Assembly: GCA_027013095.1 (NCBI GenBank)
Contig: JALUYI010000010.1
Span: forward strand, 1 to 64,000
From: Paracoccaceae bacterium
Lineage (GTDB): Bacteria; Pseudomonadota; Alphaproteobacteria; Rhodobacterales; Rhodobacteraceae
Length of the DNA: 64,000 nt
Reading direction: 5' to 3'
This document shows, one piece after another, positions 1 to 64,000 of the stretch. The notes below the pieces were generated by a model. That model saw nothing but the letters and a program-made list of their open reading frames with translations. It made no database searches and was not told the DNA's origin. Position 1 is the stretch's first letter; each line of letters opens with the position of its first letter. A program made the position numbers and the translations under genes.

Positions 1-31
1 CGGTGAACTCCAAAATCGTATCGTTTTTCAT
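1..31 (-). CDS. Start of an unidentified gene (5' end only)
   Basis: An ATG on the minus strand at position 31 is preceded by an AAAAGGA ribosome-binding site about 8 bases upstream, and the frame stays open to the window edge. Only about ten residues are visible (M-K-N-D-T-I-L-E-F-T), too few to assign a family. It lies downstream of and in the same direction as the GlsB-like gene. A second ATG at 38 in another frame is closer to the Shine-Dalgarno sequence and less likely. The call rests on start context alone. Confidence 0.35.
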   Translation of the reverse strand, partial: MKNDTILEFT

Positions 32-94
32 GTGGCATATCCTTTTCTCTCTGAGAATCGCGGCGCGTCAACACCGCCATGATATGCCACCCAA

Positions 95-316
95 TCACCC
101 CATCACCAACTTTCGGGCATTGCTCCCGACAACCGCCCCGACAAGGCTAGCCGCAAAGCCGATGATCACCAAAAGAGTGCTTAAGATCAAGCCGCCGACA
201 AGCGCGCCCAAAACACCAATGCCGATCATCAACGGAACGCCAGCCTCAATATCGGTCATTCGGGTCGCCACATAACCGGCGAGCGCACCAATGATCAAAA
301 GAAAAATGATGCCCAT
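95..316 (-). CDS. GlsB/YeaQ/YmgE-type small membrane protein
   Basis: A 73-residue, almost entirely hydrophobic protein with glycine-rich membrane segments at about residues 2-18, 28-48 and 50-66 (GVLGALVGG, VGAVVGS). This length and glycine pattern match the GlsB/YeaQ/YmgE (transglycosylase-associated) family, associated with stress responses in the inner membrane but of unknown biochemical role. ATG at 316 is preferred over a GTG three bases upstream. It lies downstream of fmt on the same strand, separated by about 90 bases that include a T-rich stretch on the coding strand. Confidence 0.8.
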   Translation of the reverse strand: MGIIFLLIIGALAGYVATRMTDIEAGVPLMIGIGVLGALVGGLILSTLLVIIGFAASLVGAVVGSNARKLVMG

Positions 317-403
317 CACGCCTCTCCAACACAGGTTTTACACCCGCGATATGGGGACTATTTCAAGAAAAAAAAGAGAGGGGAATGGGGGCCACATGCG
401 TAC

Positions 404-1312
404 TCAACCCAATTTATCACCGACGCGCAACGGAGTTCCGTGCAGAAAAACGGCCGCTTCCAATGCCCCGCGCCCGGCCAGTTGCAGGCGATGGATCCTG
501 ATCGCCGCCGAGCCACAGGCCACCAACAGCCCGTCACCAATAATCTCTCCCGGCGCACCCCGTCCTTCGGCCAGGCAGCTGTCCAGAAGTTTCGCCCGAG
601 CATCGCCAATCATGCACCACGCCCCGGGAAAAGGCGAAAGTCCCCTAATTTTCCGGTCGATGTCGCGCGCCGGCACAGTCCAATCAATTCGCGCTTCGGC
701 CTTGTCGATCTTGGCCGCCGTGATTACCCCGTCATTCGGCTGGGGAACAGGCGTCAGATGATCCAGTTGCACCAACGCCTCGCTAATCGCCTCAGCGCCC
801 AGCTGTGTCAACCGATCATGCAGAGTCGCCATGGTATCGCGCGGCAAGATCGGCGTTTCGCGCCGCAGCAGAACCGGCCCGGTGTCCAACCCGGCCTCCA
901 TCTGCATCACGCAAACGCCCGTTTTCGTATCCCCCGCCATAATTGCGCGCTGAATCGGGGCCGCACCGCGCCAACGCGGCAGCAGAGAAGCATGAATATT
1001 CAAACAACCCCGCGCCGGCGCATCCAGCAGCGCCTGCGGCAAGATCAAACCATACGCAACCACGACGGCCACGTCGGCCCTAAGAGCCGTAAATGCATCA
1101 ACCGTATCTTGGGCACGGAAATTTTCCGGGTGCCGCACCGGCAGAGCCAGCGCCTCGGCGCGGATCTGAACGGGTGACTGCCGCGCCTTTTTCCCCCGCC
1201 CGGCGGGGCGCGGCGGTTGGCAATAAACAGCAGCAATCTCATGGCCATCCTGAACCAGCTGTTCCAGAACCGGAACCGCAAACTCTGGTGTTCCCATGAA
1301 AACGATGCGCAT
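404..1312 (-). CDS. fmt: Methionyl-tRNA formyltransferase
   Basis: A 302-residue protein that formylates Met-tRNAfMet using 10-formyltetrahydrofolate, in the cytoplasm. The N-terminal Rossmann domain begins [16 protein letters not shown]. The formyltransferase core follows, with the asparagine/histidine stretch [18 protein letters not shown] and the later [15 protein letters not shown]. The C-terminal OB-like domain contains [13 protein letters not shown]. The length is usual for Fmt. Its ATG overlaps the stop of the upstream deformylase-like gene (TGATG), so it ends a def / def-like / fmt operon, the classical pairing of enzymes that add and remove the N-formyl group. Confidence 0.97.
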
Positions 1313-1821
1313 CAGCCCCTCCCGCGTTTTGCCAGTTTCGCGGCGCGCGCCAGCAACATCCGCCGCTTGACCGGGCCAAGGCGGTCAAAATACATCCGGC
1401 CGTTCAAATGATCGATCTGATGCTGCACCGATGTCGCCCAGAGACCAACGAAGTCCTTTTCGACGCGCGCGCCGGTTTCATCCATGTAAACCACGGTGAC
1501 CGCGCGGGAGCGCGATATGGTGGCACTGACCCCGGGCAGATTGGGGCTGGCCTCGTCGTGGTCACGCATCTTCACGCTGCTGGCCGTGATCCGGGGATTT
1601 GCCATCCGGATCAGGCCGTCCCGGGCCGGCGTGCAATCCACCACCGCCAGACGCAACATCACCCCAATCTGTACGGCGGCAAGGCCAAGACCGGGCATCG
1701 CATACATGCTGTCAGCCATGTCCTGCCAGTGGGCCCGCGTCCCATCATCAACCCTTTGGACGGGTGCCGCAAGCTGCCGCAAACGCGGGTCCGGCCACAC
1801 CAGAAAAGGGCGCACAGGCAT
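1312..1821 (-). CDS. Peptide deformylase paralogue lacking the metal site
   Basis: A 169-residue homologue of the adjacent Def with the same fold landmarks. Motif 1 is kept (GLGLAAVQ, residues 44-51). Motif 2, normally EGCLS with the metal-binding cysteine, has become a leucine-proline-glycine-valine-serine stretch near residues 95-99. Motif 3 is HQIDH (134-138) instead of HEIDH, so the catalytic glutamate is gone. The only cysteine in the protein is residue 63, outside any motif. By family knowledge it should not bind the catalytic metal or deformylate peptides. It overlaps both neighbours by TGATG junctions, so it is kept in a tightly coupled operon and is not a decaying fragment. It could be a regulatory or substrate-binding paralogue; that is inference. 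Confidence 0.88.
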
Positions 1822-2339
1822 CAGAGTCTCGCCCGTTCACGCTTCAGCTTCTTCATCTTATTGGTGATCATCGAGCGCTTGATCTTGCTGAGATAGTCAA
1901 TGAATAGCTTACCGTCGAGATGGTCGATCTCGTGTTGAACACAGGTCGCCCAGAGGCCGTCAAAGGCACGTTCCTGAAGCTGCCCATCGACATCCAGATA
2001 GCGCACCCGGACCTCAGCGGGGCGAGTCACATCCTCGTATTGATCGGGAATTGACAAACAACCCTCGGAATAGGTGTTCATTGTTTCCGAGGCCCACGTA
2101 ACCTCGGGATTGATCAGGGCCATAGGTGACGGTTCTTCATCCTTTTTGGCGCAATCCATCACGATCAGACGCTGCAAGACCCCGACTTGCGGTGCCGCAA
2201 GGCCGATCCCCGGCGCATCATGCATGGTTTCCAGCATATCGGTCGCCAATTTGCGCACGGCCGAATCAACCCCTTCAAGCGGAGCGCAAACCTTTTTCAG
2301 GCGCGGGTCAGGATGGATCAAGATATTTCGCAAGCTCAT
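1821..2339 (-). CDS. def: Peptide deformylase
   Basis: A 172-residue protein that removes the N-formyl group from nascent peptides in the cytoplasm. All three hallmark motifs are intact: GIGLAAPQ (44-51), EGCLS (92-96, metal ligand Cys94) and HEIDH (136-140, two metal-binding histidines and the catalytic glutamate). Length and motif spacing are those of type I deformylases. It is the first gene of the def / def-like / fmt operon and is joined to the degenerate paralogue by a TGATG overlap. The ATG at 2339 fits the conserved N-terminus, with Ile-His-Pro-Asp-Pro-Arg-Leu close behind. Confidence 0.97.
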   Translation of the reverse strand: MSLRNILIHPDPRLKKVCAPLEGVDSAVRKLATDMLETMHDAPGIGLAAPQVGVLQRLIVMDCAKKDEEPSPMALINPEVTWASETMNTYSEGCLSIPDQYEDVTRPAEVRVRYLDVDGQLQERAFDGLWATCVQHEIDHLDGKLFIDYLSKIKRSMITNKMKKLKRERARL

Positions 2340-2406
2340 GCGCCTGATCTAGCGTCCGGCCCGGGAAAGTTCAACCGCCCGAAACCGGACTATAAAATCC
2401 GCAAAT

Positions 2407-2454
2407 GTAACCTTGACGTTACTTATTTTTAGGATTAAGTAACCTGTGGGTTAC
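2407..2454. promoter_or_regulatory. Two phased 16-bp palindromes, candidate operators
   Basis: Two inverted repeats of the same form lie in front of the membrane protein/XRE pair: GTAACCTTGACGTTAC (2407-2422, 5-bp arms) and GTAACCTGTGGGTTAC (2439-2454, 6-bp arms). Their centres are 32 bp apart, about three helical turns, so two dimers would sit on one face. A TTGACG that could be a -35 box overlaps the first; a -10 box would fall in or next to the second, but no good match is seen. Autorepression by the XRE protein is the simplest reading. The def promoter, reading the other way, must also lie close by. Confidence 0.6.
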
Positions 2455-2469
2455 AAATAGGAGGCTAAA

Positions 2470-2874
2470 ATGTCTGCAAAATCCCTGATGCTCCTGCGCA
2501 ACACCTTCTTCTCGGCACTGGGTGTGATTCTGGCCAGCTACGGCGTGATGGTTCTCGCGTCCGGCCGGCCCGACCCCTTCTGGCCGCTGGCGCCGGCGCT
2601 GGCCGGGGTGATAACCGCCCTAGTCGTCTCACTTGGCGTCTGGCTTGCGGGTCGCAAGACCGCGGCCGTCGCCTTTGACGAATATTCCCGCCACGAGTGG
2701 CACAGCAGCCTGCGCCTCGGGTTTTGGGTGGCGATCTGGCTCTATCCGCTGTTTGCAGTTCTTCTGGTCAACAATATTGTCGATTACCCTCAGGCATTTG
2801 CAGCAATGGGAACACTGGCCGCCGCCACCCCGTTCCTGTCGTTCTTTGCAAAATGGGTCGGAGGCCGCATCTGA
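2470..2874 (+). CDS. Small inner-membrane protein of unknown function
   Basis: A 134-residue protein with about four predicted membrane helices (roughly residues 9-30, 37-60, 82-103 and 107-128) and no catalytic motif I recognise. A short soluble stretch around residues 64-80 contains aspartate, arginine and histidine. It starts 10 bases after an AGGAGG Shine-Dalgarno sequence. Its stop overlaps the start of an XRE regulator (TGATG), and the pair follows two palindromes. Membrane protein plus small Cro/CI-type regulator is a recurrent bacterial arrangement, often with the regulator controlling its own operon. Function is unknown. Confidence 0.75.
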   Translation: MSAKSLMLLRNTFFSALGVILASYGVMVLASGRPDPFWPLAPALAGVITALVVSLGVWLAGRKTAAVAFDEYSRHEWHSSLRLGFWVAIWLYPLFAVLLVNNIVDYPQAFAAMGTLAAATPFLSFFAKWVGGRI

Positions 2875-3083
2875 TGGCCAAGCTCTATAACACCCTGAAA
2901 CAGCACCGCGCCCGCCTGTCGCTGACTCAGGCCGAGCTGGCCGAAAAGGTCGAGGTCTCACGCAAGACCATCAATACCATCGAAAACCGGGTGTTTGTGC
3001 CCTCCGCCCTTCTGGCCTTGAAAATCGCCCGTGCGCTCCAAACCAGTGTGCATGATATTTTCTCGCTTGAAGATGACGGCTGA
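2874..3083 (+). CDS. Small XRE-family transcriptional regulator
   Basis: A 69-residue protein made up almost only of a Cro/CI helix-turn-helix domain. The recognition region is LSLTQAELAEKVEVSRKT followed by a conserved Ile-Glu-Asn, and the later Leu-Lys-Ile-Ala-Arg-Ala-Leu and Val-His-Asp-Ile-Phe complete the five-helix fold. This short form is typical of regulators co-transcribed with small membrane proteins. The ATG overlaps the stop of the upstream gene, so the two are translationally coupled. It probably binds the two GTAAC palindromes upstream of the pair (inference). Confidence 0.88.
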   Translation: MAKLYNTLKQHRARLSLTQAELAEKVEVSRKTINTIENRVFVPSALLALKIARALQTSVHDIFSLEDDG

Positions 3084-3125
3084 ATCCCTAGGCTACGTCG
3101 AAATGGCCAGCAAGGAACACCCCGC

Positions 3126-4298
3126 ATGGATTTCGACCAGATCATCGACCGCCGCAACACCCATTCCGCAAAATGGGACATGATGGAGAAATATTTCGGC
3201 GTCTCACCCGATGACGGCATCTCGATGTGGGTGGCCGACATGGATTTTCACCCGCCGGAATCCGTCCAAAACGCGGTACAGGCGATGGCCGATCACGGGG
3301 TTTACGGTTATTTCGGCGACGATTCTGCCTACAGGCGCGCGATCTGCTGGTGGATGCAGAACCGCCACGACTGGCAAATCGCGCCCGAGTGGATCTTTTC
3401 CACCCACGGTCTGGTCAACGGCACGGCCCTTTGCGTTCAGACTTGGACACAACCTGGCGACGGCGTGCTGCTGTTCACGCCGGTCTATCACGCCTTTGCC
3501 CGGACCATCCGGGCCGCCGGGCGCACCGTCGTCGAGGCACCGCTTGCCTCAGTAGAAGGGCGCTACCAGATGGATTTTGACGTTGCCAAAGCCTGCCTGA
3601 CCAAGCGCACAAAAATGGTGGTCCTTTGCTCACCCCACAACCCCGGCGGACGCGTCTGGACGCCTACCGAACTCCGCCAGCTTGCCACATTCTGCACCCG
3701 CCACAACCTGTTATTGGTCAGCGACGAGATTCACCACGACCTTGTGTTTCCCGGAAATACCCACACCATCATGTCCGTGGCCGCACCGGAAGTTTCCGAT
3801 CGACTGGTCATCCTCAGCGCCCCCACCAAGACCTTTAACATCGCCGGCAGCCACACCGGGAACGTCATCATTGCTGACGAAAAACTGCGCCACGAATTTG
3901 CCGCCACATTAGCTGGCCTTGGCCTTTCCCCCAACAGTTTCGGCCTTCACATGACCACGGCGGCCTACACCCCCGAAGGGGCGGAGTGGGTCGATACCCT
4001 GATGCGCTATCTCGACGAAAACCGACGGATTTTCGACGCCGGGATCAACGCGATCCCCGGCCTGCGCTCAATGCCTCTCGAGGCAACCTATCTGGCCTGG
4101 GTTGATTTTTCCGGCACCGGCATGGGCCCCGAGGACATCACCCGAAGGATCGAGAAAGACGCGCGCATTGCGGCCAACCACGGTGACACCTTTGGCACCG
4201 GCGGAGACTCGTTCATGCGCTTCAACCTCGGCACGCCGAAATCCCGGATTGTCGAGGCCGTCACACGCCTGCACTCGGCCTTTTCCGATCTGCAGTGA
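3126..4298 (+). CDS. patB: PatB/MalY-type PLP-dependent C-S lyase
   Basis: A 390-residue fold-type I PLP enzyme of the MalY/PatB group, which cleaves cystathionine or related cysteine S-conjugates to pyruvate, ammonia and a thiol. Visible family marks are the N-terminal arginine region with WVADMDF (35-41), the substrate-loop stretch VYGYFGD, the SPHNPGGRVW block (169-178), Asp200 in VSDEIH for the pyridine nitrogen, and the PLP lysine Lys235 in APTKTFNIAG. It stands alone on this strand 42 bases after the XRE gene. The substrate cannot be told from sequence, and a biosynthetic cystathionine beta-lyase role is possible. Confidence 0.9.
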   Translation: MDFDQIIDRRNTHSAKWDMMEKYFGVSPDDGISMWVADMDFHPPESVQNAVQAMADHGVYGYFGDDSAYRRAICWWMQNRHDWQIAPEWIFSTHGLVNGTALCVQTWTQPGDGVLLFTPVYHAFARTIRAAGRTVVEAPLASVEGRYQMDFDVAKACLTKRTKMVVLCSPHNPGGRVWTPTELRQLATFCTRHNLLLVSDEIHHDLVFPGNTHTIMSVAAPEVSDRLVILSAPTKTFNIAGSHTGNVIIADEKLRHEFAATLAGLGLSPNSFGLHMTTAAYTPEGAEWVDTLMRYLDENRRIFDAGINAIPGLRSMPLEATYLAWVDFSGTGMGPEDITRRIEKDARIAANHGDTFGTGGDSFMRFNLGTPKSRIVEAVTRLHSAFSDLQ

Positions 4299-4437
4299 CA
4301 GCGCTTTCCTCTTTGCGAAAATACTCCCGCCGGAGGCCCCAACATTTTTCTGCGCTGCAGCACTTGCGACTCCTCGCGCAACAATATACCCAAGCAAAGA
4401 TACGAAACGTAACATCATTACGCCGGAGAGTCCTTTC

Positions 4438-5394
4438 ATGAGCTTTCGCCTCCAACCCACGCCGCCCGCACGTCCCAACCGCTGCCAACTGTTCGGCCCT
4501 GCGTCGCGCCCTGCGCTATTTGAAAAAATGGCAGCATCCGGTGCCGACGTCATCAATATCGACCTCGAAGACAGCGTCGCACCCGCTGACAAAGCTACCG
4601 CGCGCAAAAACGCCATCGCCGCGATCAACGAGGTGGACTGGGGGCGCAAAACCCTCTCGGTGCGAATCAACGGACTGGACACCCCCTATTGGGTCCACGA
4701 CATCGTGGACCTGTTGGAACAGACGGGCGAACGACTAGACCAAATCATGATCCCCAAGGCCGGGAACGGGCAGGATATCTATGCCGTCGACGCCCTGATC
4801 AGCGGTATCGAAGCGGCCACGGGGCGGAAAAGACCGCTTGCCCTTGAGGCGATCATCGAAACCGCAGCCGGCCTGACCCATGTCAACGAAATCGCCGCGG
4901 CCAGTCCGCGTATGGTTGCCCTGTCGCTGGGGGCGGCAGATTTTGCCGCCTCAATGGGGATGCAGACCACCGGCATCGGCGGAACGCAGGAAGACTATTA
5001 CATGCTGCACGAGGGCAGCCGTTATTGGCCCGACCCCTGGCACATGGTGACCACCGCCATCGTCGCCGCCTGCCGGACCAATGGCCTGTTGCCGGTGGAT
5101 GGTCCCTTTGGTGATTTCTCCGATGACGCGGGTTTTCGCGCCCAGGCGCGGCGTGCGGCTACCCTTGGCATGGTGGGGAAATGGGCCATTCACCCCAAAC
5201 AGATCGCACTGGCCAATGAGGTTTTTACCCCCTCGGAGGAACAACTTGTCGAAGCGCGCGAGATTCTTGCGGCAATGGACGCGGCCAAGGCCAAGGGCGA
5301 GGGGGCGACGGTTTACAAGGGCAGGCTGGTGGATATCGCCTCGATCAAGCAGGCCGAGGTGATCGTCAAGCAGGCCGAAATGATCGCGGACTGA
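4438..5394 (+). CDS. mcl1: L-malyl-CoA/beta-methylmalyl-CoA lyase
   Basis: A 318-residue member of the HpcH/HpaI aldolase (CitE-like) family. The sequence follows Rhodobacter Mcl1 nearly word for word as I remember it (MSFRLQP at the start; NRCQLFGPASRP, DLEDSVAP, GAADFAASMGMQTTGIGG, GKWAIHPKQ later). Mcl1 reversibly cleaves L-malyl-CoA to glyoxylate and acetyl-CoA and beta-methylmalyl-CoA to glyoxylate and propionyl-CoA. That is the last part of the ethylmalonyl-CoA pathway for acetate assimilation. ATG 4438 follows GGAGAG and is chosen over an upstream in-frame extension that overlaps patB. Confidence 0.95.
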   Translation: MSFRLQPTPPARPNRCQLFGPASRPALFEKMAASGADVINIDLEDSVAPADKATARKNAIAAINEVDWGRKTLSVRINGLDTPYWVHDIVDLLEQTGERLDQIMIPKAGNGQDIYAVDALISGIEAATGRKRPLALEAIIETAAGLTHVNEIAAASPRMVALSLGAADFAASMGMQTTGIGGTQEDYYMLHEGSRYWPDPWHMVTTAIVAACRTNGLLPVDGPFGDFSDDAGFRAQARRAATLGMVGKWAIHPKQIALANEVFTPSEEQLVEAREILAAMDAAKAKGEGATVYKGRLVDIASIKQAEVIVKQAEMIAD

Positions 5395-5485
5395 TCCGCC
5401 GCCGGAACACATTGCAATCACGCCCCGCTCCGCCATATAAGCGCCGTATCAGCATTGCGTCCAAAGCACTCACGCGGAGCCCTCA

Positions 5486-6448
5486 ATGGCGAATTATCTG
5501 GAATTTGAAAAACCTCTGGCCGAAATCGAAGGCAAGGCCGAAGAGCTGCGCGCGCTGGCCCGCCAGAATAGCGAGATGGACGTGGAAAAAGAGGCCGAGG
5601 CCTTGGACCAAAAAGCCGCCGACCTGCTGGCCGAGCTTTACCGGACCCTGACCCCGTGGCGAAAATGTCAGGTGGCCCGCCATCCCGACCGACCGCATTG
5701 CAAGGATTATATCAAGGCTCTGTTTCAGGAATTCACCCCGCTCTCGGGCGACCGAAATTTCGCCGACGATCACGCGGTCATGGGCGGACTGGCCCGCTTT
5801 AACGATCGGCCAATCGTGGTGATCGGACACGAAAAGGGCCATGACACCAAATCACGGATCGAGCGAAATTTCGGCATGGCCCGCCCCGAAGGTTATCGCA
5901 AAGCGATCCGCCTGATGGACCTCGCCGACCGTTTCGGCCTGCCGATCGTAACGCTCGTGGATACCACCGGCGCCTATCCCGGACGCGGCGCCGAAGAGCG
6001 CGGGCAGTCCGAAGCAATCGCGCGCTCGACTGAAAAATGCCTGAACGTCAAGGTGCCGCTGGTCTCGATCATCATCGGCGAGGGGGGCTCGGGCGGGGCG
6101 GTGGCGTTTGCCGGCGCGAACCGGTTAGCAATGCTTGAGCATGCGGTCTATTCGGTCATCAGCCCGGAGGGATGCGCCTCGATCCTGTGGAAAGACGCCG
6201 GCAAGATGCGCGAAGCCGCCGAAGCGTTGAAACTGACGGCACAGGATCTGGAAAAACTGGGCGTCGCCGATCAGATCATCCCCGAGCCCGTGGGCGGCGC
6301 GCAGCGGGACCCGGACGCCACCATCGCCAATGTGGGCGCCGCGCTGGAAGAGATGTTGACCGCGCTGGACAAGAAAACCCCCAAAGAGTTGCTGCAAGAG
6401 CGGCGCCAGAAGTTTCTCGATATTGGCACCAAGGGCCTTGCCGCCTGA
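5486..6448 (+). CDS. accA: Acetyl-CoA carboxylase carboxyltransferase subunit alpha
   Basis: A 320-residue cytoplasmic subunit that, with AccD, transfers the carboxyl group from biotin to acetyl-CoA in fatty-acid synthesis. The N-terminal part has the helical [17 protein letters not shown] region. The crotonase-fold core carries [33 protein letters not shown] and the oxyanion-hole glycines in [12 protein letters not shown]. The C-terminus matches the family ([14 protein letters not shown]). Length is normal. It is transcribed alone, 91 bases downstream of mcl1; a 24-bp perfect palindrome lies just past its stop. Confidence 0.97.
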
Positions 6449-6473
6449 TCTCGGCCAAGAAGGCCCTTGCAAA

Positions 6474-6497
6474 AAATGTTTCGCGCGCGAAACATTT
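6474..6497. promoter_or_regulatory. Perfect 24-bp palindrome after accA
   Basis: The arms AAATGTTTCG and CGAAACATTT flank a central CGCG, and every base of the 24 pairs. It lies 25 bases after the accA stop with no T-run, so it looks more like a protein-binding site than a terminator, though it could do both. The same half-sites, TGTTTCG and CGAAACA, recur with a 5-bp spacer at 31736-31754 in front of the glutathionyl-hydroquinone reductase gene. I cannot name the regulator. Confidence 0.5.
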
Positions 6498-6632
6498 ACC
6501 GTCTAACCTATTGAAATACCGAGATTAACAAATTATTAATCATCTCTTTCTGCCGACCATCCCAACTCCTGTCGCGGAATTTGCACAACGTGCAAATATT
6601 ATCCGAATAATTTACAAAATTCGGGCGGTGAT

Positions 6633-6646
6633 TTGAGGTATGTCAA
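6633..6646. promoter_or_regulatory. FNR/CRP-family-like site upstream of cytochrome c
   Basis: TTGA-N6-TCAA (TTGAGGTATGTCAA) matches the core half-sites of FNR-family operators, whose consensus is TTGAT-N4-ATCAA. The inner T and A are G here, so it is imperfect. It lies about 165 bases before the cytochrome c start, which is compatible with oxygen- or nitric-oxide-responsive control if the promoter is about 100 bases upstream. A chance match is possible. Confidence 0.35.
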
Positions 6647-6810
6647 ATTCTTTTCCGCCCGGGTTGGATAAGGACTGACTATCGGAAACCGGACCACGAT
6701 CCCGCGCTGCCGGGGAGGGGTGTGGTTTGCGGCCAGGTTGCAACGGCAAAATGCTGGTGTCGCCCGCCGGCTCTGCTAGGGTGGCCGGATCGACGCCAAA
6801 AAAGGAGAAG

Positions 6811-7293
6811 ATGACCATGAATATTTCAGGAAAAATTCGGCCCGCTTTGCTTGGCGCGGCCCTCGCGGTGCTAGCGGTTCCAGTCGGCGCAGCTGATTTG
6901 ATGCAAATTCCCGCCAAGGCGGCGACAGACGGGTTCAAACTGTCGGACACGCTGATCTTTCCCGCGTTTGATCCGGCCCTCGGGCGCAAGCTGTTTGCCG
7001 AGAAAGGCTGCGTTGTCTGCCACATGATGAACGGAATCGGCGGCGAGGACGGCCCGAACCTCAGCTATGGACAATACGATACACCCGTCAACGCAATGGA
7101 GGTGGCCTCAGACCTGTGGGAAAAAGCATCAATCATGATTCCCGCGCAACAGGACGAGTTGGGTGCACAAATCAAACTGTCCCCGACCGAACTGGCCGGA
7201 ATCATCGCCTTTCTTGCCGACAAGAATGAGCAATCGCATTTCAAGAAATCCGATATCCCGGCGAAAATTCTGAAGGATATGGAGAATATGTAA
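6811..7293 (+). CDS. Periplasmic class I cytochrome c
   Basis: A 160-residue protein with an N-terminal signal peptide (positive start, hydrophobic residues 10-24, cleavage likely after the Ala-Ala near 27-28). One heme-binding site CVVCH lies at residues 67-71, and a plausible distal ligand Met109 sits in SIMIPAQ. The helical C-terminus with Leu-Ser-Pro-Thr-Glu-Leu fits a class I cytochrome c fold. The start follows AAAGGAG directly. It should carry electrons in the periplasm; the partner is not evident from the neighbours, accA and plsC. An FNR-like site upstream suggests redox control. It is followed by two hairpins. Confidence 0.85.
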   Translation: MTMNISGKIRPALLGAALAVLAVPVGAADLMQIPAKAATDGFKLSDTLIFPAFDPALGRKLFAEKGCVVCHMMNGIGGEDGPNLSYGQYDTPVNAMEVASDLWEKASIMIPAQQDELGAQIKLSPTELAGIIAFLADKNEQSHFKKSDIPAKILKDMENM

Positions 7294-7300
7294 TCCCGCG

Positions 7301-7316
7301 CGGGCAGAGGTGCCCG
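7301..7316 (+). terminator. Hairpin directly after the cytochrome c gene
   Basis: CGGGCA-GAGG-TGCCCG forms a perfect 6-bp stem with a 4-base loop, 7 bases after the stop codon. No T-run follows at once, so it may protect the 3' end or act together with the second hairpin at 7334-7365. Confidence 0.45.
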
Positions 7317-7333
7317 TCAGGTTGAAGGTGGCT

Positions 7334-7365
7334 TGTTCGGACCGTCCCGAGGGGCGATCCGAACA
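7334..7365 (+). terminator. Terminator-like hairpin between cytochrome c and plsC
   Basis: TGTTCGGA and TCCGAACA form a perfect 8-bp outer stem around a GC-rich interior that can pair further, followed by GGTGTTTT. It lies between convergent genes and could end the cytochrome c transcript. There is no T-run on the opposite strand. Confidence 0.5.
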
Positions 7366-7427
7366 GGTGTTTTGTGCCCGGCCCCGAACCGCGCACCCAA
7401 TCCTTGCGCAGTCATTCAGCGCAGCAT

Positions 7428-8168
7428 CTATTCGCCAACGCCATCGAAACCGGCCTCGCGCATCAGCCGGTTCGAGCTGTCTTCGATCATGTGCTCCATT
7501 TTTTCCATGAACTCATGTGGCTCCAGACCCGGCTGAATCCGCGGCAGGAATTCGACCACCGCCACGCCCGGCTTGCGTAACAGGCTGTGGCGCGGCCAGA
7601 ACAGACCCACATTGACCGCAACCGGCACACAGGGTTGCCCAAGCCCCTCATAAAGGATGCCCGAGCCGATCTTGTAAGGCCGGTACGCCCCCGGCGGAAC
7701 CCGCGTGCCCTGAGGATAAATAATCAGCTGCCCCGGCCAGTCGGCACTGGCCTTGACTCCGTCGATCATCTGCTGCACGGCCTTGCGCCTTTTGCCTCGA
7801 TCCACGGGAATGCAGCCCATACGGATCGCGAACCAGCCCAGAACCGGCGCCCAGCGCAGCGACTTTTTCATCACAAAACGCGGTCGAGGGACCACGGTGA
7901 TAATCATCAATATGTCCATGAATGACTGGTGTTTAGGGCAAATCAGGACCTCATCCTGCGGAGGGTCTCCGCGGATTTCGCTTTTCAGTCCAACCAACCA
8001 GCGGGCGCTCCACAGCACATAGCGGGAATAGGCGCGCACCGCCCGGTAGGAATTTTCGCGGTTGAGAACGGTCAGCGGCACGTACCAAAGCGCCATGATC
8101 GCCATCGCCGAATACATCTGAAAAATGAACAGGACCGAGCGCAAATATTGAACCCCGCGCCCAAGCAT
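7428..8168 (-). CDS. plsC: 1-acyl-sn-glycerol-3-phosphate acyltransferase
   Basis: A 246-residue inner-membrane enzyme making phosphatidic acid from lysophosphatidic acid and acyl-ACP or acyl-CoA. A membrane segment lies near residues 10-32. The catalytic HX4D motif is HQSFMD (80-85) and the third block is YPQGTR (151-156), where the family usually has FPEGTR; the glutamate is glutamine here. The block GCIPVDRG (118-125) matches motif II. ATG 8168 overlaps the ftsX stop (TGATG), and upstream in-frame extension would run through ftsX. It is the last gene of ftsE-ftsX-plsC. Confidence 0.92.
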   Translation of the reverse strand: MLGRGVQYLRSVLFIFQMYSAMAIMALWYVPLTVLNRENSYRAVRAYSRYVLWSARWLVGLKSEIRGDPPQDEVLICPKHQSFMDILMIITVVPRPRFVMKKSLRWAPVLGWFAIRMGCIPVDRGKRRKAVQQMIDGVKASADWPGQLIIYPQGTRVPPGAYRPYKIGSGILYEGLGQPCVPVAVNVGLFWPRHSLLRKPGVAVVEFLPRIQPGLEPHEFMEKMEHMIEDSSNRLMREAGFDGVGE

Positions 8169-9070
8169 CAGCTGATTCCCCGCAACGTGCGCAGGGCCGC
8201 CATACGCGTTGCCCAAAAGGACACAAACGCCGCCAGAAACGGGATCAATAGCGGCAGGATCCACTCGGCCCCTTGAAATCCGAGCCCGGTGAGGAACCCT
8301 CCTTCGCGGGCGGCGCTGGGCAACAAAAGAACCGCCCCCATCGCCAAAAGGGTGCCGACCGCCGCACCACCAAGGGCGCGCAGGGTAAAGCGACGCACAA
8401 AGGCCCGCGCGATGTAGGTGTCCTTGGCCCCGACAAGGCGCAAAACCGAAATCACCGTGGCATTGGCGGCCAGCGCGGCCGAGGCCGCTAGGGTAATCAT
8501 CGCCGCAGTGGCTAGTGCGATCAGCGCCATCGAGATACCGGCCAGCAACCGCAAACGGCGGGCGGCGTTGACCAACGGTTGGCGCCAACGCGTGTGGTCG
8601 TCATAAATGGCGCCGGGCGCCTCGGCGGCCAGTCGCAACCGCAACCCCTCGACGTCGGGGCCGCCGTCCTTTTCAACGACCTCGATGAGGCGCGGGATCG
8701 GCAGGCTGTCCAGCGGCAGATCAGGGCCGAACCACGGCGCCAGCAGCTTGCGCTGTTCGGCATCGCTAAGCGGGCGGGCGGATTTGATCCCCGGCGTGGT
8801 TTTCAAGACATTAAGCACCGCTGTGGTCTGCGCCTGCATCTGCCCCTTGGGGGCCGAGATACGCACGGTTGCGGTACGCGCCAGCTCGGCCGACCAGCGA
8901 TCCGCCAGCCGTCCGGTGGCCAGCGCCAACGCCAGCGTGAACACCGCCAGAAACGCCATTGCCGCGGCACTGAACCCGGTCAACGTGGCGGTATAACCGG
9001 AGGGGGGCACCACTCGGTCGGCCTGTTTGTCGCCACTTGCAGCCGCGCGCAGAATTTTTAGAACGCCCAT
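8168..9070 (-). CDS. ftsX: Cell-division ABC permease FtsX
   Basis: A 300-residue inner-membrane protein with the FtsX layout: a cytoplasmic N-terminus, a first membrane helix near residues 27-52, a periplasmic domain of about 110 residues, and three more helices in the C-terminal half. The C-terminal half carries the family's LRLVGAKDTYIARAFVRR motif that contacts FtsE. With FtsE it couples ATP hydrolysis to activation of septal murein hydrolases. ATG 9070 overlaps the ftsE stop, and a TTG three bases upstream is a weaker start. Confidence 0.93.
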   Translation of the reverse strand: MGVLKILRAAASGDKQADRVVPPSGYTATLTGFSAAAMAFLAVFTLALALATGRLADRWSAELARTATVRISAPKGQMQAQTTAVLNVLKTTPGIKSARPLSDAEQRKLLAPWFGPDLPLDSLPIPRLIEVVEKDGGPDVEGLRLRLAAEAPGAIYDDHTRWRQPLVNAARRLRLLAGISMALIALATAAMITLAASAALAANATVISVLRLVGAKDTYIARAFVRRFTLRALGGAAVGTLLAMGAVLLLPSAAREGGFLTGLGFQGAEWILPLLIPFLAAFVSFWATRMAALRTLRGIS

Positions 9071-9747
9071 CAAAGATCCGCCCCCGCCAGTTGCAAATGC
9101 CTGTTGTGCAGGCGCAGGACCCGGGCCGAGGTCTTGGCCTTGACGTTGCGGATCAGGTTGAGGTCGTGGGTCGCGATCAGTATCGTTTTGCCCATGCGGT
9201 TCAGCTCGACCAGCAGCTGCATCAGGCGAATCGCCATCTCCCAGTCGATATTTCCAGTCGGCTCATCCGCGATGATGACGTCCGGTGACATGATGACGGC
9301 GCGGGCAAGAGCGGCGCGCTGGCGCTCACCGCCGGACAATTGCTGGGGCAGTGCATCGGCATGATGCTCCAGGCCGACCCAGGCCAAAAGCTCGATCAGA
9401 TTGCTCGCTTGGGCCGTGACATTCTGCCCCGATACCCCAAGCGGCAGGGCAATATTCTCGGCCACCGACAAATGGTCCAGAAACTTGCAGTCCTGATGCA
9501 CGACGCCGATCCGCCGCCGGGTCAGGGCGACCTGATCGCGGTCCATCGCCGCAACATCGTTCTTGAAAACCCGCACCCTCCCCTTGGTCGGGAGAAGCTC
9601 CATATAACAAAGCCGCAGTAACGTCGTCTTGCCCGAGCCGCTGGGTCCGGTCAGAAAGTGAAACGACCCCGGCGGAAGGCTGAGGTTGAGGTCCGTCAGA
9701 ATATCGCCGCCGCCATAGGTGAAGGCGGCACTTGCCAGCTCGATCAA
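9070..9747 (-). CDS. ftsE: Cell-division ABC ATPase FtsE
   Basis: A 225-residue ABC ATPase partner of FtsX at the division septum. It has Walker A GPSGSGKT, the Q-loop in VVHQDCKFL, signature LSGGERQRA and Walker B VIIADEPTGNID. No ATG fits the conserved N-terminus. A TTG at 9747 begins with Leu/Met-Ile-Glu-Leu, the usual FtsE opening, and has GGAG about 7 bases upstream. Another TTG at 9828 would add 27 unconserved residues. It heads the ftsE-ftsX-plsC operon and diverges from the zinc-ribbon gene. Confidence 0.94.
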   Translation of the reverse strand: MIELASAAFTYGGGDILTDLNLSLPPGSFHFLTGPSGSGKTTLLRLCYMELLPTKGRVRVFKNDVAAMDRDQVALTRRRIGVVHQDCKFLDHLSVAENIALPLGVSGQNVTAQASNLIELLAWVGLEHHADALPQQLSGGERQRAALARAVIMSPDVIIADEPTGNIDWEMAIRLMQLLVELNRMGKTILIATHDLNLIRNVKAKTSARVLRLHNRHLQLAGADL

Positions 9748-9935
9748 TCTCTGCTCCGATTCCCTTTTGGGCCGGATAATCGCCCAGAGACGCGCCGGTT
9801 GCAAATCCTGTCTGCGCTTTGGCCCCAATCCGGGGCGATAACAGCGGCTTGGAATGATTGTCAGGCCCCGTTACAAGTATCAAAGGGGCCGAATCGGCCC
9901 GCTTATGTTGCCTTGTGCCGCACTCAGGAGGTCCG

Positions 9936-10988
9936 ATGCGCCTGGTTTGCCCGAATTGCGCCGCCCAATACGAGGTGGATGACAGCGCGATCCCGCCAGC
10001 CGGGCGCGATGTGCAATGCGCGAACTGTGGCGACACCTGGTTTCAGCACCCTGCAACAGCCGCCGGCGAACCCCGCGACAACCAGCCCCCGCATGGAGAT
10101 GAGGCCGGCCCCGAGCAACGGGGACAGCGCCACGCCAAAGAGCCGACCGGCAGGGAACCCCCGCTGGAATCGCCGGTCGAGAATGCCCCCGATGCCCCAG
10201 ATCGGATAACGGACCTTTTGGGCGACGAGGCAGACGCGGCGGCGCGCAAGGCTCTTATCGAGGCCCTGTCCACAGATGAGGGAGGCCCGGCAGATGCAGA
10301 GACGCCCGGGGGACAGGCGGCGGAAGGCGAGGCGGCAGGAAGCGCGACGGCGGGTGCGGATGCAGCAGGTGATCCGCCAAAAGAATCTGCCACGCCAAAA
10401 GGGCCCTTGGCTGGCGAGCACAGGCCTCCGTTGCCCCGAGCAACAATTACCGCGGACGACATGGCGACGTTCCAGAGCGAGGTCGCGCGTGAGACCGAGG
10501 CCCGGCAAGCGGAAAAACGGCGTGAAGAGCGCGCGCCGGAGGCCGAGGCCGCGCCAAGGGTTCCGACACCCGGCGAAATCGCCGCGCTTGCAGATCAGGC
10601 GAATGCGCCCAGAGCAACGCCCCGCCCCGTTGGCCCGGCACCGCAGCGACCGCGGCCGGACACCGCGAACCCACCCGAACTGCCGGATATCGAGAACCTG
10701 ACGTCAACCATGAAGCCCGCCGACGAGCCAACCCCCGAGAGGGATCCCGCTGTCGCGCGGCGGGCAGCACGGCGCGGCGGGCGGCTTGGATTTTATCTGG
10801 CCATTCTGATCTCTGTTTTGCTGGTGGCGCTCTATGCGTGGCATAAGCAGGTTGCGGCCATAATCCCCGGTAGCGCACAATTTCTGGACATCTATGTCGT
10901 GACGGTTGACGGATTGCGTCGCGCGCTGGATCATGGCGCCGCGGCATTTGTCTCCCTGATCCGAACCCTTCTGGCGCAGGTTCTCTAA
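9936..10988 (+). CDS. Zinc-ribbon (MJ0042-type) single-pass membrane protein
   Basis: A 350-residue protein. An N-terminal zinc ribbon with CxxC pairs at Cys5/Cys8 and Cys28/Cys31 belongs to the MJ0042/zinc-ribbon_5 family. A long low-complexity Ala/Pro/Glu-rich region follows (about 40-275), then one membrane helix near residues 283-303 and a short tail. The start follows CAGGAG. The gene is divergent from ftsE, an arrangement seen in related genomes. The composition of the middle suggests a disordered linker that holds the zinc ribbon away from the membrane. Function is unknown. Confidence 0.85.
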   Translation: MRLVCPNCAAQYEVDDSAIPPAGRDVQCANCGDTWFQHPATAAGEPRDNQPPHGDEAGPEQRGQRHAKEPTGREPPLESPVENAPDAPDRITDLLGDEADAAARKALIEALSTDEGGPADAETPGGQAAEGEAAGSATAGADAAGDPPKESATPKGPLAGEHRPPLPRATITADDMATFQSEVARETEARQAEKRREERAPEAEAAPRVPTPGEIAALADQANAPRATPRPVGPAPQRPRPDTANPPELPDIENLTSTMKPADEPTPERDPAVARRAARRGGRLGFYLAILISVLLVALYAWHKQVAAIIPGSAQFLDIYVVTVDGLRRALDHGAAAFVSLIRTLLAQVL

Positions 10989-10996
10989 GGTCAGAA

Positions 10997-11944
10997 CTAT
11001 CGGCCGTTGCGCCTGTTTTCAATCGCGTCCCATATGCGGGCGGCCACGTTGATGCTGTCAAAACGCTCCAACTCCTGTATGCCGGTCGGGGACGTCAGGT
11101 TGATTTCGGTCAGGTATCCGCCGATCACGTCGATGCCGACAAAGATTTGCCCCTTTTCGCGCAGCAGAGGGCCGATTCTGGCACAAATTTCCTGATCGCG
11201 CTCGCTTAACCCGATCGGTTCAGGCCGACCGCCGACATGCATGTTTGAGCGCGTCTCACCCTCGGCAGGAACGCGGTTGATCGCGCCCACAGCCTCTCCA
11301 TCGACCAGTATGATCCGTTTGTCGCCGCGGGAAACATCTGGCAGAAACTTTTGCGCAATCAGCGGCTCATTGTTGATCCCGGCAAAAAGCTCGTGCAGAG
11401 AATTGAGGTTTCGGTCATCGGGGCGCAACCGAAACACACCGGCGCCACCATTGCCGTAAAGAGGTTTCAGGATGATATCGCCGTGCCTGAGCTTGAAGGA
11501 TTTTAGCGTTTCGAGATCCCGCGCAATCGTTGTCGGCGGGGTCAGATCGGGAAATTGCAGAACCAAAAGCTTTTCCGGATAGTTGCGCACCCAGAACGGA
11601 TCGTTCACCACCAAGGTCTGCGGGTGGATCATGTCAAGGATATGGGTGGACGTAATATAGCCCATGTCAAACGGGGGATCCTGACGCAACCACACAACGT
11701 CAAAATCCAACAGATCAACCTGTTGACTCGCCCCCAGCGCGAAATGATCGCCGCGCACGCGTTGTACCGTCAGTGGCCAGCCCCTTACCGTGATTCGACC
11801 TTCTTCATAAGCCAGCTTGTCGGGCGTGTAATAAAAAAGGCTGTGGCCCCTTTTTTGCGCTTCCTCGGCCAAGCGAAACGTGCTGTCCGCCGCAATATCA
11901 ACTTTGTCGATGGGATCCATCTGGATCGCGATTTTCAGCCCCAT
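10997..11944 (-). CDS. gshB: Glutathione synthetase
   Basis: A 315-residue ATP-grasp enzyme joining gamma-glutamylcysteine and glycine in the cytoplasm. Characteristic blocks are [17 protein letters not shown] at the N-terminus, [27 protein letters not shown], the ATP-grasp strand [16 protein letters not shown] and the C-terminal [13 protein letters not shown]. Length is normal for bacterial GshB. It is on the minus strand downstream of yraN and converges with the zinc-ribbon gene with only 8 bases between stops. Confidence 0.97.
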
Positions 11945-12043
11945 GTTCGAACCCCTTCTCCCAGATCATCAGGTTCTATCTGAGCTGTTTGGCGGAATGA
12001 TGCAACAGAGAGACACGTAAAACAGGTCGCTGCGTGCCGAAAA

Positions 12044-12397
12044 TCAGGCGCAAAACGCGTTTTCCAGAATGGAAATCGCACCCTGATTGTTGACCAGTGC
12101 CACGTCAAAGCGCGCGGGACTGTCGCGCCCGGCTGGCTCGCCGGCAAGATAGACATCGGCGGAATGGGCGATACGCCGCATCTGGCGTTCATTCAGCATT
12201 TGCGCGGCAGACTCAAAACTGCGGCTTTTCTTTACTTCAATAAAAATGACATTGCCGTCCTTTTTTGCAATCAGATCGATTTCCCCGGCCTTGCTGCGCC
12301 ATCTGCGTTCCGTGACGTCATGGCCATTCCGGGTGTAATGGCGCGCAACCGCGTCCTCTGCAGCCAGACCGCTGTGATATGACATCGATCCTCTCAT
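12044..12397 (-). CDS. yraN: YraN family (UPF0102) predicted endonuclease
   Basis: A 117-residue protein of the UPF0102/YraN family with a restriction-endonuclease-like core. The pattern GEIDLIAKKDGNVIFIEVK holds the acidic and lysine residues of the D-ExK nuclease motif, and the upstream Gly-X-X-Ala-Glu-Asp-Ala-Val-Ala helix is typical. No enzymatic role is established. The ATG overlaps the rsmI stop by ATGA, so the two are coupled; gshB follows. The cluster rsmI-yraN next to an LpoA-type lipoprotein is widely conserved. Confidence 0.93.
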   Translation of the reverse strand: MRGSMSYHSGLAAEDAVARHYTRNGHDVTERRWRSKAGEIDLIAKKDGNVIFIEVKKSRSFESAAQMLNERQMRRIAHSADVYLAGEPAGRDSPARFDVALVNNQGAISILENAFCA

Positions 12398-13263
12398 GTC
12401 TTTTTCTCCAGTTCCAACGCGCGCCGGTACACCAGCTTGCGTGAAAGCACCAAATCGGCCGCCACGGAATCAACGGCATCACGCAGCGACAGGCCGTTCG
12501 CCTTGCGCGCCGCAATCAGCATGTCATCAAGCGCATCGTCGGGAATCGCTCGTTTTGGCGCAGGGCCAACCACGACCACGAATTCGCCCCGTGGCGAGAC
12601 ATTTTCATATTCCGATACCAGCGTGGCCAATGATCCACGGCGCACCTCTTCGAATTTCTTGGTGATCTCGCGACAGATTGCCGATTCCCGATCTCCTCCC
12701 AATTCTTGGACCAAATCTGCTAACATCTTATGAATACGCTTGGGACTTTCGTAAAATACCAAGGTTCCGGGTATTTTCTCCATATCTTTCAGCGCCTTGC
12801 GCCGCGCCACGGATTTCACGGGCAGAAAACCGGCGAAAAAGAACCGGTCCGTTGGCAATCCCGCCAGCGTCAGGGCGCTCAGAACTGCCGAAGCGCCGGG
12901 GACGGTGTGGATTTTTATGCCGGCGGCCAGCGCATCCCGGGCCAGCGCATATCCGGGGTCGGCAATCAGCGGCGTTCCCGCATCCGAGACATAGGCCAGC
13001 GCCTGTCCGGCACGCATCATTTCGATCAGCCGCGGCCGCTGTCGCGGACCGTTATGATCGTGATAGGCAATCAGCGGGCGACCGTTGAGAGCGATTCCAT
13101 GAATATCCATCAGGTGGCGGGTGTTGCGGGTATCCTCGGCCGCCAGAACATCCGCGTCTCTTAGCACATCGAGGGCGCGCAACGTGATATCACGGGCCGA
13201 GCCGATGGGGGTTGCGACGAAATACAGGCCCGAATCCAGAGATTGATCGCGATTTGTCAACAA
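12394..13263 (-). CDS. rsmI: 16S rRNA C1402 2'-O-methyltransferase
   Basis: About 289 residues, SAM-dependent TP-methylase (tetrapyrrole methylase fold), methylating the ribose of C1402 in 16S rRNA. Family blocks seen are GLYFVATPIG, AAEDTRNTRHL, YHDHNGPRQ, SDAGTPLIADPGY and the VPGASA stretch. No ATG precedes the conserved region. Two tandem TTG codons at 13263 and 13260 follow AAGGGGTGA, so a TTG start is likely, with 13260 better spaced. It diverges from the LpoA-like gene and is coupled to yraN. Confidence 0.95.
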   Translation of the reverse strand: MLTNRDQSLDSGLYFVATPIGSARDITLRALDVLRDADVLAAEDTRNTRHLMDIHGIALNGRPLIAYHDHNGPRQRPRLIEMMRAGQALAYVSDAGTPLIADPGYALARDALAAGIKIHTVPGASAVLSALTLAGLPTDRFFFAGFLPVKSVARRKALKDMEKIPGTLVFYESPKRIHKMLADLVQELGGDRESAICREITKKFEEVRRGSLATLVSEYENVSPRGEFVVVVGPAPKRAIPDDALDDMLIAARKANGLSLRDAVDSVAADLVLSRKLVYRRALELEKKT

Positions 13264-13364
13264 TTCACCCCTTGCGGCATCTGGTCGTTTACTTGCGGGT
13301 TACGTTTCATTAGGTTTCGGCGTATTCAAGACTCGGCTGGCCAGTCAAACAGGAGCCTGACCCA

Positions 13365-14540
13365 ATGCATTCCGTCTTTTCCCGGGCCTTTCGGCGTATA
13401 TATCTTCTGCTTTTGGGCCTTGCCGCGCTTGCTCTGGCGGGGTGTCAGGCCAATTTGGGCACAAGCGGGCCTGCCGTCAACACAAATGCGCCAGTTCCCG
13501 TCGCGCTTTTGGTTCCGTTTGGCTCGCAGGACAACAACAATGATGTTCTGGCAACAAGCCTGCAAAATGCGGCACAACTGGCGGTCACCGACCTTGGGAG
13601 TGTCAAGATCGACCTGCGAATCTATCCGACGGCGGGCACGCCTGCCGGGGCGGCGGATGCGGCCACCAAGGCGGCAAATGAAGGCGCCAAGATCATTCTC
13701 GGGCCGGTTTATGCCCAAGGCGCAAACGCCGCCGGCGCTGCCGTAGCCTCGCGCGGGATCAGTGTCCTGAGCTTTTCCAACAATACCGAAGTTGCGGGGG
13801 GCAATGTCTTTGTCCTTGGCAACACCTTTCAGAACACGGCCAAGCGCCTGATCAGCTATGCTGCCGCCAATGGATTCCAGAACGTGATGGTGGTTCATGC
13901 CGACAATCTGACCGGGCGGGTCGGGCGCGCAGCGGTTGAGGCAGCGGTGGCCAGCGCAGGGGCAAATTTCACTGGAGCGGCGTCCTACAAGTTTTCGCAA
14001 CAAGGTGTGATCGACGCGGTCAAATCGATTGCCCAGCAGGTCAAGGACACGAATACCGACACGCTGGTCTTTGCCTCAGACACGGCCGGGGCCCTGCCGA
14101 TTCTGGCGCAGCTGTTACCTGAAAACGGGGTTGATCCGAAAAAGATCAAGTTCATCGGCCTGACACGCTGGGATATTCCGACGCAGACGCTGTCGCTCGG
14201 GGGACTGCAGGGTGGGTGGTTTGCCCTGCCCGATCCATCGCTGAACGGTAGTTTCCGCGACCGTTACACGCAGGCCTTCGGGCGTGCACCACATCCTTTG
14301 GCGGGACTGGCCTATGATGGGATCGCCGCAATCGGAGCCCTGATCAAGAGCGGCAAGGCGGATGCCCTCTCGCGGGCCAACCTGACCCAAAGCTCAGGCT
14401 TTGCCGGGGTGAATGGCGTCTTCCGCCTGCTGCCCGATGGCACCAACGAACGCGCCATGGCCGTTGTCGAAATCAAGAACAAGCAGGTGAACGTCATTGA
14501 CCCGGCCCCAAGAAGCTTTGGCACAACAGCAGGGTTCTGA
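13365..14540 (+). CDS. LpoA-like lipoprotein (penicillin-binding protein activator)
   Basis: A 391-residue outer-membrane lipoprotein. The signal peptide ends in the lipobox LAGC with Cys27 as the lipidated residue. The mature part has the periplasmic-binding-protein type I fold of LppC/LpoA (YraM) proteins: VALLVPFGSQ, LGPVYAQGANAAG, and FIGLTRWD. LpoA activates PBP1A in enterobacteria; here the helical TPR half of enterobacterial LpoA is missing, as usual in alphaproteobacteria. ATG follows AGGAG. It is divergent from rsmI, matching the conserved yraM neighbourhood, and glnD follows after 28 bases. Confidence 0.88.
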   Translation: MHSVFSRAFRRIYLLLLGLAALALAGCQANLGTSGPAVNTNAPVPVALLVPFGSQDNNNDVLATSLQNAAQLAVTDLGSVKIDLRIYPTAGTPAGAADAATKAANEGAKIILGPVYAQGANAAGAAVASRGISVLSFSNNTEVAGGNVFVLGNTFQNTAKRLISYAAANGFQNVMVVHADNLTGRVGRAAVEAAVASAGANFTGAASYKFSQQGVIDAVKSIAQQVKDTNTDTLVFASDTAGALPILAQLLPENGVDPKKIKFIGLTRWDIPTQTLSLGGLQGGWFALPDPSLNGSFRDRYTQAFGRAPHPLAGLAYDGIAAIGALIKSGKADALSRANLTQSSGFAGVNGVFRLLPDGTNERAMAVVEIKNKQVNVIDPAPRSFGTTAGF

Positions 14541-14568
14541 ACCCGGGAAACCGCGCCGGAAAAGCCGC

Positions 14569-17343
14569 ATGAATAATGGGCTTATCCGGCCCGAATTACA
14601 GATTTTTGACCCCGAGGCCGTGCAAAACGCCATTGCGGATGCATTGGCTGTGGGGGGGGACATTGATGCGCTTGAGCGCCGGGCCATCATCGTCAGGCAG
14701 CTTTCAACATCCTATCGCGCGGGGTTTGACCTGATCAGTGACGCCTTTCGCGCCGCCCCGCATGAGACCCGCCGAACCCTGTCGGCCTACAGCTATCTGA
14801 CCGATTGCGTGGTGCGGGAAATCCTGCATTCCGTGCTGACCCACCTTACCCCGACCAAGGGGAAATCGGCACACCCGCGCCTGTCTCTTCTGGCCGTTGG
14901 CGGCTATGGGCGGGCGGAAATGGCGCCTTATTCGGACATCGACCTGTTGTTCCTGATCCCGCCAAAGGGGCAAGCGGGCGCTAAGGCGGCAATCGAAGAG
15001 ATGCTCTATATCTTTTGGGATCTGAAGCTGAAGGTCGGCCACGCCAGCCGGACCATCGCCGAATGTCTGCGCCTCGGGCGCGAGGATTATACGATCAGGA
15101 CAGCGCTTTTGGAGGCCCGCCATCTGGATGGCGACGCCGATCTGGCCAAGCAGTTGCAACGGCGCCTCTGGTCCGAACTGTTCAAAGACAGCGGCTCGGA
15201 TTTCATCGAGGCCAAGCTTGCCGAGCGCGCCGAGCGACACAAGCGTCAGGGTGGCCAGCGTTACATGGTGGAACCCAACGTCAAAGAGGGCAAGGGCGGG
15301 TTGCGCGACCTGCAATCGCTGTTCTGGATCGCAAAATACCTGCACCGCGTCGATCACCCGAGGGAACTGGTCAAGCTGGGGATGTTCTCGGCCGAGGAAT
15401 TCGACATCTTTTTCCATGCCGAGGACTTTCTCTGGACGGTGCGCTGCCACCTGCACCTGATCAACAAACGCGCGACCGAACATCTGACCTTTGATTCTCA
15501 GGTCGAGATCGCCGGAATTCTGGGCTATCGGGACCGCGACGGGCGGCGGGCGGTGGAACATTTCATGCAGGATTATTTCCGCCACGCAACGCAGGTGGGT
15601 GAGCTAACGCGCATTTTCCTGACCTGGCTGGAGGCCAGCCATGTCAAGCGGCACCCGCGTATGGGCGAGATGCTGTCGCGCGCAGGCCAGCGTCTGAAAA
15701 CCCGGTTGGCGCCGGGCTACAAGCTGGCACAGGGGCGTCTGGCGGTGGCCGATCCCGAGGCGTTCCTTGCCGCCGATCCGCTGAACATCCTGCGGGTTTT
15801 TCAGGAGGGACTGCGCACCCGTTATCTGCTGCATCCCGATGTCATGCGCATGGTTGCCGCCAATCTGGAGCTAATCGACGACAAGATGCGCGCCGATCCC
15901 GAGGCGAACCGCATTTTTCTGGATACGCTGCTGAATTACGGCAACCCCGAGCGCGGCCTGCGCCGGATGAACGAACTGGGTGTGCTTGGTGCCTTTATCC
16001 CCGAGTTTCAGCCCATCGTCGCCATGATGCAATTCAATATGTATCACCACTATACAGTGGATGAACACACGATCCAATGTATCTCGATCCTCAGCCAGAT
16101 CGAAGACGGAGAGCTAATCGAAGATCTGCCGGTGGCCTCGGGCATCCTTGAGCGCGGCGTCAACCGACGGGTTCTTTTCATGGCGGTGTTTTGCCATGAC
16201 ATCGCCAAGGGCCGACCCGAGGATCACTCGGTCAAAGGGGCCGAGATTGCCGCCCGGCTGTGTCCCCGTCTGGGGCTGGATCCCGCTGAAACCGAGACCG
16301 TCGCCTGGCTGGTGCGACACCACCTTCTGATGAGCGATGTCGCGCAGAAACGCGACCTGACCGACCCGCGCACGGTGCGCGATTTTGCCCGCACCGTCCA
16401 GAGCCGCACCCGGTTGAAACTGCTGACGGTGCTGACCGTATGCGATATTCGCGGCGTTGGGCCGGGCACATGGAACAACTGGAAGGCACAACTGTTGCGG
16501 GACCTCTATCACGCCACCCGGGCGGCGCTGACCGGAGGGATCGACGGCGGCTCGTGGACACGCCGGGTGGATGAATCCCGCAGCGCCTTTTGCGCCCGAC
16601 TGCGTGATTGGGGGACAGAACGTCTGATGGCCGAGATGGAGCGCCATTACGATCCCTACTGGCAAGGGCTAGACACCGAAACCCACGTCATTTTTGCCCG
16701 CCTGCTAGAGCGGCTGAAACCCGGCGGGATCGAGACCGATTTCAAACAGGACAAAACGCGGGACGCGACTCGTGTGTGCTTTGCGCTGGAGGATCATCCC
16801 GGCATCCTGACGCGCCTTTCAGGGGCGCTGGCGCTGGTCGGGGCGAATGTGGTCGATGCCAAGACCTACACCTCGTCAGACGGATTTGCGACCTCGGTCT
16901 TCTGGCTGCAGGACGCGCGCGGCCGCCCCTATGAAAAATCGCGCCTGACACGGTTGAAAGCGATGGTCAAAAAGGCGTTGCGCGGCGAAATTCTGGCGCG
17001 CGATGCACTGAAAGACCGCGACCGGATCAGGAAGCGCGAGCGCGATTTCATCGTTCCTACCGAGATCACCTTTGATAACGAGGGCTCGGAAATCTATACC
17101 ATTATCGAGGTCGATACCCGCGACCGCGCCGGGCTGCTGTATGATCTGACCCGGACGATCTCGGCCTCGAACATATACATCGCCAGCGCCGTCATCGCCA
17201 CCTACGGGGTGCAGGCGGTGGATGTGTTTTACGTCAAGGACATGTTCGGGCTGAAGCTGCACGGCAAATCCAAACGCGAGTCGTTGCGGCGCAAACTGAT
17301 CGACGCCATCGAAACCGGGGCCAAGGGAGCGATGGGCGAATGA
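14569..17343 (+). CDS. glnD: [Protein-PII] uridylyltransferase/uridylyl-removing enzyme
   Basis: A 924-residue sensor of glutamine that adds UMP to PII proteins when nitrogen is scarce and removes it when nitrogen is ample. Domains in order are a nucleotidyltransferase (GGYGRAEMAPYSDIDLLF), a helical PII-UTase domain, an HD phosphohydrolase domain with FCHDIAKG and VRHHLLMS, and two C-terminal ACT domains beginning ALEDHPGILTRL and EVDTRDRAGLLYDL. ATG 14569 is preferred to an upstream TTG that would overlap the lipoprotein gene. Its stop overlaps murJ by ATGA. Confidence 0.96.
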   Translation: MNNGLIRPELQIFDPEAVQNAIADALAVGGDIDALERRAIIVRQLSTSYRAGFDLISDAFRAAPHETRRTLSAYSYLTDCVVREILHSVLTHLTPTKGKSAHPRLSLLAVGGYGRAEMAPYSDIDLLFLIPPKGQAGAKAAIEEMLYIFWDLKLKVGHASRTIAECLRLGREDYTIRTALLEARHLDGDADLAKQLQRRLWSELFKDSGSDFIEAKLAERAERHKRQGGQRYMVEPNVKEGKGGLRDLQSLFWIAKYLHRVDHPRELVKLGMFSAEEFDIFFHAEDFLWTVRCHLHLINKRATEHLTFDSQVEIAGILGYRDRDGRRAVEHFMQDYFRHATQVGELTRIFLTWLEASHVKRHPRMGEMLSRAGQRLKTRLAPGYKLAQGRLAVADPEAFLAADPLNILRVFQEGLRTRYLLHPDVMRMVAANLELIDDKMRADPEANRIFLDTLLNYGNPERGLRRMNELGVLGAFIPEFQPIVAMMQFNMYHHYTVDEHTIQCISILSQIEDGELIEDLPVASGILERGVNRRVLFMAVFCHDIAKGRPEDHSVKGAEIAARLCPRLGLDPAETETVAWLVRHHLLMSDVAQKRDLTDPRTVRDFARTVQSRTRLKLLTVLTVCDIRGVGPGTWNNWKAQLLRDLYHATRAALTGGIDGGSWTRRVDESRSAFCARLRDWGTERLMAEMERHYDPYWQGLDTETHVIFARLLERLKPGGIETDFKQDKTRDATRVCFALEDHPGILTRLSGALALVGANVVDAKTYTSSDGFATSVFWLQDARGRPYEKSRLTRLKAMVKKALRGEILARDALKDRDRIRKRERDFIVPTEITFDNEGSEIYTIIEVDTRDRAGLLYDLTRTISASNIYIASAVIATYGVQAVDVFYVKDMFGLKLHGKSKRESLRRKLIDAIETGAKGAMGE

Positions 17344-18884
17344 GTGCGCCAATCCGCCTGCTCTCGGGGTTTTTCACGGTTGGTGGCTGGACCCTGATCA
17401 GCCGGATCATGGGGTTTGCGCGCGACATCATGATTGCCGCCTTCCTTGGCTCGGGACCCGTGGCCGAGGCCTTTCTGATCGCCTTTTCCCTGCCCAACAT
17501 GTTCCGGCGTTTTTTCGCCGAAGGGGCCTTTAACATGGCCTTTATCCCGATGTTCGCAAAAAAACTGGAGAGCGACGACGGGGCCGGGGAATTCGCCCGC
17601 GATGCGCTTTCGGGGCTGGCGGCGGTTCTGATCGTCCTGACTGTTCTGGCCCAGCTGTTCATGCCGTGGCTGGTTCTGGCCATGGCCAGCGGCTTTGCCC
17701 GGGATGACCGCTTTGCGCTGGCAGTCACCTTTGGGCGGATTGCCTTTCCCTATATCCTGTTCATCTCGCTGGCAGCGCTGATTTCCGGAGCCCTAAATGC
17801 GATGGGGAAATTCTGGGTCGCCGCCGCCGCACCGGTGGCCCTGAACGTGCTGTTCGTCAGCGCGATGCTGCTGGGGGACCTGCTGGGCTGGAATATCGGC
17901 CAGACCCTGATCTGGACCGTACCGGTCGCCGGGATTGCGCAGCTCTGGCTGGTCTGGGCGGCGGCACGGCGCGAAGGCCTGCGCCTGTGGCCACGCCGTC
18001 CACGCCTGACCCCCGAGTTGAGGCGCCTTGCGGTCATTGCCGCCCCGGCGGCGTTGGCCGGAGGGGTCGTACAGGTCAATCTGCTGGTCGGTCGGCAGGT
18101 CGCCAGTTTCTTTGACGGGGCGATTGCATGGCTGAACTATGCCGACCGCCTTTATCAACTGCCACTGGGGGTGGTGGGGATTGCCATTGGCGTCGTGTTG
18201 CTGCCGGACCTGTCGCGCAAACTGCGCGCGGGCGATGACACTGGCGGGCGCGATGCGGCAAACCGGGCGGCCGAGTTTTCGCTGGCCCTGACCCTGCCCG
18301 CGGCGGCAGCGCTGATTGCCATTCCCGGGCCGCTGGTCTCGACCTTGTTCCAGCGCGGCGCCTTTTCCCCGCATGACGCCTCGATGACCGCAAACGCGCT
18401 GGCAATCTACGGGCTGGGGCTGCCGGCATTTGTGCTGCAAAAGGTGCTGCAACCCTTGTATTTTGCGCGCGAAGACACGCGGCGCCCGTTTCACTTTGCG
18501 CTGGCGGCCATGCTGATCAACGCAGTTCTAGCGATCGGATTGATGGGCAATATCGGCTTTCTGGCCTCGGCCATCGGCACCAGCGCCGCCGGCTGGGTCA
18601 TGGTGGTCCTGCTCTGGCGTGGCGCCCGCAACATGGGGGATGCGGCAAAAATGGACAGGCGCCTGCGTCGGGCCCTGCCCCGCATCCTGTTGAGCGCGGC
18701 AATCATGGGGGGAGGGCTGTGGCTGCTTGCCGCAGTTCTGCATCCATGGCTGGCCACGCCGGGCCTGCGGTATCTGGCGCTGGCGTTGCTGGTCGCAGGC
18801 GGAATTACTGTCTACGCCGCCGCTGCCCTCCTGAGCGGAGCCTTTCGGCCCAGCCAGTTGAAACGGGCCCTGCGGCGCGGGTGA
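17340..18884 (+). CDS. murJ: Lipid II flippase MurJ
   Basis: A 514-residue inner-membrane protein of the MOP/MVF superfamily with about 14 membrane helices, translocating lipid II for peptidoglycan synthesis. Family marks are SRIMGFARDIMIAAFLG at the N-terminus, LPNMFRRFFAEGAFNMAFIP and the central RLYQLPLGVVGIAIG. Length is typical. ATG 17340 overlaps the glnD stop (ATGA), so the two are translationally coupled. It converges on pyruvate kinase with 54 bases between stops and no clear terminator. Confidence 0.96.
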   Translation: MSAPIRLLSGFFTVGGWTLISRIMGFARDIMIAAFLGSGPVAEAFLIAFSLPNMFRRFFAEGAFNMAFIPMFAKKLESDDGAGEFARDALSGLAAVLIVLTVLAQLFMPWLVLAMASGFARDDRFALAVTFGRIAFPYILFISLAALISGALNAMGKFWVAAAAPVALNVLFVSAMLLGDLLGWNIGQTLIWTVPVAGIAQLWLVWAAARREGLRLWPRRPRLTPELRRLAVIAAPAALAGGVVQVNLLVGRQVASFFDGAIAWLNYADRLYQLPLGVVGIAIGVVLLPDLSRKLRAGDDTGGRDAANRAAEFSLALTLPAAAALIAIPGPLVSTLFQRGAFSPHDASMTANALAIYGLGLPAFVLQKVLQPLYFAREDTRRPFHFALAAMLINAVLAIGLMGNIGFLASAIGTSAAGWVMVVLLWRGARNMGDAAKMDRRLRRALPRILLSAAIMGGGLWLLAAVLHPWLATPGLRYLALALLVAGGITVYAAAALLSGAFRPSQLKRALRRG

Positions 18885-18938
18885 TAGGCCAAAGCCAACG
18901 CGCACTTGGGTGAATCACCACCTGCGGCTCCCCGAGGC

Positions 18939-20396
18939 TCAGTCCGCCCCGGATTCAATTTCGATATCGTCCATGTGGCGCATGTCAATCGAGGACACCC
19001 GCAGGATATTCGTCGTTCCGGGCATATTGAACGGAATACCCGCAGTCACGACGATGGAATCGCTGTCCGTCCCAAAGCCGTATTTCTCGGCCGCACGCGC
19101 GGCCCCCACCACGGCCATCTTGAAGCGACTAACCGCCGAGGTCATCACGCAATGCATTCCCCAGCTCAGACACAGGCGGCGGGCGGTGCCGACCAAGGGG
19201 GTCAGCGCGATGATCGGAACCCGCGGGCGTTCGCGCGCGACCTTCAGCGAGGTGGTGCCGGAATGGGTAAAACAGCAGATCGCCACGACCTCGGTGGTTT
19301 CGGCAATCTCGCGCGCCGCGACCGTGATCGCATCGGCAACGGTGGTGCGGGCGCGGGTGCGCCAGGCCTCGATCCCCTCGCGATAGCTGGGGTCGCTCTC
19401 AACCTCGACGGCAACATCGCTCATGGTGCGCACGGCCTCGACCGGGAACTCACCCGCCGCGCTCTCGGCGGACAGCATCACCGCATCCGCCCCCTCGTAA
19501 ATTGCAGTCGCAACATCCGAGACCTCGGCACGGGTCGGCACGGGTGAGGCGATCATGCTTTCCATCATTTGCGTCGCCACGATCACCGGCTTGCCGACGT
19601 GGCGGCACATCTTGACCAGGCGCTTTTGGATCGGTGGAACATTCTGCACCGGCAGTTCGACCCCCAGATCGCCCCGCGCCACCATGATCCCGTCAGACAC
19701 GGCCAGAATATCGTCAAAGCATTTGACCGCGGCGGGCTTTTCGATCTTGGACAGGATGGCGGCCCGCCCGGCGGCAAGATCGCGCGCCTCGGTTACATCC
19801 TGCGGACGCTGAACAAAGGACAGGGCCAGCCAGTCCACCCCCAGTGTGCAGGCAAATTCGAGATCCTTGCGGTCCTTGGCAGAAAGCGCCGCCATTGGCA
19901 GGATCGCATCGGGCACATTGACGCCCTTGCGGTTCGAGATTTCGCCACCCACGACAACCTTGCATTCGGCATAATCGGCGCCACTGGCCATAACTTTCAG
20001 GCGGATCTTGCCGTCGTTGACCAAGAGGGATTGCCCCGGCTCCAGCACCCGGAAAATCTCGGGGTGGGGCAGGTTGACCCGCGTGCGATCCCCCGGCGTT
20101 GCGTCGAGATCAAAGCGAAAGGGTGCCCCGTCCTCGAGAATTTCCATGCCGTTTTCAAACACGCCGCACCGCAGTTTCGGCCCCTGCAGGTCGGCGAGGA
20201 TGGCAATCGGGCGATCCACTTCCTGCTCGACCTCGCGAATGATGCGATGGCGCTGGCGTTGCTCATCCTGCGTGCCGTGGCTCATGTTCAGGCGAAACAC
20301 GTCGGCCCCGGCCATAAACAGGGCACGAATCGTCTCTTTGTCCGAAGAGGCCGGCCCCAGTGTTGCCACGATTTTTACATTGCGATCTCGTCTCAT
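18939..20396 (-). CDS. pyk: Pyruvate kinase
   Basis: A 485-residue glycolytic enzyme making pyruvate and ATP from phosphoenolpyruvate and ADP. Visible blocks are KIVATLGPASSD, FRLNMSHG, the catalytic lysine block ILSKIEKPAAVKCFD, GIMVARGDLGVELP and TRAEVSDVATAIYEGADAVMLS. ATG 20396 matches the usual Rhodobacteraceae N-terminus (Met-Arg-Arg then Asn-Val-Lys-Ile). A GTG at 20432 would add 12 residues. It is transcribed alone and divergent from the N-formylglutamate amidohydrolase-like gene. Confidence 0.96.
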   Translation of the reverse strand: MRRDRNVKIVATLGPASSDKETIRALFMAGADVFRLNMSHGTQDEQRQRHRIIREVEQEVDRPIAILADLQGPKLRCGVFENGMEILEDGAPFRFDLDATPGDRTRVNLPHPEIFRVLEPGQSLLVNDGKIRLKVMASGADYAECKVVVGGEISNRKGVNVPDAILPMAALSAKDRKDLEFACTLGVDWLALSFVQRPQDVTEARDLAAGRAAILSKIEKPAAVKCFDDILAVSDGIMVARGDLGVELPVQNVPPIQKRLVKMCRHVGKPVIVATQMMESMIASPVPTRAEVSDVATAIYEGADAVMLSAESAAGEFPVEAVRTMSDVAVEVESDPSYREGIEAWRTRARTTVADAITVAAREIAETTEVVAICCFTHSGTTSLKVARERPRVPIIALTPLVGTARRLCLSWGMHCVMTSAVSRFKMAVVGAARAAEKYGFGTDSDSIVVTAGIPFNMPGTTNILRVSSIDMRHMDDIEIESGAD

Positions 20397-20539
20397 CTTG
20401 CCCAATCCCCGGCTCTTGTTGTTAGCGCTCACTATAGACGCCCGATTGCAGGCTGTCTGGTGCTTTTCGCGGTTTCGATCAACTGGCGTCTTGTCGCTGG
20501 CACCGTTTTCGGTGTTTATACGGCAAAAGCGAGGACTTT

Positions 20540-21280
20540 ATGACATCCCGGAAAACCGCTTGTGAAATTATTGGCGATACGCGCGACTCGCGCATCCTTG
20601 TGTGCTGCGATCACGCCAGCAACCGGGTGCCCGAGGAGGTCGGGCCGCTGGGGGTCAGCGTCGAGGACATGGCTCGCCACATCGCCTATGACATCGGGGC
20701 CGCCGGGGTGGCAAGATATCTGGCGGCCGAACTGCAGGCGCCAGCAATTCTGGCCACATTTTCCCGCCTTGTCATCGACCCCAACCGAGGCGAGGATGAC
20801 CCGACCCTGATCATGCAGATCTATGACGGTACCCTGATCGAGGGCAATCGCCATCTGGACGAGCGCGCCCGCAACTGGCGCATCAAAGCCTGCTACCGGC
20901 CCTATCACACGGCGCTGGAGCGCCTGTTGATGCAGCAAAAAAGGCCGATCCTGATCTCGATCCACAGCTTTGCGCCACAATTGAGGGCACGCCCCGAACG
21001 CCCGTGGCATATCGGGATCCTGCACGACGGGGACGATGTTTTTGCCCGCCCTCTGATTGCCCGGCTGCGCAAGGAAAAGGATCTCTGCATCGGCGAGAAC
21101 GAGCCTTATACTGGCCATCTGCCGGGCGATACGATTGACAAACATGCGCTTGGGCGAAACATTCCCAATACCCTTATTGAAATTCGCAACGATCTGATTC
21201 GCAGCAAACAGGATCAACAGCGCTGGGCCGCGCGCCTTGCACCCATTCTGACCGAAACCATCGCCAAGACCGGCGTGTGA
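20540..21280 (+). CDS. N-formylglutamate amidohydrolase family protein
   Basis: A 246-residue protein of the N-formylglutamate amidohydrolase (HutG/FGase) superfamily, zinc peptidases related to carboxypeptidases. Marks are VCCDHASNRVPEE near residues 21-33, the arginine and aspartate stretch SRLVIDPNRGEDDP, SIHSFAP and NEPYTG. No histidine-degradation genes are nearby, so a role in the Hut pathway is not supported by context. The neighbours pyruvate kinase and DUF1244 are the usual Rhodobacteraceae arrangement. The substrate is uncertain. Confidence 0.88.
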   Translation: MTSRKTACEIIGDTRDSRILVCCDHASNRVPEEVGPLGVSVEDMARHIAYDIGAAGVARYLAAELQAPAILATFSRLVIDPNRGEDDPTLIMQIYDGTLIEGNRHLDERARNWRIKACYRPYHTALERLLMQQKRPILISIHSFAPQLRARPERPWHIGILHDGDDVFARPLIARLRKEKDLCIGENEPYTGHLPGDTIDKHALGRNIPNTLIEIRNDLIRSKQDQQRWAARLAPILTETIAKTGV

Positions 21281-21292
21281 AAGGATTCACCC

Positions 21293-21604
21293 ATGGACGA
21301 GAAAACCCGCACCGAACTGGAGGCCGCCGCATTTCGGACCCTGCAGGATCACCTGATGAACAAGCGCACGGACGTGCAGAACATCGACCTGATGAACCTT
21401 GCCGGGTTTTGCCGCAACTGCCTGAGCCGCTGGTATCAGGAGGCCGCAAATGAACGCGGCATCGAGATGACCAAGGCCGAGGCCCGTGAGGCATTTTACG
21501 GGATGCCCTATGACACCTGGAAAGAAAAATACCAAACCGAGGCCGATGTCGGCAAACAGGCGGAATTCAAGGTGGCCTTTGCCGAAAACGTCGGCAAAGA
21601 ATGA
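21293..21604 (+). CDS. DUF1244 family protein
   Basis: A 103-residue, soluble, mostly helical protein of DUF1244. It contains the conserved CRNCLSRWY segment (two cysteines and an aromatic cluster, about residues 41-49) and a later Gly-Met-Pro-Tyr-Asp-Thr-Trp-Lys motif. Function is unknown. It follows the amidohydrolase-like gene after 12 bases and probably shares its transcript. Its stop codon abuts the stop of the convergent D-amino-acid aminotransferase gene with no base between them. Confidence 0.9.
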   Translation: MDEKTRTELEAAAFRTLQDHLMNKRTDVQNIDLMNLAGFCRNCLSRWYQEAANERGIEMTKAEAREAFYGMPYDTWKEKYQTEADVGKQAEFKVAFAENVGKE

Positions 21605-22465
21605 TCAGATCGCGGTTTTGCGGCTTTCTTCAAAATAAATCTCGCGCAGGCGCGGGGCAACGGTGCCCGGTGTGCCGGTGCCGATTTTCGCCCCGTCAAT
21701 TTCCACCACCGGGGTGACGAACATCGTCGCCGAGGTGATAAAAGCCTCATCCGCCGCCTGTGCTTCGTCGATGGTAAAGGGGCGCTCTTCGATATCCATC
21801 TGCGCCTCGCGGGCAAACCGCAACACAGCAGCGCGGGTGATCCCGTGCAAGATGTCATTTGACAGATCGCGGGTGATGATCCTGCCGTCCTTGACGATAT
21901 AGGCGTTGTTCGAGCTGCCCTCGGTCACGAAGCCGTCCTCGACCAGCCATGCGTCATCACAGCCTGCCGCCTTGGCCATCATCTTGGCCATGCTCGGATA
22001 GAGCAGCTGCACCGTCTTGATGTCGCGCCGCCCCCAGCGGATGTCGTCAACCGAGATTACCTTGATCCCGGTTTTTGCCTGCGCGCTGTCGATCAGCCCC
22101 GGCTTGGACTGGGTGAACAGAACCACAGTCGCGGGGGTCGTTTCCGGGTCGGGAAAAACGAAATCGCGATCCCCCGGGGCGCCGCGCGTCACCTGTAGAT
22201 AAACGCCGCCCGACTGGACCTCGTTCACGCGCACCAGTTGGCGGTGAATGTCCAGCCATTCGGCATCACCAAGCGGATTGATCATATCAAGTTCGCCAAG
22301 CGAGCGTTTCAACCGCGCCATATGCCCGGCAAAATCGATCAGCTTGCCGTCCAGAACCGAGGTCACCTCATAAACCCCGTCCGCCATCAGGAACCCGCGG
22401 TCAAAGATCGAGACCATGGCCTCGTTTTCCGGCAGGTAGTCCCCGTTCAGATAGACTGTGCGCAT
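21605..22465 (-). CDS. dat: D-amino-acid aminotransferase
   Basis: A 286-residue fold-type IV PLP aminotransferase that moves the amino group from D-alanine and other D-amino acids to 2-oxoglutarate, giving D-glutamate. The N-terminal NGDYLPENEAMVSIFDRGF is typical of D-alanine aminotransferases. The PLP lysine is Lys150 in RRDIKTVQLL, and Glu/Ser-Asn-Asn follows in VTEGSSNNAYIV. ATG 22465 follows an AGGAG. It lies just downstream of dgcA and dgcN on the same strand. The D-glutamate it makes is the substrate of those enzymes, so the three probably form one pathway. Confidence 0.9.
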   Translation of the reverse strand: MRTVYLNGDYLPENEAMVSIFDRGFLMADGVYEVTSVLDGKLIDFAGHMARLKRSLGELDMINPLGDAEWLDIHRQLVRVNEVQSGGVYLQVTRGAPGDRDFVFPDPETTPATVVLFTQSKPGLIDSAQAKTGIKVISVDDIRWGRRDIKTVQLLYPSMAKMMAKAAGCDDAWLVEDGFVTEGSSNNAYIVKDGRIITRDLSNDILHGITRAAVLRFAREAQMDIEERPFTIDEAQAADEAFITSATMFVTPVVEIDGAKIGTGTPGTVAPRLREIYFEESRKTAI

Positions 22466-22533
22466 TCTCGCTGTTCTCCTGTTCCGGCCGCGTTCGGCCC
22501 TGTCTCTGTCCAAAGTCCGGGCGCCATCCCTCG

Positions 22534-23502
22534 TCAGCCCCAGAGCTCGGTTCTTGCCGGATAAACGCCTGCCGCATCATAGTAAAGAGGCGGCGAGCGA
22601 TCCTCGGCCAGCAACAGCGGCCCGTCAAGGTCGGTGAACTCGGCATCCTGCGCCACCAGAACTGCCGGGGCCATCGCCAGCGAACTGCCGACCATGCAAC
22701 CGACCATCAGCTTGTACCCCGCCACGCGAGCCGCCTGCCTGAGGGCCAGCGCCTCGGTCAGGCCGCCGGTCTTGTCCAGCTTGATGTTGACGTAATCGTA
22801 TTTCCCGGCCAGTCCGGCAAGGCTGGCGCGATCATGGCAGCTTTCGTCGGCGCAAACCGGCAGGATACGCTCAATGTCCAGTAGGGCATCGTCCTGACCT
22901 GCGGGCAAGGGTTGTTCAACCATCTCGACCCCGAGATCCACCAGAACCGGCGCCATCAGCCTGTAGAGGTCGGCGCTCCAACCCTCGTTGGCATCGACGA
23001 TGATACGGGCATCAGGCGCCCCCTCTCGCACCGCGCGGATTCGCGCGATATCTGCGTCGCCTCCGCCAAGCTTGGTTTTCAGAAGCGGCCGAAACGCGTT
23101 CTCTTCAGCTTCGGCGCGCATCTTGTCCGGGCTGTCCAGCGACAGGGTAAAGGCCGTTATCCGGGGCTGCGGCTGTGGCAGGCCAGCCAGCGTCCAAACT
23201 GGTGAGCCACTTTGTTTCGCCTCCAGATCCCAGAGCGCACAATCGACCGCATTGCGTGCCGCCCCCGCCGGCAGCACCCGTTGCAGCGCCGCGCGGCTGA
23301 TCGGCAGTTCCAACCCTCTGATCTGGGCTGCAACACTGTCCAGAGTCTCGCCATAGCGGGCATAGGGCACACATTCGCCCCGCCCGGTCACGCCGTTCCG
23401 GGTAATCTCGACCTTCAGGACCCGGGCGATATCCCGCGAGCCGCGCGAAATCGTGAATGTCCGCGCCAGACGAAAGGCCTCAGGCGTTACGCAAAGCTCC
23501 AT
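22534..23502 (-). CDS. dgcA: N-acetyl-D-glutamate racemase (enolase superfamily)
   Basis: A 322-residue enolase-superfamily enzyme of the dipeptide epimerase type. The catalytic lysine pair is in LLKTKLGGG, the metal ligands are in IIVDANEGW, VEQPLP and CADES, and the second catalytic lysine is in NIKLDKTGG. Paired with DgcN, as here, such proteins racemise N-acetyl-D-glutamate to the L form in marine bacteria. An L-Ala-D/L-Glu epimerase role is the alternative by homology alone. ATG 23502 lies inside the end of dgcN, overlapping by 23 bases. Confidence 0.85.
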   Translation of the reverse strand: MELCVTPEAFRLARTFTISRGSRDIARVLKVEITRNGVTGRGECVPYARYGETLDSVAAQIRGLELPISRAALQRVLPAGAARNAVDCALWDLEAKQSGSPVWTLAGLPQPQPRITAFTLSLDSPDKMRAEAEENAFRPLLKTKLGGGDADIARIRAVREGAPDARIIVDANEGWSADLYRLMAPVLVDLGVEMVEQPLPAGQDDALLDIERILPVCADESCHDRASLAGLAGKYDYVNIKLDKTGGLTEALALRQAARVAGYKLMVGCMVGSSLAMAPAVLVAQDAEFTDLDGPLLLAEDRSPPLYYDAAGVYPARTELWG

Positions 23503-24574
23503 GTCCAAGATCCTTTCCGGCATCAAAAGCAATATACCCGTCGCGGGTCGCATCCGGGGCCGTATCGCGCGGTCGGATCGGGGCCAGCGCATCCACCAGA
23601 CGCGCCGCGCCCTGCCGATAGGGGTCAACAGTCGGCAGACCCATGCGGGATTCGACCTCGGCCAAATAGCGCAGGGCCGCGTCCTGATCCAGATGCTGCG
23701 TGTTGACGGAAATGGCAACTGCCTGACAGGCAGGGTTGGCAACCCGCGCTAGCGTCTCCGCGGTATCGCGCAACAGTTCGAGACTGGGCTGCCGGTAATC
23801 GGGAAGACCACGCATATGCGTGCGTGTCGGCTCATGACACAGGATCAGCGCATCGGGCTGCCCGCCATGCACCAGCGCCATCGTCACCCCGGAGTACGAG
23901 ACATGAAACAGGCTGCCCTGCCCTTCGATCAGATCCCAGTGGTCCGGGTCGTTGTCGGGGGTGATGGACTCGATTGCTCCGGCCATAAAATCGGCGACCA
24001 CCGCATCCAGAGGCACGCCGCCTCCAGTGATCAGAATGCCTGTCTGCCCGGTAGCGCGAAAATCCGCCTTCAGGCCACGGGCGCGCATTTCGCGCTCCAT
24101 CGAGATGGCGGTGTACATCTTGCCCACCGAACAATCGGTTCCCACCGCCAGACAGCGCAGCCCCCGGCGCGGGCGACCGTTGGCAACCGGGTAATCCCCC
24201 GCAGGCACGCGTACGTCATGCAGCGCAGCCCCATTGGCCCGTGCTGCAGCCACCAGATCCGGCTCATCATTCAGCAGGTTGTGCAGGCCGCTGGCAATAT
24301 CCAGACCTTCGTTCAGCGCCGCGATCAGCACCTTTTTCCAGGCCCGAGAAATAATCCCGCCACGGTTGGCCACTCCAATCACAAGGGTCCGGGCCCCCGC
24401 CGCACGGGCCTCGGTCAGAGACATGTCAGCAAGGCCCATATCGGCGTTGCAGCCCTCCATCCGGTATTGTCCAACGGCCAGTTCGGGGCGCCAGTCCTTG
24501 ATCCCGCGGGCCACCTTGGCCGCCAGTTGATCCGGCGCGTCCCCGAGGAACAACAGATAGGGTGTCTTGATCAT
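23480..24574 (-). CDS. dgcN: DgcN: D-glutamate N-acetyltransferase (DUF1611)
   Basis: A 364-residue DUF1611 protein. The C-terminal domain has a P-loop-like stretch AVGTDCSVGKMYTA and later EGQGSLFHVSYSGV, typical of the family. DgcN acetylates D-glutamate, and DgcA then racemises the product so it can enter L-glutamate metabolism. ATG 24574 follows GGAGG at good spacing; an upstream TTG is less likely. It heads the dgcN-dgcA-dat operon. About 180 bases upstream are non-coding and AT-richer than the surroundings and probably hold the promoter. Confidence 0.85.
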   Translation of the reverse strand: MIKTPYLLFLGDAPDQLAAKVARGIKDWRPELAVGQYRMEGCNADMGLADMSLTEARAAGARTLVIGVANRGGIISRAWKKVLIAALNEGLDIASGLHNLLNDEPDLVAAARANGAALHDVRVPAGDYPVANGRPRRGLRCLAVGTDCSVGKMYTAISMEREMRARGLKADFRATGQTGILITGGGVPLDAVVADFMAGAIESITPDNDPDHWDLIEGQGSLFHVSYSGVTMALVHGGQPDALILCHEPTRTHMRGLPDYRQPSLELLRDTAETLARVANPACQAVAISVNTQHLDQDAALRYLAEVESRMGLPTVDPYRQGAARLVDALAPIRPRDTAPDATRDGYIAFDAGKDLGHGALRNA

Positions 24575-24756
24575 GGCAGCCTCCAACACGAATTTCTGAC
24601 CGGACAGGCTTAGCAGTAGCCGCGACGAAATTTTTTGTCATTTTCAGCGGAAGTCCGGTAATTTTCCGAACGATTCAGCGCAATCCCGGCCTCATAGCGT
24701 GGAATATTCGCAATACTCGGGAAAAACGCTGTGATTCCACCAGAACAGAGGCCGCG

Positions 24757-25107
24757 TCAGCCCAACAGTGCCACCGGAGCGTCAGGATCTCGGGCAAAGT
24801 CCACCGGCGCCTCGGTGAGGGCGGGGGTTTGCCATTTGAATTCATAGATCCGCTCCCCATGTTCGACGGCGGAACAGACAACGAGACATTGATAAAGCTG
24901 CCTTGCCCCGTCGTAGATATCGACAAATCCTCTGAGGGGCGGGGCCGACTCGGCATCCATCGCAAACCCGCCATCCCAAAAGCGGAGAATCCTGAACTCC
25001 TGCTCGCCCATTCGTACCCGCAGGCGGTTCTTGCGCCCGAGGTCGCGCTTGCGGGCACGTTCCAGCCCGCGTCTTATGTCTTCTGGCAATTCATACACGA
25101 CCTGCAC
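24757..25107 (-). CDS. Hypothetical protein, possibly PilZ-like
   Basis: A 116-residue soluble protein I do not recognise with confidence. It has a basic region near residues 13-32 (several Arg/Lys) followed by beta-strand-like segments such as FRILRFWDGGFAMDAE. The order (arginines, then a Asp-Gly-Gly turn and strands) loosely recalls PilZ c-di-GMP-binding domains, but the exact RxxxR and DxSxxG motifs are not there. GTG start with AGGGGGG upstream. It lies 76 bases downstream of cobM on the same strand and may be read through from the cobalamin operon. Confidence 0.65.
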   Translation of the reverse strand: MQVVYELPEDIRRGLERARKRDLGRKNRLRVRMGEQEFRILRFWDGGFAMDAESAPPLRGFVDIYDGARQLYQCLVVCSAVEHGERIYEFKWQTPALTEAPVDFARDPDAPVALLG

Positions 25108-25183
25108 AGCCCCCCTGACAAGTGTCCCCGGCCAGTGAACCGCTTGCCGGTGATTCGATCAAGTGACGGTTATGTAAAAGTCT

Positions 25184-25975
25184 TCAGATGTTGTGTTCCT
25201 CGACCAGATCAATACCGGCGACGGGGCGCAGGACATGGGGCTTTTGCGGGTCATATAGCGCGGAATCGACAAAATCGGTGGACTCAGCCATGCCGGGCCC
25301 GACGAAAATCAGGGCGGTGCGGGTAATCTTGGCGGCGCGCACTTTCTTGCGAATATCGCCCAGCGTTCCGCGCAGGATCATCTGGTCGGGCCAACCGATA
25401 CGATAGGCCACCACAACCGGGCAGTCGTCGCCGTAATGCGGAGTCAACTGGCGCTCGATCTCGCGCATGTTGCGCACCGCAAGGTGGATCACAAGGGTCG
25501 CCCCAGTGCGGCCGAAATTATCCAGCGTTTCCCCGGCCGGCATGGATGTCGATTGCATCGACATGCGCGTCAGAATCAGGCTCTGGGCGATCTGGGGTAT
25601 GGTCAGCTCCTGCCCCATCGCCGCCGCCGCCGCCGCATAGGCCGAGACCCCGGGGATGATCTGAAACCCGATCCCCGAACCGCGCAAGCGGCGGATCTGC
25701 TCGGCGATGGCGCCATAGAGCGACGGATCACCGGAATGAACCCGCGCCACATCCTGACCTCGGGCATGGGCGGCCATGATCTCGGCATGGGTCTGCTCCA
25801 GCGTCATCACCGCAGTATCCAGAACCCGCGCATCCCGTGGCGCACAGGCCACCACTGCCTCGGGAACCAGTGAGCCGGCATAAAGGCAGACCGGACAGGT
25901 CTCGATCAACCGCCGCCCCTTGATCGTGATCAGATCCGGATCGCCCGGACCGGCGCCGATGAAATAAACAGTCAT
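25184..25975 (-). CDS. cobM: Precorrin-4 C11-methyltransferase
   Basis: A 263-residue SAM-dependent methylase of the tetrapyrrole methylase fold that methylates C11 of precorrin-4 (or cobalt-precorrin-4) in corrin-ring synthesis. Blocks seen are VYFIGAGPGDPDLITIKG, CLYAGSLVP, RVHSGDPSLYGAI and IPGVSAYAAAAAAMGQE. The family-specific LTRMSMQSTSMP region fits CobM/CbiF. It is the last corrin gene of the minus-strand cob operon, 51 bases after cobJ. Confidence 0.95.
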   Translation of the reverse strand: MTVYFIGAGPGDPDLITIKGRRLIETCPVCLYAGSLVPEAVVACAPRDARVLDTAVMTLEQTHAEIMAAHARGQDVARVHSGDPSLYGAIAEQIRRLRGSGIGFQIIPGVSAYAAAAAAMGQELTIPQIAQSLILTRMSMQSTSMPAGETLDNFGRTGATLVIHLAVRNMREIERQLTPHYGDDCPVVVAYRIGWPDQMILRGTLGDIRKKVRAAKITRTALIFVGPGMAESTDFVDSALYDPQKPHVLRPVAGIDLVEEHNI

Positions 25976-26026
25976 GCTTGCTCCTCGTTTTGTCTGCGAC
26001 GTCCAAACTTGCGATATCGCGCCGCT

Positions 26027-27844
26027 TCAGGCCAGTTCGCCATCGATCTTGCGTCCATAGCCGCGCGGCGTATACATCCGCGGCCCCGCGCCCAGATCAA
26101 TCAGCCGCGATGTGCTCGACCCGACCAGAACCACCGTCATCATGTCCACCTCGTCCACCCTCAGTTCGGCAAGGGTGCGATAGCGCAGCATTTCCTCTGC
26201 ACGCCCCAGCGAGCGAGCCAGAAGAACCGGGGTTTCCGGCGGTCGCGCATCCAGCAGAATGTCCCGCGCCTCGGCCAGAAGGGCGCGGCGACGGCGCGAC
26301 ACGGGGTTGTAAAACGCAATAACGAAATCCCCCTCGGCCGCCGCCCGCAGGCGTTTCAGAATATCCTCGCGCGGGGTCAAAAGATCGCTCAGGGATATGG
26401 CGCAAAAGTCGTGCCCAAGAGGGGCCCCGGCGCGCGCTGCCGCCGCCTGCAGGGCTGAAACCCCCGGGGCCGAAACGACCTCGACCCGGCGCGCCGCAGC
26501 CGATACACCCGCCGCCGATGGCGCCCGGTCCAGCAGTTCGAAAACCAGCGCACCCATTGCGTAAATACCCGCGTCGCCCGAGCAGATCAGCGCCACATTC
26601 CGGCCCTTGGCCGCGGCCTCCAATGCGTAACGGCAGCGATCCTCCTCACCACCCAGCGGGAAATCGCGACGCGTCTTGCCCAACGCAAGCGGTCCCAGCA
26701 AATCGAGATAAAGGCCGTATCCCACCAATTCCTCGGCCTCGGCCACCAGCGCCGAGGCCTCGGGCGTGCGCCAGGAATTCTGCCCCGGCCCGATCCCGAC
26801 AATCGACAGCTTTCCCCGCGCCCGGCCCCGCAACACGGTCAGTGGCTCGGGTGACAGCCCGACCGCGCAGGTCGCCATCGGGGATTTGTGCTTGGCCACG
26901 GCAAGGCTTGCCCGCTCTCCGCCACCCGCCAGCGCCGCCGCCTCCGAAACCCCGTGGCAGCCGACCTCGGAAAACACCACCTCCGAAGGGGTCCTGAGCC
27001 GCGGCGTCTGCGCCTCAAGCTCGGCCGCGCTAAATAGGCGCAAGGGTCGATCCAGCGCCCGCGCCAGATCAAGGATTGCCGGTTCATCCGCCTTCAGATC
27101 CAGCGTATGAATCGCGCTGAGGGCGGCTGGCGCAATCTCGGCAACCGCCAAGGTTTCACGCACCAATTGCGCCAACTCGTCAGGCGGACAATTCCGCGAA
27201 CACCCCACCCCAAGAGTTGCCCGTAGCGGCCGATAAAGAAGCGTTGTCGGGGCGCTCGGCCGTTGTGGGCGGATCGAACAGATCAGCTTGACCGCCTCGC
27301 CCTTGGGCACATCCGCCAGCCAGTCGGCCCGCGTGGCCTCTTCGCCAGCCAGATGCGCGCCGCCGCCCTGCAACAGAGCCATCATCGCGGCCTTGGCATT
27401 TTCGGGGTTTTCCAGCGCCCAGCCCTCGGGCGGCTCATCCAGAGCGACGCCCAGCGCCACATCCCCCGCTGTGGTGATCGCCGCCCGCGCCGCCAGAACA
27501 TCGGCAATACGCCGCGCCAGACGGTTAGCGCCGCGATGCCCGCCCAGCAGTGGCACTACCGTCGCACCATTGTCAGGCACCGCCAGCAAAGCGGGCTCGG
27601 TTCGTTTATCGGCCAACATCGGTGCCACCGCACGAATCAATATCCCCGCCGCACAAACACCAATCACCGGCACGCCCGCGGCAAACAGCGCTCGCACGTG
27701 ATCCAGCCCATTCGGGAAAAAGGCGTCGGCCACATCAACCCGCCCGGCACGCCCATGCAAGCGTAGCCCGAGACCGTCGGCAATAGCGTGAGCAACGGCC
27801 TCACCCGCGCGCGATAGACAGATCACAACCGGGTCTTCAGCCAA
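26027..27844 (-). CDS. cobJ: CbiG-CobJ fusion: cobalamin ring contraction protein and precorrin-3B C17-methyltransferase
   Basis: A 605-residue two-part protein. The first half, about residues 1-345, is CbiG-like: an N-terminal domain with VPLLGGHRGANRLARRIAD and ITTAGD, then a CbiG C-terminal (CobE-like) domain with GVGCSRNCP. The second half, from about residue 350, is the methylase CobJ (LSIVGIGPGQ, CSGDAGIYAMG, APGVSALQAAAARAGAP). CbiG opens the lactone in the early-cobalt route; CobJ contracts the ring. TTG 27844 has AAAGGAGA at good spacing, and no nearby ATG fits. It overlaps cobI by 22 bases. Confidence 0.93.
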   Translation of the reverse strand: MAEDPVVICLSRAGEAVAHAIADGLGLRLHGRAGRVDVADAFFPNGLDHVRALFAAGVPVIGVCAAGILIRAVAPMLADKRTEPALLAVPDNGATVVPLLGGHRGANRLARRIADVLAARAAITTAGDVALGVALDEPPEGWALENPENAKAAMMALLQGGGAHLAGEEATRADWLADVPKGEAVKLICSIRPQRPSAPTTLLYRPLRATLGVGCSRNCPPDELAQLVRETLAVAEIAPAALSAIHTLDLKADEPAILDLARALDRPLRLFSAAELEAQTPRLRTPSEVVFSEVGCHGVSEAAALAGGGERASLAVAKHKSPMATCAVGLSPEPLTVLRGRARGKLSIVGIGPGQNSWRTPEASALVAEAEELVGYGLYLDLLGPLALGKTRRDFPLGGEEDRCRYALEAAAKGRNVALICSGDAGIYAMGALVFELLDRAPSAAGVSAAARRVEVVSAPGVSALQAAAARAGAPLGHDFCAISLSDLLTPREDILKRLRAAAEGDFVIAFYNPVSRRRRALLAEARDILLDARPPETPVLLARSLGRAEEMLRYRTLAELRVDEVDMMTVVLVGSSTSRLIDLGAGPRMYTPRGYGRKIDGELA

Positions 27845-28536
27845 GGGTCGTCTCCTTTCGTGAGCAGGATCATCGAAAAATAAGGGGCCGGTTCGGACAG
27901 TTCGGTCAGCGGCATCACGCGTTCCGTGCCCAGGGTTGCACGCTCGACATAATGCGCGCGTCCCAGTAGGCCAAGGCGATCCAGAACCGCGCGAATCTTG
28001 GCCAGATGTCGCCCGACCTTCATGATGACCATCGCGTCAGCGCCAAGAATTCGGGCCTCCATCTCGGCCTCATCCAGCGGTCCGGGGATGATCGTCAAAA
28101 CCTCGTTGCGTGCCGAAAGCGGCTGGCCAACAGCCGCAGCACCGGCGGTAACCGAGGTCACGCCGGGGACCGTTTGAACCGGAAACCTTCCGCACAGGCG
28201 CGCATTCATATACATGAACGAGCCATAAAACAGTGGGTCGCCCTCACACAGGAACACGACATCCTGTCCGCCCGTCAGACGGTCTGCAATTCGCACGGCC
28301 CCCGCATCATAGGCCCGCTGCGCCGGGGCGCGCGCCGGTGTCATCGGGATATCAACCCTGATTTCCTCGACATTCACGGGCAGGATCTCCGCCGCAATCG
28401 AGCGGGCAAAACTGTCGCTTCCGGCCAGCGCGGGATAGGCGATAACTCTGGCCTTCGAGATCAACCGCACCGCTTTCAGGGTCATCAGCTCGGGATCGCC
28501 AGGGCCGAGGCCAACGCCGTAGAGCGTCCCGCTCAT
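27823..28536 (-). CDS. cobI: Precorrin-2 C20-methyltransferase
   Basis: A 237-residue SAM-dependent methylase that methylates C20 of precorrin-2. The N-terminal GVGLGPGDPELMTLKAVRL, the FLCEGDPLFYGSFMYM block and the PGVTSVTAGAAAVGQPL block are CobI/CbiL hallmarks. The long LTIIPGPLDEAE segment with VIMKVGRHL fits too. It overlaps the upstream cobL by ATGA and the downstream cobJ by 22 bases, so translation of the three is tightly coupled. Confidence 0.95.
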   Translation of the reverse strand: MSGTLYGVGLGPGDPELMTLKAVRLISKARVIAYPALAGSDSFARSIAAEILPVNVEEIRVDIPMTPARAPAQRAYDAGAVRIADRLTGGQDVVFLCEGDPLFYGSFMYMNARLCGRFPVQTVPGVTSVTAGAAAVGQPLSARNEVLTIIPGPLDEAEMEARILGADAMVIMKVGRHLAKIRAVLDRLGLLGRAHYVERATLGTERVMPLTELSEPAPYFSMILLTKGDDPWLKTRL

Positions 28537-29732
28537 CGCTTGATCAACGCATATTGGGTGACCGCGCGCAGAGGCCGCCAGCCGGTGACCGGGCCAAACG
28601 TCTCGGCCCGCTGGGCCTGCAGTTTCACAAGGCTGCCACCGTTCTGACGATAGAGCGACAACAGCAGCGATTCGCTGTCCAGCGTCACCGCGTTGACCAC
28701 CAGACGCCCCAACGGTCGCAGGTGTTGAAGACAGGCTTCAAATGTCGCAGCACTGAGGCCGCCACCGATAAAGATCGCATCCGGCGGGGCCAGCCCCTCC
28801 AGCGCCTCTGGTGCGGTACCGTCGATCAGGTGCAATTTCGGCGTGCCCAGCGCGGCGGCGTTGGCAGCAGCCATCATCCGGCGGCGCGGCCGGGGCTCGA
28901 TCCCGATGGCCCGGGCATATCGCGCCGCCCGCATCCACTCGACCGCGACCGAGCCACAGCCGCAACCCACATCCCACAGCAGGGCCCCCCGCATCGGCAT
29001 CAGCTTGGCCAGAGTGACCGCACGAACCTCCTGCTTGGTCATCGTGCCGTCGCTCTGAAACATGTCGTCAGGCAGGCCCGGAACCCGCGGCAACAGGGCC
29101 GCATCGGCAGCCGCAACACAGGATACCGCCAGTGTGTTGAAGGCAGGCACCACATGCGTCCAGCTGTCCGCCACCCCGTCAAAGCGCGCCTCATCAGCGG
29201 CGCCCATATTGGCAAATACCGTCATCCGGCTCTGGCCAAAGCCACGCTCGCTCAGGAAATGGGCGATCTGCGCGGGAGTTTCCGCGCCGGTGGTCAGAAT
29301 CAGCAGGCGCTGGTCCGGCTGTATAAAGGCAATCATCTGTTCGACCGGGCGGCCGTGAACGGTAAGAGTCTCAAGATCGGCCATGGACCAGCCCATCCGC
29401 GCCGCCGCCATCTGGAACGCGCCGACCTGCGGATGATAGATGATTTCGGCAGGGTCGATGGCACGCCCGATGCGCGCCCCAACCGAAAACCACAGCGGAT
29501 CGCCGGTGGCCAGAACCACGACCCGCTGCCCCTTCAGCGTCTTCAGCAGGTCGATCAGATCATCAAAGGGCGAGGGCCAGGATAGGCGCCGCGCCGTCAC
29601 CCGATCCGACAGGCGATGGTGGCGATCGCCCCCAACGATCACCTCGGCGGCCTCGACAACCGCACGCGTGGCCGGAGTCAGCCCCTCCATGCCGTCCTCG
29701 CCAATCCCGACAATATGCAACCAGGGTGTCAT
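28533..29732 (-). CDS. cobL: Precorrin-6Y C5,15-methyltransferase (decarboxylating)
   Basis: A 399-residue bifunctional enzyme. The N-terminal half is a CbiE-type tetrapyrrole methylase (IVGIGEDGMEGLTPATR, VIVGGDRHH, LATGDPLWFSVGARI). The C-terminal half is a CbiT-type Rossmann methyltransferase with the SAM site LWDVGCGCGSVAVEW, followed by FIGGGLS. It methylates C5 and C15 and removes the acetate carboxyl at C12. ATG 29732 follows AAAGGA at good spacing and is preferred to a GTG five codons upstream. One base separates it from cobH. Confidence 0.95.
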   Translation of the reverse strand: MTPWLHIVGIGEDGMEGLTPATRAVVEAAEVIVGGDRHHRLSDRVTARRLSWPSPFDDLIDLLKTLKGQRVVVLATGDPLWFSVGARIGRAIDPAEIIYHPQVGAFQMAAARMGWSMADLETLTVHGRPVEQMIAFIQPDQRLLILTTGAETPAQIAHFLSERGFGQSRMTVFANMGAADEARFDGVADSWTHVVPAFNTLAVSCVAAADAALLPRVPGLPDDMFQSDGTMTKQEVRAVTLAKLMPMRGALLWDVGCGCGSVAVEWMRAARYARAIGIEPRPRRRMMAAANAAALGTPKLHLIDGTAPEALEGLAPPDAIFIGGGLSAATFEACLQHLRPLGRLVVNAVTLDSESLLLSLYRQNGGSLVKLQAQRAETFGPVTGWRPLRAVTQYALIKR

Positions 29733-29733
29733 G

Positions 29734-30366
29734 TCATATCCTTTCACAGCTTGCCGCCAACGCGTTCACCGCCGCAGCGGCCAGAGATGAGCCCCCGCGC
29801 CGCCCGCGCAGTGCCACATAGTCACAGCCCCGCGGATCGGCGGCCAGTTCTGCCTTGCTTTCGGCAGCGCCGACAAAGCCCACCGGGAAGCCGAGGATCA
29901 AGGCAGGACGGGGCCAACCCTCGTCCAGCAACTCCAGCAAATGAAACAGTGCCGTGGGAGCGTTGCCAATGGCCACGATCGCCCCCTCCAATCGCGGGGC
30001 CCACAGCTCGACCGCGGCGGCCGAACGGGTGTTGCCAATTTCCGCCGCCAGCGCCGGAACCCGCGCCTCGTTCAATGTCACGACAACCTCGCACGCGCCG
30101 GGCAAATTCCGCCGAATCACCCCGGCCGCGACCATCTCGCAATCGCACAGAATCGGCGCCCCGGCCCGCAGCGCCGCTAGCCCAGCATCAAAGGCCCCCT
30201 CCGAGCAGACCAGCCGATCAGCAATCTCGACCATGCCGCAGGCGTGGATCAACCGCACGGCCAGCGCCTCCATCCCCGGATCAAACCGGTCAAGACGGGC
30301 CTCATCGCGCACGGTTGCAAAGCTTTTTTCGTAAATGACCCGCGGGCGTTTTTCATAAGGGCGCAT
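29734..30366 (-). CDS. cobH: Precorrin-8X methylmutase
   Basis: A 210-residue enzyme that moves a methyl group from C11 to C12, giving hydrogenobyrinate (or cobyrinate). Family blocks are SFATVRDEA, LIHACGMVEIAD, the substrate loop APILCDCEMVAAG with the catalytic-histidine region just before it, and LGFPVGFVGAAESK. ATG 30366 is chosen; a TTG at 30384 would add six residues. It lies 24 bases after cbiX and one base before cobL. Confidence 0.95.
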   Translation of the reverse strand: MRPYEKRPRVIYEKSFATVRDEARLDRFDPGMEALAVRLIHACGMVEIADRLVCSEGAFDAGLAALRAGAPILCDCEMVAAGVIRRNLPGACEVVVTLNEARVPALAAEIGNTRSAAAVELWAPRLEGAIVAIGNAPTALFHLLELLDEGWPRPALILGFPVGFVGAAESKAELAADPRGCDYVALRGRRGGSSLAAAAVNALAASCERI

Positions 30367-30390
30367 GTGAAATCTTTTTTGCAAAAATAC

Positions 30391-31494
30391 TCATCTACGC
30401 GACCGCCGGGCACTTTCCGGCCCCAGTGGGTGGGTGTCATGCGGATAATGGTGGTGGTGATGATGCCCGTGCCCGTGGTCATGCCCGTGGTCATGCCCGT
30501 GGGTGTGGTCGTGGGTGTGGTCGTGGTCCTGCGCCGCCATTTCCAGACGGCATTCGCCGGTGCAAAAATCATCGCAAAGCGCGCAATCCACGACATTCGA
30601 GCCGGGCGCGCTGGCCCCTTGGCCTTCGACATGGTGGTGGTGGCTTTCCTGAGGACGACCGACCTCGGCCTCAAACCCCAGAACCTGCACCCGGTATTTG
30701 CACATCGAACAGGTCTCGGGGGGCTGCTCACCGACCTGCTCGGTGACGCGCTCGGCAAAGGTTTCCAGCACCATCGGATGATCGTTCAGATACCCCGCCT
30801 TGACAAAATCGATCCCCGGATTGGCCGCCGCGACCCGGTCGGTAAAGCCATAGATCCGGTCGATCAGGATACCGGTAAACAGGAAATAGGGAAACACGAT
30901 CACCCGTTTGTAACCCAGTCGGCTGACGTGATCCAGACACGGCTCGACCAGCGGAAAGGTGACGCCCGAATACCCGACCTCGCACCAGCCAAACCCCATA
31001 CCTTCCCACAGCATCCGGGCGATCTTGGCAACATTGGCATTGGCGTCCGGGTCCGAGGCTCCACGCCCAATCACCACCAGCGCGGTTTCGGCCAGAGGCA
31101 GGTCACCATATTCGGCATTGGCGCGAGCGACGGCCTCGGAAATACGCGCACCGGCCGCCGCGATCATCTTGGGATCGACGCCCAATTCACGCCCATAGCT
31201 GACCTCGATCCCGTGGCGCGCGCCATAGGTGTTCAGGACTGTCGGGATGTCATTCTTGGCGTGCATCGCGGCAAACAGCATCCCCGGCACGGCAAGAATC
31301 CGATCACAGCCCGCCTTGCGCAGCCGGTCCAGCCCATCTCGGATCACCGGGTTGGCAAACTCGAGATAACCGTAATCGACCTGCCAGTCGGTGGGCAAAA
31401 GCGCCGGCAGCTTTTTGGCCAGCACAGCAAATTCATCCACCGCCGCCTGGCTGCGCGAGCCGTGCCCGCATATCATCACCCCGATTTTTGACAT
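30391..31494 (-). CDS. cbiX: Sirohydrochlorin cobaltochelatase CbiX with Fe-S and His-rich tail
   Basis: A 367-residue long-form CbiX that inserts cobalt early, into sirohydrochlorin. The first chelatase domain starts GVMICGHGSRS with metal-binding His11. The second half carries FPYFLFTGILIDRI. After about residue 255 come cysteine pairs CSMC and CALCDDFCTGEC, expected to hold an Fe-S cluster, and then a tail with about 20 histidines, mostly in HDH and HGH pairs. The histidines may store or buffer cobalt. It heads the minus-strand cob operon, behind an intergenic leader that can fold into a branched structure. Confidence 0.93.
   Translation of the reverse strand: MSKIGVMICGHGSRSQAAVDEFAVLAKKLPALLPTDWQVDYGYLEFANPVIRDGLDRLRKAGCDRILAVPGMLFAAMHAKNDIPTVLNTYGARHGIEVSYGRELGVDPKMIAAAGARISEAVARANAEYGDLPLAETALVVIGRGASDPDANANVAKIARMLWEGMGFGWCEVGYSGVTFPLVEPCLDHVSRLGYKRVIVFPYFLFTGILIDRIYGFTDRVAAANPGIDFVKAGYLNDHPMVLETFAERVTEQVGEQPPETCSMCKYRVQVLGFEAEVGRPQESHHHHVEGQGASAPGSNVVDCALCDDFCTGECRLEMAAQDHDHTHDHTHGHDHGHDHGHGHHHHHHYPHDTHPLGPESARRSRR
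30451..30528. repeat. Degenerate tandem repeat encoding the CbiX histidine tail
   Basis: On the plus strand the unit ATGCCCGTGGTC recurs about three times in tandem (near 30469-30500) and is flanked by GTGGTGGTGATG and GTGGGTGTGGTC variants. On the coding strand these give alternating His-Asp-His-Gly codons. Such tracts can gain or lose units by slippage, so tail length may vary between strains. Confidence 0.7.
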
Positions 31495-31533
31495 GTCTCA
31501 TGCCTCCCGTTCTTTGCGCATACGAAAGAGGCC

Positions 31534-31633
31534 GGGCTGAGCAGCCCATGACGATGCTGTTCCGACTCCCCGATTGGGTCGAGCCTCTGACAGCGCACCT
31601 CTCCGGCCCCTCCACGGGGGCGTCGTCATCGGG
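31534..31633 (-). ncRNA. Candidate structured leader RNA of the cbiX-cob operon
   Basis: Reading towards cbiX, CCCGATGACGA (31633-31623) can pair with TCGTCATGGG (31554-31545), a 10-bp closing stem with one bulge. It encloses a GGGG/CCCC hairpin near 31607-31619 and a GACCC/GGGGAGTC-type hairpin near 31564-31583. The last three closing pairs use the same GGG that starts a downstream hairpin GGGCTG-CT-CAGCCC (31547-31534). The two structures exclude each other, as in riboswitch expression platforms. The canonical cobalamin box is not recognisable, so this is a structural inference from pairing only. Confidence 0.35.
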
Positions 31634-31735
31634 TCTATACGAGAAAACCGCACGCGGGTGCAACGCAGGAAACGCCTGAACCAGAGCCGTTGCCGACATT
31701 GGCCCGCCACCGGAGGGCGGTATATGTCGGAAAAT

Positions 31736-31754
31736 TGTTTCGTTTTCCGAAACA
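31736..31754. promoter_or_regulatory. Inverted repeat TGTTTCG-N5-CGAAACA over a likely promoter
   Basis: Seven-base arms are separated by TTTTC. A possible sigma-70 promoter for the plus-strand glutathionyl-hydroquinone reductase gene overlaps it: TTGTTT at 31735-31740, then 17 bases, then TATCCT at 31758-31763. A repressor bound here would block that promoter. The half-sites are the same as those of the perfect palindrome at 6474-6497. Confidence 0.5.
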
Positions 31755-31831
31755 GTATATCCTATTATCAGGCATTTATTCCACCATCCGCGCTCCTGTA
31801 TGGATAAGGGCCGCAACCAAAGGAAAATTTC

Positions 31832-32821
31832 ATGGGACAGCTTGTCAACGGCGAATGGCGCGACGAATGGTATGATACCACATCCACGGGCGGTGCCTTC
31901 AAGCGGTCCACCGCCGGATTTCGCAACTGGATCACACCGGATGGCTCCCCCGGCCCCAGCGGCTCAGGTGGGTATGCGGCCGAAAGCGGGCGCTATCACC
32001 TCTATGTCAGCCACGCCTGCCCGTGGGCACACCGCACCCTGATCTTTCGCGCCCTCAAGGGTCTCAGCGCGCATATCAGTTTTGACGTGGTGCATCCCGA
32101 TATGCTGCAGGATGGCTGGAGCTTTTCTACGGATTTCCCCGGTGCAACCGGCGATCGTGTCCTTGGCAAGGCGTTCCTGCGCGAGGTCTACACCACCGCA
32201 GTTCCCGATATCTCCGGCCGTGTGACGGTGCCGATCCTGTGGGACAAAGCGACCGGAACGATTGTCTCAAACGAATCATCCGAGATCATCCGCATGTTCA
32301 ATTCGGCCTTTGACGGGCTGACGGGCAACCACGAGGACTACTGGCCACATGATCTGCGCGACGAGATCGACCGGATCAACGCCCGCATCTACGACACCCT
32401 GAACAACGGCGTTTACAAATGCGGCTTTGCAACCACGCAGGCCGCCTACGATGCCGCGGTCGGACCGCTGTTTGACACGCTGGACTGGCTGGAGGCCCGA
32501 TTGTCAACGCACCGCTACCTGATGGGCGCCCGCCTGACCGAGGCCGACTGGCGCCTGTTCACCACCCTCATCCGCTTTGACCCGGTCTATCACACCCATT
32601 TCAAGTGCAATCGAAAATGGCTGCGCGAATTCGAAAACCTGTGGGCCTATACGCGTGAGCTTTACCAATGGCCGGGGGTGCGCGAGACGGTTCACCTCGA
32701 CCACATCGTGCGCCATTATCATTACAGCCACGAAACGATAAACCCCCACCGCATCATCCCGATAAACCCCGTGATCGATTATGACGCGCCGCACGGGCGA
32801 GATGCAATCAGAACCATCTGA
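31832..32821 (+). CDS. yqjG: Glutathionyl-hydroquinone reductase (Xi-class GST)
   Basis: A 329-residue glutathione transferase of the Xi class (YqjG/ECM4). It reduces glutathionyl-hydroquinones, with the catalytic cysteine Cys63 in the CPWAH motif. The N-terminal extension before the thioredoxin fold, the WxF/FRNW stretch and the C-terminal YHTHFKCNRK and NPHRIIP blocks are typical. The ATG follows AAAGGA. It lies between the two arms of the cobalamin region but has no known role in that pathway. A link to quinone detoxification or to the nearby aromatic cluster is possible (inference). Confidence 0.93.
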   Translation: MGQLVNGEWRDEWYDTTSTGGAFKRSTAGFRNWITPDGSPGPSGSGGYAAESGRYHLYVSHACPWAHRTLIFRALKGLSAHISFDVVHPDMLQDGWSFSTDFPGATGDRVLGKAFLREVYTTAVPDISGRVTVPILWDKATGTIVSNESSEIIRMFNSAFDGLTGNHEDYWPHDLRDEIDRINARIYDTLNNGVYKCGFATTQAAYDAAVGPLFDTLDWLEARLSTHRYLMGARLTEADWRLFTTLIRFDPVYHTHFKCNRKWLREFENLWAYTRELYQWPGVRETVHLDHIVRHYHYSHETINPHRIIPINPVIDYDAPHGRDAIRTI

Positions 32822-32897
32822 CGCGTCAGCTCGCCACGCCCTTGCGCCCCGGCAGAATTTCCGCTTGAACAGGCGACAGATCAAGCCGGAGGGACTC

Positions 32898-33299
32898 GTG
32901 ACCACAACCATAACCATTTGCGACACCTGCAAGCGCCCGGGCTGGGCCGAGGGGGACATGGGGCTGACCGATGGCGAGCGTCTAGCTCAGATGATCGAAG
33001 CCGCCGCGCGCCAGTCTGACGAGGTGGTGACACGCCGCCACGCATGCCTGATGGGCTGCGGCAAGGGGTGCAACGTGGCACTTCAGGCGCCGGGCAAGCT
33101 GACCTACGTTCTGGGCGATTTCCGCCCCGAACAAAGCAGCGCCGCGGCAATCGTCGAATACGCGCGCCTTCATGCCCAGAGCAAAACGGGTCAGGTGCCA
33201 TTTCGCCAATGGCCAGCCGCGATCAAGGGGCATTTCGTCTCACGCCTGCCCGCGCTGGAGACGGACGCCAAGGCTGGCCATGAGGCGGGCCCCGCATGA
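32898..33299 (+). CDS. DUF1636 cysteine-rich, probably metal-binding protein
   Basis: A 133-residue protein of DUF1636 with two cysteine groups: CDTC at the N-terminus and ACLMGCGKGC near residues 52-61, after the conserved His. This layout resembles thioredoxin-like [2Fe-2S] ferredoxins. GTG 32898 follows GGAGGGAC, and the conserved domain starts right there. It overlaps cobC by ATGA, so it is co-translated with cobalamin genes, as in many Rhodobacteraceae. A role as an electron donor or cobalt-handling protein is inference. Confidence 0.85.
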   Translation: MTTTITICDTCKRPGWAEGDMGLTDGERLAQMIEAAARQSDEVVTRRHACLMGCGKGCNVALQAPGKLTYVLGDFRPEQSSAAAIVEYARLHAQSKTGQVPFRQWPAAIKGHFVSRLPALETDAKAGHEAGPA

Positions 33300-34243
33300 C
33301 CCGGCGCGATCACGGCGGCGGGCTGGATCAGGCCATCGCCCGTTACGGGGGCCGCCGCGCTGACTGGCTGGACCTGTCCACCGGCATCAACCCCGATCCT
33401 TACCCGGTCCCGGAATTCAGCAATCGCCTCTGGGGCGCATTGCCGGACCACGCGGCCAGTGACGCCCTCAGCACGGCGGCACGAGCCTGCTGGAAGGTTC
33501 CGAACGACGCCGATATCCTTGCCGCGCCGGGAGCATCGGCGCTGATTGCCGCGCTGCCCTCGCTCTGGCCCCGCTCCAGCGTCCAGATTACCGCACCAAC
33601 CTATAACGAACACGCCGCGGCCTTTCGGAACTGGGGATGGACCGTCACCCAAAGCCGGGCTGAAACACGCGTCATCGTGCATCCCAACAACCCGACAGGG
33701 GCGCTGTGGGACGGGCGCGGGCACAGCCGTTTTCTGGTTATCGACGAAAGTTTCTGCGATCCCTTGCCCGAGGCCAGCCAGATCGCGCGGGCAACAACCC
33801 CCGGCGTCGTGATTCTCAAGAGCTTTGGCAAATTCTGGGGCCTTGCCGGCCTGCGTCTGGGCTTTGCCATTGGGCACCCCGACACGATCGCCCCCCTCAG
33901 GGCGAGGCTTGGGCCGTGGGCGGTTTCGGGTCCGGCGCTGGCGCTGGGGGCCGAGGCGCTTGCCGATGCGGACTGGATCAAAGCGACCCGTGCCCGCCTT
34001 GCACGGGATAGCGCGCGCCTGGCGCAGATGCTGTCAAGGGCCGGGGCCGAGAACCTTGGCGGCACCCCCCTGTTTCGTCTGGCTTCGGTCCCGGACGCCG
34101 GGCGCAGCGCCGAATATCTGGCCGGAAACCACCGTATTCTGGTCCGTGTCTTTCCCTATTCCCGAAACTGGCTGCGCTTTGGCCTGCCGGCGGGTGAGCG
34201 CGCCTGGCAGCGGTTGCAGCGCGCGCTGGATGCGTGGCCATGA
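33296..34243 (+). CDS. cobC: L-threonine-O-3-phosphate decarboxylase (cobalamin)
   Basis: A 315-residue fold-type I PLP enzyme of the CobC (Salmonella CobD) type. It makes (R)-1-aminopropan-2-ol phosphate, the linker of the nucleotide loop. Marks are HGGGLDQAIARYGG, WLDLSTGINP, VHPNNPTGALW, VIDESFCDP and the PLP lysine in LKSFGKFWGLAGLRLG. Naming follows Pseudomonas denitrificans, where cobC and cobD act together. It overlaps both DUF1636 and cobD by ATGA junctions. Confidence 0.93.
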   Translation: MTRRDHGGGLDQAIARYGGRRADWLDLSTGINPDPYPVPEFSNRLWGALPDHAASDALSTAARACWKVPNDADILAAPGASALIAALPSLWPRSSVQITAPTYNEHAAAFRNWGWTVTQSRAETRVIVHPNNPTGALWDGRGHSRFLVIDESFCDPLPEASQIARATTPGVVILKSFGKFWGLAGLRLGFAIGHPDTIAPLRARLGPWAVSGPALALGAEALADADWIKATRARLARDSARLAQMLSRAGAENLGGTPLFRLASVPDAGRSAEYLAGNHRILVRVFPYSRNWLRFGLPAGERAWQRLQRALDAWP

Positions 34244-35160
34244 GCCTGCTCTTGCGTCTTTTGATCGCACTGATGCTGGACGCGGCAATCGGCGATCCTG
34301 CGCGCCTGTGGCAGCGTCTGCCGCATCCGGCGGCCCTGATGGGTCGCGCCGTTGCAAAGCTCGAGCACGCTCTTAACCACGGCCCCCGGCGACGCGCCAA
34401 GGGGGGGGTGGCCATCCTGTTGCTGGTCCTTCTGGCCGCCACCCTAGGCATCGCGATTTCGGCTCTGCCCGCAGGCGGCCTGCTGTCGATCCTGCTAGGT
34501 GCGATCCTGCTGGCGCAAAACAGCCTTGTGCGGCACGTCCGGCTGGTCGCTCGCGCCCTTGAGCGCAGCCTGACCGAGGGGCGAGACAGCGTCGCCATGA
34601 TCGTCGGGCGCAACACCTCGGAACTGGACGAAGCGGGTGTCGTGCGCGGCGCGGTCGAAAGCGTCGCCGAGAATTTTTCCGATGGGGTGGTGGCCCCGGC
34701 CTGCTGGTTTCTAGTCGCGGGCCTACCGGGGATCATGGTTTACAAGATGGTCAACACCGCCGACAGCATGATCGGCTACAAAACCCCGCGCTATCAGGAA
34801 TTCGGCTGGGCGGCGGCGCGTCTGGATGACCTGCTGAACTGGGGGCCCGCACGTCTGAGCGGCCTTTTGATCTGCCTGTCCCACGGCTCGCTCAGGGCCG
34901 CGCGTGTCATGCTGCGTGACGCGCCCTTGCATCGCTCACCCAACGCCGGCTGGCCCGAGGCGGCAACCGCAGCCCTGACTGGAATCGCGATTTCCGGCCC
35001 CCGGGTCTATGGCGACCGGCGCACCGATCAGCCCTTTGTCCACGCCGAGGGGCGCCACCAACTTGTCCCTGCCGATATCGATAGGGCAATCCGCATCATC
35101 TGGCGCGCCTGGGCACTGATGGTCGCGCTGTTGGTAGGCCTGTGGCTGATCGCCGGATAA
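34240..35160 (+). CDS. cobD: Adenosylcobinamide-phosphate synthase (CbiB)
   Basis: A 306-residue inner-membrane protein that joins aminopropanol (phosphate) to adenosylcobyric acid. It has four to five membrane helices and the family blocks LDAAIGDP, HPAALMGR, IVGRNTSELDEAGV and ESVAENFSDGVVAP, followed by VNTADSMIGY. ATG 34240 overlaps the cobC stop; a GTG two codons earlier is possible. It ends the plus-strand cobalamin unit and converges on the VOC gene. Confidence 0.94.
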   Translation: MSLLLRLLIALMLDAAIGDPARLWQRLPHPAALMGRAVAKLEHALNHGPRRRAKGGVAILLLVLLAATLGIAISALPAGGLLSILLGAILLAQNSLVRHVRLVARALERSLTEGRDSVAMIVGRNTSELDEAGVVRGAVESVAENFSDGVVAPACWFLVAGLPGIMVYKMVNTADSMIGYKTPRYQEFGWAAARLDDLLNWGPARLSGLLICLSHGSLRAARVMLRDAPLHRSPNAGWPEAATAALTGIAISGPRVYGDRRTDQPFVHAEGRHQLVPADIDRAIRIIWRAWALMVALLVGLWLIAG

Positions 35161-35246
35161 GCCCCACAAGGGCGGCTGGGGGATCGAATTATCACGCCAC
35201 TTGTGTCACTTGCCCCGAATATACGGCTCCGGTCGCGGGTCTTGAA

Positions 35247-35792
35247 TTACGACGCCCCCGACAGCTCTTTCTTGTGCAGCCAGTCGGCGTGTCGGGGGGC
35301 CTTCTTGGTCTTTGACCACTCCTCCAGCATATCCCATTTCACCGCATCCATACGCGCCAGCAACGCCGCTTCCTCGGGGTCCGGGCAAGCCAGTTCTATC
35401 CGGTGACCATTGGGATCAAAGAAATAGATCGAGTGGAACAACGAGTGGTCCGTCACGCCCAGAACCTCGACTCCATTTTCCTCAAGATGGGCCTTGAAGG
35501 CCAGCAATTCGTCACGATCCCGCACCTTGAAGGCGATGTGTTGCACCCATTCCGGCGTGTTGGGGTCGCGCCCCATCTCGGGTTTGGTCGGCAGTTCAAA
35601 GAACGCCAGGACATTGTCATTTCCCGCATCCAGAAAGATGTGCATATAGGGGTCCGGCTCATGGGTTGACGGCACGCGGTCCTCGGCGATGGCCAGAACA
35701 AAATCCATGTTCAGCATCTTGCCATACCACTCAACCGTTTCCTTGGCATCCTTGCAGCGATAGGCGACATGGTGGATTTGATCGATCTTCAT
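35247..35792 (-). CDS. VOC family protein, candidate ring-cleavage dioxygenase or glyoxalase-like enzyme
   Basis: A 181-residue vicinal-oxygen-chelate protein with two beta-alpha-beta3 modules. Likely metal ligands are His7 or His8, Glu66 in FFELP, His85 in VQHIAF and Glu133 in HRIELA. That set is used by glyoxalase-type lyases; a His-His-Glu subset is used by extradiol dioxygenases. It is the last gene of the fahA operon, 32 bases after DUF2783. Because no cupin-type homogentisate dioxygenase is here, this protein is a candidate for the ring-opening step, but that is inference. ATG 35792 follows GGAAAG. Confidence 0.85.
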   Translation of the reverse strand: MKIDQIHHVAYRCKDAKETVEWYGKMLNMDFVLAIAEDRVPSTHEPDPYMHIFLDAGNDNVLAFFELPTKPEMGRDPNTPEWVQHIAFKVRDRDELLAFKAHLEENGVEVLGVTDHSLFHSIYFFDPNGHRIELACPDPEEAALLARMDAVKWDMLEEWSKTKKAPRHADWLHKKELSGAS

Positions 35793-35824
35793 GGTCTTTC
35801 CTTTCCCTTCACCCCGGGGGGCAA

Positions 35825-36046
35825 TCATGCTTTGGTGTCCGCAACCTCTTTTGCGCCGGGGTCAAGGGCGGCGCGCATGGCCGCGCTCAGGACCTGACGA
35901 TTGCCGATATGGTTGGCCAAGAGCAGGATCAAACGGGAGTTAATCAGTTCACTCTCGGCCTTAGATCGCCCCTCGTGCAGGGCCAGAAGCTCGGCATAGA
36001 AATCGTCGGGACGGTCGATATTCGGATATGTGTTCAAGGGGCTCAT
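35825..36046 (-). CDS. DUF2783 small protein
   Basis: A 73-residue soluble helical protein of DUF2783, with the pattern PNIDRPDDFYAELLALHEG and later LILLLANHIGN typical of the family. Function is unknown. It sits 12 bases after the flavin monooxygenase gene and 32 bases before the VOC gene. DUF2783 proteins typically accompany such monooxygenases, which suggests a small partner or stabilising subunit (inference). Confidence 0.85.
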   Translation of the reverse strand: MSPLNTYPNIDRPDDFYAELLALHEGRSKAESELINSRLILLLANHIGNRQVLSAAMRAALDPGAKEVADTKA

Positions 36047-36058
36047 CGTTCTCTCTCG

Positions 36059-37663
36059 TCAGACACGCGCAGTGGCGGTTTTCAGGGCGGCAATCACCGC
36101 GTCACGATCAAATTCACGCCAGCGCGCAACCACGTGCTGGTCCGGGCGCAGCAGATAAATCGCCGCCTTTTCATCGCCAAGATACCGGCGGGCAAGGGTC
36201 TGGTTGGCGGCGGCATCGACCTTGAGGGTTTCCACTGTGATCCCCCCATCCTCCAGATCCGAGGGCGCCGGGGCCCCGATTGCCAGCAGTTGAAACCGAT
36301 TGCCCAGACGCTCCAGCAACCAGCCATCGGCCAAGGGAGCGTCCACCGCCGGAGCGCCGGGGCGCAAATTGGGCGGCAGGCCGGCACAATCCGGCCCGTT
36401 CAGGGACGAGCCGTCATAGATACAAGGCAACGACAGGCGCCCCGTGTTCACCAGCGGGCGAGCAAAATCATATGCTTCGGCCAGATCCAGCACCGCATCG
36501 CGGAAATTCCGGCTGGCTTCGGATTTCGGCGTGATAAAATCGGTCGAGCGGGTCGAATTCAACAGGTTTTCGTCGGCACCAAGAACGCGCTCATCACTGT
36601 AGCTGTCCAGCAGCGCGTCCGGGGCCTTGCCATCAAGGACCAGCTTCAGTTTCCAGACCAGATTGTCGGTGTCCTGCAGACCCGAATTCGCACCGCGCGC
36701 ACCAAAGGGCGAAACCTGATGCGCGGCGTCGCCCGCAAACAGCACCCGGCCATAGCGGAACTTCTCCATTCGGCAGCACTGGAAGGTGTAGATCGAGGTC
36801 CACTCCAGCTCGAATTTCGTCTCCTCGCCCAGCATCGCGCGCAGGCGGCGCCGGACGTTTTCGGGTTTCAATTCTTCCTCGCGGTCGATGTTCCAGCCCA
36901 GTTGGAAATCGATCCGCCAGACGTTGTCGGGTTGTTTGTGCAAAAGCGCCGACTGGCCACGATTAAAGGGCGGATCAAACCAGAACCAGCGTTCAGTCGG
37001 AAAGTCGGCCTCCATGATGGTGTCGGCGATCAGGAAATTGTCCTCGAACACCCGGCCCTCGAAATCCAGCCCCAGCATGGTGCGGGTTGCCGATTTGGCG
37101 CCGTCACAGGCAATCAGCCACTCGGCCTCGAGGTTATACGGGCCTTCGGGCGTGTCGATTTCAAGGCTGACATATGTGTCGTGTTGCCCGACCGCCGCCA
37201 GATGGTTGCCTCCGCGCAGATCAACCGGCTTGCCCGCCGCCTGCAGCTCGCGAATGCGCCGGACGAGGAATTCCTCAAAGTAGTATTGCTGAAGGTTGAT
37301 AAAGGCGGGGCGGTGATGCTCTGACTCGGGCAACAGTTCGAACCCGTAGATCTGGCGCGTGTCGCGAAAGACCTTGCCCGTATCCCAGACCACCCCCTTG
37401 TCCACCATCGGTTGCGCACAGCCGAGACGGTCGAGGATTTCAAGCGGGCGCTTGGCGAAACAGATCGCGCGACTGCCAAAACTGACCTTGTCATTATCAT
37501 CCAGAACCACGACGGGAATGTCTTGCTGGGCCAGATCGATCGCCGCCGCAAGGCCCACGGGACCGGCACCCACCACCACCACCGAATGACGCACCGGCGC
37601 CACCGCATCCTGATCGGACGAGCGTGCATATTCATAAATCGGGGTCTCGAATATCTTGTTCAT
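36059..37663 (-). CDS. Class A FAD-dependent aromatic hydroxylase (MhpA-like)
   Basis: A 534-residue NAD(P)H-dependent flavoprotein monooxygenase. The dinucleotide fold starts VVVVGAGPVGLAAAIDLA (about residues 28-45). The DG motif is in ACDGAKSATR and the GD motif with FAD ribityl contacts is VLFAGDAAHQVSPFGARG. The C-terminal thioredoxin-like extension is that of the PheA/MhpA group. It should hydroxylate a phenolic substrate; the substrate is unknown. ATG 37663 is preferred to an extension overlapping the upstream gap. Neighbours are the MBL protein and DUF2783. Confidence 0.9.
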   Translation of the reverse strand: MNKIFETPIYEYARSSDQDAVAPVRHSVVVVGAGPVGLAAAIDLAQQDIPVVVLDDNDKVSFGSRAICFAKRPLEILDRLGCAQPMVDKGVVWDTGKVFRDTRQIYGFELLPESEHHRPAFINLQQYYFEEFLVRRIRELQAAGKPVDLRGGNHLAAVGQHDTYVSLEIDTPEGPYNLEAEWLIACDGAKSATRTMLGLDFEGRVFEDNFLIADTIMEADFPTERWFWFDPPFNRGQSALLHKQPDNVWRIDFQLGWNIDREEELKPENVRRRLRAMLGEETKFELEWTSIYTFQCCRMEKFRYGRVLFAGDAAHQVSPFGARGANSGLQDTDNLVWKLKLVLDGKAPDALLDSYSDERVLGADENLLNSTRSTDFITPKSEASRNFRDAVLDLAEAYDFARPLVNTGRLSLPCIYDGSSLNGPDCAGLPPNLRPGAPAVDAPLADGWLLERLGNRFQLLAIGAPAPSDLEDGGITVETLKVDAAANQTLARRYLGDEKAAIYLLRPDQHVVARWREFDRDAVIAALKTATARV

Positions 37664-37692
37664 GGCCTTGTCCTGTCTGTTGAGCGGTGCCC

Positions 37693-38643
37693 TTATCCTT
37701 GCAGGTCCGCCCACATCTGAAGGTCGCGCTCGGCGGTCCAGATGCGGGGGGTATCGATGCCGCGCGCCTCATCATAGGCACGAGCGACGTTGAACGGCAG
37801 GCAATGCTCGTAAATCGCGTAATCGCCGAATTTTGGGTCACAGGCCGCACGCACCGCATCCCACGCGTCCTTGAGGCTGCCACCGCGCGCCGCAACACGT
37901 GCTGCCGCCTTATAGGTGCTGTCAATGAAATCCTTGGTGTTGTCCAGCGCCGCCTTGACCATCTCGCGCCCCACCAGCGCATCACCGCGACCCGGCGCAA
38001 TGGCAACCGGATCAAACCAGCGCACATTTTCAATGGTATCGCCCCAGTCACCATAATGCCCATCGCCGCAATAGCAGGCCGAGTGGTATTCCACGATGTC
38101 GCCGGTGAACATGACCTCCTGATCCGGCACCCAGATCACTGCGTCTCCGGCGGTGTGGGCGCGCCCCAGATGCATGATGTCAACACGACGCTTGCCAAGG
38201 TAAACCGTCATCGCATCGCTGAAAGTGGTGGTCGGGTAGGTCAGGCCGGGGATACTTTCATGGCCTTCAAACAGGCGCGGAAAGCGTTGGAATTCGCTAT
38301 CCCAATCCTCTTGGCCGCGCTCGATCACCATGGCGCGGGCGGTGTCGGACATGATGATTTCCGGCGCGTTATAGGCGCTGGCGCCCAATACCCGTACCGC
38401 GTGATAATGGGTCAGGACAAGGTGGCTGATCGGTTTGTCGGTGACCTCGCGCACCTTTTCAATCACCTTATTCGCCAGACGCGGGGTGGCCTGCGCCTCG
38501 ACAATCATCACGCTTTCGTCGCCGATAATCACGCCCGAATTGGGGTCGCCCTCGGCGGTAAAGGCCCACAACCCCTCGCCAACCTCGGTAAAGCTGATCT
38601 TCTTTTCGGTCATATCGCCCATGGATGCGAATGCTTTTGCCAT
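37693..38643 (-). CDS. MBL-fold protein with altered metal site
   Basis: A 316-residue metallo-beta-lactamase-fold protein. The usual HxHxDH motif reads THYHAVRVLGA (residues 80-90), so the aspartate and second-site histidine are replaced by Val and Arg. Later ligands seem present: His in LGRAHTAGDA and Asp in FTGDIVE. It could bind one metal or act differently from standard hydrolases. It sits 14 bases after fahA and 29 bases before the flavin monooxygenase gene in the same operon. A thioester or lactone substrate from aromatic breakdown is possible, but there is no direct evidence. Confidence 0.88.
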   Translation of the reverse strand: MAKAFASMGDMTEKKISFTEVGEGLWAFTAEGDPNSGVIIGDESVMIVEAQATPRLANKVIEKVREVTDKPISHLVLTHYHAVRVLGASAYNAPEIIMSDTARAMVIERGQEDWDSEFQRFPRLFEGHESIPGLTYPTTTFSDAMTVYLGKRRVDIMHLGRAHTAGDAVIWVPDQEVMFTGDIVEYHSACYCGDGHYGDWGDTIENVRWFDPVAIAPGRGDALVGREMVKAALDNTKDFIDSTYKAAARVAARGGSLKDAWDAVRAACDPKFGDYAIYEHCLPFNVARAYDEARGIDTPRIWTAERDLQMWADLQG

Positions 38644-38657
38644 TGTGTTCTTCCCTC

Positions 38658-39941
38658 TTATTTTGTCCAGTCCGGCGGGGTGACAGCCGGCAGGATGGTG
38701 CCGGTACAGTCGCCAAAGCCAACGCGATAGCCGTCCCCTTGGGCATGGCCCGACAGGATCGCGGTATCGCCATCCTCAAGAAATGTGCGGATTTCGCCAC
38801 TGTCGAGCGTCAGCGGCTCCTTGCCGCCCCAGCTGAGTTCCAGCAGGCTGCCGCGGGTGTCCTTTGTGGGGCCGGAGATGGTGCCGGACCCCAGCAGATC
38901 GCCGGTGTTCATCTCGCAACCGCTGCTGGCGTGATGCGCCAGTTGTTGGGCGGCGGAATAATACATCTCGTTGTAATTGGTGTGGCTGAGCAGGGTCGCG
39001 CGGGTCCCGCCGGCCGGGCGCAGCCGCACCTCGAGATCGATATCATAGAGCATCGGCGCAGGCTCTTGCAAATAGGGCAGAAGCTCGACCTCGCGCGGTG
39101 GCGTTGGCGTGCGAAATGGCCCCAGCGCGGCCGCCGTAACGATCCATGGGCTAATCGAGGTGGCAAAGGCCTTGGCCTGAAACGGCCCCAGAGGCTGATA
39201 TTCCCAGGCCTGAATATCGCGCGCGGACCAGTCGTTCAGGATCACATAGCCAAAGATCATCGCATCGGCCTCGGCAACCGTCACCGGCTGGCCCATCTTG
39301 TTGCCAGTGCCAACGATCGCGCCCATTTCCAATTCGATATCAAGACGTCTGCTGGGGCCGAAAACTGGCGCCTCTGCCCCCGCCGGCTTTAGCTGGCCCA
39401 GCGGGCGGTGGATGTCGGTGCCGCTGACCACCACCGTTGACGCACGACCGTTATAACCGATCGGAATGTGCAACCAGTTGGGCGGCAGCGCGTTTTCCGG
39501 CCCGCGAAACATCGAGCCGACGTTGAACGCATGATTCCGCCCGGCATAGAAATCGGTGTATTCCGCAACCACGATGGGCAGGTGCATGGTGGCGTCCTTT
39601 TGGGCCACCAGCGCGCGGGCGCAAAGTTCGCTGTTGGCGGCCAGCGCGTCGTCCCCGCCCTCAATCAAAAGATCCGTCAGACGCGCGCGCAAGTCCGCCC
39701 AGGCGCGCGGGCCAAGCTCGATAAACTCGTTCCAGAAGGGGACCTCGAAGACCTCTTCGTAATTGACCTCGATCAGGCGCTGTTCCTCGAGCAGGCTGAG
39801 ATCAAGGATCATGTCTCCGATTGCCACTCCACAGCGCGGCGGGGTCGAGTCCGTCGAGAACACCCCATAGGGCAGATTGTTCAGTGGAAATGGGCAAACA
39901 GCTGTGTTGGCGCTGTCGATCCATGATTTCAAAAGTGGCAT
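38658..39941 (-). CDS. fahA: Fumarylacetoacetase
   Basis: A 427-residue metal-dependent hydrolase that splits fumarylacetoacetate to fumarate and acetoacetate, the last step of tyrosine/homogentisate breakdown. The N-terminal SH3-like domain (NLPYGVFS) is followed by the FAH core: YTDFYAGRNHAFNVGSMFRG, the metal site DIELEMGA, ILNDWSARDIQAWEY and SGCEMNTGDLLGSGTISG. Length is typical of the long FAH class. It heads the minus-strand operon and faces marR across a palindromic operator. With maiA it defines the pathway as gentisate- or homogentisate-like. Confidence 0.94.
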   Translation of the reverse strand: MPLLKSWIDSANTAVCPFPLNNLPYGVFSTDSTPPRCGVAIGDMILDLSLLEEQRLIEVNYEEVFEVPFWNEFIELGPRAWADLRARLTDLLIEGGDDALAANSELCARALVAQKDATMHLPIVVAEYTDFYAGRNHAFNVGSMFRGPENALPPNWLHIPIGYNGRASTVVVSGTDIHRPLGQLKPAGAEAPVFGPSRRLDIELEMGAIVGTGNKMGQPVTVAEADAMIFGYVILNDWSARDIQAWEYQPLGPFQAKAFATSISPWIVTAAALGPFRTPTPPREVELLPYLQEPAPMLYDIDLEVRLRPAGGTRATLLSHTNYNEMYYSAAQQLAHHASSGCEMNTGDLLGSGTISGPTKDTRGSLLELSWGGKEPLTLDSGEIRTFLEDGDTAILSGHAQGDGYRVGFGDCTGTILPAVTPPDWTK

Positions 39942-39955
39942 CCTGATCCTTTGCG

Positions 39956-40026
39956 GTTGCAGTTGCAGCGGCCGAAACGGCGCGCGGCGATCTTTGCGCC
40001 GACCTTATCGTTGCAAATGCAACGAT
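39956..40026. promoter_or_regulatory. MarR-type operator region between fahA and marR
   Basis: ATCGTTGCAAATGCAACGAT (40007-40026) is a 20-bp palindrome with 9-bp perfect arms, the size and form of MarR-family operators. Closer to fahA, the half-site GTTGCA is repeated in tandem at 39956-39961 and 39962-39967. Control of both divergent transcripts by the adjacent MarR protein is the natural reading. Confidence 0.7.
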
Positions 40027-40115
40027 GTCAAGGAAAGAGTCCCCACCGACCTTGAAACAGAACGCAATCCGTGCGCTTATAAGATCGTATCAAACGCAAC
40101 AATCAAGGCAACCCG

Positions 40116-40583
40116 ATGACCGACGCCGTGACCGATACCCAAAGCGATGACGCGGACGATTTCGTGCTCGAGGATTTCCTCCCCTATCAACTGGCGATCC
40201 TGTCCAGCCGGATCAGCGACGGATTTTCGCTCTGTTACCGCAAGAAATTCGGGCTCAGCGTCTCGGAGTGGCGCGTCATCGCCCATTTGATGCGCGCCGA
40301 CAAGGTCAGCATCCGCGAAATCTACAACCGCGTCGCCATGGATAAATCCAAGGTCAGCCGCGCCGCCGCCCGGCTGGAACAGGCCGGCTATATTCAAAAA
40401 CAGGGCTGCGCGCGCGACCGTAGACTGGTTGAATTGTCCCTGACGCCAAAGGGGCGCGCGGTGGCCCGTGAGATCGGCCCCATGGGGCTGAAATACGCCC
40501 GCGATATCCTGCGCAACCTGCCCGAAGAGGCCCGCGCCCCCTTTCTTGGCGCCATCCGAACCCTGCTGGAGGTTTATGAATGA
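40116..40583 (+). CDS. MarR-family transcriptional regulator
   Basis: A 155-residue winged-helix regulator. The DNA-binding part spans SVSEWRVIAHLMRADKVSI, VAMDKSKVSRAAARLEQAG and the wing ARDRRLVELSLTPKG. MarR proteins bind palindromes as dimers and release them when an aromatic ligand binds. A near-ideal palindrome lies 90 bases upstream, between this gene and fahA, so it likely controls both arms of the cluster. Its stop overlaps maiA by ATGA. Confidence 0.93.
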   Translation: MTDAVTDTQSDDADDFVLEDFLPYQLAILSSRISDGFSLCYRKKFGLSVSEWRVIAHLMRADKVSIREIYNRVAMDKSKVSRAAARLEQAGYIQKQGCARDRRLVELSLTPKGRAVAREIGPMGLKYARDILRNLPEEARAPFLGAIRTLLEVYE

Positions 40584-41215
40584 CCCCGGTTCTCTACGAC
40601 TACTGGCGTTCATCGGCGGCCTATCGGCTGCGCATTACGCTGAACCTTCTGGAATTGCCCTACACAAGCATCCCCGTCGATCTGAGAGCAGGCGAGCAGC
40701 GCCAAAAGGCCAACCTGCAACGCAACCCGCAAGGGTTGGTTCCAACCCTCGATATCGACGGGCACAGCCTGACCCAGTCGCTGGCGATCATCGAATATCT
40801 GGACGAAACCCGATCCGGCGGCCTGTTGCCTCCCGAGCCGCTGGGGCGGGCGCGGGTGCGGCGTCTGTCCTATGCAATAGCGATGGAAATTCACCCGGTC
40901 TGTAACCTGTCCGTGGCCCGGTTCGGAACCGAAAACTCGGCTGGAAATCTGTCGATGAGAGACTGGATGCACGCCTTTATTCCGCGTGGTCTGGCGGCGG
41001 TCGAGACTATGCTGGCCGAGGCCGAAACCGGCCTTTATGCCCACGGTGATCGCGTCAGCATGGCCGACATCTGCCTGCTGCCGCAGGTCTATAACGCCAC
41101 CCGATGGGAAATCGACCTTGACCAGATGCCACGGATTTCGCGCCTTGCGGCCCGTCTGGCCGAGATCCCTGCTTTTGCCCGGGCCTATCCCGACGCACAC
41201 GCCCCCGCAAGATAG
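40580..41215 (+). CDS. maiA: Maleylacetoacetate (or maleylpyruvate) isomerase, zeta-class GST
   Basis: A 211-residue zeta-class glutathione transferase that isomerises maleylacetoacetate to fumarylacetoacetate using glutathione. The N-terminal YDYWRSSAAYRLRI contains the family's SSxxxR glutathione-contact motif, followed by NPQGLVPTLDIDG and TQSLAIIEYLDE. Zeta enzymes can also act on maleylpyruvate, so the exact substrate depends on the ring-cleavage product. It is translationally coupled to marR, and its product feeds FahA across the divergent promoter. Confidence 0.92.
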   Translation: MTPVLYDYWRSSAAYRLRITLNLLELPYTSIPVDLRAGEQRQKANLQRNPQGLVPTLDIDGHSLTQSLAIIEYLDETRSGGLLPPEPLGRARVRRLSYAIAMEIHPVCNLSVARFGTENSAGNLSMRDWMHAFIPRGLAAVETMLAEAETGLYAHGDRVSMADICLLPQVYNATRWEIDLDQMPRISRLAARLAEIPAFARAYPDAHAPAR

Positions 41216-41218
41216 CCG

Positions 41219-41244
41219 CCCCCGCTCAATCGAGCGTCTGGGGG
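41219..41244. terminator. Bidirectional hairpin between maiA and pbpC
   Basis: CCCCCGCTC-AATC-GAGC followed by a 4-base bulge and GGGGG forms a strong stem between two convergent genes. There is only a TT after it on the plus strand and no T-run on the minus strand, so termination strength is uncertain. Confidence 0.45.
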
Positions 41245-41257
41245 TTCGGATCTGGGC

Positions 41258-43363
41258 CTAACGCAGTTTTATAACCGCCTTTTGCGACATACCGTTGGCA
41301 TCAACCACCGATATCTGCAGAAACCCCGGTCCGGCGGGTTGCCACTGAAACCAACGTTGGCGGGTGCCGATCCGGACCGGAACGCCGTTGGCCAACCATG
41401 TAAACGGCGGCGTGCCGTTGTTGATCTTCACCACCAGCGGCATCGGATCGTCGCTGCTCAGGCCCAGATCCACCAGCGCCCCATCCGGGGGAAAGATGAT
41501 CTCGGGCGCGTTACGAACCGGGTCAAACGCCGTTCCCGCGGGATGAAACTTGCGCAAGGGGGCTGGCAACCCGGCATTGTCCACCAGCAGCGTCGCCGGA
41601 TTTGGCAAAGGCAACGGCACCAGATGTGACCGCAGGCGACCGAAGGCCTCAAACAACAAGGGCGCGGCCAATTTTGCCCCCAAGATCCCGGGCACCGGCG
41701 TTCCATCGGGCCGTCCCAACCACACCCCGATCACGTCCGCCCCGTCAAAGCCGATCGCCCACGCATCGCGATACCCGTAAGAGGTACCGGTCTTGTAGGC
41801 CAGCCTGTTGTCGGGGGCCAGATCCGGCCCCTTGACCCCGGTCAGGATATCGGCAACCTGCCAAGCGGCGATCTCGGACATCAACGGTTTCAGCGGCGGT
41901 TTCGGTTTGACACCAAGACGCACGACGGGCGAAACCGGATGGCCACCATTGGCCAAACCCGCATAGAGCGTGACCAGATCCTCAAGGCTAACCCCCAGCC
42001 CGCCCAGCGCAATGGCCAGACCGGGCGGCGATTTCCCCGGCAGCACCGCCACAACGCCGGCCCGGCGCATGCGCGCAATCAGCCGCGCCGGACCCACCGC
42101 CTGCAACAGCTTGACCGCCGGAATATTCAGCGAATACCGCAGCGCATCCCGAACGCTGATCTCGCCGTAAAAGCGGTTGTCAAAATTCCGCGGCGCATAG
42201 GTGCCAAAGGCTGTGGGTTTATCCTCGATCAGGGTCGCCGGTTGCGCCAGCCCCCGATCAAAGGCCAGACCGTAGATGAACGGCTTTAGCGTCGAGCCCG
42301 GAGACCGGATTGCGCGAGTCATATCGACAAAGCCGCGGCTGGCCCGGTCAAGATACCCCGCCGAGCCGACCGAAGCGCGAATTTCCCCGGTCTTGTGATC
42401 CATCACCAGAATCGCGGCGGACAGGCCCGGTGGCTTGCCCAGCATGTAATTCGCAACCAGCGTTTGCAGCCGCGCCTGAAGATTGCGCGAAACGGTCAGC
42501 CGGTGAATCTGCAGCAGCGGCCGGGCAGCAACCACGCGATCCGCCAGATGCGGCGCAAGGCTCGGAAACGGAATACGCCGGCGGGTCACGACCTCGCTGG
42601 TGGCGGCACGAGCCTCATCCGCCGGCAAGACGCCAGCCCGGGTCAGGCGCGCCAGAACCCGGTTGCGCGCCGCCGCTGCGCGATCCGGCCAACGGTCAGG
42701 GCGCCGGACCTCGGGTGCCTGCGGCAAGGCCACCAAAAGGGCGGCTTGTGCCGCGGTCAGGCGGTGCGGCTCTTTGCCGAAGTAGGCGAGAGAGGCCGCC
42801 CGCACCCCCTCGAGATTGCCACCAAAGGGAGCCAGTTCAAGGTAGAGATTCAGAATGTCCTGTTTTGACAGGTGCTGCTCCAGCGCCAGCGCCAGACGGA
42901 TCTGGCGCAGTTTTGGCCCCCAGCGCCCGGTGCCACCACCCTCCAGCAGACGCGCCACCTGCATCGTCAGGGTTGACCCGCCGGAAACAATCCGCCCACG
43001 CCACAGGCTCTGCCATGCGGCGCGCAGCATGGCCACCGGATCGACCCCGTGGTGGCGGTAAAACCGCTTGTCCTCATAGGCCAGCAGATCGGCGATATAA
43101 CGCGGGTCCACATCCTGCACCTTGACCGGCAGACGCCACAGCCCGTTGCCCACCGTATAGGCACGCAACAACTTGCCGTCACGATCCTCGACCGTCACCG
43201 AGGTTGCCAGCGTCAGCGGCGGCAAGCGGGTGGACGCCACCCAGACCCGCAGCCCCATATCGCCAAGCGCCACGATGAACAGCAGCACGGCCCCGGCGCC
43301 CAGCAGCGCCATTTCGCGGCGCAATTGCCGTCCGGCGCGCGTCTTTGTCCCCACTCTGGACAT
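41258..43363 (-). CDS. pbpC: Penicillin-binding protein 1C
   Basis: A 701-residue bifunctional peptidoglycan synthase anchored by one N-terminal membrane helix (about residues 18-38). The GT51 glycosyltransferase domain has EDKRFYRHHGVDP and GGSTLTMQVARLL. The transpeptidase domain has Ser357 and Lys360 in SPGSTLKPF, the SLN motif in RYSLNIPA, and Lys524 in KTGTSYG. The C-terminal BiPBP_C domain, common to PBP1C, follows. It starts two bases after the alpha-2-macroglobulin stop, the classical PbpC/A2M pair. Confidence 0.96.
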   Translation of the reverse strand: MSRVGTKTRAGRQLRREMALLGAGAVLLFIVALGDMGLRVWVASTRLPPLTLATSVTVEDRDGKLLRAYTVGNGLWRLPVKVQDVDPRYIADLLAYEDKRFYRHHGVDPVAMLRAAWQSLWRGRIVSGGSTLTMQVARLLEGGGTGRWGPKLRQIRLALALEQHLSKQDILNLYLELAPFGGNLEGVRAASLAYFGKEPHRLTAAQAALLVALPQAPEVRRPDRWPDRAAAARNRVLARLTRAGVLPADEARAATSEVVTRRRIPFPSLAPHLADRVVAARPLLQIHRLTVSRNLQARLQTLVANYMLGKPPGLSAAILVMDHKTGEIRASVGSAGYLDRASRGFVDMTRAIRSPGSTLKPFIYGLAFDRGLAQPATLIEDKPTAFGTYAPRNFDNRFYGEISVRDALRYSLNIPAVKLLQAVGPARLIARMRRAGVVAVLPGKSPPGLAIALGGLGVSLEDLVTLYAGLANGGHPVSPVVRLGVKPKPPLKPLMSEIAAWQVADILTGVKGPDLAPDNRLAYKTGTSYGYRDAWAIGFDGADVIGVWLGRPDGTPVPGILGAKLAAPLLFEAFGRLRSHLVPLPLPNPATLLVDNAGLPAPLRKFHPAGTAFDPVRNAPEIIFPPDGALVDLGLSSDDPMPLVVKINNGTPPFTWLANGVPVRIGTRQRWFQWQPAGPGFLQISVVDANGMSQKAVIKLR

Positions 43364-43365
43364 AC

Positions 43366-46300
43366 TCAGGGCCGGATCAAAACCACATCGCTGGCAGTTC
43401 GGGCGTGAAACTGCGGGCGATACATGTCCTCGACACTGGCAGCCGGGTGGTGGAAACGTCCGGGTGCGGTGGCGCGTACGATATAGGCCAGTTGAAGCGG
43501 CTTTTTGCCAGACCAGTCCACGGCGGCGACAAAACGGTCATCACGGAACTCGGTATGGCGGGTTTGCGCCGCCGCTTTCAGCCAGCTCAGCGCTTTGACA
43601 TCCCCCGAGCGCAACAGGTGCGGATTGTCGATCCGGAACCCCGCGGGCAGCGGATCGTTGACGATCAGCCGCGCCTTTGATACCCGCGACGGAGACACCG
43701 TCAGAACCACCACCATGCGCCGATTGAGAGGCACGGTCCCGACCGAAACCGGCTGGCCGTCCATGGTGTAATATTGCCGCTCGATCCGATACCCGTTGCC
43801 ACTCGCCGGTTCCGCCTGCAGGGGAATGCCGGTCGTCGTCAACATGGCCACTGCGGATTTTCCCGAGGCGTTGGTGATCTGGACGCGTTGCCCGGCCTCG
43901 GTCTCTGCATCGAGAACCTGCACCAGCGGCCCAGAAACCGGCGCGCCGTTCAGCAGAAGCGCACCCGCAGGCGCCGCCTTGATCAGCGCATCGGCGGCCA
44001 GCAGGGACCACATGTTCTCTTGGGTCGAGCGGCGGCGAGAGACCAGCGCATCCGGGGACAGGCGTGCGGCCAGCGCCTGCTGGTCCAGCACCTCGGACCC
44101 CGCCTCGGCCGCCAGCGTCAAAACCGCGGCGGTGTCTCTGAGGTCGGTGCCAAAATCGACACGCCAAGCCGCGGATTCAGGAACGCTCGACTGTGCCTTC
44201 AGCCTCTGTCCGGCCTTGCGGAACATGCGATCTGCCCGGGGCTGGTCGCCATAATAAGCCAGCGCCGCACCCAGCTGCGCAAGCGCCAGCGGCGTTGCAA
44301 ACTGATCCGCCTTGGCGTCGGCATAATAGCGCAAGTCGCCGATATTGGCGGCTCCTTCGCGGGCCAGCACCATCAGTGCATAGGCAATACCCTCGCCTCC
44401 CTTCTCGAAATCCTGCGCATAGTTCAACTGGTTGCGCAGGTTGTCCATGGCCAGTCGAAAGGCCACGGGCGGCACACTGTAGCCTTTTGATCGCGCCCGG
44501 CTCAGAAAATCGCTGACATAGGAGTCCAGCCAAAGGTCGCCATTGCCCGGCGCCCACAGCCCGAAAGATCCTGCCGAGGACTGGTTGGACAGGATCTCGG
44601 CAATCGCCTGCTTGATGCGGGTGCGAACAGCCTTGTGCGGACCAAGGTCCAGCGCCTCGGCAACATCGCCAAAGTAAAGCAGCGGCAGCGCCTTTGAGGT
44701 AAGCTGCTCGGTGCAGCCGTAGGGGTAGCGATCCAGTGCCTCCAAAAGGCCCGCCGCATCAAATCTCGCGATCGGCCCCACCGACAGCGTGGCCCGCCCG
44801 CTGCCGGGGCGGTAGCCATCAAAAGCATCCGCCGTCAGCGTGAATGTCTTGCCGCGGGCCAACTCAATCCGCGTCGTTCGGGAAACCTTGGGATCGTTGG
44901 CGCGCACCGGAACCGTTAAAACCTTGGTCAGCTTCTGCCCGTCGGGCGTGGTCAGGACTACGGTGATTTTCGCCGCCCCCTCGGCTCCGGGGGCGGTGAG
45001 CGGCAGGCTGAACCTGCGGGTCTGCTTGGCCGCCAGATCAAAGGATGCCGGCAGCGCACCAACATCCAGACCAAGGCCGTCGCTGCCGGTGATCGTCAGG
45101 CCCATCCGTCCAGTCGGGCCGAAAGCGTGGGAAATCTCCAGCAACACGCGGCTGGTGTCATGGGGCGCCAGAAAATGCGGTAAGCTGGCGGTCAGCACCA
45201 CCGGGTCACGCGCCAGCACGTCCTTGCTGGCCTGTCCGACTCCGGTCTTTGACCAAACCACCGCCATCAGGCGCACGGTGCCATTGAAGGCGGGCAGATC
45301 GAAATCAGCCCGGACCGTTCCATCGGCCGCAACCTTGAGCGGGCCGGAAAAGAACGAGACCAGCTTGCCCACCGGCGGCGCGCTTTGCAGATGCTCGGAC
45401 ACGGGGCTACCCCCACCCGAGCGCACCTGCCCGCGCCGCCCCTGCAAGCCGTCAATCAGGCGGCCATAAACATCGCGGATGTCCATGCCCAGCTTGGCCT
45501 GACCAAAATAATGCCCGTCAGGATCGGGAGCGGCGAAATTGGTCAGGTTGAGGATGCCCAGATCCACCGCCGCGATACTGGCATAGGCGGTCTCGCCTGC
45601 ACGCAGACCCGAGACCTTGAGGGCCGCTGGCAAAATTCCGCGCGGCCTCACCGTGTCAGCGGTCGTAAAGGCCACCTGCAGGCGGTGTTGCCCGGGATCG
45701 ACGCTGGCCCAGTTCAGGCCGATGGCACGACTTGGATTGTGTCCGGCCGCCACGTCCAGCGGGCGAATGACTGTAGCGCTGACATAGGCCCCGCTGCCCC
45801 AGTCCTCGGTCACCGGAAGCGAAATCATGTTCTCACCCTTTTTCACCGCCACCGTCTTCATCGCGATCAGGCGATTGGAGACAACCGTCACCAGCGCCGT
45901 TCCCGCATAGCGCGGCACCAGCCGCACATGGGCGACATCGCCGATCTTATAGCGGGGCTTGTCCAACCCGATATCCAGCGTATCGGGCGTATTTCCGCTG
46001 CCCGCTGAGGCATACCACCCCGCGGTAAAGGCAAAGCTGGCACTGGAATAGGGGGCCGAGGCGCTGGCAAGCCTCAGTTCATAGCGGCCCCAGTCAACCG
46101 GGGCCTCGACATGGCCGGGCGCGGCCGTGCCCAGCGTCAGCTCACCACTGGCAATGCGGGTTCTGGTGGTGATCGGTTCATAGCTCCAGTTGCCATAGGA
46201 TTCATACCATTGATAGCGGGTCTTGACGCGCACCAGCGACCAACGCAGCTGCGACACCGCACGCGGCCGCAGGTCCGGCCCCACCGCGCGCACATCAAAT

Positions 46301-48867
46301 GCCGCCAGACCGCCCTGCGGCAGGACACCGTCAAACAGCGGCTTGATGCCCAAGAGCGTCGTGGCCGGGGCCAGAGCCCGCTCGATCCGGCGCTCGACCG
46401 GGCGGCCCGAGCCTTCGCGCACTCGCACTAGGGCGCGCAACTTCAGCGGCCGCATCACCTTGCCGACCTTGGGCATCGTCAGGGCAAAGGCCAGCTTGCC
46501 CGACGCGTCGGTTCGCAATTTCCCGTTGGTAAAGGACACCCGCGCCGCAAAAGGCTGATCCTGCGGGCCAAAGCTGTAGCCGGGATAGCCGTCCAACCCG
46601 TCGGCCAGCAAGACCCGGGTTTCGGCCTCGACCGCCAGATTAGCTGCCGGCGCGCCATAAAGGTATCTGGCCGCCAGATCGAGCACGGGCACATCGGTGA
46701 CCTTCAGCGCCGCCCCTCTGAGGGCCAGCTTGAAATCGACGCGCTCGGGGGTGAAATCCTCGACCAGAAATTTCGCCGTCACCAGCGCCTTGGCCTTGGG
46801 GTCGGCGTAAAGACGCATCGTCCATGTCCCGCGCTCGGCCGTTGGCGGCAGCGGTACGGCAAAGACATGCCCGCCCGCACCCTGATCAGCAGACAAAATG
46901 CGGGTGAATTCGACCCCATCGGGGCGCGTGACAATGGCAGTCAGCGCCAGACCGCTCAGCGCCTCGGCCCGGGCATCGCGCACCAGAGCAGTTGCGTGAA
47001 CCGTCTCGCCAGCCCGGTACGCACCGCGATCGGTGGTCAGAAATACGTCAATCGGTGGCGGTGAGCGGCGGCCCCTTACCCCCCGGTCCGACAGATCGAA
47101 CGCCGGGCTGGTCAGCCCGAGAAAGGCAAAATCATCGCCCTTTTCCACCGTCACCAGCGCCGGTGAACTGGCTGCGGCCCCGCGCAACAGACCCGGTGCA
47201 AAACGCGCGTATCCGGCGGCGTCGGTGGTGGTCTCGGCCAGCACCATATTGTTGATGGCGACTAGACGCACCCGCGCGCCCTGTTTGGGGGCCACCGTAT
47301 CCAGAGAGCGCACGAAGACATGCAGCCCATCCGCCCCCTTCATGGTCGAGATCCCCAGATCCGTGACCACGAACCATTGCGAGGCCGCAGCATTGTCCTG
47401 AGACTTGTCCCCCGGCACTCGTGCGCTGAGGACATAGACCCCCGGCTTGAAGGTCTTGACCGCATCGCCAATGGGCAACGCCGTGGTCACGTCCTTGTTC
47501 AGCTCGCGCGAGACCAGCCCAACGCCGGACCAGACCTCGGCCCCTAGCGATTTTTTCAGGTCGCGCTCATCCCAGCTGGACAGCGGATTGGCAAACATTC
47601 CGTTCCTGAGAACGCGCACAAGGTTGCGCTCGCCAACGCGGCGAATGGTCAGATCGACCTTGTCCAGATTGACGGTAACAATGGGAATCCGCGCCGCTTC
47701 ACCCCGCGGCAGCACATAGGCCCGACCAACGAAATGGGCCGAGGGCGCCCGGTCGCGCACATAAACGCTGAGATCAACTGACTTTAGCAGCTTTTCCCCG
47801 CTCTGCGCCGGCAGGCCCTTGCGAAACGTCAGTCGATAGCGGGCGCCGTGGCGGACCCCCTCGACACAAATCTGCCGACCCTTTGATTCGACCGCCAGAC
47901 CCGGCTCGGGCAGGCGCACATAAGTGCCGTAATCAACGCCGGCGGGAACCAGAGCCTCGGAAAACGTCACGCAGATGCGGGGCTGCGCGGCGTTGTTGTC
48001 AACCGTGTGCTCGGTCACGCGGAACCCGAACAGCCTGAGGGCCCGGTCCAGCGCCTTTGCGGTTTCAGCCTGTGGGCGAATGGCCTGCGCCAGACGAAGA
48101 GCATCGATGGACAGGCGCCCCCGATCCCGACGCTCGAGAACCCCGGCAAGGACGCGCAGCGCATCCGCCTTGACCCGCGCCGTTCGCGCCCGCACGAACG
48201 CATTGATCGCCGCTGCACTGGCCGTCCGGATCAGCGTGCCCCTGTCCGCGCCGTTCTGCGGCGGCACCTTGAAGGCCAGCAGCGCAAATTTCAGCCAACC
48301 GCTGGGGCTGTCGCTGAGGGTCACCGACTCGGCCATAAAGGCCATCGCGTCCCGCAACCTTTTTGTCACCAGCGCATTGCGCGATGCGCGCTCCAGCTGA
48401 TCCACGCTCCACTCGTCGGCGGGGTGCTTTTTGGCCAGCCCCTCGGCCTGACGGCGCGCCTCGGCAAAAAAGCTGGCGGGCAGGAAGGACAGGCGTTGCA
48501 GCCGCGCTTTTTGCTGTTTCAGAACCCTTGGTGAGGTCCGGAACACCCGGGCCGAAATGGCGCGGTCAAACGGCTTGGCCTCACTCACACCCGATTTTGG
48601 AAAACAGGCCAGAGACTTGAGGTTATAGGTAAAAGCCTTGCAGGCGGAATCGTCCAGACAGGTTTGGGCGCAGTTCTCCAGCGTCGTCTGAAAGATCGGC
48701 TGCAGATCATTGCCGGGAAAATCCATGTTTCGCGTGATAGCAAGCCGGTTGTCTGGTACGATACCCTGCAGAGGCCCTGCGGCCCGCGCCGTGTTTGCCA
48801 GCAGCAGACCGCCGCAAACCGTGCCAAGAAATATCCCAAACCAAAATTGCGCCCTTGTCAAAAACAT
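43366..48867 (-). CDS. Bacterial alpha-2-macroglobulin with N-terminal PAN/apple-like domain
   Basis: A 1833-residue periplasmic protease trap of the YfhM/ECAM family. A signal peptide or anchor covers residues 4-31. A cysteine-rich PAN/apple-like segment follows (CAQTCLDDSACKAFTYN and CFPKSG). Then come many macroglobulin (MG) domains, a bait region, and the thioester domain with CTEQ, Cys1385 and Gln1388 forming the thioester. ATG 48867 follows GAGAGGG; an upstream TTG would add 25 residues. It is encoded directly before pbpC. The pair is thought to trap attacking proteases where the envelope is breached. Confidence 0.93.
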   Translation of the reverse strand: MFLTRAQFWFGIFLGTVCGGLLLANTARAAGPLQGIVPDNRLAITRNMDFPGNDLQPIFQTTLENCAQTCLDDSACKAFTYNLKSLACFPKSGVSEAKPFDRAISARVFRTSPRVLKQQKARLQRLSFLPASFFAEARRQAEGLAKKHPADEWSVDQLERASRNALVTKRLRDAMAFMAESVTLSDSPSGWLKFALLAFKVPPQNGADRGTLIRTASAAAINAFVRARTARVKADALRVLAGVLERRDRGRLSIDALRLAQAIRPQAETAKALDRALRLFGFRVTEHTVDNNAAQPRICVTFSEALVPAGVDYGTYVRLPEPGLAVESKGRQICVEGVRHGARYRLTFRKGLPAQSGEKLLKSVDLSVYVRDRAPSAHFVGRAYVLPRGEAARIPIVTVNLDKVDLTIRRVGERNLVRVLRNGMFANPLSSWDERDLKKSLGAEVWSGVGLVSRELNKDVTTALPIGDAVKTFKPGVYVLSARVPGDKSQDNAAASQWFVVTDLGISTMKGADGLHVFVRSLDTVAPKQGARVRLVAINNMVLAETTTDAAGYARFAPGLLRGAAASSPALVTVEKGDDFAFLGLTSPAFDLSDRGVRGRRSPPPIDVFLTTDRGAYRAGETVHATALVRDARAEALSGLALTAIVTRPDGVEFTRILSADQGAGGHVFAVPLPPTAERGTWTMRLYADPKAKALVTAKFLVEDFTPERVDFKLALRGAALKVTDVPVLDLAARYLYGAPAANLAVEAETRVLLADGLDGYPGYSFGPQDQPFAARVSFTNGKLRTDASGKLAFALTMPKVGKVMRPLKLRALVRVREGSGRPVERRIERALAPATTLLGIKPLFDGVLPQGGLAAFDVRAVGPDLRPRAVSQLRWSLVRVKTRYQWYESYGNWSYEPITTRTRIASGELTLGTAAPGHVEAPVDWGRYELRLASASAPYSSASFAFTAGWYASAGSGNTPDTLDIGLDKPRYKIGDVAHVRLVPRYAGTALVTVVSNRLIAMKTVAVKKGENMISLPVTEDWGSGAYVSATVIRPLDVAAGHNPSRAIGLNWASVDPGQHRLQVAFTTADTVRPRGILPAALKVSGLRAGETAYASIAAVDLGILNLTNFAAPDPDGHYFGQAKLGMDIRDVYGRLIDGLQGRRGQVRSGGGSPVSEHLQSAPPVGKLVSFFSGPLKVAADGTVRADFDLPAFNGTVRLMAVVWSKTGVGQASKDVLARDPVVLTASLPHFLAPHDTSRVLLEISHAFGPTGRMGLTITGSDGLGLDVGALPASFDLAAKQTRRFSLPLTAPGAEGAAKITVVLTTPDGQKLTKVLTVPVRANDPKVSRTTRIELARGKTFTLTADAFDGYRPGSGRATLSVGPIARFDAAGLLEALDRYPYGCTEQLTSKALPLLYFGDVAEALDLGPHKAVRTRIKQAIAEILSNQSSAGSFGLWAPGNGDLWLDSYVSDFLSRARSKGYSVPPVAFRLAMDNLRNQLNYAQDFEKGGEGIAYALMVLAREGAANIGDLRYYADAKADQFATPLALAQLGAALAYYGDQPRADRMFRKAGQRLKAQSSVPESAAWRVDFGTDLRDTAAVLTLAAEAGSEVLDQQALAARLSPDALVSRRRSTQENMWSLLAADALIKAAPAGALLLNGAPVSGPLVQVLDAETEAGQRVQITNASGKSAVAMLTTTGIPLQAEPASGNGYRIERQYYTMDGQPVSVGTVPLNRRMVVVLTVSPSRVSKARLIVNDPLPAGFRIDNPHLLRSGDVKALSWLKAAAQTRHTEFRDDRFVAAVDWSGKKPLQLAYIVRATAPGRFHHPAASVEDMYRPQFHARTASDVVLIRP

Positions 48868-49026
48868 GCCGGCCCTCTCAAACGTATCAACAACACCGAT
48901 CATGCTGACATAAAACGCCCCCGAAATCCAATATTTCCACAATATGTCGGATTTCCAACCAGACGGTCAAATGCGTGAGTTATACCAGAGGCCCCACACG
49001 GGCGTGCCACGAGGTCGGCTGCCGGT

Positions 49027-49635
49027 TCAGAGCCGCCGCAGACGTGGGGTGCCCGGCGTGCGCTCCTGAAACAGATCACGCAGCGCCGTCACCGTGGAGA
49101 GGACCTCGTCCTCGATCTGGCCCTGACCCTCTGCAACCCAACGGCTGACCCCAACGCGAATGGCCGCGGCAACGGTGGCCGCCATCAGCCTAGGCCGTGG
49201 ATCCTCGGGCCCGACCGAGAGGCGGCGGGCGATGACGACCCCCATCTGGTCCTCGTAGCGGCAAAAGGTCTGGTCCTTGACGAACATCAGCTTGGGGTGG
49301 GTGCGCGACAGCTCCAAGAGGGCGCGCAACTGGGTGCGGTTGATCTCGGTCTGGCGAAAATGCGCAACCAGCAGGTCGGCCAGATCATCCAATAGCGGTC
49401 CGCTCCCGTTGACGAACTGCTCGACCTTTTCATCAGACAGGGCGACCGGCGGCGGCAGCAGCGCCTCTTCCTTGAAAGCAAAATAGTTGAAAAACGAACG
49501 TAGGCTGATCCCCGCCCGTTCGGCGATCATCTCGGTGGTGATGTTATCCAGCCCGTCAGACAGGGCCAGCTCGACCGCAGCCTTGCGGATAGTATCGGCG
49601 GTTCTCTTGCGACGGCGGGCGCGGAGTGTGGACAT
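49027..49635 (-). CDS. TetR/AcrR-family regulator
   Basis: A 202-residue repressor-type protein. The N-terminal helix-turn-helix runs through KRTADTIRKAAVELALSD, ITTEMIAERAGISLRSFFNYF, with the typical Tyr-Phe and Lys-Glu-Glu following. The ligand-binding C-terminal domain is variable and gives no hint of ligand. It is divergent from an RND efflux pair, with paired TTGC/GCAA half-sites in the intervening region, so it probably represses the pump. Confidence 0.92.
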   Translation of the reverse strand: MSTLRARRRKRTADTIRKAAVELALSDGLDNITTEMIAERAGISLRSFFNYFAFKEEALLPPPVALSDEKVEQFVNGSGPLLDDLADLLVAHFRQTEINRTQLRALLELSRTHPKLMFVKDQTFCRYEDQMGVVIARRLSVGPEDPRPRLMAATVAAAIRVGVSRWVAEGQGQIEDEVLSTVTALRDLFQERTPGTPRLRRL

Positions 49636-49651
49636 GATCTGACTTTTTGTC

Positions 49652-49686
49652 TTGCATTATGGGCAAATTTTGCATATCGCGCAAAA
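49652..49686. promoter_or_regulatory. Repeated TTGC-N7-GCAA sites between tetR and the RND operon
   Basis: Two inverted repeats share one geometry: TTGC-N7-GCAA at 49652-49666 and TTTTGC-N7-GCAAAA at 49668-49686. They lie in the 91-bp divergent region between the TetR-family gene and the adaptor gene, where both promoters must be. The spacing fits a TetR-type dimer site present twice. Confidence 0.5.
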
Positions 49687-49726
49687 ATAGCACTTGTCAA
49701 CACTGGATAACAGAGCCGGATCGCCC

Positions 49727-50902
49727 ATGCTTTCGACACGTTCCCTGAAATTCGTTTCCCTGTCCTCGCTGATCCTGCTGGCATTCACCCTGTTGGGTGC
49801 TGGTGCCAAGGCCCAGGGCCCGGCCGCGCCGGCGGTGACCGTGGTCAGCATGAAACCGCGCGAAATGCTGGCCCGGGTTTCAGTGTCTGGCACACTGGTC
49901 GCCCGCAACGAGGTTTTCGTCAACACCCGGATCAGCGGACAGGTGATCGAGCGCCTGAATGTTGATATTGGCGATCAGGTTACAGCCGGAGACATTCTGG
50001 CGGTCCTGGACAAGCGAACCCTGCGCGTACGTCTGGAACAGGCGCAGGCCTCGCTGGATCGCGCCAGGGCCTCGGTGCAGCAGGCCAAAAGCCAGATAGA
50101 TCTAGCCCGGGTGCGTCTGGATCAGGCGCAGACCTCGTATAACCGCAATGCCAAGCTGCGGCAGACAGGAACGATTTCACAGGCGGTGCTGGACCAGAGC
50201 GTCACCACGCTCGACAGCGCGCAAGCGACGGTTGCCTCGGCCGAGGACGGTCTGGCGGTGGCCAAATCATCGGTTGCACAAGCCCAGGCGCAGGTCGATC
50301 TGGCGCGCCTGAACCTGTCCTTTGCCGACATAAAGGCGCCCGTCAGCGGCGTCATCTCCAGCCGCAGCGCAAAACGCGGCGCCGTGGCCGTGGCCGGTCC
50401 GTCGCCGATGTTCCGCATCATCGACAAGGGCGAAATCGAGGTCGCCGTGGATGTTATCGAGACCGAGATCGGTCTCCTCAAGACCGGCGACGAGGCAACC
50501 CTGGACATCGCCGGGCTTGGTCGCCTCAGCGGCAAGGTCCGGCAGATTTCCCCGCGGGTCGATCAGCGCACCCGTCTGGGCACAGTGCGGATCAGCCTTC
50601 AACCCAACCCCGGGCTGCGGCTGGGATTGTTCGCAAACGGCTGGATCACCGCGGCGCGGCGCGTGGCCCCGGCCATTCCTGCCAGCGCCGTGTTGTCGGA
50701 TGAAAAGGGCGATTTCGTGCTGAGAGTGATCGATGGCAGCGTGCGCAAACAACGCATCACCACCGGCCTGTTCTGGCAAGGGTTCCGCGAGGTCACCAGT
50801 GGGCTGTCGGCCAACCAGCCAGTGCTGCTGCGCGCCGGGGCCTTTTTCCGCGACGGGGACAAGGTCACCCCGGTTGCCGCCAAGCCCGGGGTTCAGCCAT
50901 GA
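49727..50902 (+). CDS. RND efflux periplasmic adaptor (membrane fusion protein)
   Basis: A 391-residue HlyD/AcrA-type adaptor. A signal sequence covers about residues 1-30. The barrel-sandwich half-motifs are around VNTRISGQVIERLNVDIGDQV and FADIKAPVSGVISSRSAKRG, separated by a long coiled coil of Gln/Ala/Asp-rich heptads (about residues 95-195). A beta-barrel and membrane-proximal domain follow. ATG 49727 is chosen; a TTG 11 codons earlier is possible. Its stop overlaps the permease gene by ATGA. Confidence 0.92.
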   Translation: MLSTRSLKFVSLSSLILLAFTLLGAGAKAQGPAAPAVTVVSMKPREMLARVSVSGTLVARNEVFVNTRISGQVIERLNVDIGDQVTAGDILAVLDKRTLRVRLEQAQASLDRARASVQQAKSQIDLARVRLDQAQTSYNRNAKLRQTGTISQAVLDQSVTTLDSAQATVASAEDGLAVAKSSVAQAQAQVDLARLNLSFADIKAPVSGVISSRSAKRGAVAVAGPSPMFRIIDKGEIEVAVDVIETEIGLLKTGDEATLDIAGLGRLSGKVRQISPRVDQRTRLGTVRISLQPNPGLRLGLFANGWITAARRVAPAIPASAVLSDEKGDFVLRVIDGSVRKQRITTGLFWQGFREVTSGLSANQPVLLRAGAFFRDGDKVTPVAAKPGVQP

Positions 50903-53900
50903 ATTTCGCCACGTGGTCGATCCGCCAGCCGGTCCCCTCGCTGGCCTTTTTTCTGGTCGTCGTGATCGCCGGCTACTTCAGCTTTGGCCGCCTGCCGGTG
51001 ACCGAGCTGCCCAATGTGGACATCCCTATCGTCTCGATCCAGATCGGCCAGCCCGGGGCCGCACCTGCCGAACTGGCCAGTCAGGTCATCAAGCCGGTAG
51101 AGGACGCAGTGGCCAATATCACCGGCGTCGATCACATCATTGCCACGGCGCGCGATTCCAGCGCCACCGTGATTATCAATTTCACCATGGACACAGCCAC
51201 GGACCGGGCACTGAACGACGTCAAGGACGCGGTCAGCGGGATCCGTAACGACCTGCCAAAAACCATTTCCGAGCCGGTCATCAAGCGCAAGGAATTGGTG
51301 GGCAAGCCGATCCTGACCTATGGCATCTCGGATCCCACCCGCTCGATCGAGGGGCTATCCAAGTTCGGCGACGACGTGGTCGCGCGGGAATTGCGCGGAC
51401 TGAAAGGTGTCGGCGCGGTCAAGCGGCTGGGCGGCGCCAACCGCGAAATCAAGGTCGAGCTGGACCCTAATCGTCTACTGGCACTGGGCATTACCGCAGG
51501 TGATGTCAGCCGTCAGCTGCGGGCGACCAATGTCAATCTGGGCGGCGGGCGCGGCGACGTGGCGGGGCTGGAATTTTCGATCCGCGCCCTTGGCGGCGCC
51601 AAGACGGTTGCGGCGCTGGCCAACACCTCGCTGACCCTGCCAGGAGGGCAGATCGTGCGCCTGAACCAGTTGGGGCAGGTCCATGACGGGGCGGCCGAGG
51701 CGCGCAGCTTTGCCATGCTGAACGGGCATCCTGTGGTGGCTCTTGGCATCTACCGGGCCACCGGGAAAAGCGATCTGGACACGGCAAAACAGGTACGAAA
51801 AAAGCTGAAGGATATTCAGGCGCGCTATCCCAACGTGCGGGTCTCGCAAATTGACGACGCGACCTATTACACCGCAGGCACCTTCAAGAGCTCGATGGAG
51901 ACCCTTTACGAAGGCGCGGCGCTGGCCGTTGTCGTGGTATTTCTGTTCCTGCGCAACTGGCGGGCCACCCTGATCACTGCGACCGCCCTGCCCCTGTCCA
52001 TCATCCCGACATTTTTTGCCATGTACTGGCTGGGCTTTTCCCTGAACAACATCAGCCTCTTGGGGATCACCCTTGTGACCGGTATTCTGGTCGATGACGC
52101 AATTGTCGAAATCGAGAATATCGAGCGACATCTGGCCATGGGCAAGACCGCGCGCCAAGCCGCGGCGGACGCGGCAACCGAGATCGGCCTGACCGTCATT
52201 GCCATCACCCTGACCATCATCGCGGTCTTTGCTCCGGTCAGTTTCATGGGCGGCATACCGGGGCAGTTCTTCAAGCAATTCGGCCTGACGGTGGCGGTGG
52301 CGGCGCTGTTCTCGCTGCTGGTAGCGCGGCTGATCACGCCGATGCTGGCGGCCAATTTCCTGAAGGACACGCATGCGGCCAAAACCAAGCGCGACGGCTG
52401 GATGATGCGCGGGTACCTCTCGATTCTGCGCTGGACGTTAGGGCACCGGATCATCACCATTCTGGCGGCGTTCGGCATCTTTGCCGCCTCGCTTTATTCG
52501 GCGACCCTGCTTCCGGGCGAGTTCATCCCGAAAAAGGACGAGGGGCGCTCGCTGATCATTGTCGACCTGCCACCCGGCTCGACCCTCAGCGATACCCGTG
52601 ATGTCACCCGGCGGATGACGGCGCAAATGCTGCGCGTGCCCGAAATCAAGAACGTGTTCGTCGATGGCGGCGCCGGGGCGATCACCAAGGCTGTCATCAC
52701 CGTCAATTTCGGCAGCAAGCTGAACCGCAAGCGGACCTCGGTCCAGATCGAATCCGATCTGCGCCGCATCCTGGCCAAATTCCCCGATGTCCGGGTCAAT
52801 TTTGTCAACGCTCGCGGCCAGCGGGACATCTCACTCAGCGTTCTGGGCGACAACCGCGCCGTTGTGACCAAGGCGGCGCTGCACCTGTCGGACGCGATGA
52901 AGAAACTGCCCGGGCTGGTCGGGGTCACAACCACCGCGGCGCTGCCCCGGCCCGAGATACAGATCACACCAAAGCCTGACCTGGCGGCGGAACTGGGGGT
53001 CACGGCAAACATGTTGGCCTCGACCTTTCGGGTGGCCACGATCGGAGATGTCGAGAGCAATCTGGCCAAGTTCACCTCGGGCGATGAGCAGATCCCCATC
53101 GTCGTGCGCCTGAAAAAATCGGTGCGCAACAATCTGGCCAATCTGGCCAGCCTGCGGGTCACCACACCGACCGGCGCCTCGGTGCCGTTCCTTGCGGTCG
53201 CCGATGTCAAGATTGCAACCGGCCCCAGCATCGTCACCCGCTATGACCGCAAGAACGAAACCAAGGTGGAAACCAACCTTGCCAATGGCACAGTACTGGG
53301 CGAAGCTCTGAAATCCATCTTTGCCCTGCCCGAGGCCAAGCATCTGCCCGACGGCGTGCGCCTTCAGCAAAGCGGCGACGCCGAGATCATGGCCGATATC
53401 TTTTCCGGCTTTGCCACGGCGATGATCGCCGGCATCCTGCTGGTCTATATCGTGCTGTCCCTGCTGTTCACCTCGTTCGTCACTCCGATCACCATTCTGA
53501 TGACCCTGCCGCTGGCCATCGGCGGCGCGATTTTCGCGCTGTTCATCATGCACCTTGCCATCAGCCTGCCGGTTGTCATCGGCTTTTTGATGCTGATGGG
53601 GATCGTGACCAAGAACGCGATCATGCTGGTGGGATTTGCCCAGGACGCAATGCGTCAGGGGTTCAGCCGTCCCGATGCGATGCTGGAGGCCGGGCACAAG
53701 CGCGCCCGCCCGATCGTCATGACCACGATTGCCATGACCTCGGGCATGGTGCCCAGCGCGCTTGCCGTCAGCATCGGCGGCGAGTTCCGCTCGCCCATGG
53801 CCATCGCCGTGATCGGCGGGCTTGTCCTGTCAACGCTGTTGTCGCTGGTCTTTGTGCCAGTCTTGTTCTCGCTGGTGGATGGCGGTAAGTCGTTCGTGGC

Positions 53901-54033
53901 TAGGCTGTTTGGCCGCCGCAATGGGCACTCCGCCAAAGCCGGGGCCAAGGCCAAGCGCACCGAAAACCGGCCCCGACGGAAAAAGAACGCGCTGGGTGAT
54001 GGTGAGCTGATCCGGCGGCGCAAACCGGGCTGA
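50899..54033 (+). CDS. RND efflux pump permease (HAE1-type)
   Basis: A 1044-residue inner-membrane proton-driven exporter with 12 membrane helices and two large periplasmic loops. Family marks are NFATWSIRQPV and NVDIPIVSIQIGQPGA at the N-terminus and GILVDDAIVEIENIERH in helix 4, where the proton-relay aspartates sit. The second half has GIVTKNAIMLVGFAQ, and a basic 30-residue tail ends the protein. The substrate cannot be read from sequence. It forms a tripartite pump with the upstream adaptor and an outer-membrane channel not encoded here. Confidence 0.94.
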   Translation: MNFATWSIRQPVPSLAFFLVVVIAGYFSFGRLPVTELPNVDIPIVSIQIGQPGAAPAELASQVIKPVEDAVANITGVDHIIATARDSSATVIINFTMDTATDRALNDVKDAVSGIRNDLPKTISEPVIKRKELVGKPILTYGISDPTRSIEGLSKFGDDVVARELRGLKGVGAVKRLGGANREIKVELDPNRLLALGITAGDVSRQLRATNVNLGGGRGDVAGLEFSIRALGGAKTVAALANTSLTLPGGQIVRLNQLGQVHDGAAEARSFAMLNGHPVVALGIYRATGKSDLDTAKQVRKKLKDIQARYPNVRVSQIDDATYYTAGTFKSSMETLYEGAALAVVVVFLFLRNWRATLITATALPLSIIPTFFAMYWLGFSLNNISLLGITLVTGILVDDAIVEIENIERHLAMGKTARQAAADAATEIGLTVIAITLTIIAVFAPVSFMGGIPGQFFKQFGLTVAVAALFSLLVARLITPMLAANFLKDTHAAKTKRDGWMMRGYLSILRWTLGHRIITILAAFGIFAASLYSATLLPGEFIPKKDEGRSLIIVDLPPGSTLSDTRDVTRRMTAQMLRVPEIKNVFVDGGAGAITKAVITVNFGSKLNRKRTSVQIESDLRRILAKFPDVRVNFVNARGQRDISLSVLGDNRAVVTKAALHLSDAMKKLPGLVGVTTTAALPRPEIQITPKPDLAAELGVTANMLASTFRVATIGDVESNLAKFTSGDEQIPIVVRLKKSVRNNLANLASLRVTTPTGASVPFLAVADVKIATGPSIVTRYDRKNETKVETNLANGTVLGEALKSIFALPEAKHLPDGVRLQQSGDAEIMADIFSGFATAMIAGILLVYIVLSLLFTSFVTPITILMTLPLAIGGAIFALFIMHLAISLPVVIGFLMLMGIVTKNAIMLVGFAQDAMRQGFSRPDAMLEAGHKRARPIVMTTIAMTSGMVPSALAVSIGGEFRSPMAIAVIGGLVLSTLLSLVFVPVLFSLVDGGKSFVARLFGRRNGHSAKAGAKAKRTENRPRRKKNALGDGELIRRRKPG

Positions 54034-54201
54034 AACCGGCTTCATTCCGCACGCCGCTGCCTTCCGGCGAGGCCCTGCCACGAGGTCGGGACGCCGCAGG
54101 CGGCGCGGCGCGCACAACCTGTAGAAATCCCCCTTCACAAACGGCGCCAAAAAGCGCAACCTGCCCTATCAGACCGACCGAAATCAGGAGGATTTACCAA
54201 C

Positions 54202-55725
54202 ATGAAAAAACATTCAGGAAATTTTCTGGCCCTGATGGCCAGCGCTAGCATTCTGAGTATGGCAGCCGGCCTGCCGGCCTTGGCGGGCTCAACCGTCAAA
54301 CTGACCATTCTGGGGGTTGGCGACCTTTATAATTTTGCCGACCATCACGGCCGTGGCGGGGTTGCCCGCCTGAATGCAGTTGCCCGCGCCGAACGGGCTA
54401 AAAACCCAAATACGATTTACGTTTTTGACGGAGACATGCTGTCGCCTTCGATTCTGTCGGGTTTTGACCACGGCCAGAATATGATCGATCTGACCAATCT
54501 CGTGCCCTTTGATATCGCGGTGCCGGGAAACCACGAATATGATTTCGGCCCGGCGAATTTCGCCCAGAAGATGAAGGCCTCGAAATACCCGTGGGCGGCC
54601 GTCAATATCACCAACGCAGACGGCTCGCCCGTGGCCGGGCTGGGCGGCACGATGATGAAAACCTATGGCGATCTGAAGGTCGCGCTGGTGCCGGTGGCTC
54701 AGGACACGACCCCCGAAGTCTCAAGCTCGGGCGATACCAAATTCGGCCCCACTGTCGCCTCGGGGATCGCCGCCGCGCGGGCCGCGCGCAAGGCAGGTGC
54801 AGATCTGGTAATCGGAGTCGTTCAGACCGACCACGCCAACGACCGCAAGCTGGTCAAAAGCCACGCCTTCGATATCGTGATGTCCGGCGATGACCACGAT
54901 TACGCGACCTCCTATGACGGGATCACCGCCTATGTCGAGACCTCGATCGACGGGCGTTTTCTGTCGCCGCTGGACCTTACCGTCAAGATCGGCAAGAAGC
55001 ACGGCAAGCGGAAAGTCAAATGGGTGCCGAATTTCCGCTTTATCGATACCGCATCGGTGACACCGGATCCTGAAACCCAGAAGATGGTTGATGCGTTTCA
55101 GGCCAAGCTGGACTCCAGTCTGAACGTCAAGATCGGGGTGACCCAAGGCCCGTTGGATTCCCGTCGCAACGTGGTGCGTGGTGAGGAATCCGCCTTTGGC
55201 GACCTCGTTGCCGACGCCATGCGCAAAGCAACCGGCGCCGATATCGCCATCGCCAACGGCGGCGGCATCCGGGGCGATCGCACCTATGACGCGGGGGCCA
55301 CCCTGACCCGACGCGACATCCTGACCGAGCTGCCCTTTGGCAACGCCACGGTCATGACGGAACTCAGCGGAGCGCAGGTTCTTGCGGCGCTGGAAAACGG
55401 GGTCAGCCAAGTCGAGAAAGGCGCCGGTCGCTTTCCGCAGGTTTCCGGGATGAGCTATGTCTATGATCCCAGCGCGCCAGCGGGCTCGCGGATTGTCAAG
55501 GTGCTGATCGGCGGCAAACCGCTGGACAAGAGTGCGCACTACAAGCTTGCCACCAATGACTATGTTCTCAAGGGCGGTGACGGCTATCGCGCCCTTGCTG
55601 GCGGCAAGGTTCTGATCAACCCGGGCAACGGTAACCTGATGGCCAACGACGTGATCAACTATATTGCCAGCACCGGCAAGGTCACGAACACGGTCGAAGG
55701 GCGGATCAAGACCGTCGGTCAATAA
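54202..55725 (+). CDS. Periplasmic 5'-nucleotidase/metallophosphatase
   Basis: A 507-residue two-domain protein of the UshA/5'-nucleotidase family, exported by an N-terminal signal peptide (about residues 1-28). The metallophosphatase domain has FDGDMLSPS, GNHEYDFG and a late SGDDHD metal site; the usual first motif is modified to GVGDLYNFADHHGRGG. The C-terminal substrate domain has ANGGGIRGD and the base-stacking YVLKGGDGY. It should split nucleotides to recover phosphate or nucleosides. It starts after AGGAGG and ends before a clear terminator. Confidence 0.9.
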   Translation: MKKHSGNFLALMASASILSMAAGLPALAGSTVKLTILGVGDLYNFADHHGRGGVARLNAVARAERAKNPNTIYVFDGDMLSPSILSGFDHGQNMIDLTNLVPFDIAVPGNHEYDFGPANFAQKMKASKYPWAAVNITNADGSPVAGLGGTMMKTYGDLKVALVPVAQDTTPEVSSSGDTKFGPTVASGIAAARAARKAGADLVIGVVQTDHANDRKLVKSHAFDIVMSGDDHDYATSYDGITAYVETSIDGRFLSPLDLTVKIGKKHGKRKVKWVPNFRFIDTASVTPDPETQKMVDAFQAKLDSSLNVKIGVTQGPLDSRRNVVRGEESAFGDLVADAMRKATGADIAIANGGGIRGDRTYDAGATLTRRDILTELPFGNATVMTELSGAQVLAALENGVSQVEKGAGRFPQVSGMSYVYDPSAPAGSRIVKVLIGGKPLDKSAHYKLATNDYVLKGGDGYRALAGGKVLINPGNGNLMANDVINYIASTGKVTNTVEGRIKTVGQ

Positions 55726-55747
55726 ACCGCGCCACAACGCACGGACG

Positions 55748-55780
55748 ACGCCCCGCGACCAAGGGTTGCGGGGCGTTTCC
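55748..55780 (+). terminator. Rho-independent-like terminator after the 5'-nucleotidase gene
   Basis: ACGCCCCGC and GCGGGGCGT form a perfect 9-bp stem around an 11-base loop, followed by TTCC. It is 22 bases after the stop and is the clearest terminator in the window, though its T-run is short. Confidence 0.75.
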
Positions 55781-55844
55781 TATAGCGTTTTGACAGAATA
55801 TACTCAGCAATTAGGGCCTGTTGACAATCACCAGATGGCGCCGG

Positions 55845-55940
55845 TTTCAGCCAAAATCCACCAGTGCCAGCCAATTTTGTGCAGACAGGGTGGCCCCCTT
55901 TCAAGCAAAATTCGCGCCGCAATGGTGGATTTGGGCGAAA
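55845..55940. repeat. Imperfect inverted repeat of about 38-bp arms, MITE- or REP-like
   Basis: The arms TTTCAGCCAAAATCCACCA (55845-55863) and TGGTGGATTTGGGCGAAA (55923-55940) are near-complementary. Weaker pairing continues inward to about 55882 and 55903. The loop is about 20 bases. The element lies between the nucleotidase terminator and the end of the ABC permease gene and codes for nothing recognisable. It may be a decayed insertion-sequence end, a non-autonomous element or a long 3' hairpin. Confidence 0.45.
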
Positions 55941-55963
55941 TCCCGAAGGGACGCGGCGAAAAT

Positions 55964-58498
55964 TTATTCCCGCGCGCGCAGGATGCGCGCCGGACGCGCC
56001 GACAGCGGGCGAATTGCAAACAGCAGCCCCGCCAGAACGGTGACCAGCCCGCCGCCTGCAACGATGGCAAAGGCCGAGACCGGGGCAAAGCTGTAGCCGG
56101 TTTTCATCACGAAATGCATCACCGCCCAGCCTGCACCCGCGCCCGCAGCTATGGCCACCAGCCCCGCCGCAGTTCCCAGAATCGCCGCCCGCAGAGCAAA
56201 GCTTGTCAGGATATGCCCCCGTGTCGCCCCCAAGGTCTTCAGGATCGCCGCCTCATATTCGCGCGACCTCTCTCCGGCTGCGGCGGCCCCAATCAGGACC
56301 ACAAACCCGGTTAACAACGTCGCCAGCGCGCCGTAAGAGGTCGCCGCCGCCAGACGCCCCAGAACCATAACCACCCGCGCCACCGCGTCGCGCACACGAA
56401 TGGCGGTGATGTTGGGATAGGCATCGGACAAATCGCCCAAGAGCTTTGCCTCGGCATCGGCGCGGGCATAGACTGTGGCAATCGAGGTATAAGGAGCCCC
56501 GGCCACCGCCGCCGGATCGAGAACCAGCACAAAGCCCATCCCTGCGGTGGAAAAATCGACCTCCCGGAAACTGGCAATGGTCGCAGTAATATCACGCCCA
56601 AGAATGTTAATCGTCAGCGTATCACCCAGTTTCAGGCCAATCTCGCCCGCCTCGTGTGCGGACATGCTGACCAGCGGCGGGCCGGCGTAATCCGCAGGCC
56701 ACCATTTGCCGGCGCTCAAATGCGTTCGCGCCGGCAGGCGAGCAGCAAAGGACACCCCCCGATCGCCGGTAACAACCCAGTGGTTGCCCGCAACCTCACG
56801 TGCGGGACGCCCATTAATGCGGGTGATGATCCCGCGCAGCATCGGGGCCGCCTCGACGCGGCTGACGGCAGGATCATTGCGCGTGCGCCGCAAAAATCCG
56901 GGCAGTTCGTCGCGTTGGATATCGACAAAGAAAAACGATGGCGCCACCTTTGGCAGTCGGGTTTCAATGGCATTTCGCAGGTTTGAATCGATCTGCCCGA
57001 TCGCCGCCAGAACCGACAGGCCGAGGCCCAGCGACAGGATGACCGGCACCGCCTCGCTGGCCGGGCCACCGATTGCCCCTAGCGCCAGACGCAGTGCAGT
57101 GCGCCCGTGCAGGGCCGCACGCACCGCCAGCCACCGGGCCAGACGGCGCAGCGCAAGCGCAACGAGCAACAGCACGACAAGCGCGGCTCCGATTCCGGCA
57201 AAGGTCCACAGCGCCAGCCGCGGCACCGATGCATAGAACGTCGCCAGCCACACCAGCGCACCCAACAGGCCGAGGCTGAGCAAGACATATATCGGCGGCG
57301 GAAAACTGCGGCGGCGCGAAACGCTGTCGCGAAACAGGGCCATGGGCCGGATCGACTCGGTCCGGGCGATCGGCCAAAGGGTAAACAACAGCGCTGTCAG
57401 CCCACCGTATAGGCCGGCCTCGAACAGGGGGGCAGGATGCACCGAAACATCCGCGGGCAGCGGCAGACTGGCCGCGATGAGCGGCGCAAAGACCATCGGC
57501 AGGGCCGCGCCCAGCGCCACCCCCAGAGCAATGCCCAGCAGGGAGAGGGCACTAATCTGCAGAAAATAGACGCGAAAGATCATGCCGCTCTCGGCGCCAA
57601 GCGTCTTTAATGTTGCGATCACGCGGGTCTTTTCGTCCAGATAACTTCTGACCGCCGACGAGATGCCGATGCCGCCCACCGCCAGACCGGCCAGCCCCAC
57701 CAGAACCAGAAACGAGCCCATCCGGTCAACGAATTTGGCTACCCCCGGCGCCCCCTTGCGCCGATCCCGCCAGCGCATTCCGTTTTTTTGAAACCGCTTT
57801 TTGGCCTTGTGTTGCAAGGCAGCAAGGTTGATCTCTGGCGGCAGCTTCAGACGATATTTTGATTTGAACAACGACCCCGCCCCCAGCAGACCTGACGAGG
57901 CCAAATCGGCCTTTAACACAATCGTCGGCGGTCCGAGGCTGAACCCGGCAGCGCCTGCGTCCGGTTCTTTTACAAGGGCGGCGCCAAGGCGAAATTTCTG
58001 CCGACCCAGCCGAAAGACGTCTCCGGGCCTGAGGCCCAGCCGTGAAATCAGAAGCGGGTCCAGAACCGCGCCGGGGATCCCGTTCTGACGGGCCAATGCG
58101 CGGCTCAGACCGATATCCGGCGACAGCCGAACCTGACCATAGAGCGGATAGGCCCCATCAACCGCCTTGACCTGTGTCAGGGCACGTTTGGCCGCGCTCC
58201 CCTGCCCGACCACCGCCAATGAGCGGAAATCGACGATTTCCGAAACCACCTGTGCGTGCCGCGCCATCCATCGGCGCTCGGCCTTGCGCGCCAGACGGTA
58301 GGTGAACCCCAATTCCGCGTCCCCGCCCAGAATCGAGGCACCCTCGCGGCTCAGGCCCTGCTCGATCCCGACGCGAACCGAGCCGACGGCGGCGATTGCT
58401 GCAATGCCAAGGATAAGACAAGCCAGAAATATGCGGAAATTCCTGAGCCCACCACGCAGTTCGCGCCGCGCAATCCGGAGAGAGACCGGCATATTCAT
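55964..58498 (-). CDS. YbbP-type ABC transporter permease
   Basis: An 844-residue MacB/FtsX-family permease with about ten membrane helices: one at the N-terminus (residues 22-42), two FtsX-type blocks of three to four helices, and two large periplasmic domains. The FtsX blocks include AVRSYLDEKTRVIATLKTLG and EYEAAILKTLGATRG, the coupling-helix type motifs. This layout is YbbP (10-helix type VII transporter). It overlaps the ATPase gene by ATGA. The probable substrate is an envelope lipid or lipoprotein; no proof is available. Confidence 0.9.
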   Translation of the reverse strand: MNMPVSLRIARRELRGGLRNFRIFLACLILGIAAIAAVGSVRVGIEQGLSREGASILGGDAELGFTYRLARKAERRWMARHAQVVSEIVDFRSLAVVGQGSAAKRALTQVKAVDGAYPLYGQVRLSPDIGLSRALARQNGIPGAVLDPLLISRLGLRPGDVFRLGRQKFRLGAALVKEPDAGAAGFSLGPPTIVLKADLASSGLLGAGSLFKSKYRLKLPPEINLAALQHKAKKRFQKNGMRWRDRRKGAPGVAKFVDRMGSFLVLVGLAGLAVGGIGISSAVRSYLDEKTRVIATLKTLGAESGMIFRVYFLQISALSLLGIALGVALGAALPMVFAPLIAASLPLPADVSVHPAPLFEAGLYGGLTALLFTLWPIARTESIRPMALFRDSVSRRRSFPPPIYVLLSLGLLGALVWLATFYASVPRLALWTFAGIGAALVVLLLVALALRRLARWLAVRAALHGRTALRLALGAIGGPASEAVPVILSLGLGLSVLAAIGQIDSNLRNAIETRLPKVAPSFFFVDIQRDELPGFLRRTRNDPAVSRVEAAPMLRGIITRINGRPAREVAGNHWVVTGDRGVSFAARLPARTHLSAGKWWPADYAGPPLVSMSAHEAGEIGLKLGDTLTINILGRDITATIASFREVDFSTAGMGFVLVLDPAAVAGAPYTSIATVYARADAEAKLLGDLSDAYPNITAIRVRDAVARVVMVLGRLAAATSYGALATLLTGFVVLIGAAAAGERSREYEAAILKTLGATRGHILTSFALRAAILGTAAGLVAIAAGAGAGWAVMHFVMKTGYSFAPVSAFAIVAGGGLVTVLAGLLFAIRPLSARPARILRARE

Positions 58499-59190
58499 TG
58501 CGGCGCGCTCTGCTGCTCGATCTCGCGGATGCGCCCGTCGGCAAGATGCACCACGCGATCGCAGCGCCCCGCCAGTTGCGCGGAATGAGTTACCAGAACC
58601 AGTGTTGCACCAAATCGGGCCGACAATTCAAACAGCATCGCAATGATCGCAGCGCCGGTCTCGCCATCGAGATTTCCGGTCGGCTCATCCGCCAGCAGGA
58701 TCTCGGGATGGGGAGCGGCGGCGCGGGCAAGGGCAACACGCTGTTGCTCACCACCAGAAAGCTGCGCAGGGTAGTGATCAAGACGCGTCTGCAGACCGAC
58801 ATTCAAAAGCTCGGCCCGGGCGCGCTGAAACGCATCCGGTGCCCCGGCCAGTTCCAGCGGCGTCGCCACATTCTCAAGCGCCGTCATCGTCGGGATAAGG
58901 TGAAAGGACTGAAACACCACCCCCATATGATTGCGACGAAATCGGGCCAAAGAATCCTCGTTCATGGCGCTCAGATCCTGCCCCAGCGCCATCACCCGAC
59001 CAGAGCTTGCCCGTTCAAGGCCGCCGAGTACCATCAATAGCGAGGATTTGCCCGAACCCGACGGTCCCACCAGCCCCAGGGTTTCGCCGCGGGAAACATT
59101 CAGTGATATGTCTTTCAGGATGTTGACCGGCCCGGCGTTTGCGTCCAGCGTAAGGCAGACGTCCTCTAGCAACAAAACGGGATCGGTCAT
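58495..59190 (-). CDS. YbbA-type ABC transporter ATPase
   Basis: A 231-residue LolD/MacB-type ATPase. Walker A is GPSGSGKS, the Q-loop VVFQSFHLIPTMTALENV, signature LSGGEQQRVALARA and Walker B ILLADEPTGNLD, followed by the H-loop VTHSAQLA. It powers the YbbP-like permease encoded directly downstream with ATGA overlap. Its start codon shares bases with the start of the divergent tesA, the same divergent ybbA-tesA neighbourhood as in enterobacteria. Confidence 0.93.
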   Translation of the reverse strand: MTDPVLLLEDVCLTLDANAGPVNILKDISLNVSRGETLGLVGPSGSGKSSLLMVLGGLERASSGRVMALGQDLSAMNEDSLARFRRNHMGVVFQSFHLIPTMTALENVATPLELAGAPDAFQRARAELLNVGLQTRLDHYPAQLSGGEQQRVALARAAAPHPEILLADEPTGNLDGETGAAIIAMLFELSARFGATLVLVTHSAQLAGRCDRVVHLADGRIREIEQQSAPQ

Positions 59191-59899
59191 GGTCGAAAAA
59201 CTCCTGGGCTATCTGGTCCAATATGGGCTGCCCGGCAAAATTGGCAAGGTGCTGGTCCTTATCCTGTTCCTTGGGCTGCCCGGCCCGAGCCTGGCAAATG
59301 CCACGCTGAAGATTGCCGCCCTTGGCGACAGCCTGACGCAGGGATACGGGTTGCCTGCACCCGACGGGCTGGTGCCGCAGCTTGAGAATTGGCTGCAAGC
59401 GCATGGTGAGAGCGTCTCGATCCTGAACGCCGGTGTGTCCGGGGATACGACAGCGGGCGGTCTGGCGCGGGTGGGCTGGACGTTGACCGCAGATGTCGGC
59501 GCGCTGATGGTTGAACTGGGCGGCAACGACATTCTGCGCGGCATTGCCCCCGAATTGGCGCGGCGCAACCTTGACGGTATCTTGCGGGCAGCGCGCGACA
59601 AGAGGATTCCGGTCTTGCTGATCGGGCTGACGGCGCCCGGCAATTACGGAGCGGATTACAAGGCCGGTTTTGATTCGATCTATCCGGCTCTGGCACAGAA
59701 ATACGACACGCTGCTGTTTCCCGACTATCTGGCCCCCCTGACAAAGAGCGGACCTCGAGCGACGGTCCTGATGCGGTATTTTCAGGCTGACGGGATTCAT
59801 CCCAACGCTGCCGGGGTCAAGGTGATCGTCAAGCGTCTGGGACCCGCAGTTCAGGCATTGATCGCCCGGGCGTCAGGGTCTGCACCGAACCGCCCATGA
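59189..59899 (+). CDS. tesA: Arylesterase/multifunctional thioesterase I (SGNH hydrolase)
   Basis: A 236-residue periplasmic SGNH hydrolase of the TesA type, active on acyl-CoA thioesters and aryl esters in known members. The signal peptide lies near residues 18-36. The four blocks are present: GDSLTQG (Ser), GVSGDTTAGG (Gly), GGNDILRG (Asn) and DGIHPNAAG (Asp and His). ATG 59189 overlaps the ybbA start on the other strand, so the tesA promoter and ribosome-binding site must lie inside ybbA. Confidence 0.9.
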   Translation: MVEKLLGYLVQYGLPGKIGKVLVLILFLGLPGPSLANATLKIAALGDSLTQGYGLPAPDGLVPQLENWLQAHGESVSILNAGVSGDTTAGGLARVGWTLTADVGALMVELGGNDILRGIAPELARRNLDGILRAARDKRIPVLLIGLTAPGNYGADYKAGFDSIYPALAQKYDTLLFPDYLAPLTKSGPRATVLMRYFQADGIHPNAAGVKVIVKRLGPAVQALIARASGSAPNRP

Positions 59900-60060
59900 C
59901 GCCACGTCAAAAAGCCTGCGCGTAAAATTCGGAATTGACCTCTGGGCGGCCACGCATGATCATGGTGCCATCCATCGCAGGGCGTGGGCCGGATTTGTCC
60001 GGCTGCCTGGCTCTGACGTGCCACAGTGCCCGCGATCTTTGGCCTTGAAAGGACTGCCCC

Positions 60061-61266
60061 ATGACCCGTGATGTCGTTATCGTCTCTTCTGCCCGCACCC
60101 CGATTGGCAAGGCTTATCGTGGCGCCTTCAACGACACCCAGGCGCAAACGCTGGCCGGGCACGCGATTGAACAGGCCGTTCTGCGGGCCGGCGTTGCCCC
60201 GGAGGAAATCGGCGATGTTCTGGTCGGTGCCGCGCTGCAGCAGGGCTCGACCGGTAGCAATATCGCGCGTCAGGCAGCGTTGCGGGCTGGCCTGCCCAGC
60301 TCGGTTCCGGCGATGTCCGTTGACCGGCAATGCTCATCCGGATTGATGACCATTGCGATGGCCGCCGGACGGATTCGGGCCGGTGAAATCGACATTGCTG
60401 TGGCAGGCGGGGTTGAATCCTGCTCGCTGGTGCAAAATGACAAGATGAACACCTACCGCGCAAGGGACCCTTGGCTGGTCGAGCATATTCCGGCAATCTA
60501 CATGTCCATGCTGGAAACCGCCGAGGTGGTGGCCGAGCGTTATGGCATCAGCCGCGAGGCGCAGGATGCCTATGCGGTTGAATCCCACCGCCGTTGTGCG
60601 CTGGCCCAAGAGAGCGGCTGGTTGGATGCCGAGATTGCCCCGCTTGCCAGCATCAAGAAGGTGCAGAACCGCGAGACCGGCGAAATCACCGATCAGGCTG
60701 TGACCCTGACCCTTGACGAAGGGCTGCGCAAAGGGACGACACTGGAGGGCCTGGCCGCATTAAAGCCGGTGTTCGCGGATGGAATCGAGATCAAGACTGG
60801 GAAATACATCACCGCGGGCAATGCTTCGCAACTGTCGGACGGTGCGGCCGCGCTGGTTCTGATGGACGGCGACACGGCGGCAAAACGGGGGCTGAGTCCA
60901 CTCGGCCTCTATCGCGGTGTGGCCGTTGCGGGGTGCGACCCGGATGAAATGGGCATCGGCCCGGTCTTTGCGGTGCCAAAGCTGCTGGCGCAGCACGGCC
61001 TGACAGTTGACGACATCGACATGTGGGAGCTGAATGAGGCCTTTGCCTCGCAAACCCTTTATTGCCGCGACCGTCTGGGGATCGACCCGGCGCGCTTTAA
61101 CGTGAATGGCGGCGCCATCGCCATTGGCCATCCCTACGGCATGACGGGGGCGCGCTGTGCCGGTCATGTGCTGCATGAAGGCAGGCGGCGCAAAGGGCAT
61201 TATGGCGTGGTGACAATGTGCATCGGCGGTGGCATGGGCGCAGCCGGGCTGTTCGAGATCATCTGA
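60061..61266 (+). CDS. Thiolase family acyl-CoA acyltransferase
   Basis: A 401-residue thiolase. The nucleophilic cysteine is Cys91 in DRQCSSGLM, the catalytic histidine His357 in [11 protein letters not shown], and the second cysteine Cys387 in MCIGGGMG. The GHPYG variant, with tyrosine in place of the common Leu or Ile, is seen in degradative thiolases, so a 3-ketoacyl-CoA thiolase is likelier than acetoacetyl-CoA synthesis. Chain-length preference is unknown. It stands alone between tesA and sqr. Confidence 0.9.
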
Positions 61267-61372
61267 GACGACTGCGACGACAAGACCACATCGCCCTGCC
61301 AACTCGTTGGAATATTGACGATTTAGTCCGGTTCAGGTTACCGGGTCGTCACCTTCTGCTCGGATGGTTTAA

Positions 61373-61386
61373 TATATTCTAATATA
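61373..61386. promoter_or_regulatory. AT-rich palindrome upstream of sqr
   Basis: TATATT-CT-AATATA is a perfect inverted repeat 59 bases before the sqr start. AT-rich palindromes of this kind are bound by sulfide-sensing ArsR-family repressors (BigR/SqrR type) in alphaproteobacteria. No such regulator gene is in the window, so the link is inference from position and composition. Confidence 0.45.
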
Positions 61387-61444
61387 CGCATACTTGACCG
61401 ACTGATCTCTGACAGATAACGTGAGCGGATATGTGGAGGAATCA

Positions 61445-62713
61445 ATGGCTGATATTGTAATTCTGGGCGCCGGGATCGGCGGCCTGCCCATGGCATATGA
61501 CATGAAGGCAGCAAAACGCAAAGAGGACCGAATCACGGTCATCTCGAACAATCCCTATTTCCAGTTCACCCCGTCCAATCCCTGGGCCGGTGTCGGCTGG
61601 CGCAGCCGGGACGATGTGACCATCGATATCGCGCCGGTGCTGAAAAAACAGAAGATCGACTTTATCTGTGACGCCTGCGTCAAGGTGGTACCGGACGAGA
61701 ACAAGCTGGTCTTGGAAAGCGGCCGCGAGGTCTCCTATGACTTTCTGATCATCGCCACCGGTCCCGAGCTGGCGTTTGACAAGATCGAAGGCCTTGGACC
61801 AGACGGCTACACGCAGTCTGTCTGTGCCATCGATCACGCGGTCGAGGCCAATCAGGCGTGGGAAGATTTCTGCAAGGATCCGGGGCCGATCGTTGTCGGT
61901 GCCGTGCAGGGGGCCTCGTGCTATGGCCCGGCTTATGAATACGCAATGATCATGGACACCGAGCTGAAGCGGCGCAAGATCCGCGACAAGGTACCGATGA
62001 CTTTTGTCACCGCCGAACCTTATGTCGGTCATCTGGGCCTTGGCGGCGTGGGGGACACCAAAGGTATCCTCGAAAGCGAAATGCGCGATCGCCACATCAA
62101 GTGGATCACCGATGCGCAGGTGGACAAGGTCGAGGACGGTCTGATGCATGTCAGCCAGATCGGCGATGATGGCGCAGTCGTCAAAAGTCATGAACTGCCG
62201 TTCAAATATTCCATGATGCTGCCCAGCTTTCGCGGCATTCCGGCCTTGCAGGGGCTCGACGGGCTGGTGAACCCCATGGGCTTTGTCATCGTGGACGAAC
62301 ACCAGCGCAATCCGAAATACCAGAACGTGTTCGGCGTCGGAGTCTGTATCGCCATCGCGCCTCTGGAAAAATGCAACGTGCCGGTCGGGGTGCCGAAAAC
62401 CGGCTATATGATCGAAAGCATGGTCGCCGCCACAGCCGAAAATATCGGTCAGATGCTGCGCGGCCAAGAGCCCACGCATGAGGGCACATGGAACGCCTTC
62501 TGTCTGGCAGACTTTGGCAACAAGGGCGTCGCTTTTCTGGCGCAGCCGCAAAACCCGCCGCGCAACCTGAACTGGGCCGCCGAGGGAAAATGGGTTCACC
62601 TGGCCAAGATCGCGTTCGAGAAATACTTTATGCGCAAGATCCGCAAAGGTCAGTCCGAGCCGTATTTCGAAAAGGCCATCATGAACATGACCAAGGTCAC
62701 TCGCCTGAAATAG
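61445..62713 (+). CDS. sqr: Sulfide:quinone oxidoreductase
   Basis: A 422-residue FAD protein of the peripheral inner membrane that oxidises sulfide and passes electrons to ubiquinone. The FAD fold starts IVILGAGIGGLPMAYDM. The three redox-active cysteines fall at Cys127, Cys159 and Cys353, the numbering known for the Rhodobacter capsulatus type I enzyme. The C-terminal amphipathic helices (AKIAFEKYFMRKIRKG) attach it to the membrane. ATG 61445 follows GGAGG. It is monocistronic behind an AT-rich palindrome. Confidence 0.94.
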   Translation: MADIVILGAGIGGLPMAYDMKAAKRKEDRITVISNNPYFQFTPSNPWAGVGWRSRDDVTIDIAPVLKKQKIDFICDACVKVVPDENKLVLESGREVSYDFLIIATGPELAFDKIEGLGPDGYTQSVCAIDHAVEANQAWEDFCKDPGPIVVGAVQGASCYGPAYEYAMIMDTELKRRKIRDKVPMTFVTAEPYVGHLGLGGVGDTKGILESEMRDRHIKWITDAQVDKVEDGLMHVSQIGDDGAVVKSHELPFKYSMMLPSFRGIPALQGLDGLVNPMGFVIVDEHQRNPKYQNVFGVGVCIAIAPLEKCNVPVGVPKTGYMIESMVAATAENIGQMLRGQEPTHEGTWNAFCLADFGNKGVAFLAQPQNPPRNLNWAAEGKWVHLAKIAFEKYFMRKIRKGQSEPYFEKAIMNMTKVTRLK

Positions 62714-62903
62714 CGGCCAAAATCCCGCATTGGGAGCGGGTCAACCCGATCTGCTCTCCATGTGCGCTCGGGGTCGGGCCCCCGTTGCCTGACCGCGCCA
62801 TCGGCATCCGAGAGCGGTATCGGTGCCGCGCGGACAATCTCTTTTCTCCCGCCCCTTGCACCGCAACCTTTACCGGCCCCCTGTTTGCCCCCATATAGGG
62901 GGG

Positions 62904-63584
62904 ATGCTGCGTCTTAGCCCAATCCTGCTGGCCATTGCCTATGCCTTTGTCATGTACCATTTTTCGGCATGGCGGACGGCGCGTGAACTCAGCGCCAAAT
63001 CCACCCCGCTCCGGGATCCGGCGCTGCTAACACTGGTTGCGCGAATGGCAAAAGCGCTGGATTTGCCGCAAATCAAGGTCAATATCTACGAGATCGCACC
63101 GGTCAACGGCCTGGCGGCGCCGGACGGGCGTATTTTCATCACCCGTGGGTTTTTTGACAAATACCGCAAAGGAGAGGTCACAGCGCCTGAGCTGGCCAGC
63201 GTCATCGCACACGAGCTGGGCCATGTCGCCTTGGGCCACGGGCGGCGGCGGATGATCGATTTTTCCGGCCAAAACGCCATTCGCACCGCTCTGGGGATGA
63301 TCCTCGGGCGGATATTTCCCGGTGTCGGACTGTATCTGGCCGGGCTTTTGACCAGTCTTCTCGCCGCCCGTCTGTCGCGGCAGGATGAGTATGAGGCCGA
63401 TGCCTACGCCAGCGCTCTTTTGGTCAAATCCGGGATCGGGCTGGAGGCGCAAAAATCGCTGTTCCGAAAACTGGACGCCTTGGGCGAGCAAGGCGGCCGA
63501 CAAATGGCATGGCTGTTGAGCCACCCCAAAACCGCAGAGCGCATCGGCGCCATAAAAGCGCGCGAGGCGAAATGGCGCTTGTGA
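62904..63584 (+). CDS. M48-family metalloprotease, membrane-anchored
   Basis: A 226-residue zinc protease. An N-terminal membrane helix covers about residues 5-21. The zinc motif is HELGH in VIAHELGHVALGH, and the downstream glutamate ligand lies in RQDEYEADAYA. A second hydrophobic stretch near residues 130-153 may be membrane-embedded. ATG 62904 has an AGGGGGG just upstream; the frame is open further upstream but has no family-like sequence. It is probably involved in envelope protein quality control (inference). Confidence 0.88.
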   Translation: MLRLSPILLAIAYAFVMYHFSAWRTARELSAKSTPLRDPALLTLVARMAKALDLPQIKVNIYEIAPVNGLAAPDGRIFITRGFFDKYRKGEVTAPELASVIAHELGHVALGHGRRRMIDFSGQNAIRTALGMILGRIFPGVGLYLAGLLTSLLAARLSRQDEYEADAYASALLVKSGIGLEAQKSLFRKLDALGEQGGRQMAWLLSHPKTAERIGAIKAREAKWRL

Positions 63585-63680
63585 GACAGGCAGATGCGAC
63601 GCCACTCCTGTAGGGCGCAGATTCATTAATCTCGGGCTGTCGGCAATACGGGTATCTCAAAAATTTGTCGAAACGCCTCA

Positions 63681-64000
63681 CTAGAGCGACATCGCCTTGC
63701 TCAAGCGCGGCAGGCGTGCCTTTTTCAGCAGGAGGCGCAAATCTTGCGGGCGCGCGGAAATTTCGCTGGCTCGCTGACGCACATTCTGGCAGACCTGCGT
63801 TAGAACAGCTCTGTGATCCTGCAGGAAATCGCATAAAAACCCGTCGGGATCGCGCCGCAGGATCCCGTATTTTGCCAGCACGCGGTGCGGAAAATCAGCC
63901 GCATTTGCGGTGACAAGAACCGTGGCCCGGCCGGTTATCGCAGCGGTCAAAACATGCGTGTCATCAGGATCGGGCAAAACAAGGCGCGCCTGAAGATCCG
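63681..64000 (-). CDS. PIN-domain protein, C-terminal part (runs off the window)
   Basis: The minus-strand frame is open from the right edge to a TAG at 63681, giving about 106 visible residues; the N-terminus lies outside the window. LPDPDDTHVLTAAI and LVTANAADFP match the C-terminal half of PIN nucleases, with the acidic metal-binding residues in DPDD. PIN proteins are commonly VapC-type toxins that cut RNA; the antitoxin would be expected beyond the edge. A non-toxin PIN protein cannot be excluded. Confidence 0.75.
   Translation of the reverse strand, partial: DLQARLVLPDPDDTHVLTAAITGRATVLVTANAADFPHRVLAKYGILRRDPDGFLCDFLQDHRAVLTQVCQNVRQRASEISARPQDLRLLLKKARLPRLSKAMSL

Follow-up and report, generated by a model that had tools for sequence, protein, structure and literature searches.

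The cluster at positions 35247-41215 of the window, as the whole 64,000-nucleotide stretch of Paracoccaceae bacterium DNA analyzed here is called, is most readily understood as a complete homogentisate catabolic cluster. Judging from the predicted proteins and their gene setting, its ring-cleaving step would be carried out by a VOC-fold homogentisate 1,2-dioxygenase instead of the cupin enzyme HmgA, a reading to which a probability of about 0.8 is given. The fold of cupin HmgA is unrelated to the VOC fold. The pathway logic is ordinary, and it is the ring-cleaving enzyme that departs from the textbook; its type has already been named in the Protein Data Bank (PDB entry 9U42, 2025), so the kind of enzyme is known. 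A broader reading is also somewhat favored, in which such VOC proteins are homogentisate dioxygenases of a second, widespread family that is evolutionarily unrelated to cupin HmgA and repeatedly swaps with it in the same kind of operon, the window representing a completed displacement within the operon.

Organization of the cluster

The operon fahA-MBL-FMO-DUF2783-VOC, given in order of transcription on the minus strand, faces marR-maiA on the plus strand. This seven-gene arrangement, described in an earlier sequence-only reading, was confirmed, and all seven genes were found:

35247-35792, minus strand: VOC-fold protein, 181 aa, one-domain and type I extradiol-like; probable homogentisate 1,2-dioxygenase
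35825-36046, minus strand: DUF2783 protein, 73 aa, which probably serves the flavin hydroxylase as an MhaB-type coupling protein
36059-37663, minus strand: class A flavin monooxygenase (FMO) of the NF006002/PRK08132 subfamily, 534 aa; probably a hydroxylase of the MhaA type
37693-38643, minus strand: MBL-fold hydrolase, 316 aa, relative of structure 8d2z
38658-39941, minus strand: fahA, fumarylacetoacetase, TIGR01266 equivalog
40009-40024, no strand: CGTTGCAAATGCAACG, an inverted repeat between marR and fahA whose perfect 7-base arms flank AA; candidate operator for MarR
40116-40583, plus strand: MarR-family regulator, 155 aa, from gene call and family match
40580-41215, plus strand: maiA, maleylacetoacetate isomerase, TIGR01262 equivalog

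FahA scored 553.9 bits against TIGR01266 (equivalog cut-off 375.3) and MaiA 247.3 bits against TIGR01262 (equivalog cut-off 171.05), which upholds the identities first proposed for both. The FMO reached 781.4 bits with NF006002 (subfamily cut-off 416), the DUF2783 protein 89.6 bits (Pfam cut-off 25) and the VOC protein 65.1 bits with the glyoxalase family PF00903 (cut-off 20.6). The best start of the VOC gene lies at 35792, and the length of 181 residues originally read for its product stands.

Identity of the VOC protein

The nearest solved structure by sequence is 9U42 (phmmer E 3.8e-83), released on 2025-07-23 under the title Crystal Structure of Homogentisate 1,2-Dioxygenase from Acinetobacter in Complex with Zn ion; its function is taken here from this title, and the crystal holds Zn, not Fe. 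Superposition of the predicted model of the window VOC protein (mean pLDDT 92.4) on 9U42 gave Z 20.9, with 71% identity and an rmsd of 1.5 over 166 residues in the same single-domain VOC fold, whereas the next row reached only Z 16.3 and glyoxalase rows lay at 16.3 and below. 9U42 also ranks first in Foldseek, followed by a one-domain L-DOPA dioxygenase. The L-DOPA dioxygenase of Streptomyces sclerotialus (6ON1/6ON3) shares the single VOC domain, but is only 18-21% identical to the window protein and acts on a catechol-type substrate.

Six residues, H7, H8, H85, H116, Y123 and E133, are invariant across 64 aligned VOC sequences, and in the family profile H85, H116, Y123 and E133 align with the C-terminal domain of the catechol 2,3-dioxygenases 5zsz and 5znh. 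We take H7 or H8, H85 and E133 to be the metal ligands (2-His-1-Glu) and H116 and Y123 to be catalytic. The PROSITE extradiol pattern occurs in 142 of 143 members of the VOC family, the window protein included, and in 4 of 100,000 shuffles of the window sequence. The fold is also that of glyoxalase I and FosA/FosB; the window protein scored at best 45.3 bits against the curated Fos families (cut-off 280) and 19.8 bits against glyox_I (cut-off 120). Neither Pfam nor NCBIfam names the group as a family, both listing it only as glyoxalase/VOC, and no described VOC homogentisate dioxygenase was found among the matches listed from open-licence PMC papers.

Absence of hmgA and HPPD from the window genome

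The window genome is a draft of 2.91 Mb in 59 contigs, rated 100% complete. Profile searches of it gave no PF04209 match and no full-length TIGR01015 match, so the genome-wide search for hmgA that had been proposed found none. Two HmgA queries compared with the window by tblastn reached a best E of 0.12, bearing out the earlier remark that a cupin homogentisate dioxygenase is absent there. HPPD had no match in the genome at E <= 1e-3, and an HPPD-fed tyrosine route was rejected for this organism.

In the window, marR and fahA are 174 bp apart. No hmgA remnant was detected in this gap; tblastn of the 33-44 kb region gave a best E of 0.15, outside the gap. All nine congeners examined (G001-G009) possess hmgA, and five of them (G003, G004, G005, G006 and G009) carry the VOC gene as well; thus four congeners have HmgA only, five have both enzymes and the window species has VOC only. 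The loci of the five VOC-positive congeners were read. The canonical cupin HmgA (TIGR01015), for which the same reaction is assumed as is proposed for VOC, is encoded between marR and fahA in three of them, G006 (L199), G009 (L212) and G003 (L213). In G005 (L201) and G004 (L202), hmgA adjoins fahA, with no marR match within the stretch fetched. The VOC gene is set apart from hmgA in G003, by about 25 kb, and in G009, where the two genes lie on different contigs. Since hmgA is missing between marR and fahA and HPPD is absent, VOC is the only homogentisate-cleaving candidate recognized by these searches in the window genome.

Distribution of VOC and HmgA

The phylum sample consisted of 348 Pseudomonadota genomes, with thresholds of E <= 1e-45 for VOC and E <= 1e-60 for FahA (TIGR01266). 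VOC was found in 42 genomes, HgmA_C in 115 and FahA in 70. In six genomes the HgmA_C match was weak or partial and was scored as HmgA-negative, in five at E > 1e-7 (G230, G344, G268, G524 and G538) and in one, with an hmgA fragment, at 5.7e-12 (G377). G335 and G332, whose TIGR01015 matches are weak, partial and under the cut-off, were likewise scored negative; G395 (HgmA_C E 5e-32) was scored positive. Among FahA-positive genomes, VOC was present in 10 of the 14 that lack HmgA versus 7 of the 56 that have it (Fisher p 3e-5, kinship ignored), and in 9 of 13 versus 8 of 57 when G377 was rescored as positive (p 1.6e-4). The ten genomes with VOC and FahA and without HmgA span seven family labels; the four lacking both VOC and HmgA share one. 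Across all 348 genomes the association was not significant (p 0.48). HmgA was missing from 31 of the 42 VOC-positive genomes, 28 of which have HPPD. TIGR01266 FahA was not found at E <= 1e-60 in 25 of the 42; of the 43 loci taken from the phylum sample, 10 contain a different FAH-family hydrolase.

In a sample of 199 Rhodobacteraceae genomes, 38 of 40 VOC matches were kept (at least 74% identity), those of G073 (49%) and G160 (58%) being dropped. FahA occurs in 38/38 VOC-positive genomes versus 130/199 overall (p 2e-8), and HmgA accompanies VOC in 33 of the 38. Among FahA-positive members of the family, VOC was found in 5 of 10 without HmgA and 33 of 120 with it, a difference that is not significant (p 0.13). 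Taken with the anti-correlation in the phylum, these counts indicate that exchange of the two enzymes is clear in the phylum sample and that coexistence is frequent within the family. In the comparison across Rhodobacteraceae suggested at the outset, hmgA is gone from the site that it occupies in congeners. VOC often coexists with hmgA in the family, and replacement alone does not explain that coexistence.

Four FahA- and HPPD-positive genomes have neither HmgA nor VOC (G233, G295, G380 and G540). The stretches around their fahA and hppD genes held no VOC-family ORF at E <= 1. Nine loci supplied 20 ORF translations, 19 of them belonging to these genomes and one to G052; neither these nor ten further translations, eight of them from the same four genomes, included a recognizable dioxygenase. 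Some of the ORFs examined may be antisense to real genes.

Gene neighborhoods and phylogeny of the VOC family

A total of 143 VOC proteins including that of the window were collected, 138 of them distinct, with five identical pairs arising from two collections. Neighbors were scored within 5 kb of the VOC gene, and hmgA across the fetched loci, which are limited in length, so that a gene absent from a locus is not necessarily absent from the genome. An FMO without hppD lies near 76 VOC genes, with hmgA in 37 of these loci; hppD without FMO near 31, with hmgA in none; both near four, with hmgA in three; and neither near 32, with hmgA in four. In 29 of the 31 loci with hppD alone, hppD and VOC lie on the same strand, and in 27 of these they are 3-240 bp apart as measured between match edges. 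The 43 loci of the phylum sample (L151-L193) include 21 with hppD, from 20 genomes, 19 of which have no HgmA_C match; the remaining one, G395, has a distant match. VOC proteins of about 80% identity are encoded directly after hppD in six loci without hmgA (L094, L095, L096, L097, L101 and L105).

In a tree of 114 VOC proteins, those of the window and of Acinetobacter baumannii fall in one branch of 79 rows (support 100/99), and FMO-linked and HppD-linked proteins interleave.

For comparison, eight regions around hmgA or fahA were picked by hand from seven HmgA-positive genomes lacking VOC. FMO-DUF2783 stands on the hmgA side of fahA in four of the eight (L232, L234, L236 and L237), with an MBL gene in three. 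HmgA follows DUF2783 directly in L232; in the others the two are separated by a transporter (L234), by 1.35 kb of unlabelled sequence (L236) or by an MBL gene (L237). In window-type loci it is VOC that stands behind FMO-DUF2783, where L232-type loci have HmgA. It follows from these four regions that VOC and HmgA occupy much the same place behind the hydroxylase pair.

The Acinetobacter cluster

In A. baumannii VB958 the gene order is permease, fahA-maiA-VOC, IclR and hppD, with fahA-maiA-VOC running in one direction. This cluster is thus accompanied by hppD, whereas that of the window has the FMO-DUF2783-MBL block in a genome without HPPD. For A. baumannii AB4353, one study reports that an hmgA homologue was not found; it places between hmgC and hmgR a gene encoding a dioxygenase domain of the type I ring-cleaving kind, and judges that gene probably inactive (PMC7646211). 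In two pyomelanin-producing A. baumannii strains, ISAba125 is reported to lie 128 nt upstream of fahA (PMC11945678), and another study reports Tn2006 inside a gene there named hmgA, with loss of the pigment on complementation (PMC9431530). These data fit a dioxygenase encoded in the fahA-maiA-VOC operon, without proving that it is the VOC gene.

Probable source of homogentisate and regulation

In the 3-hydroxyphenylacetate 6-hydroxylase of Pseudomonas putida U, MhaAB, a flavoprotein of 566 aa (MhaA) and a coupling protein of 60 aa (MhaB) convert 3-hydroxyphenylacetate to homogentisate, and the gene order in Paraburkholderia xenovorans LB400 is mhaA-mhaB-hmgA1-hmgB1-hmgC1 (PMC3053370). The window likewise encodes a large flavoprotein of 534 aa and an adjoining partner of 73 aa, linked to genes of homogentisate cleavage, and a similar order is seen in L232, L234, L236 and L237. 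By protein sizes and gene setting, the FMO-DUF2783 pair would fit an MhaAB-type hydroxylase. The dioxygenase of the MhaAB-hmgABC clusters is a cupin HmgA, whereas the window has VOC instead, together with an MBL-fold gene. In the PDB, the FMO has only distant hydroxylase relatives (best E 2.7e-36). Structure 8d2z, whose function is unnamed, is closely related to the MBL-fold protein (E 7.6e-113), and the MBL gene is a frequent neighbor of the FMO-DUF2783 pair. Because HPPD is missing, the homogentisate of the window organism probably derives from a hydroxyphenylacetate by way of the FMO.

In the pathway as proposed, the FMO with DUF2783 (MhaA/MhaB-type) would hydroxylate 3-hydroxyphenylacetate or another hydroxyphenylacetate to homogentisate. 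The VOC protein, to judge from the crystallized relative, the conserved residues and the gene context, would bind Fe(II) through H85, E133 and either H7 or H8, and would open the ring to give maleylacetoacetate with the participation of H116 and Y123. From their equivalog-level annotation, MaiA would then isomerize maleylacetoacetate and FahA would hydrolyze the product to fumarate and acetoacetate.

MarR probably controls both divergent arms, acting through the candidate inverted-repeat operator between them. The element CGTTGCAAATGCAACG has one exact match in the window and two at up to 2 mismatches, a count that is weak by itself, since 16 of 100 shuffles reached two matches. The same repeat lies beside hmgA in the congener loci L199, L201 and L212 and before the FMO in L198, L201 and L202, and its exact core occurs in 15 of 239 loci, some of which are overlapping stretches of one genome. 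It is the position of the repeat, rather than its count in the window, that carries weight.

Alternative explanations

The sequence-only reading had offered a para-diol pathway with VOC in the place of HmgA, and this is supported by the likeness to 9U42 (71%), by the anti-correlation among FahA-positive Pseudomonadota genomes, by the linkage to hppD without a recognized hmgA and by HmgA standing beside the same hydroxylase pair elsewhere. It is unlikely, though conceivable, that VOC instead cleaves another para-diol made by the FMO, such as a substituted homogentisate or a gentisate-like compound, and that HmgA handled homogentisate itself and was lost together with HPPD. The joint occurrence of HmgA and VOC in many Rhodobacterales clusters with an FMO would agree with this, as would the retention of the FMO-VOC arm in a genome without HPPD and HmgA. 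Against it, homogentisate is the expected substrate where VOC proteins about 80% identical follow hppD directly without hmgA, the title of 9U42 names a homogentisate dioxygenase, and the FMO- and HppD-linked proteins interleave in the tree.

The shared fold of glyoxalase I and FosA/FosB could also point to an accessory protein that resembles glyoxalases, FosA or antibiotic-binding proteins, with an unrecognized enzyme elsewhere opening the ring, and the four HPPD- and FahA-positive genomes with neither HmgA nor VOC indicate that some other enzyme may exist. Such a role is nevertheless very improbable for the window protein, given the gap between the Z score of 9U42 and those of the glyoxalase rows, the extradiol-type motif carried by nearly the whole family and a distribution that runs against HmgA among FahA-positive genomes. 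That the pathway is an ordinary split one, with an hmgA missed by the assembly, is scarcely credible: the genome is indeed a many-contig draft, but its completeness is rated as full, and the short marR-fahA junction is intact within a contig of 90.8 kb. With this junction intact and both profile searches empty, the idea of a missed hmgA was rejected.

Significance

If the VOC protein is a homogentisate dioxygenase, many HPPD-positive genomes without HmgA would be able to finish tyrosine or hydroxyphenylacetate breakdown despite appearances, VOC relatives occurring in many other bacteria without cupin HmgA. A protein that Pfam and NCBIfam class among glyoxalases would gain a function, and homogentisate degradation by Acinetobacter, in which one study reports that hmgA was not found (PMC7646211), would be explained. 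It would also allow one to test why some operons retain two unrelated enzymes for one step.

Distribution of the ring-cleaving enzymes

The hmgA gene adjoining fahA in the sampled genome G377 (L228:5301-5597) is reduced to two fragments, corresponding to positions 46-78 and 368-429 of the full-length model TIGR01015. A VOC copy is retained and the homogentisate-forming enzyme HPPD is absent there too, and G377 is a further instance of hmgA decay alongside a kept VOC gene, without HPPD as in the window genome. Four other genomes sharing a single family label (G233, G295, G380 and G540; loci L215-L222) carry HPPD and FahA and lack both HmgA and the window-type VOC. The neighbourhoods of fahA and hppD at these loci yielded no recognisable ring-cleaving enzyme, and a third enzyme possibly performs the cleavage of homogentisate in these genomes.

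In PMC11945678, the reference given for hmgA (NC_016603.1:3098928-3099560) spans 633 bp, with an overlap at the end of the hmgB reference. Since maiA of A. baumannii VB958 (L028:9339-9971) has the same length and overlaps fahA in the same manner, the label hmgA was probably given to maiA in that paper.

Regulation and possible mobility

Besides the perfect inverted repeat between marR and fahA, a weaker copy lies 54 bp to its left and may be due to chance:

39955-39970, inverted repeat with 2 mismatches

In Bradyrhizobium diazoefficiens, PMC6710368 lists bll2330-bll2329-bsl2328 (annotated VOC, FAD-dependent oxidoreductase and DUF2783) as an operon, assigns it a candidate site for the denitrification regulator NnrR and reports decreased expression in the nnrR mutant. 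Such control is odd for two oxygen-using enzymes. The gene order is that of locus L183, and by their annotation these genes may be related to those of the window.

On plasmid pJBIWA005_2 of Enterobacter sp. JBIWA005 from lake water (L030), which is predicted to be conjugative, transposase genes flank VOC, an MFS transporter, an FAH-family hydrolase and maiA; because of this setting, the VOC-containing module may be mobile.
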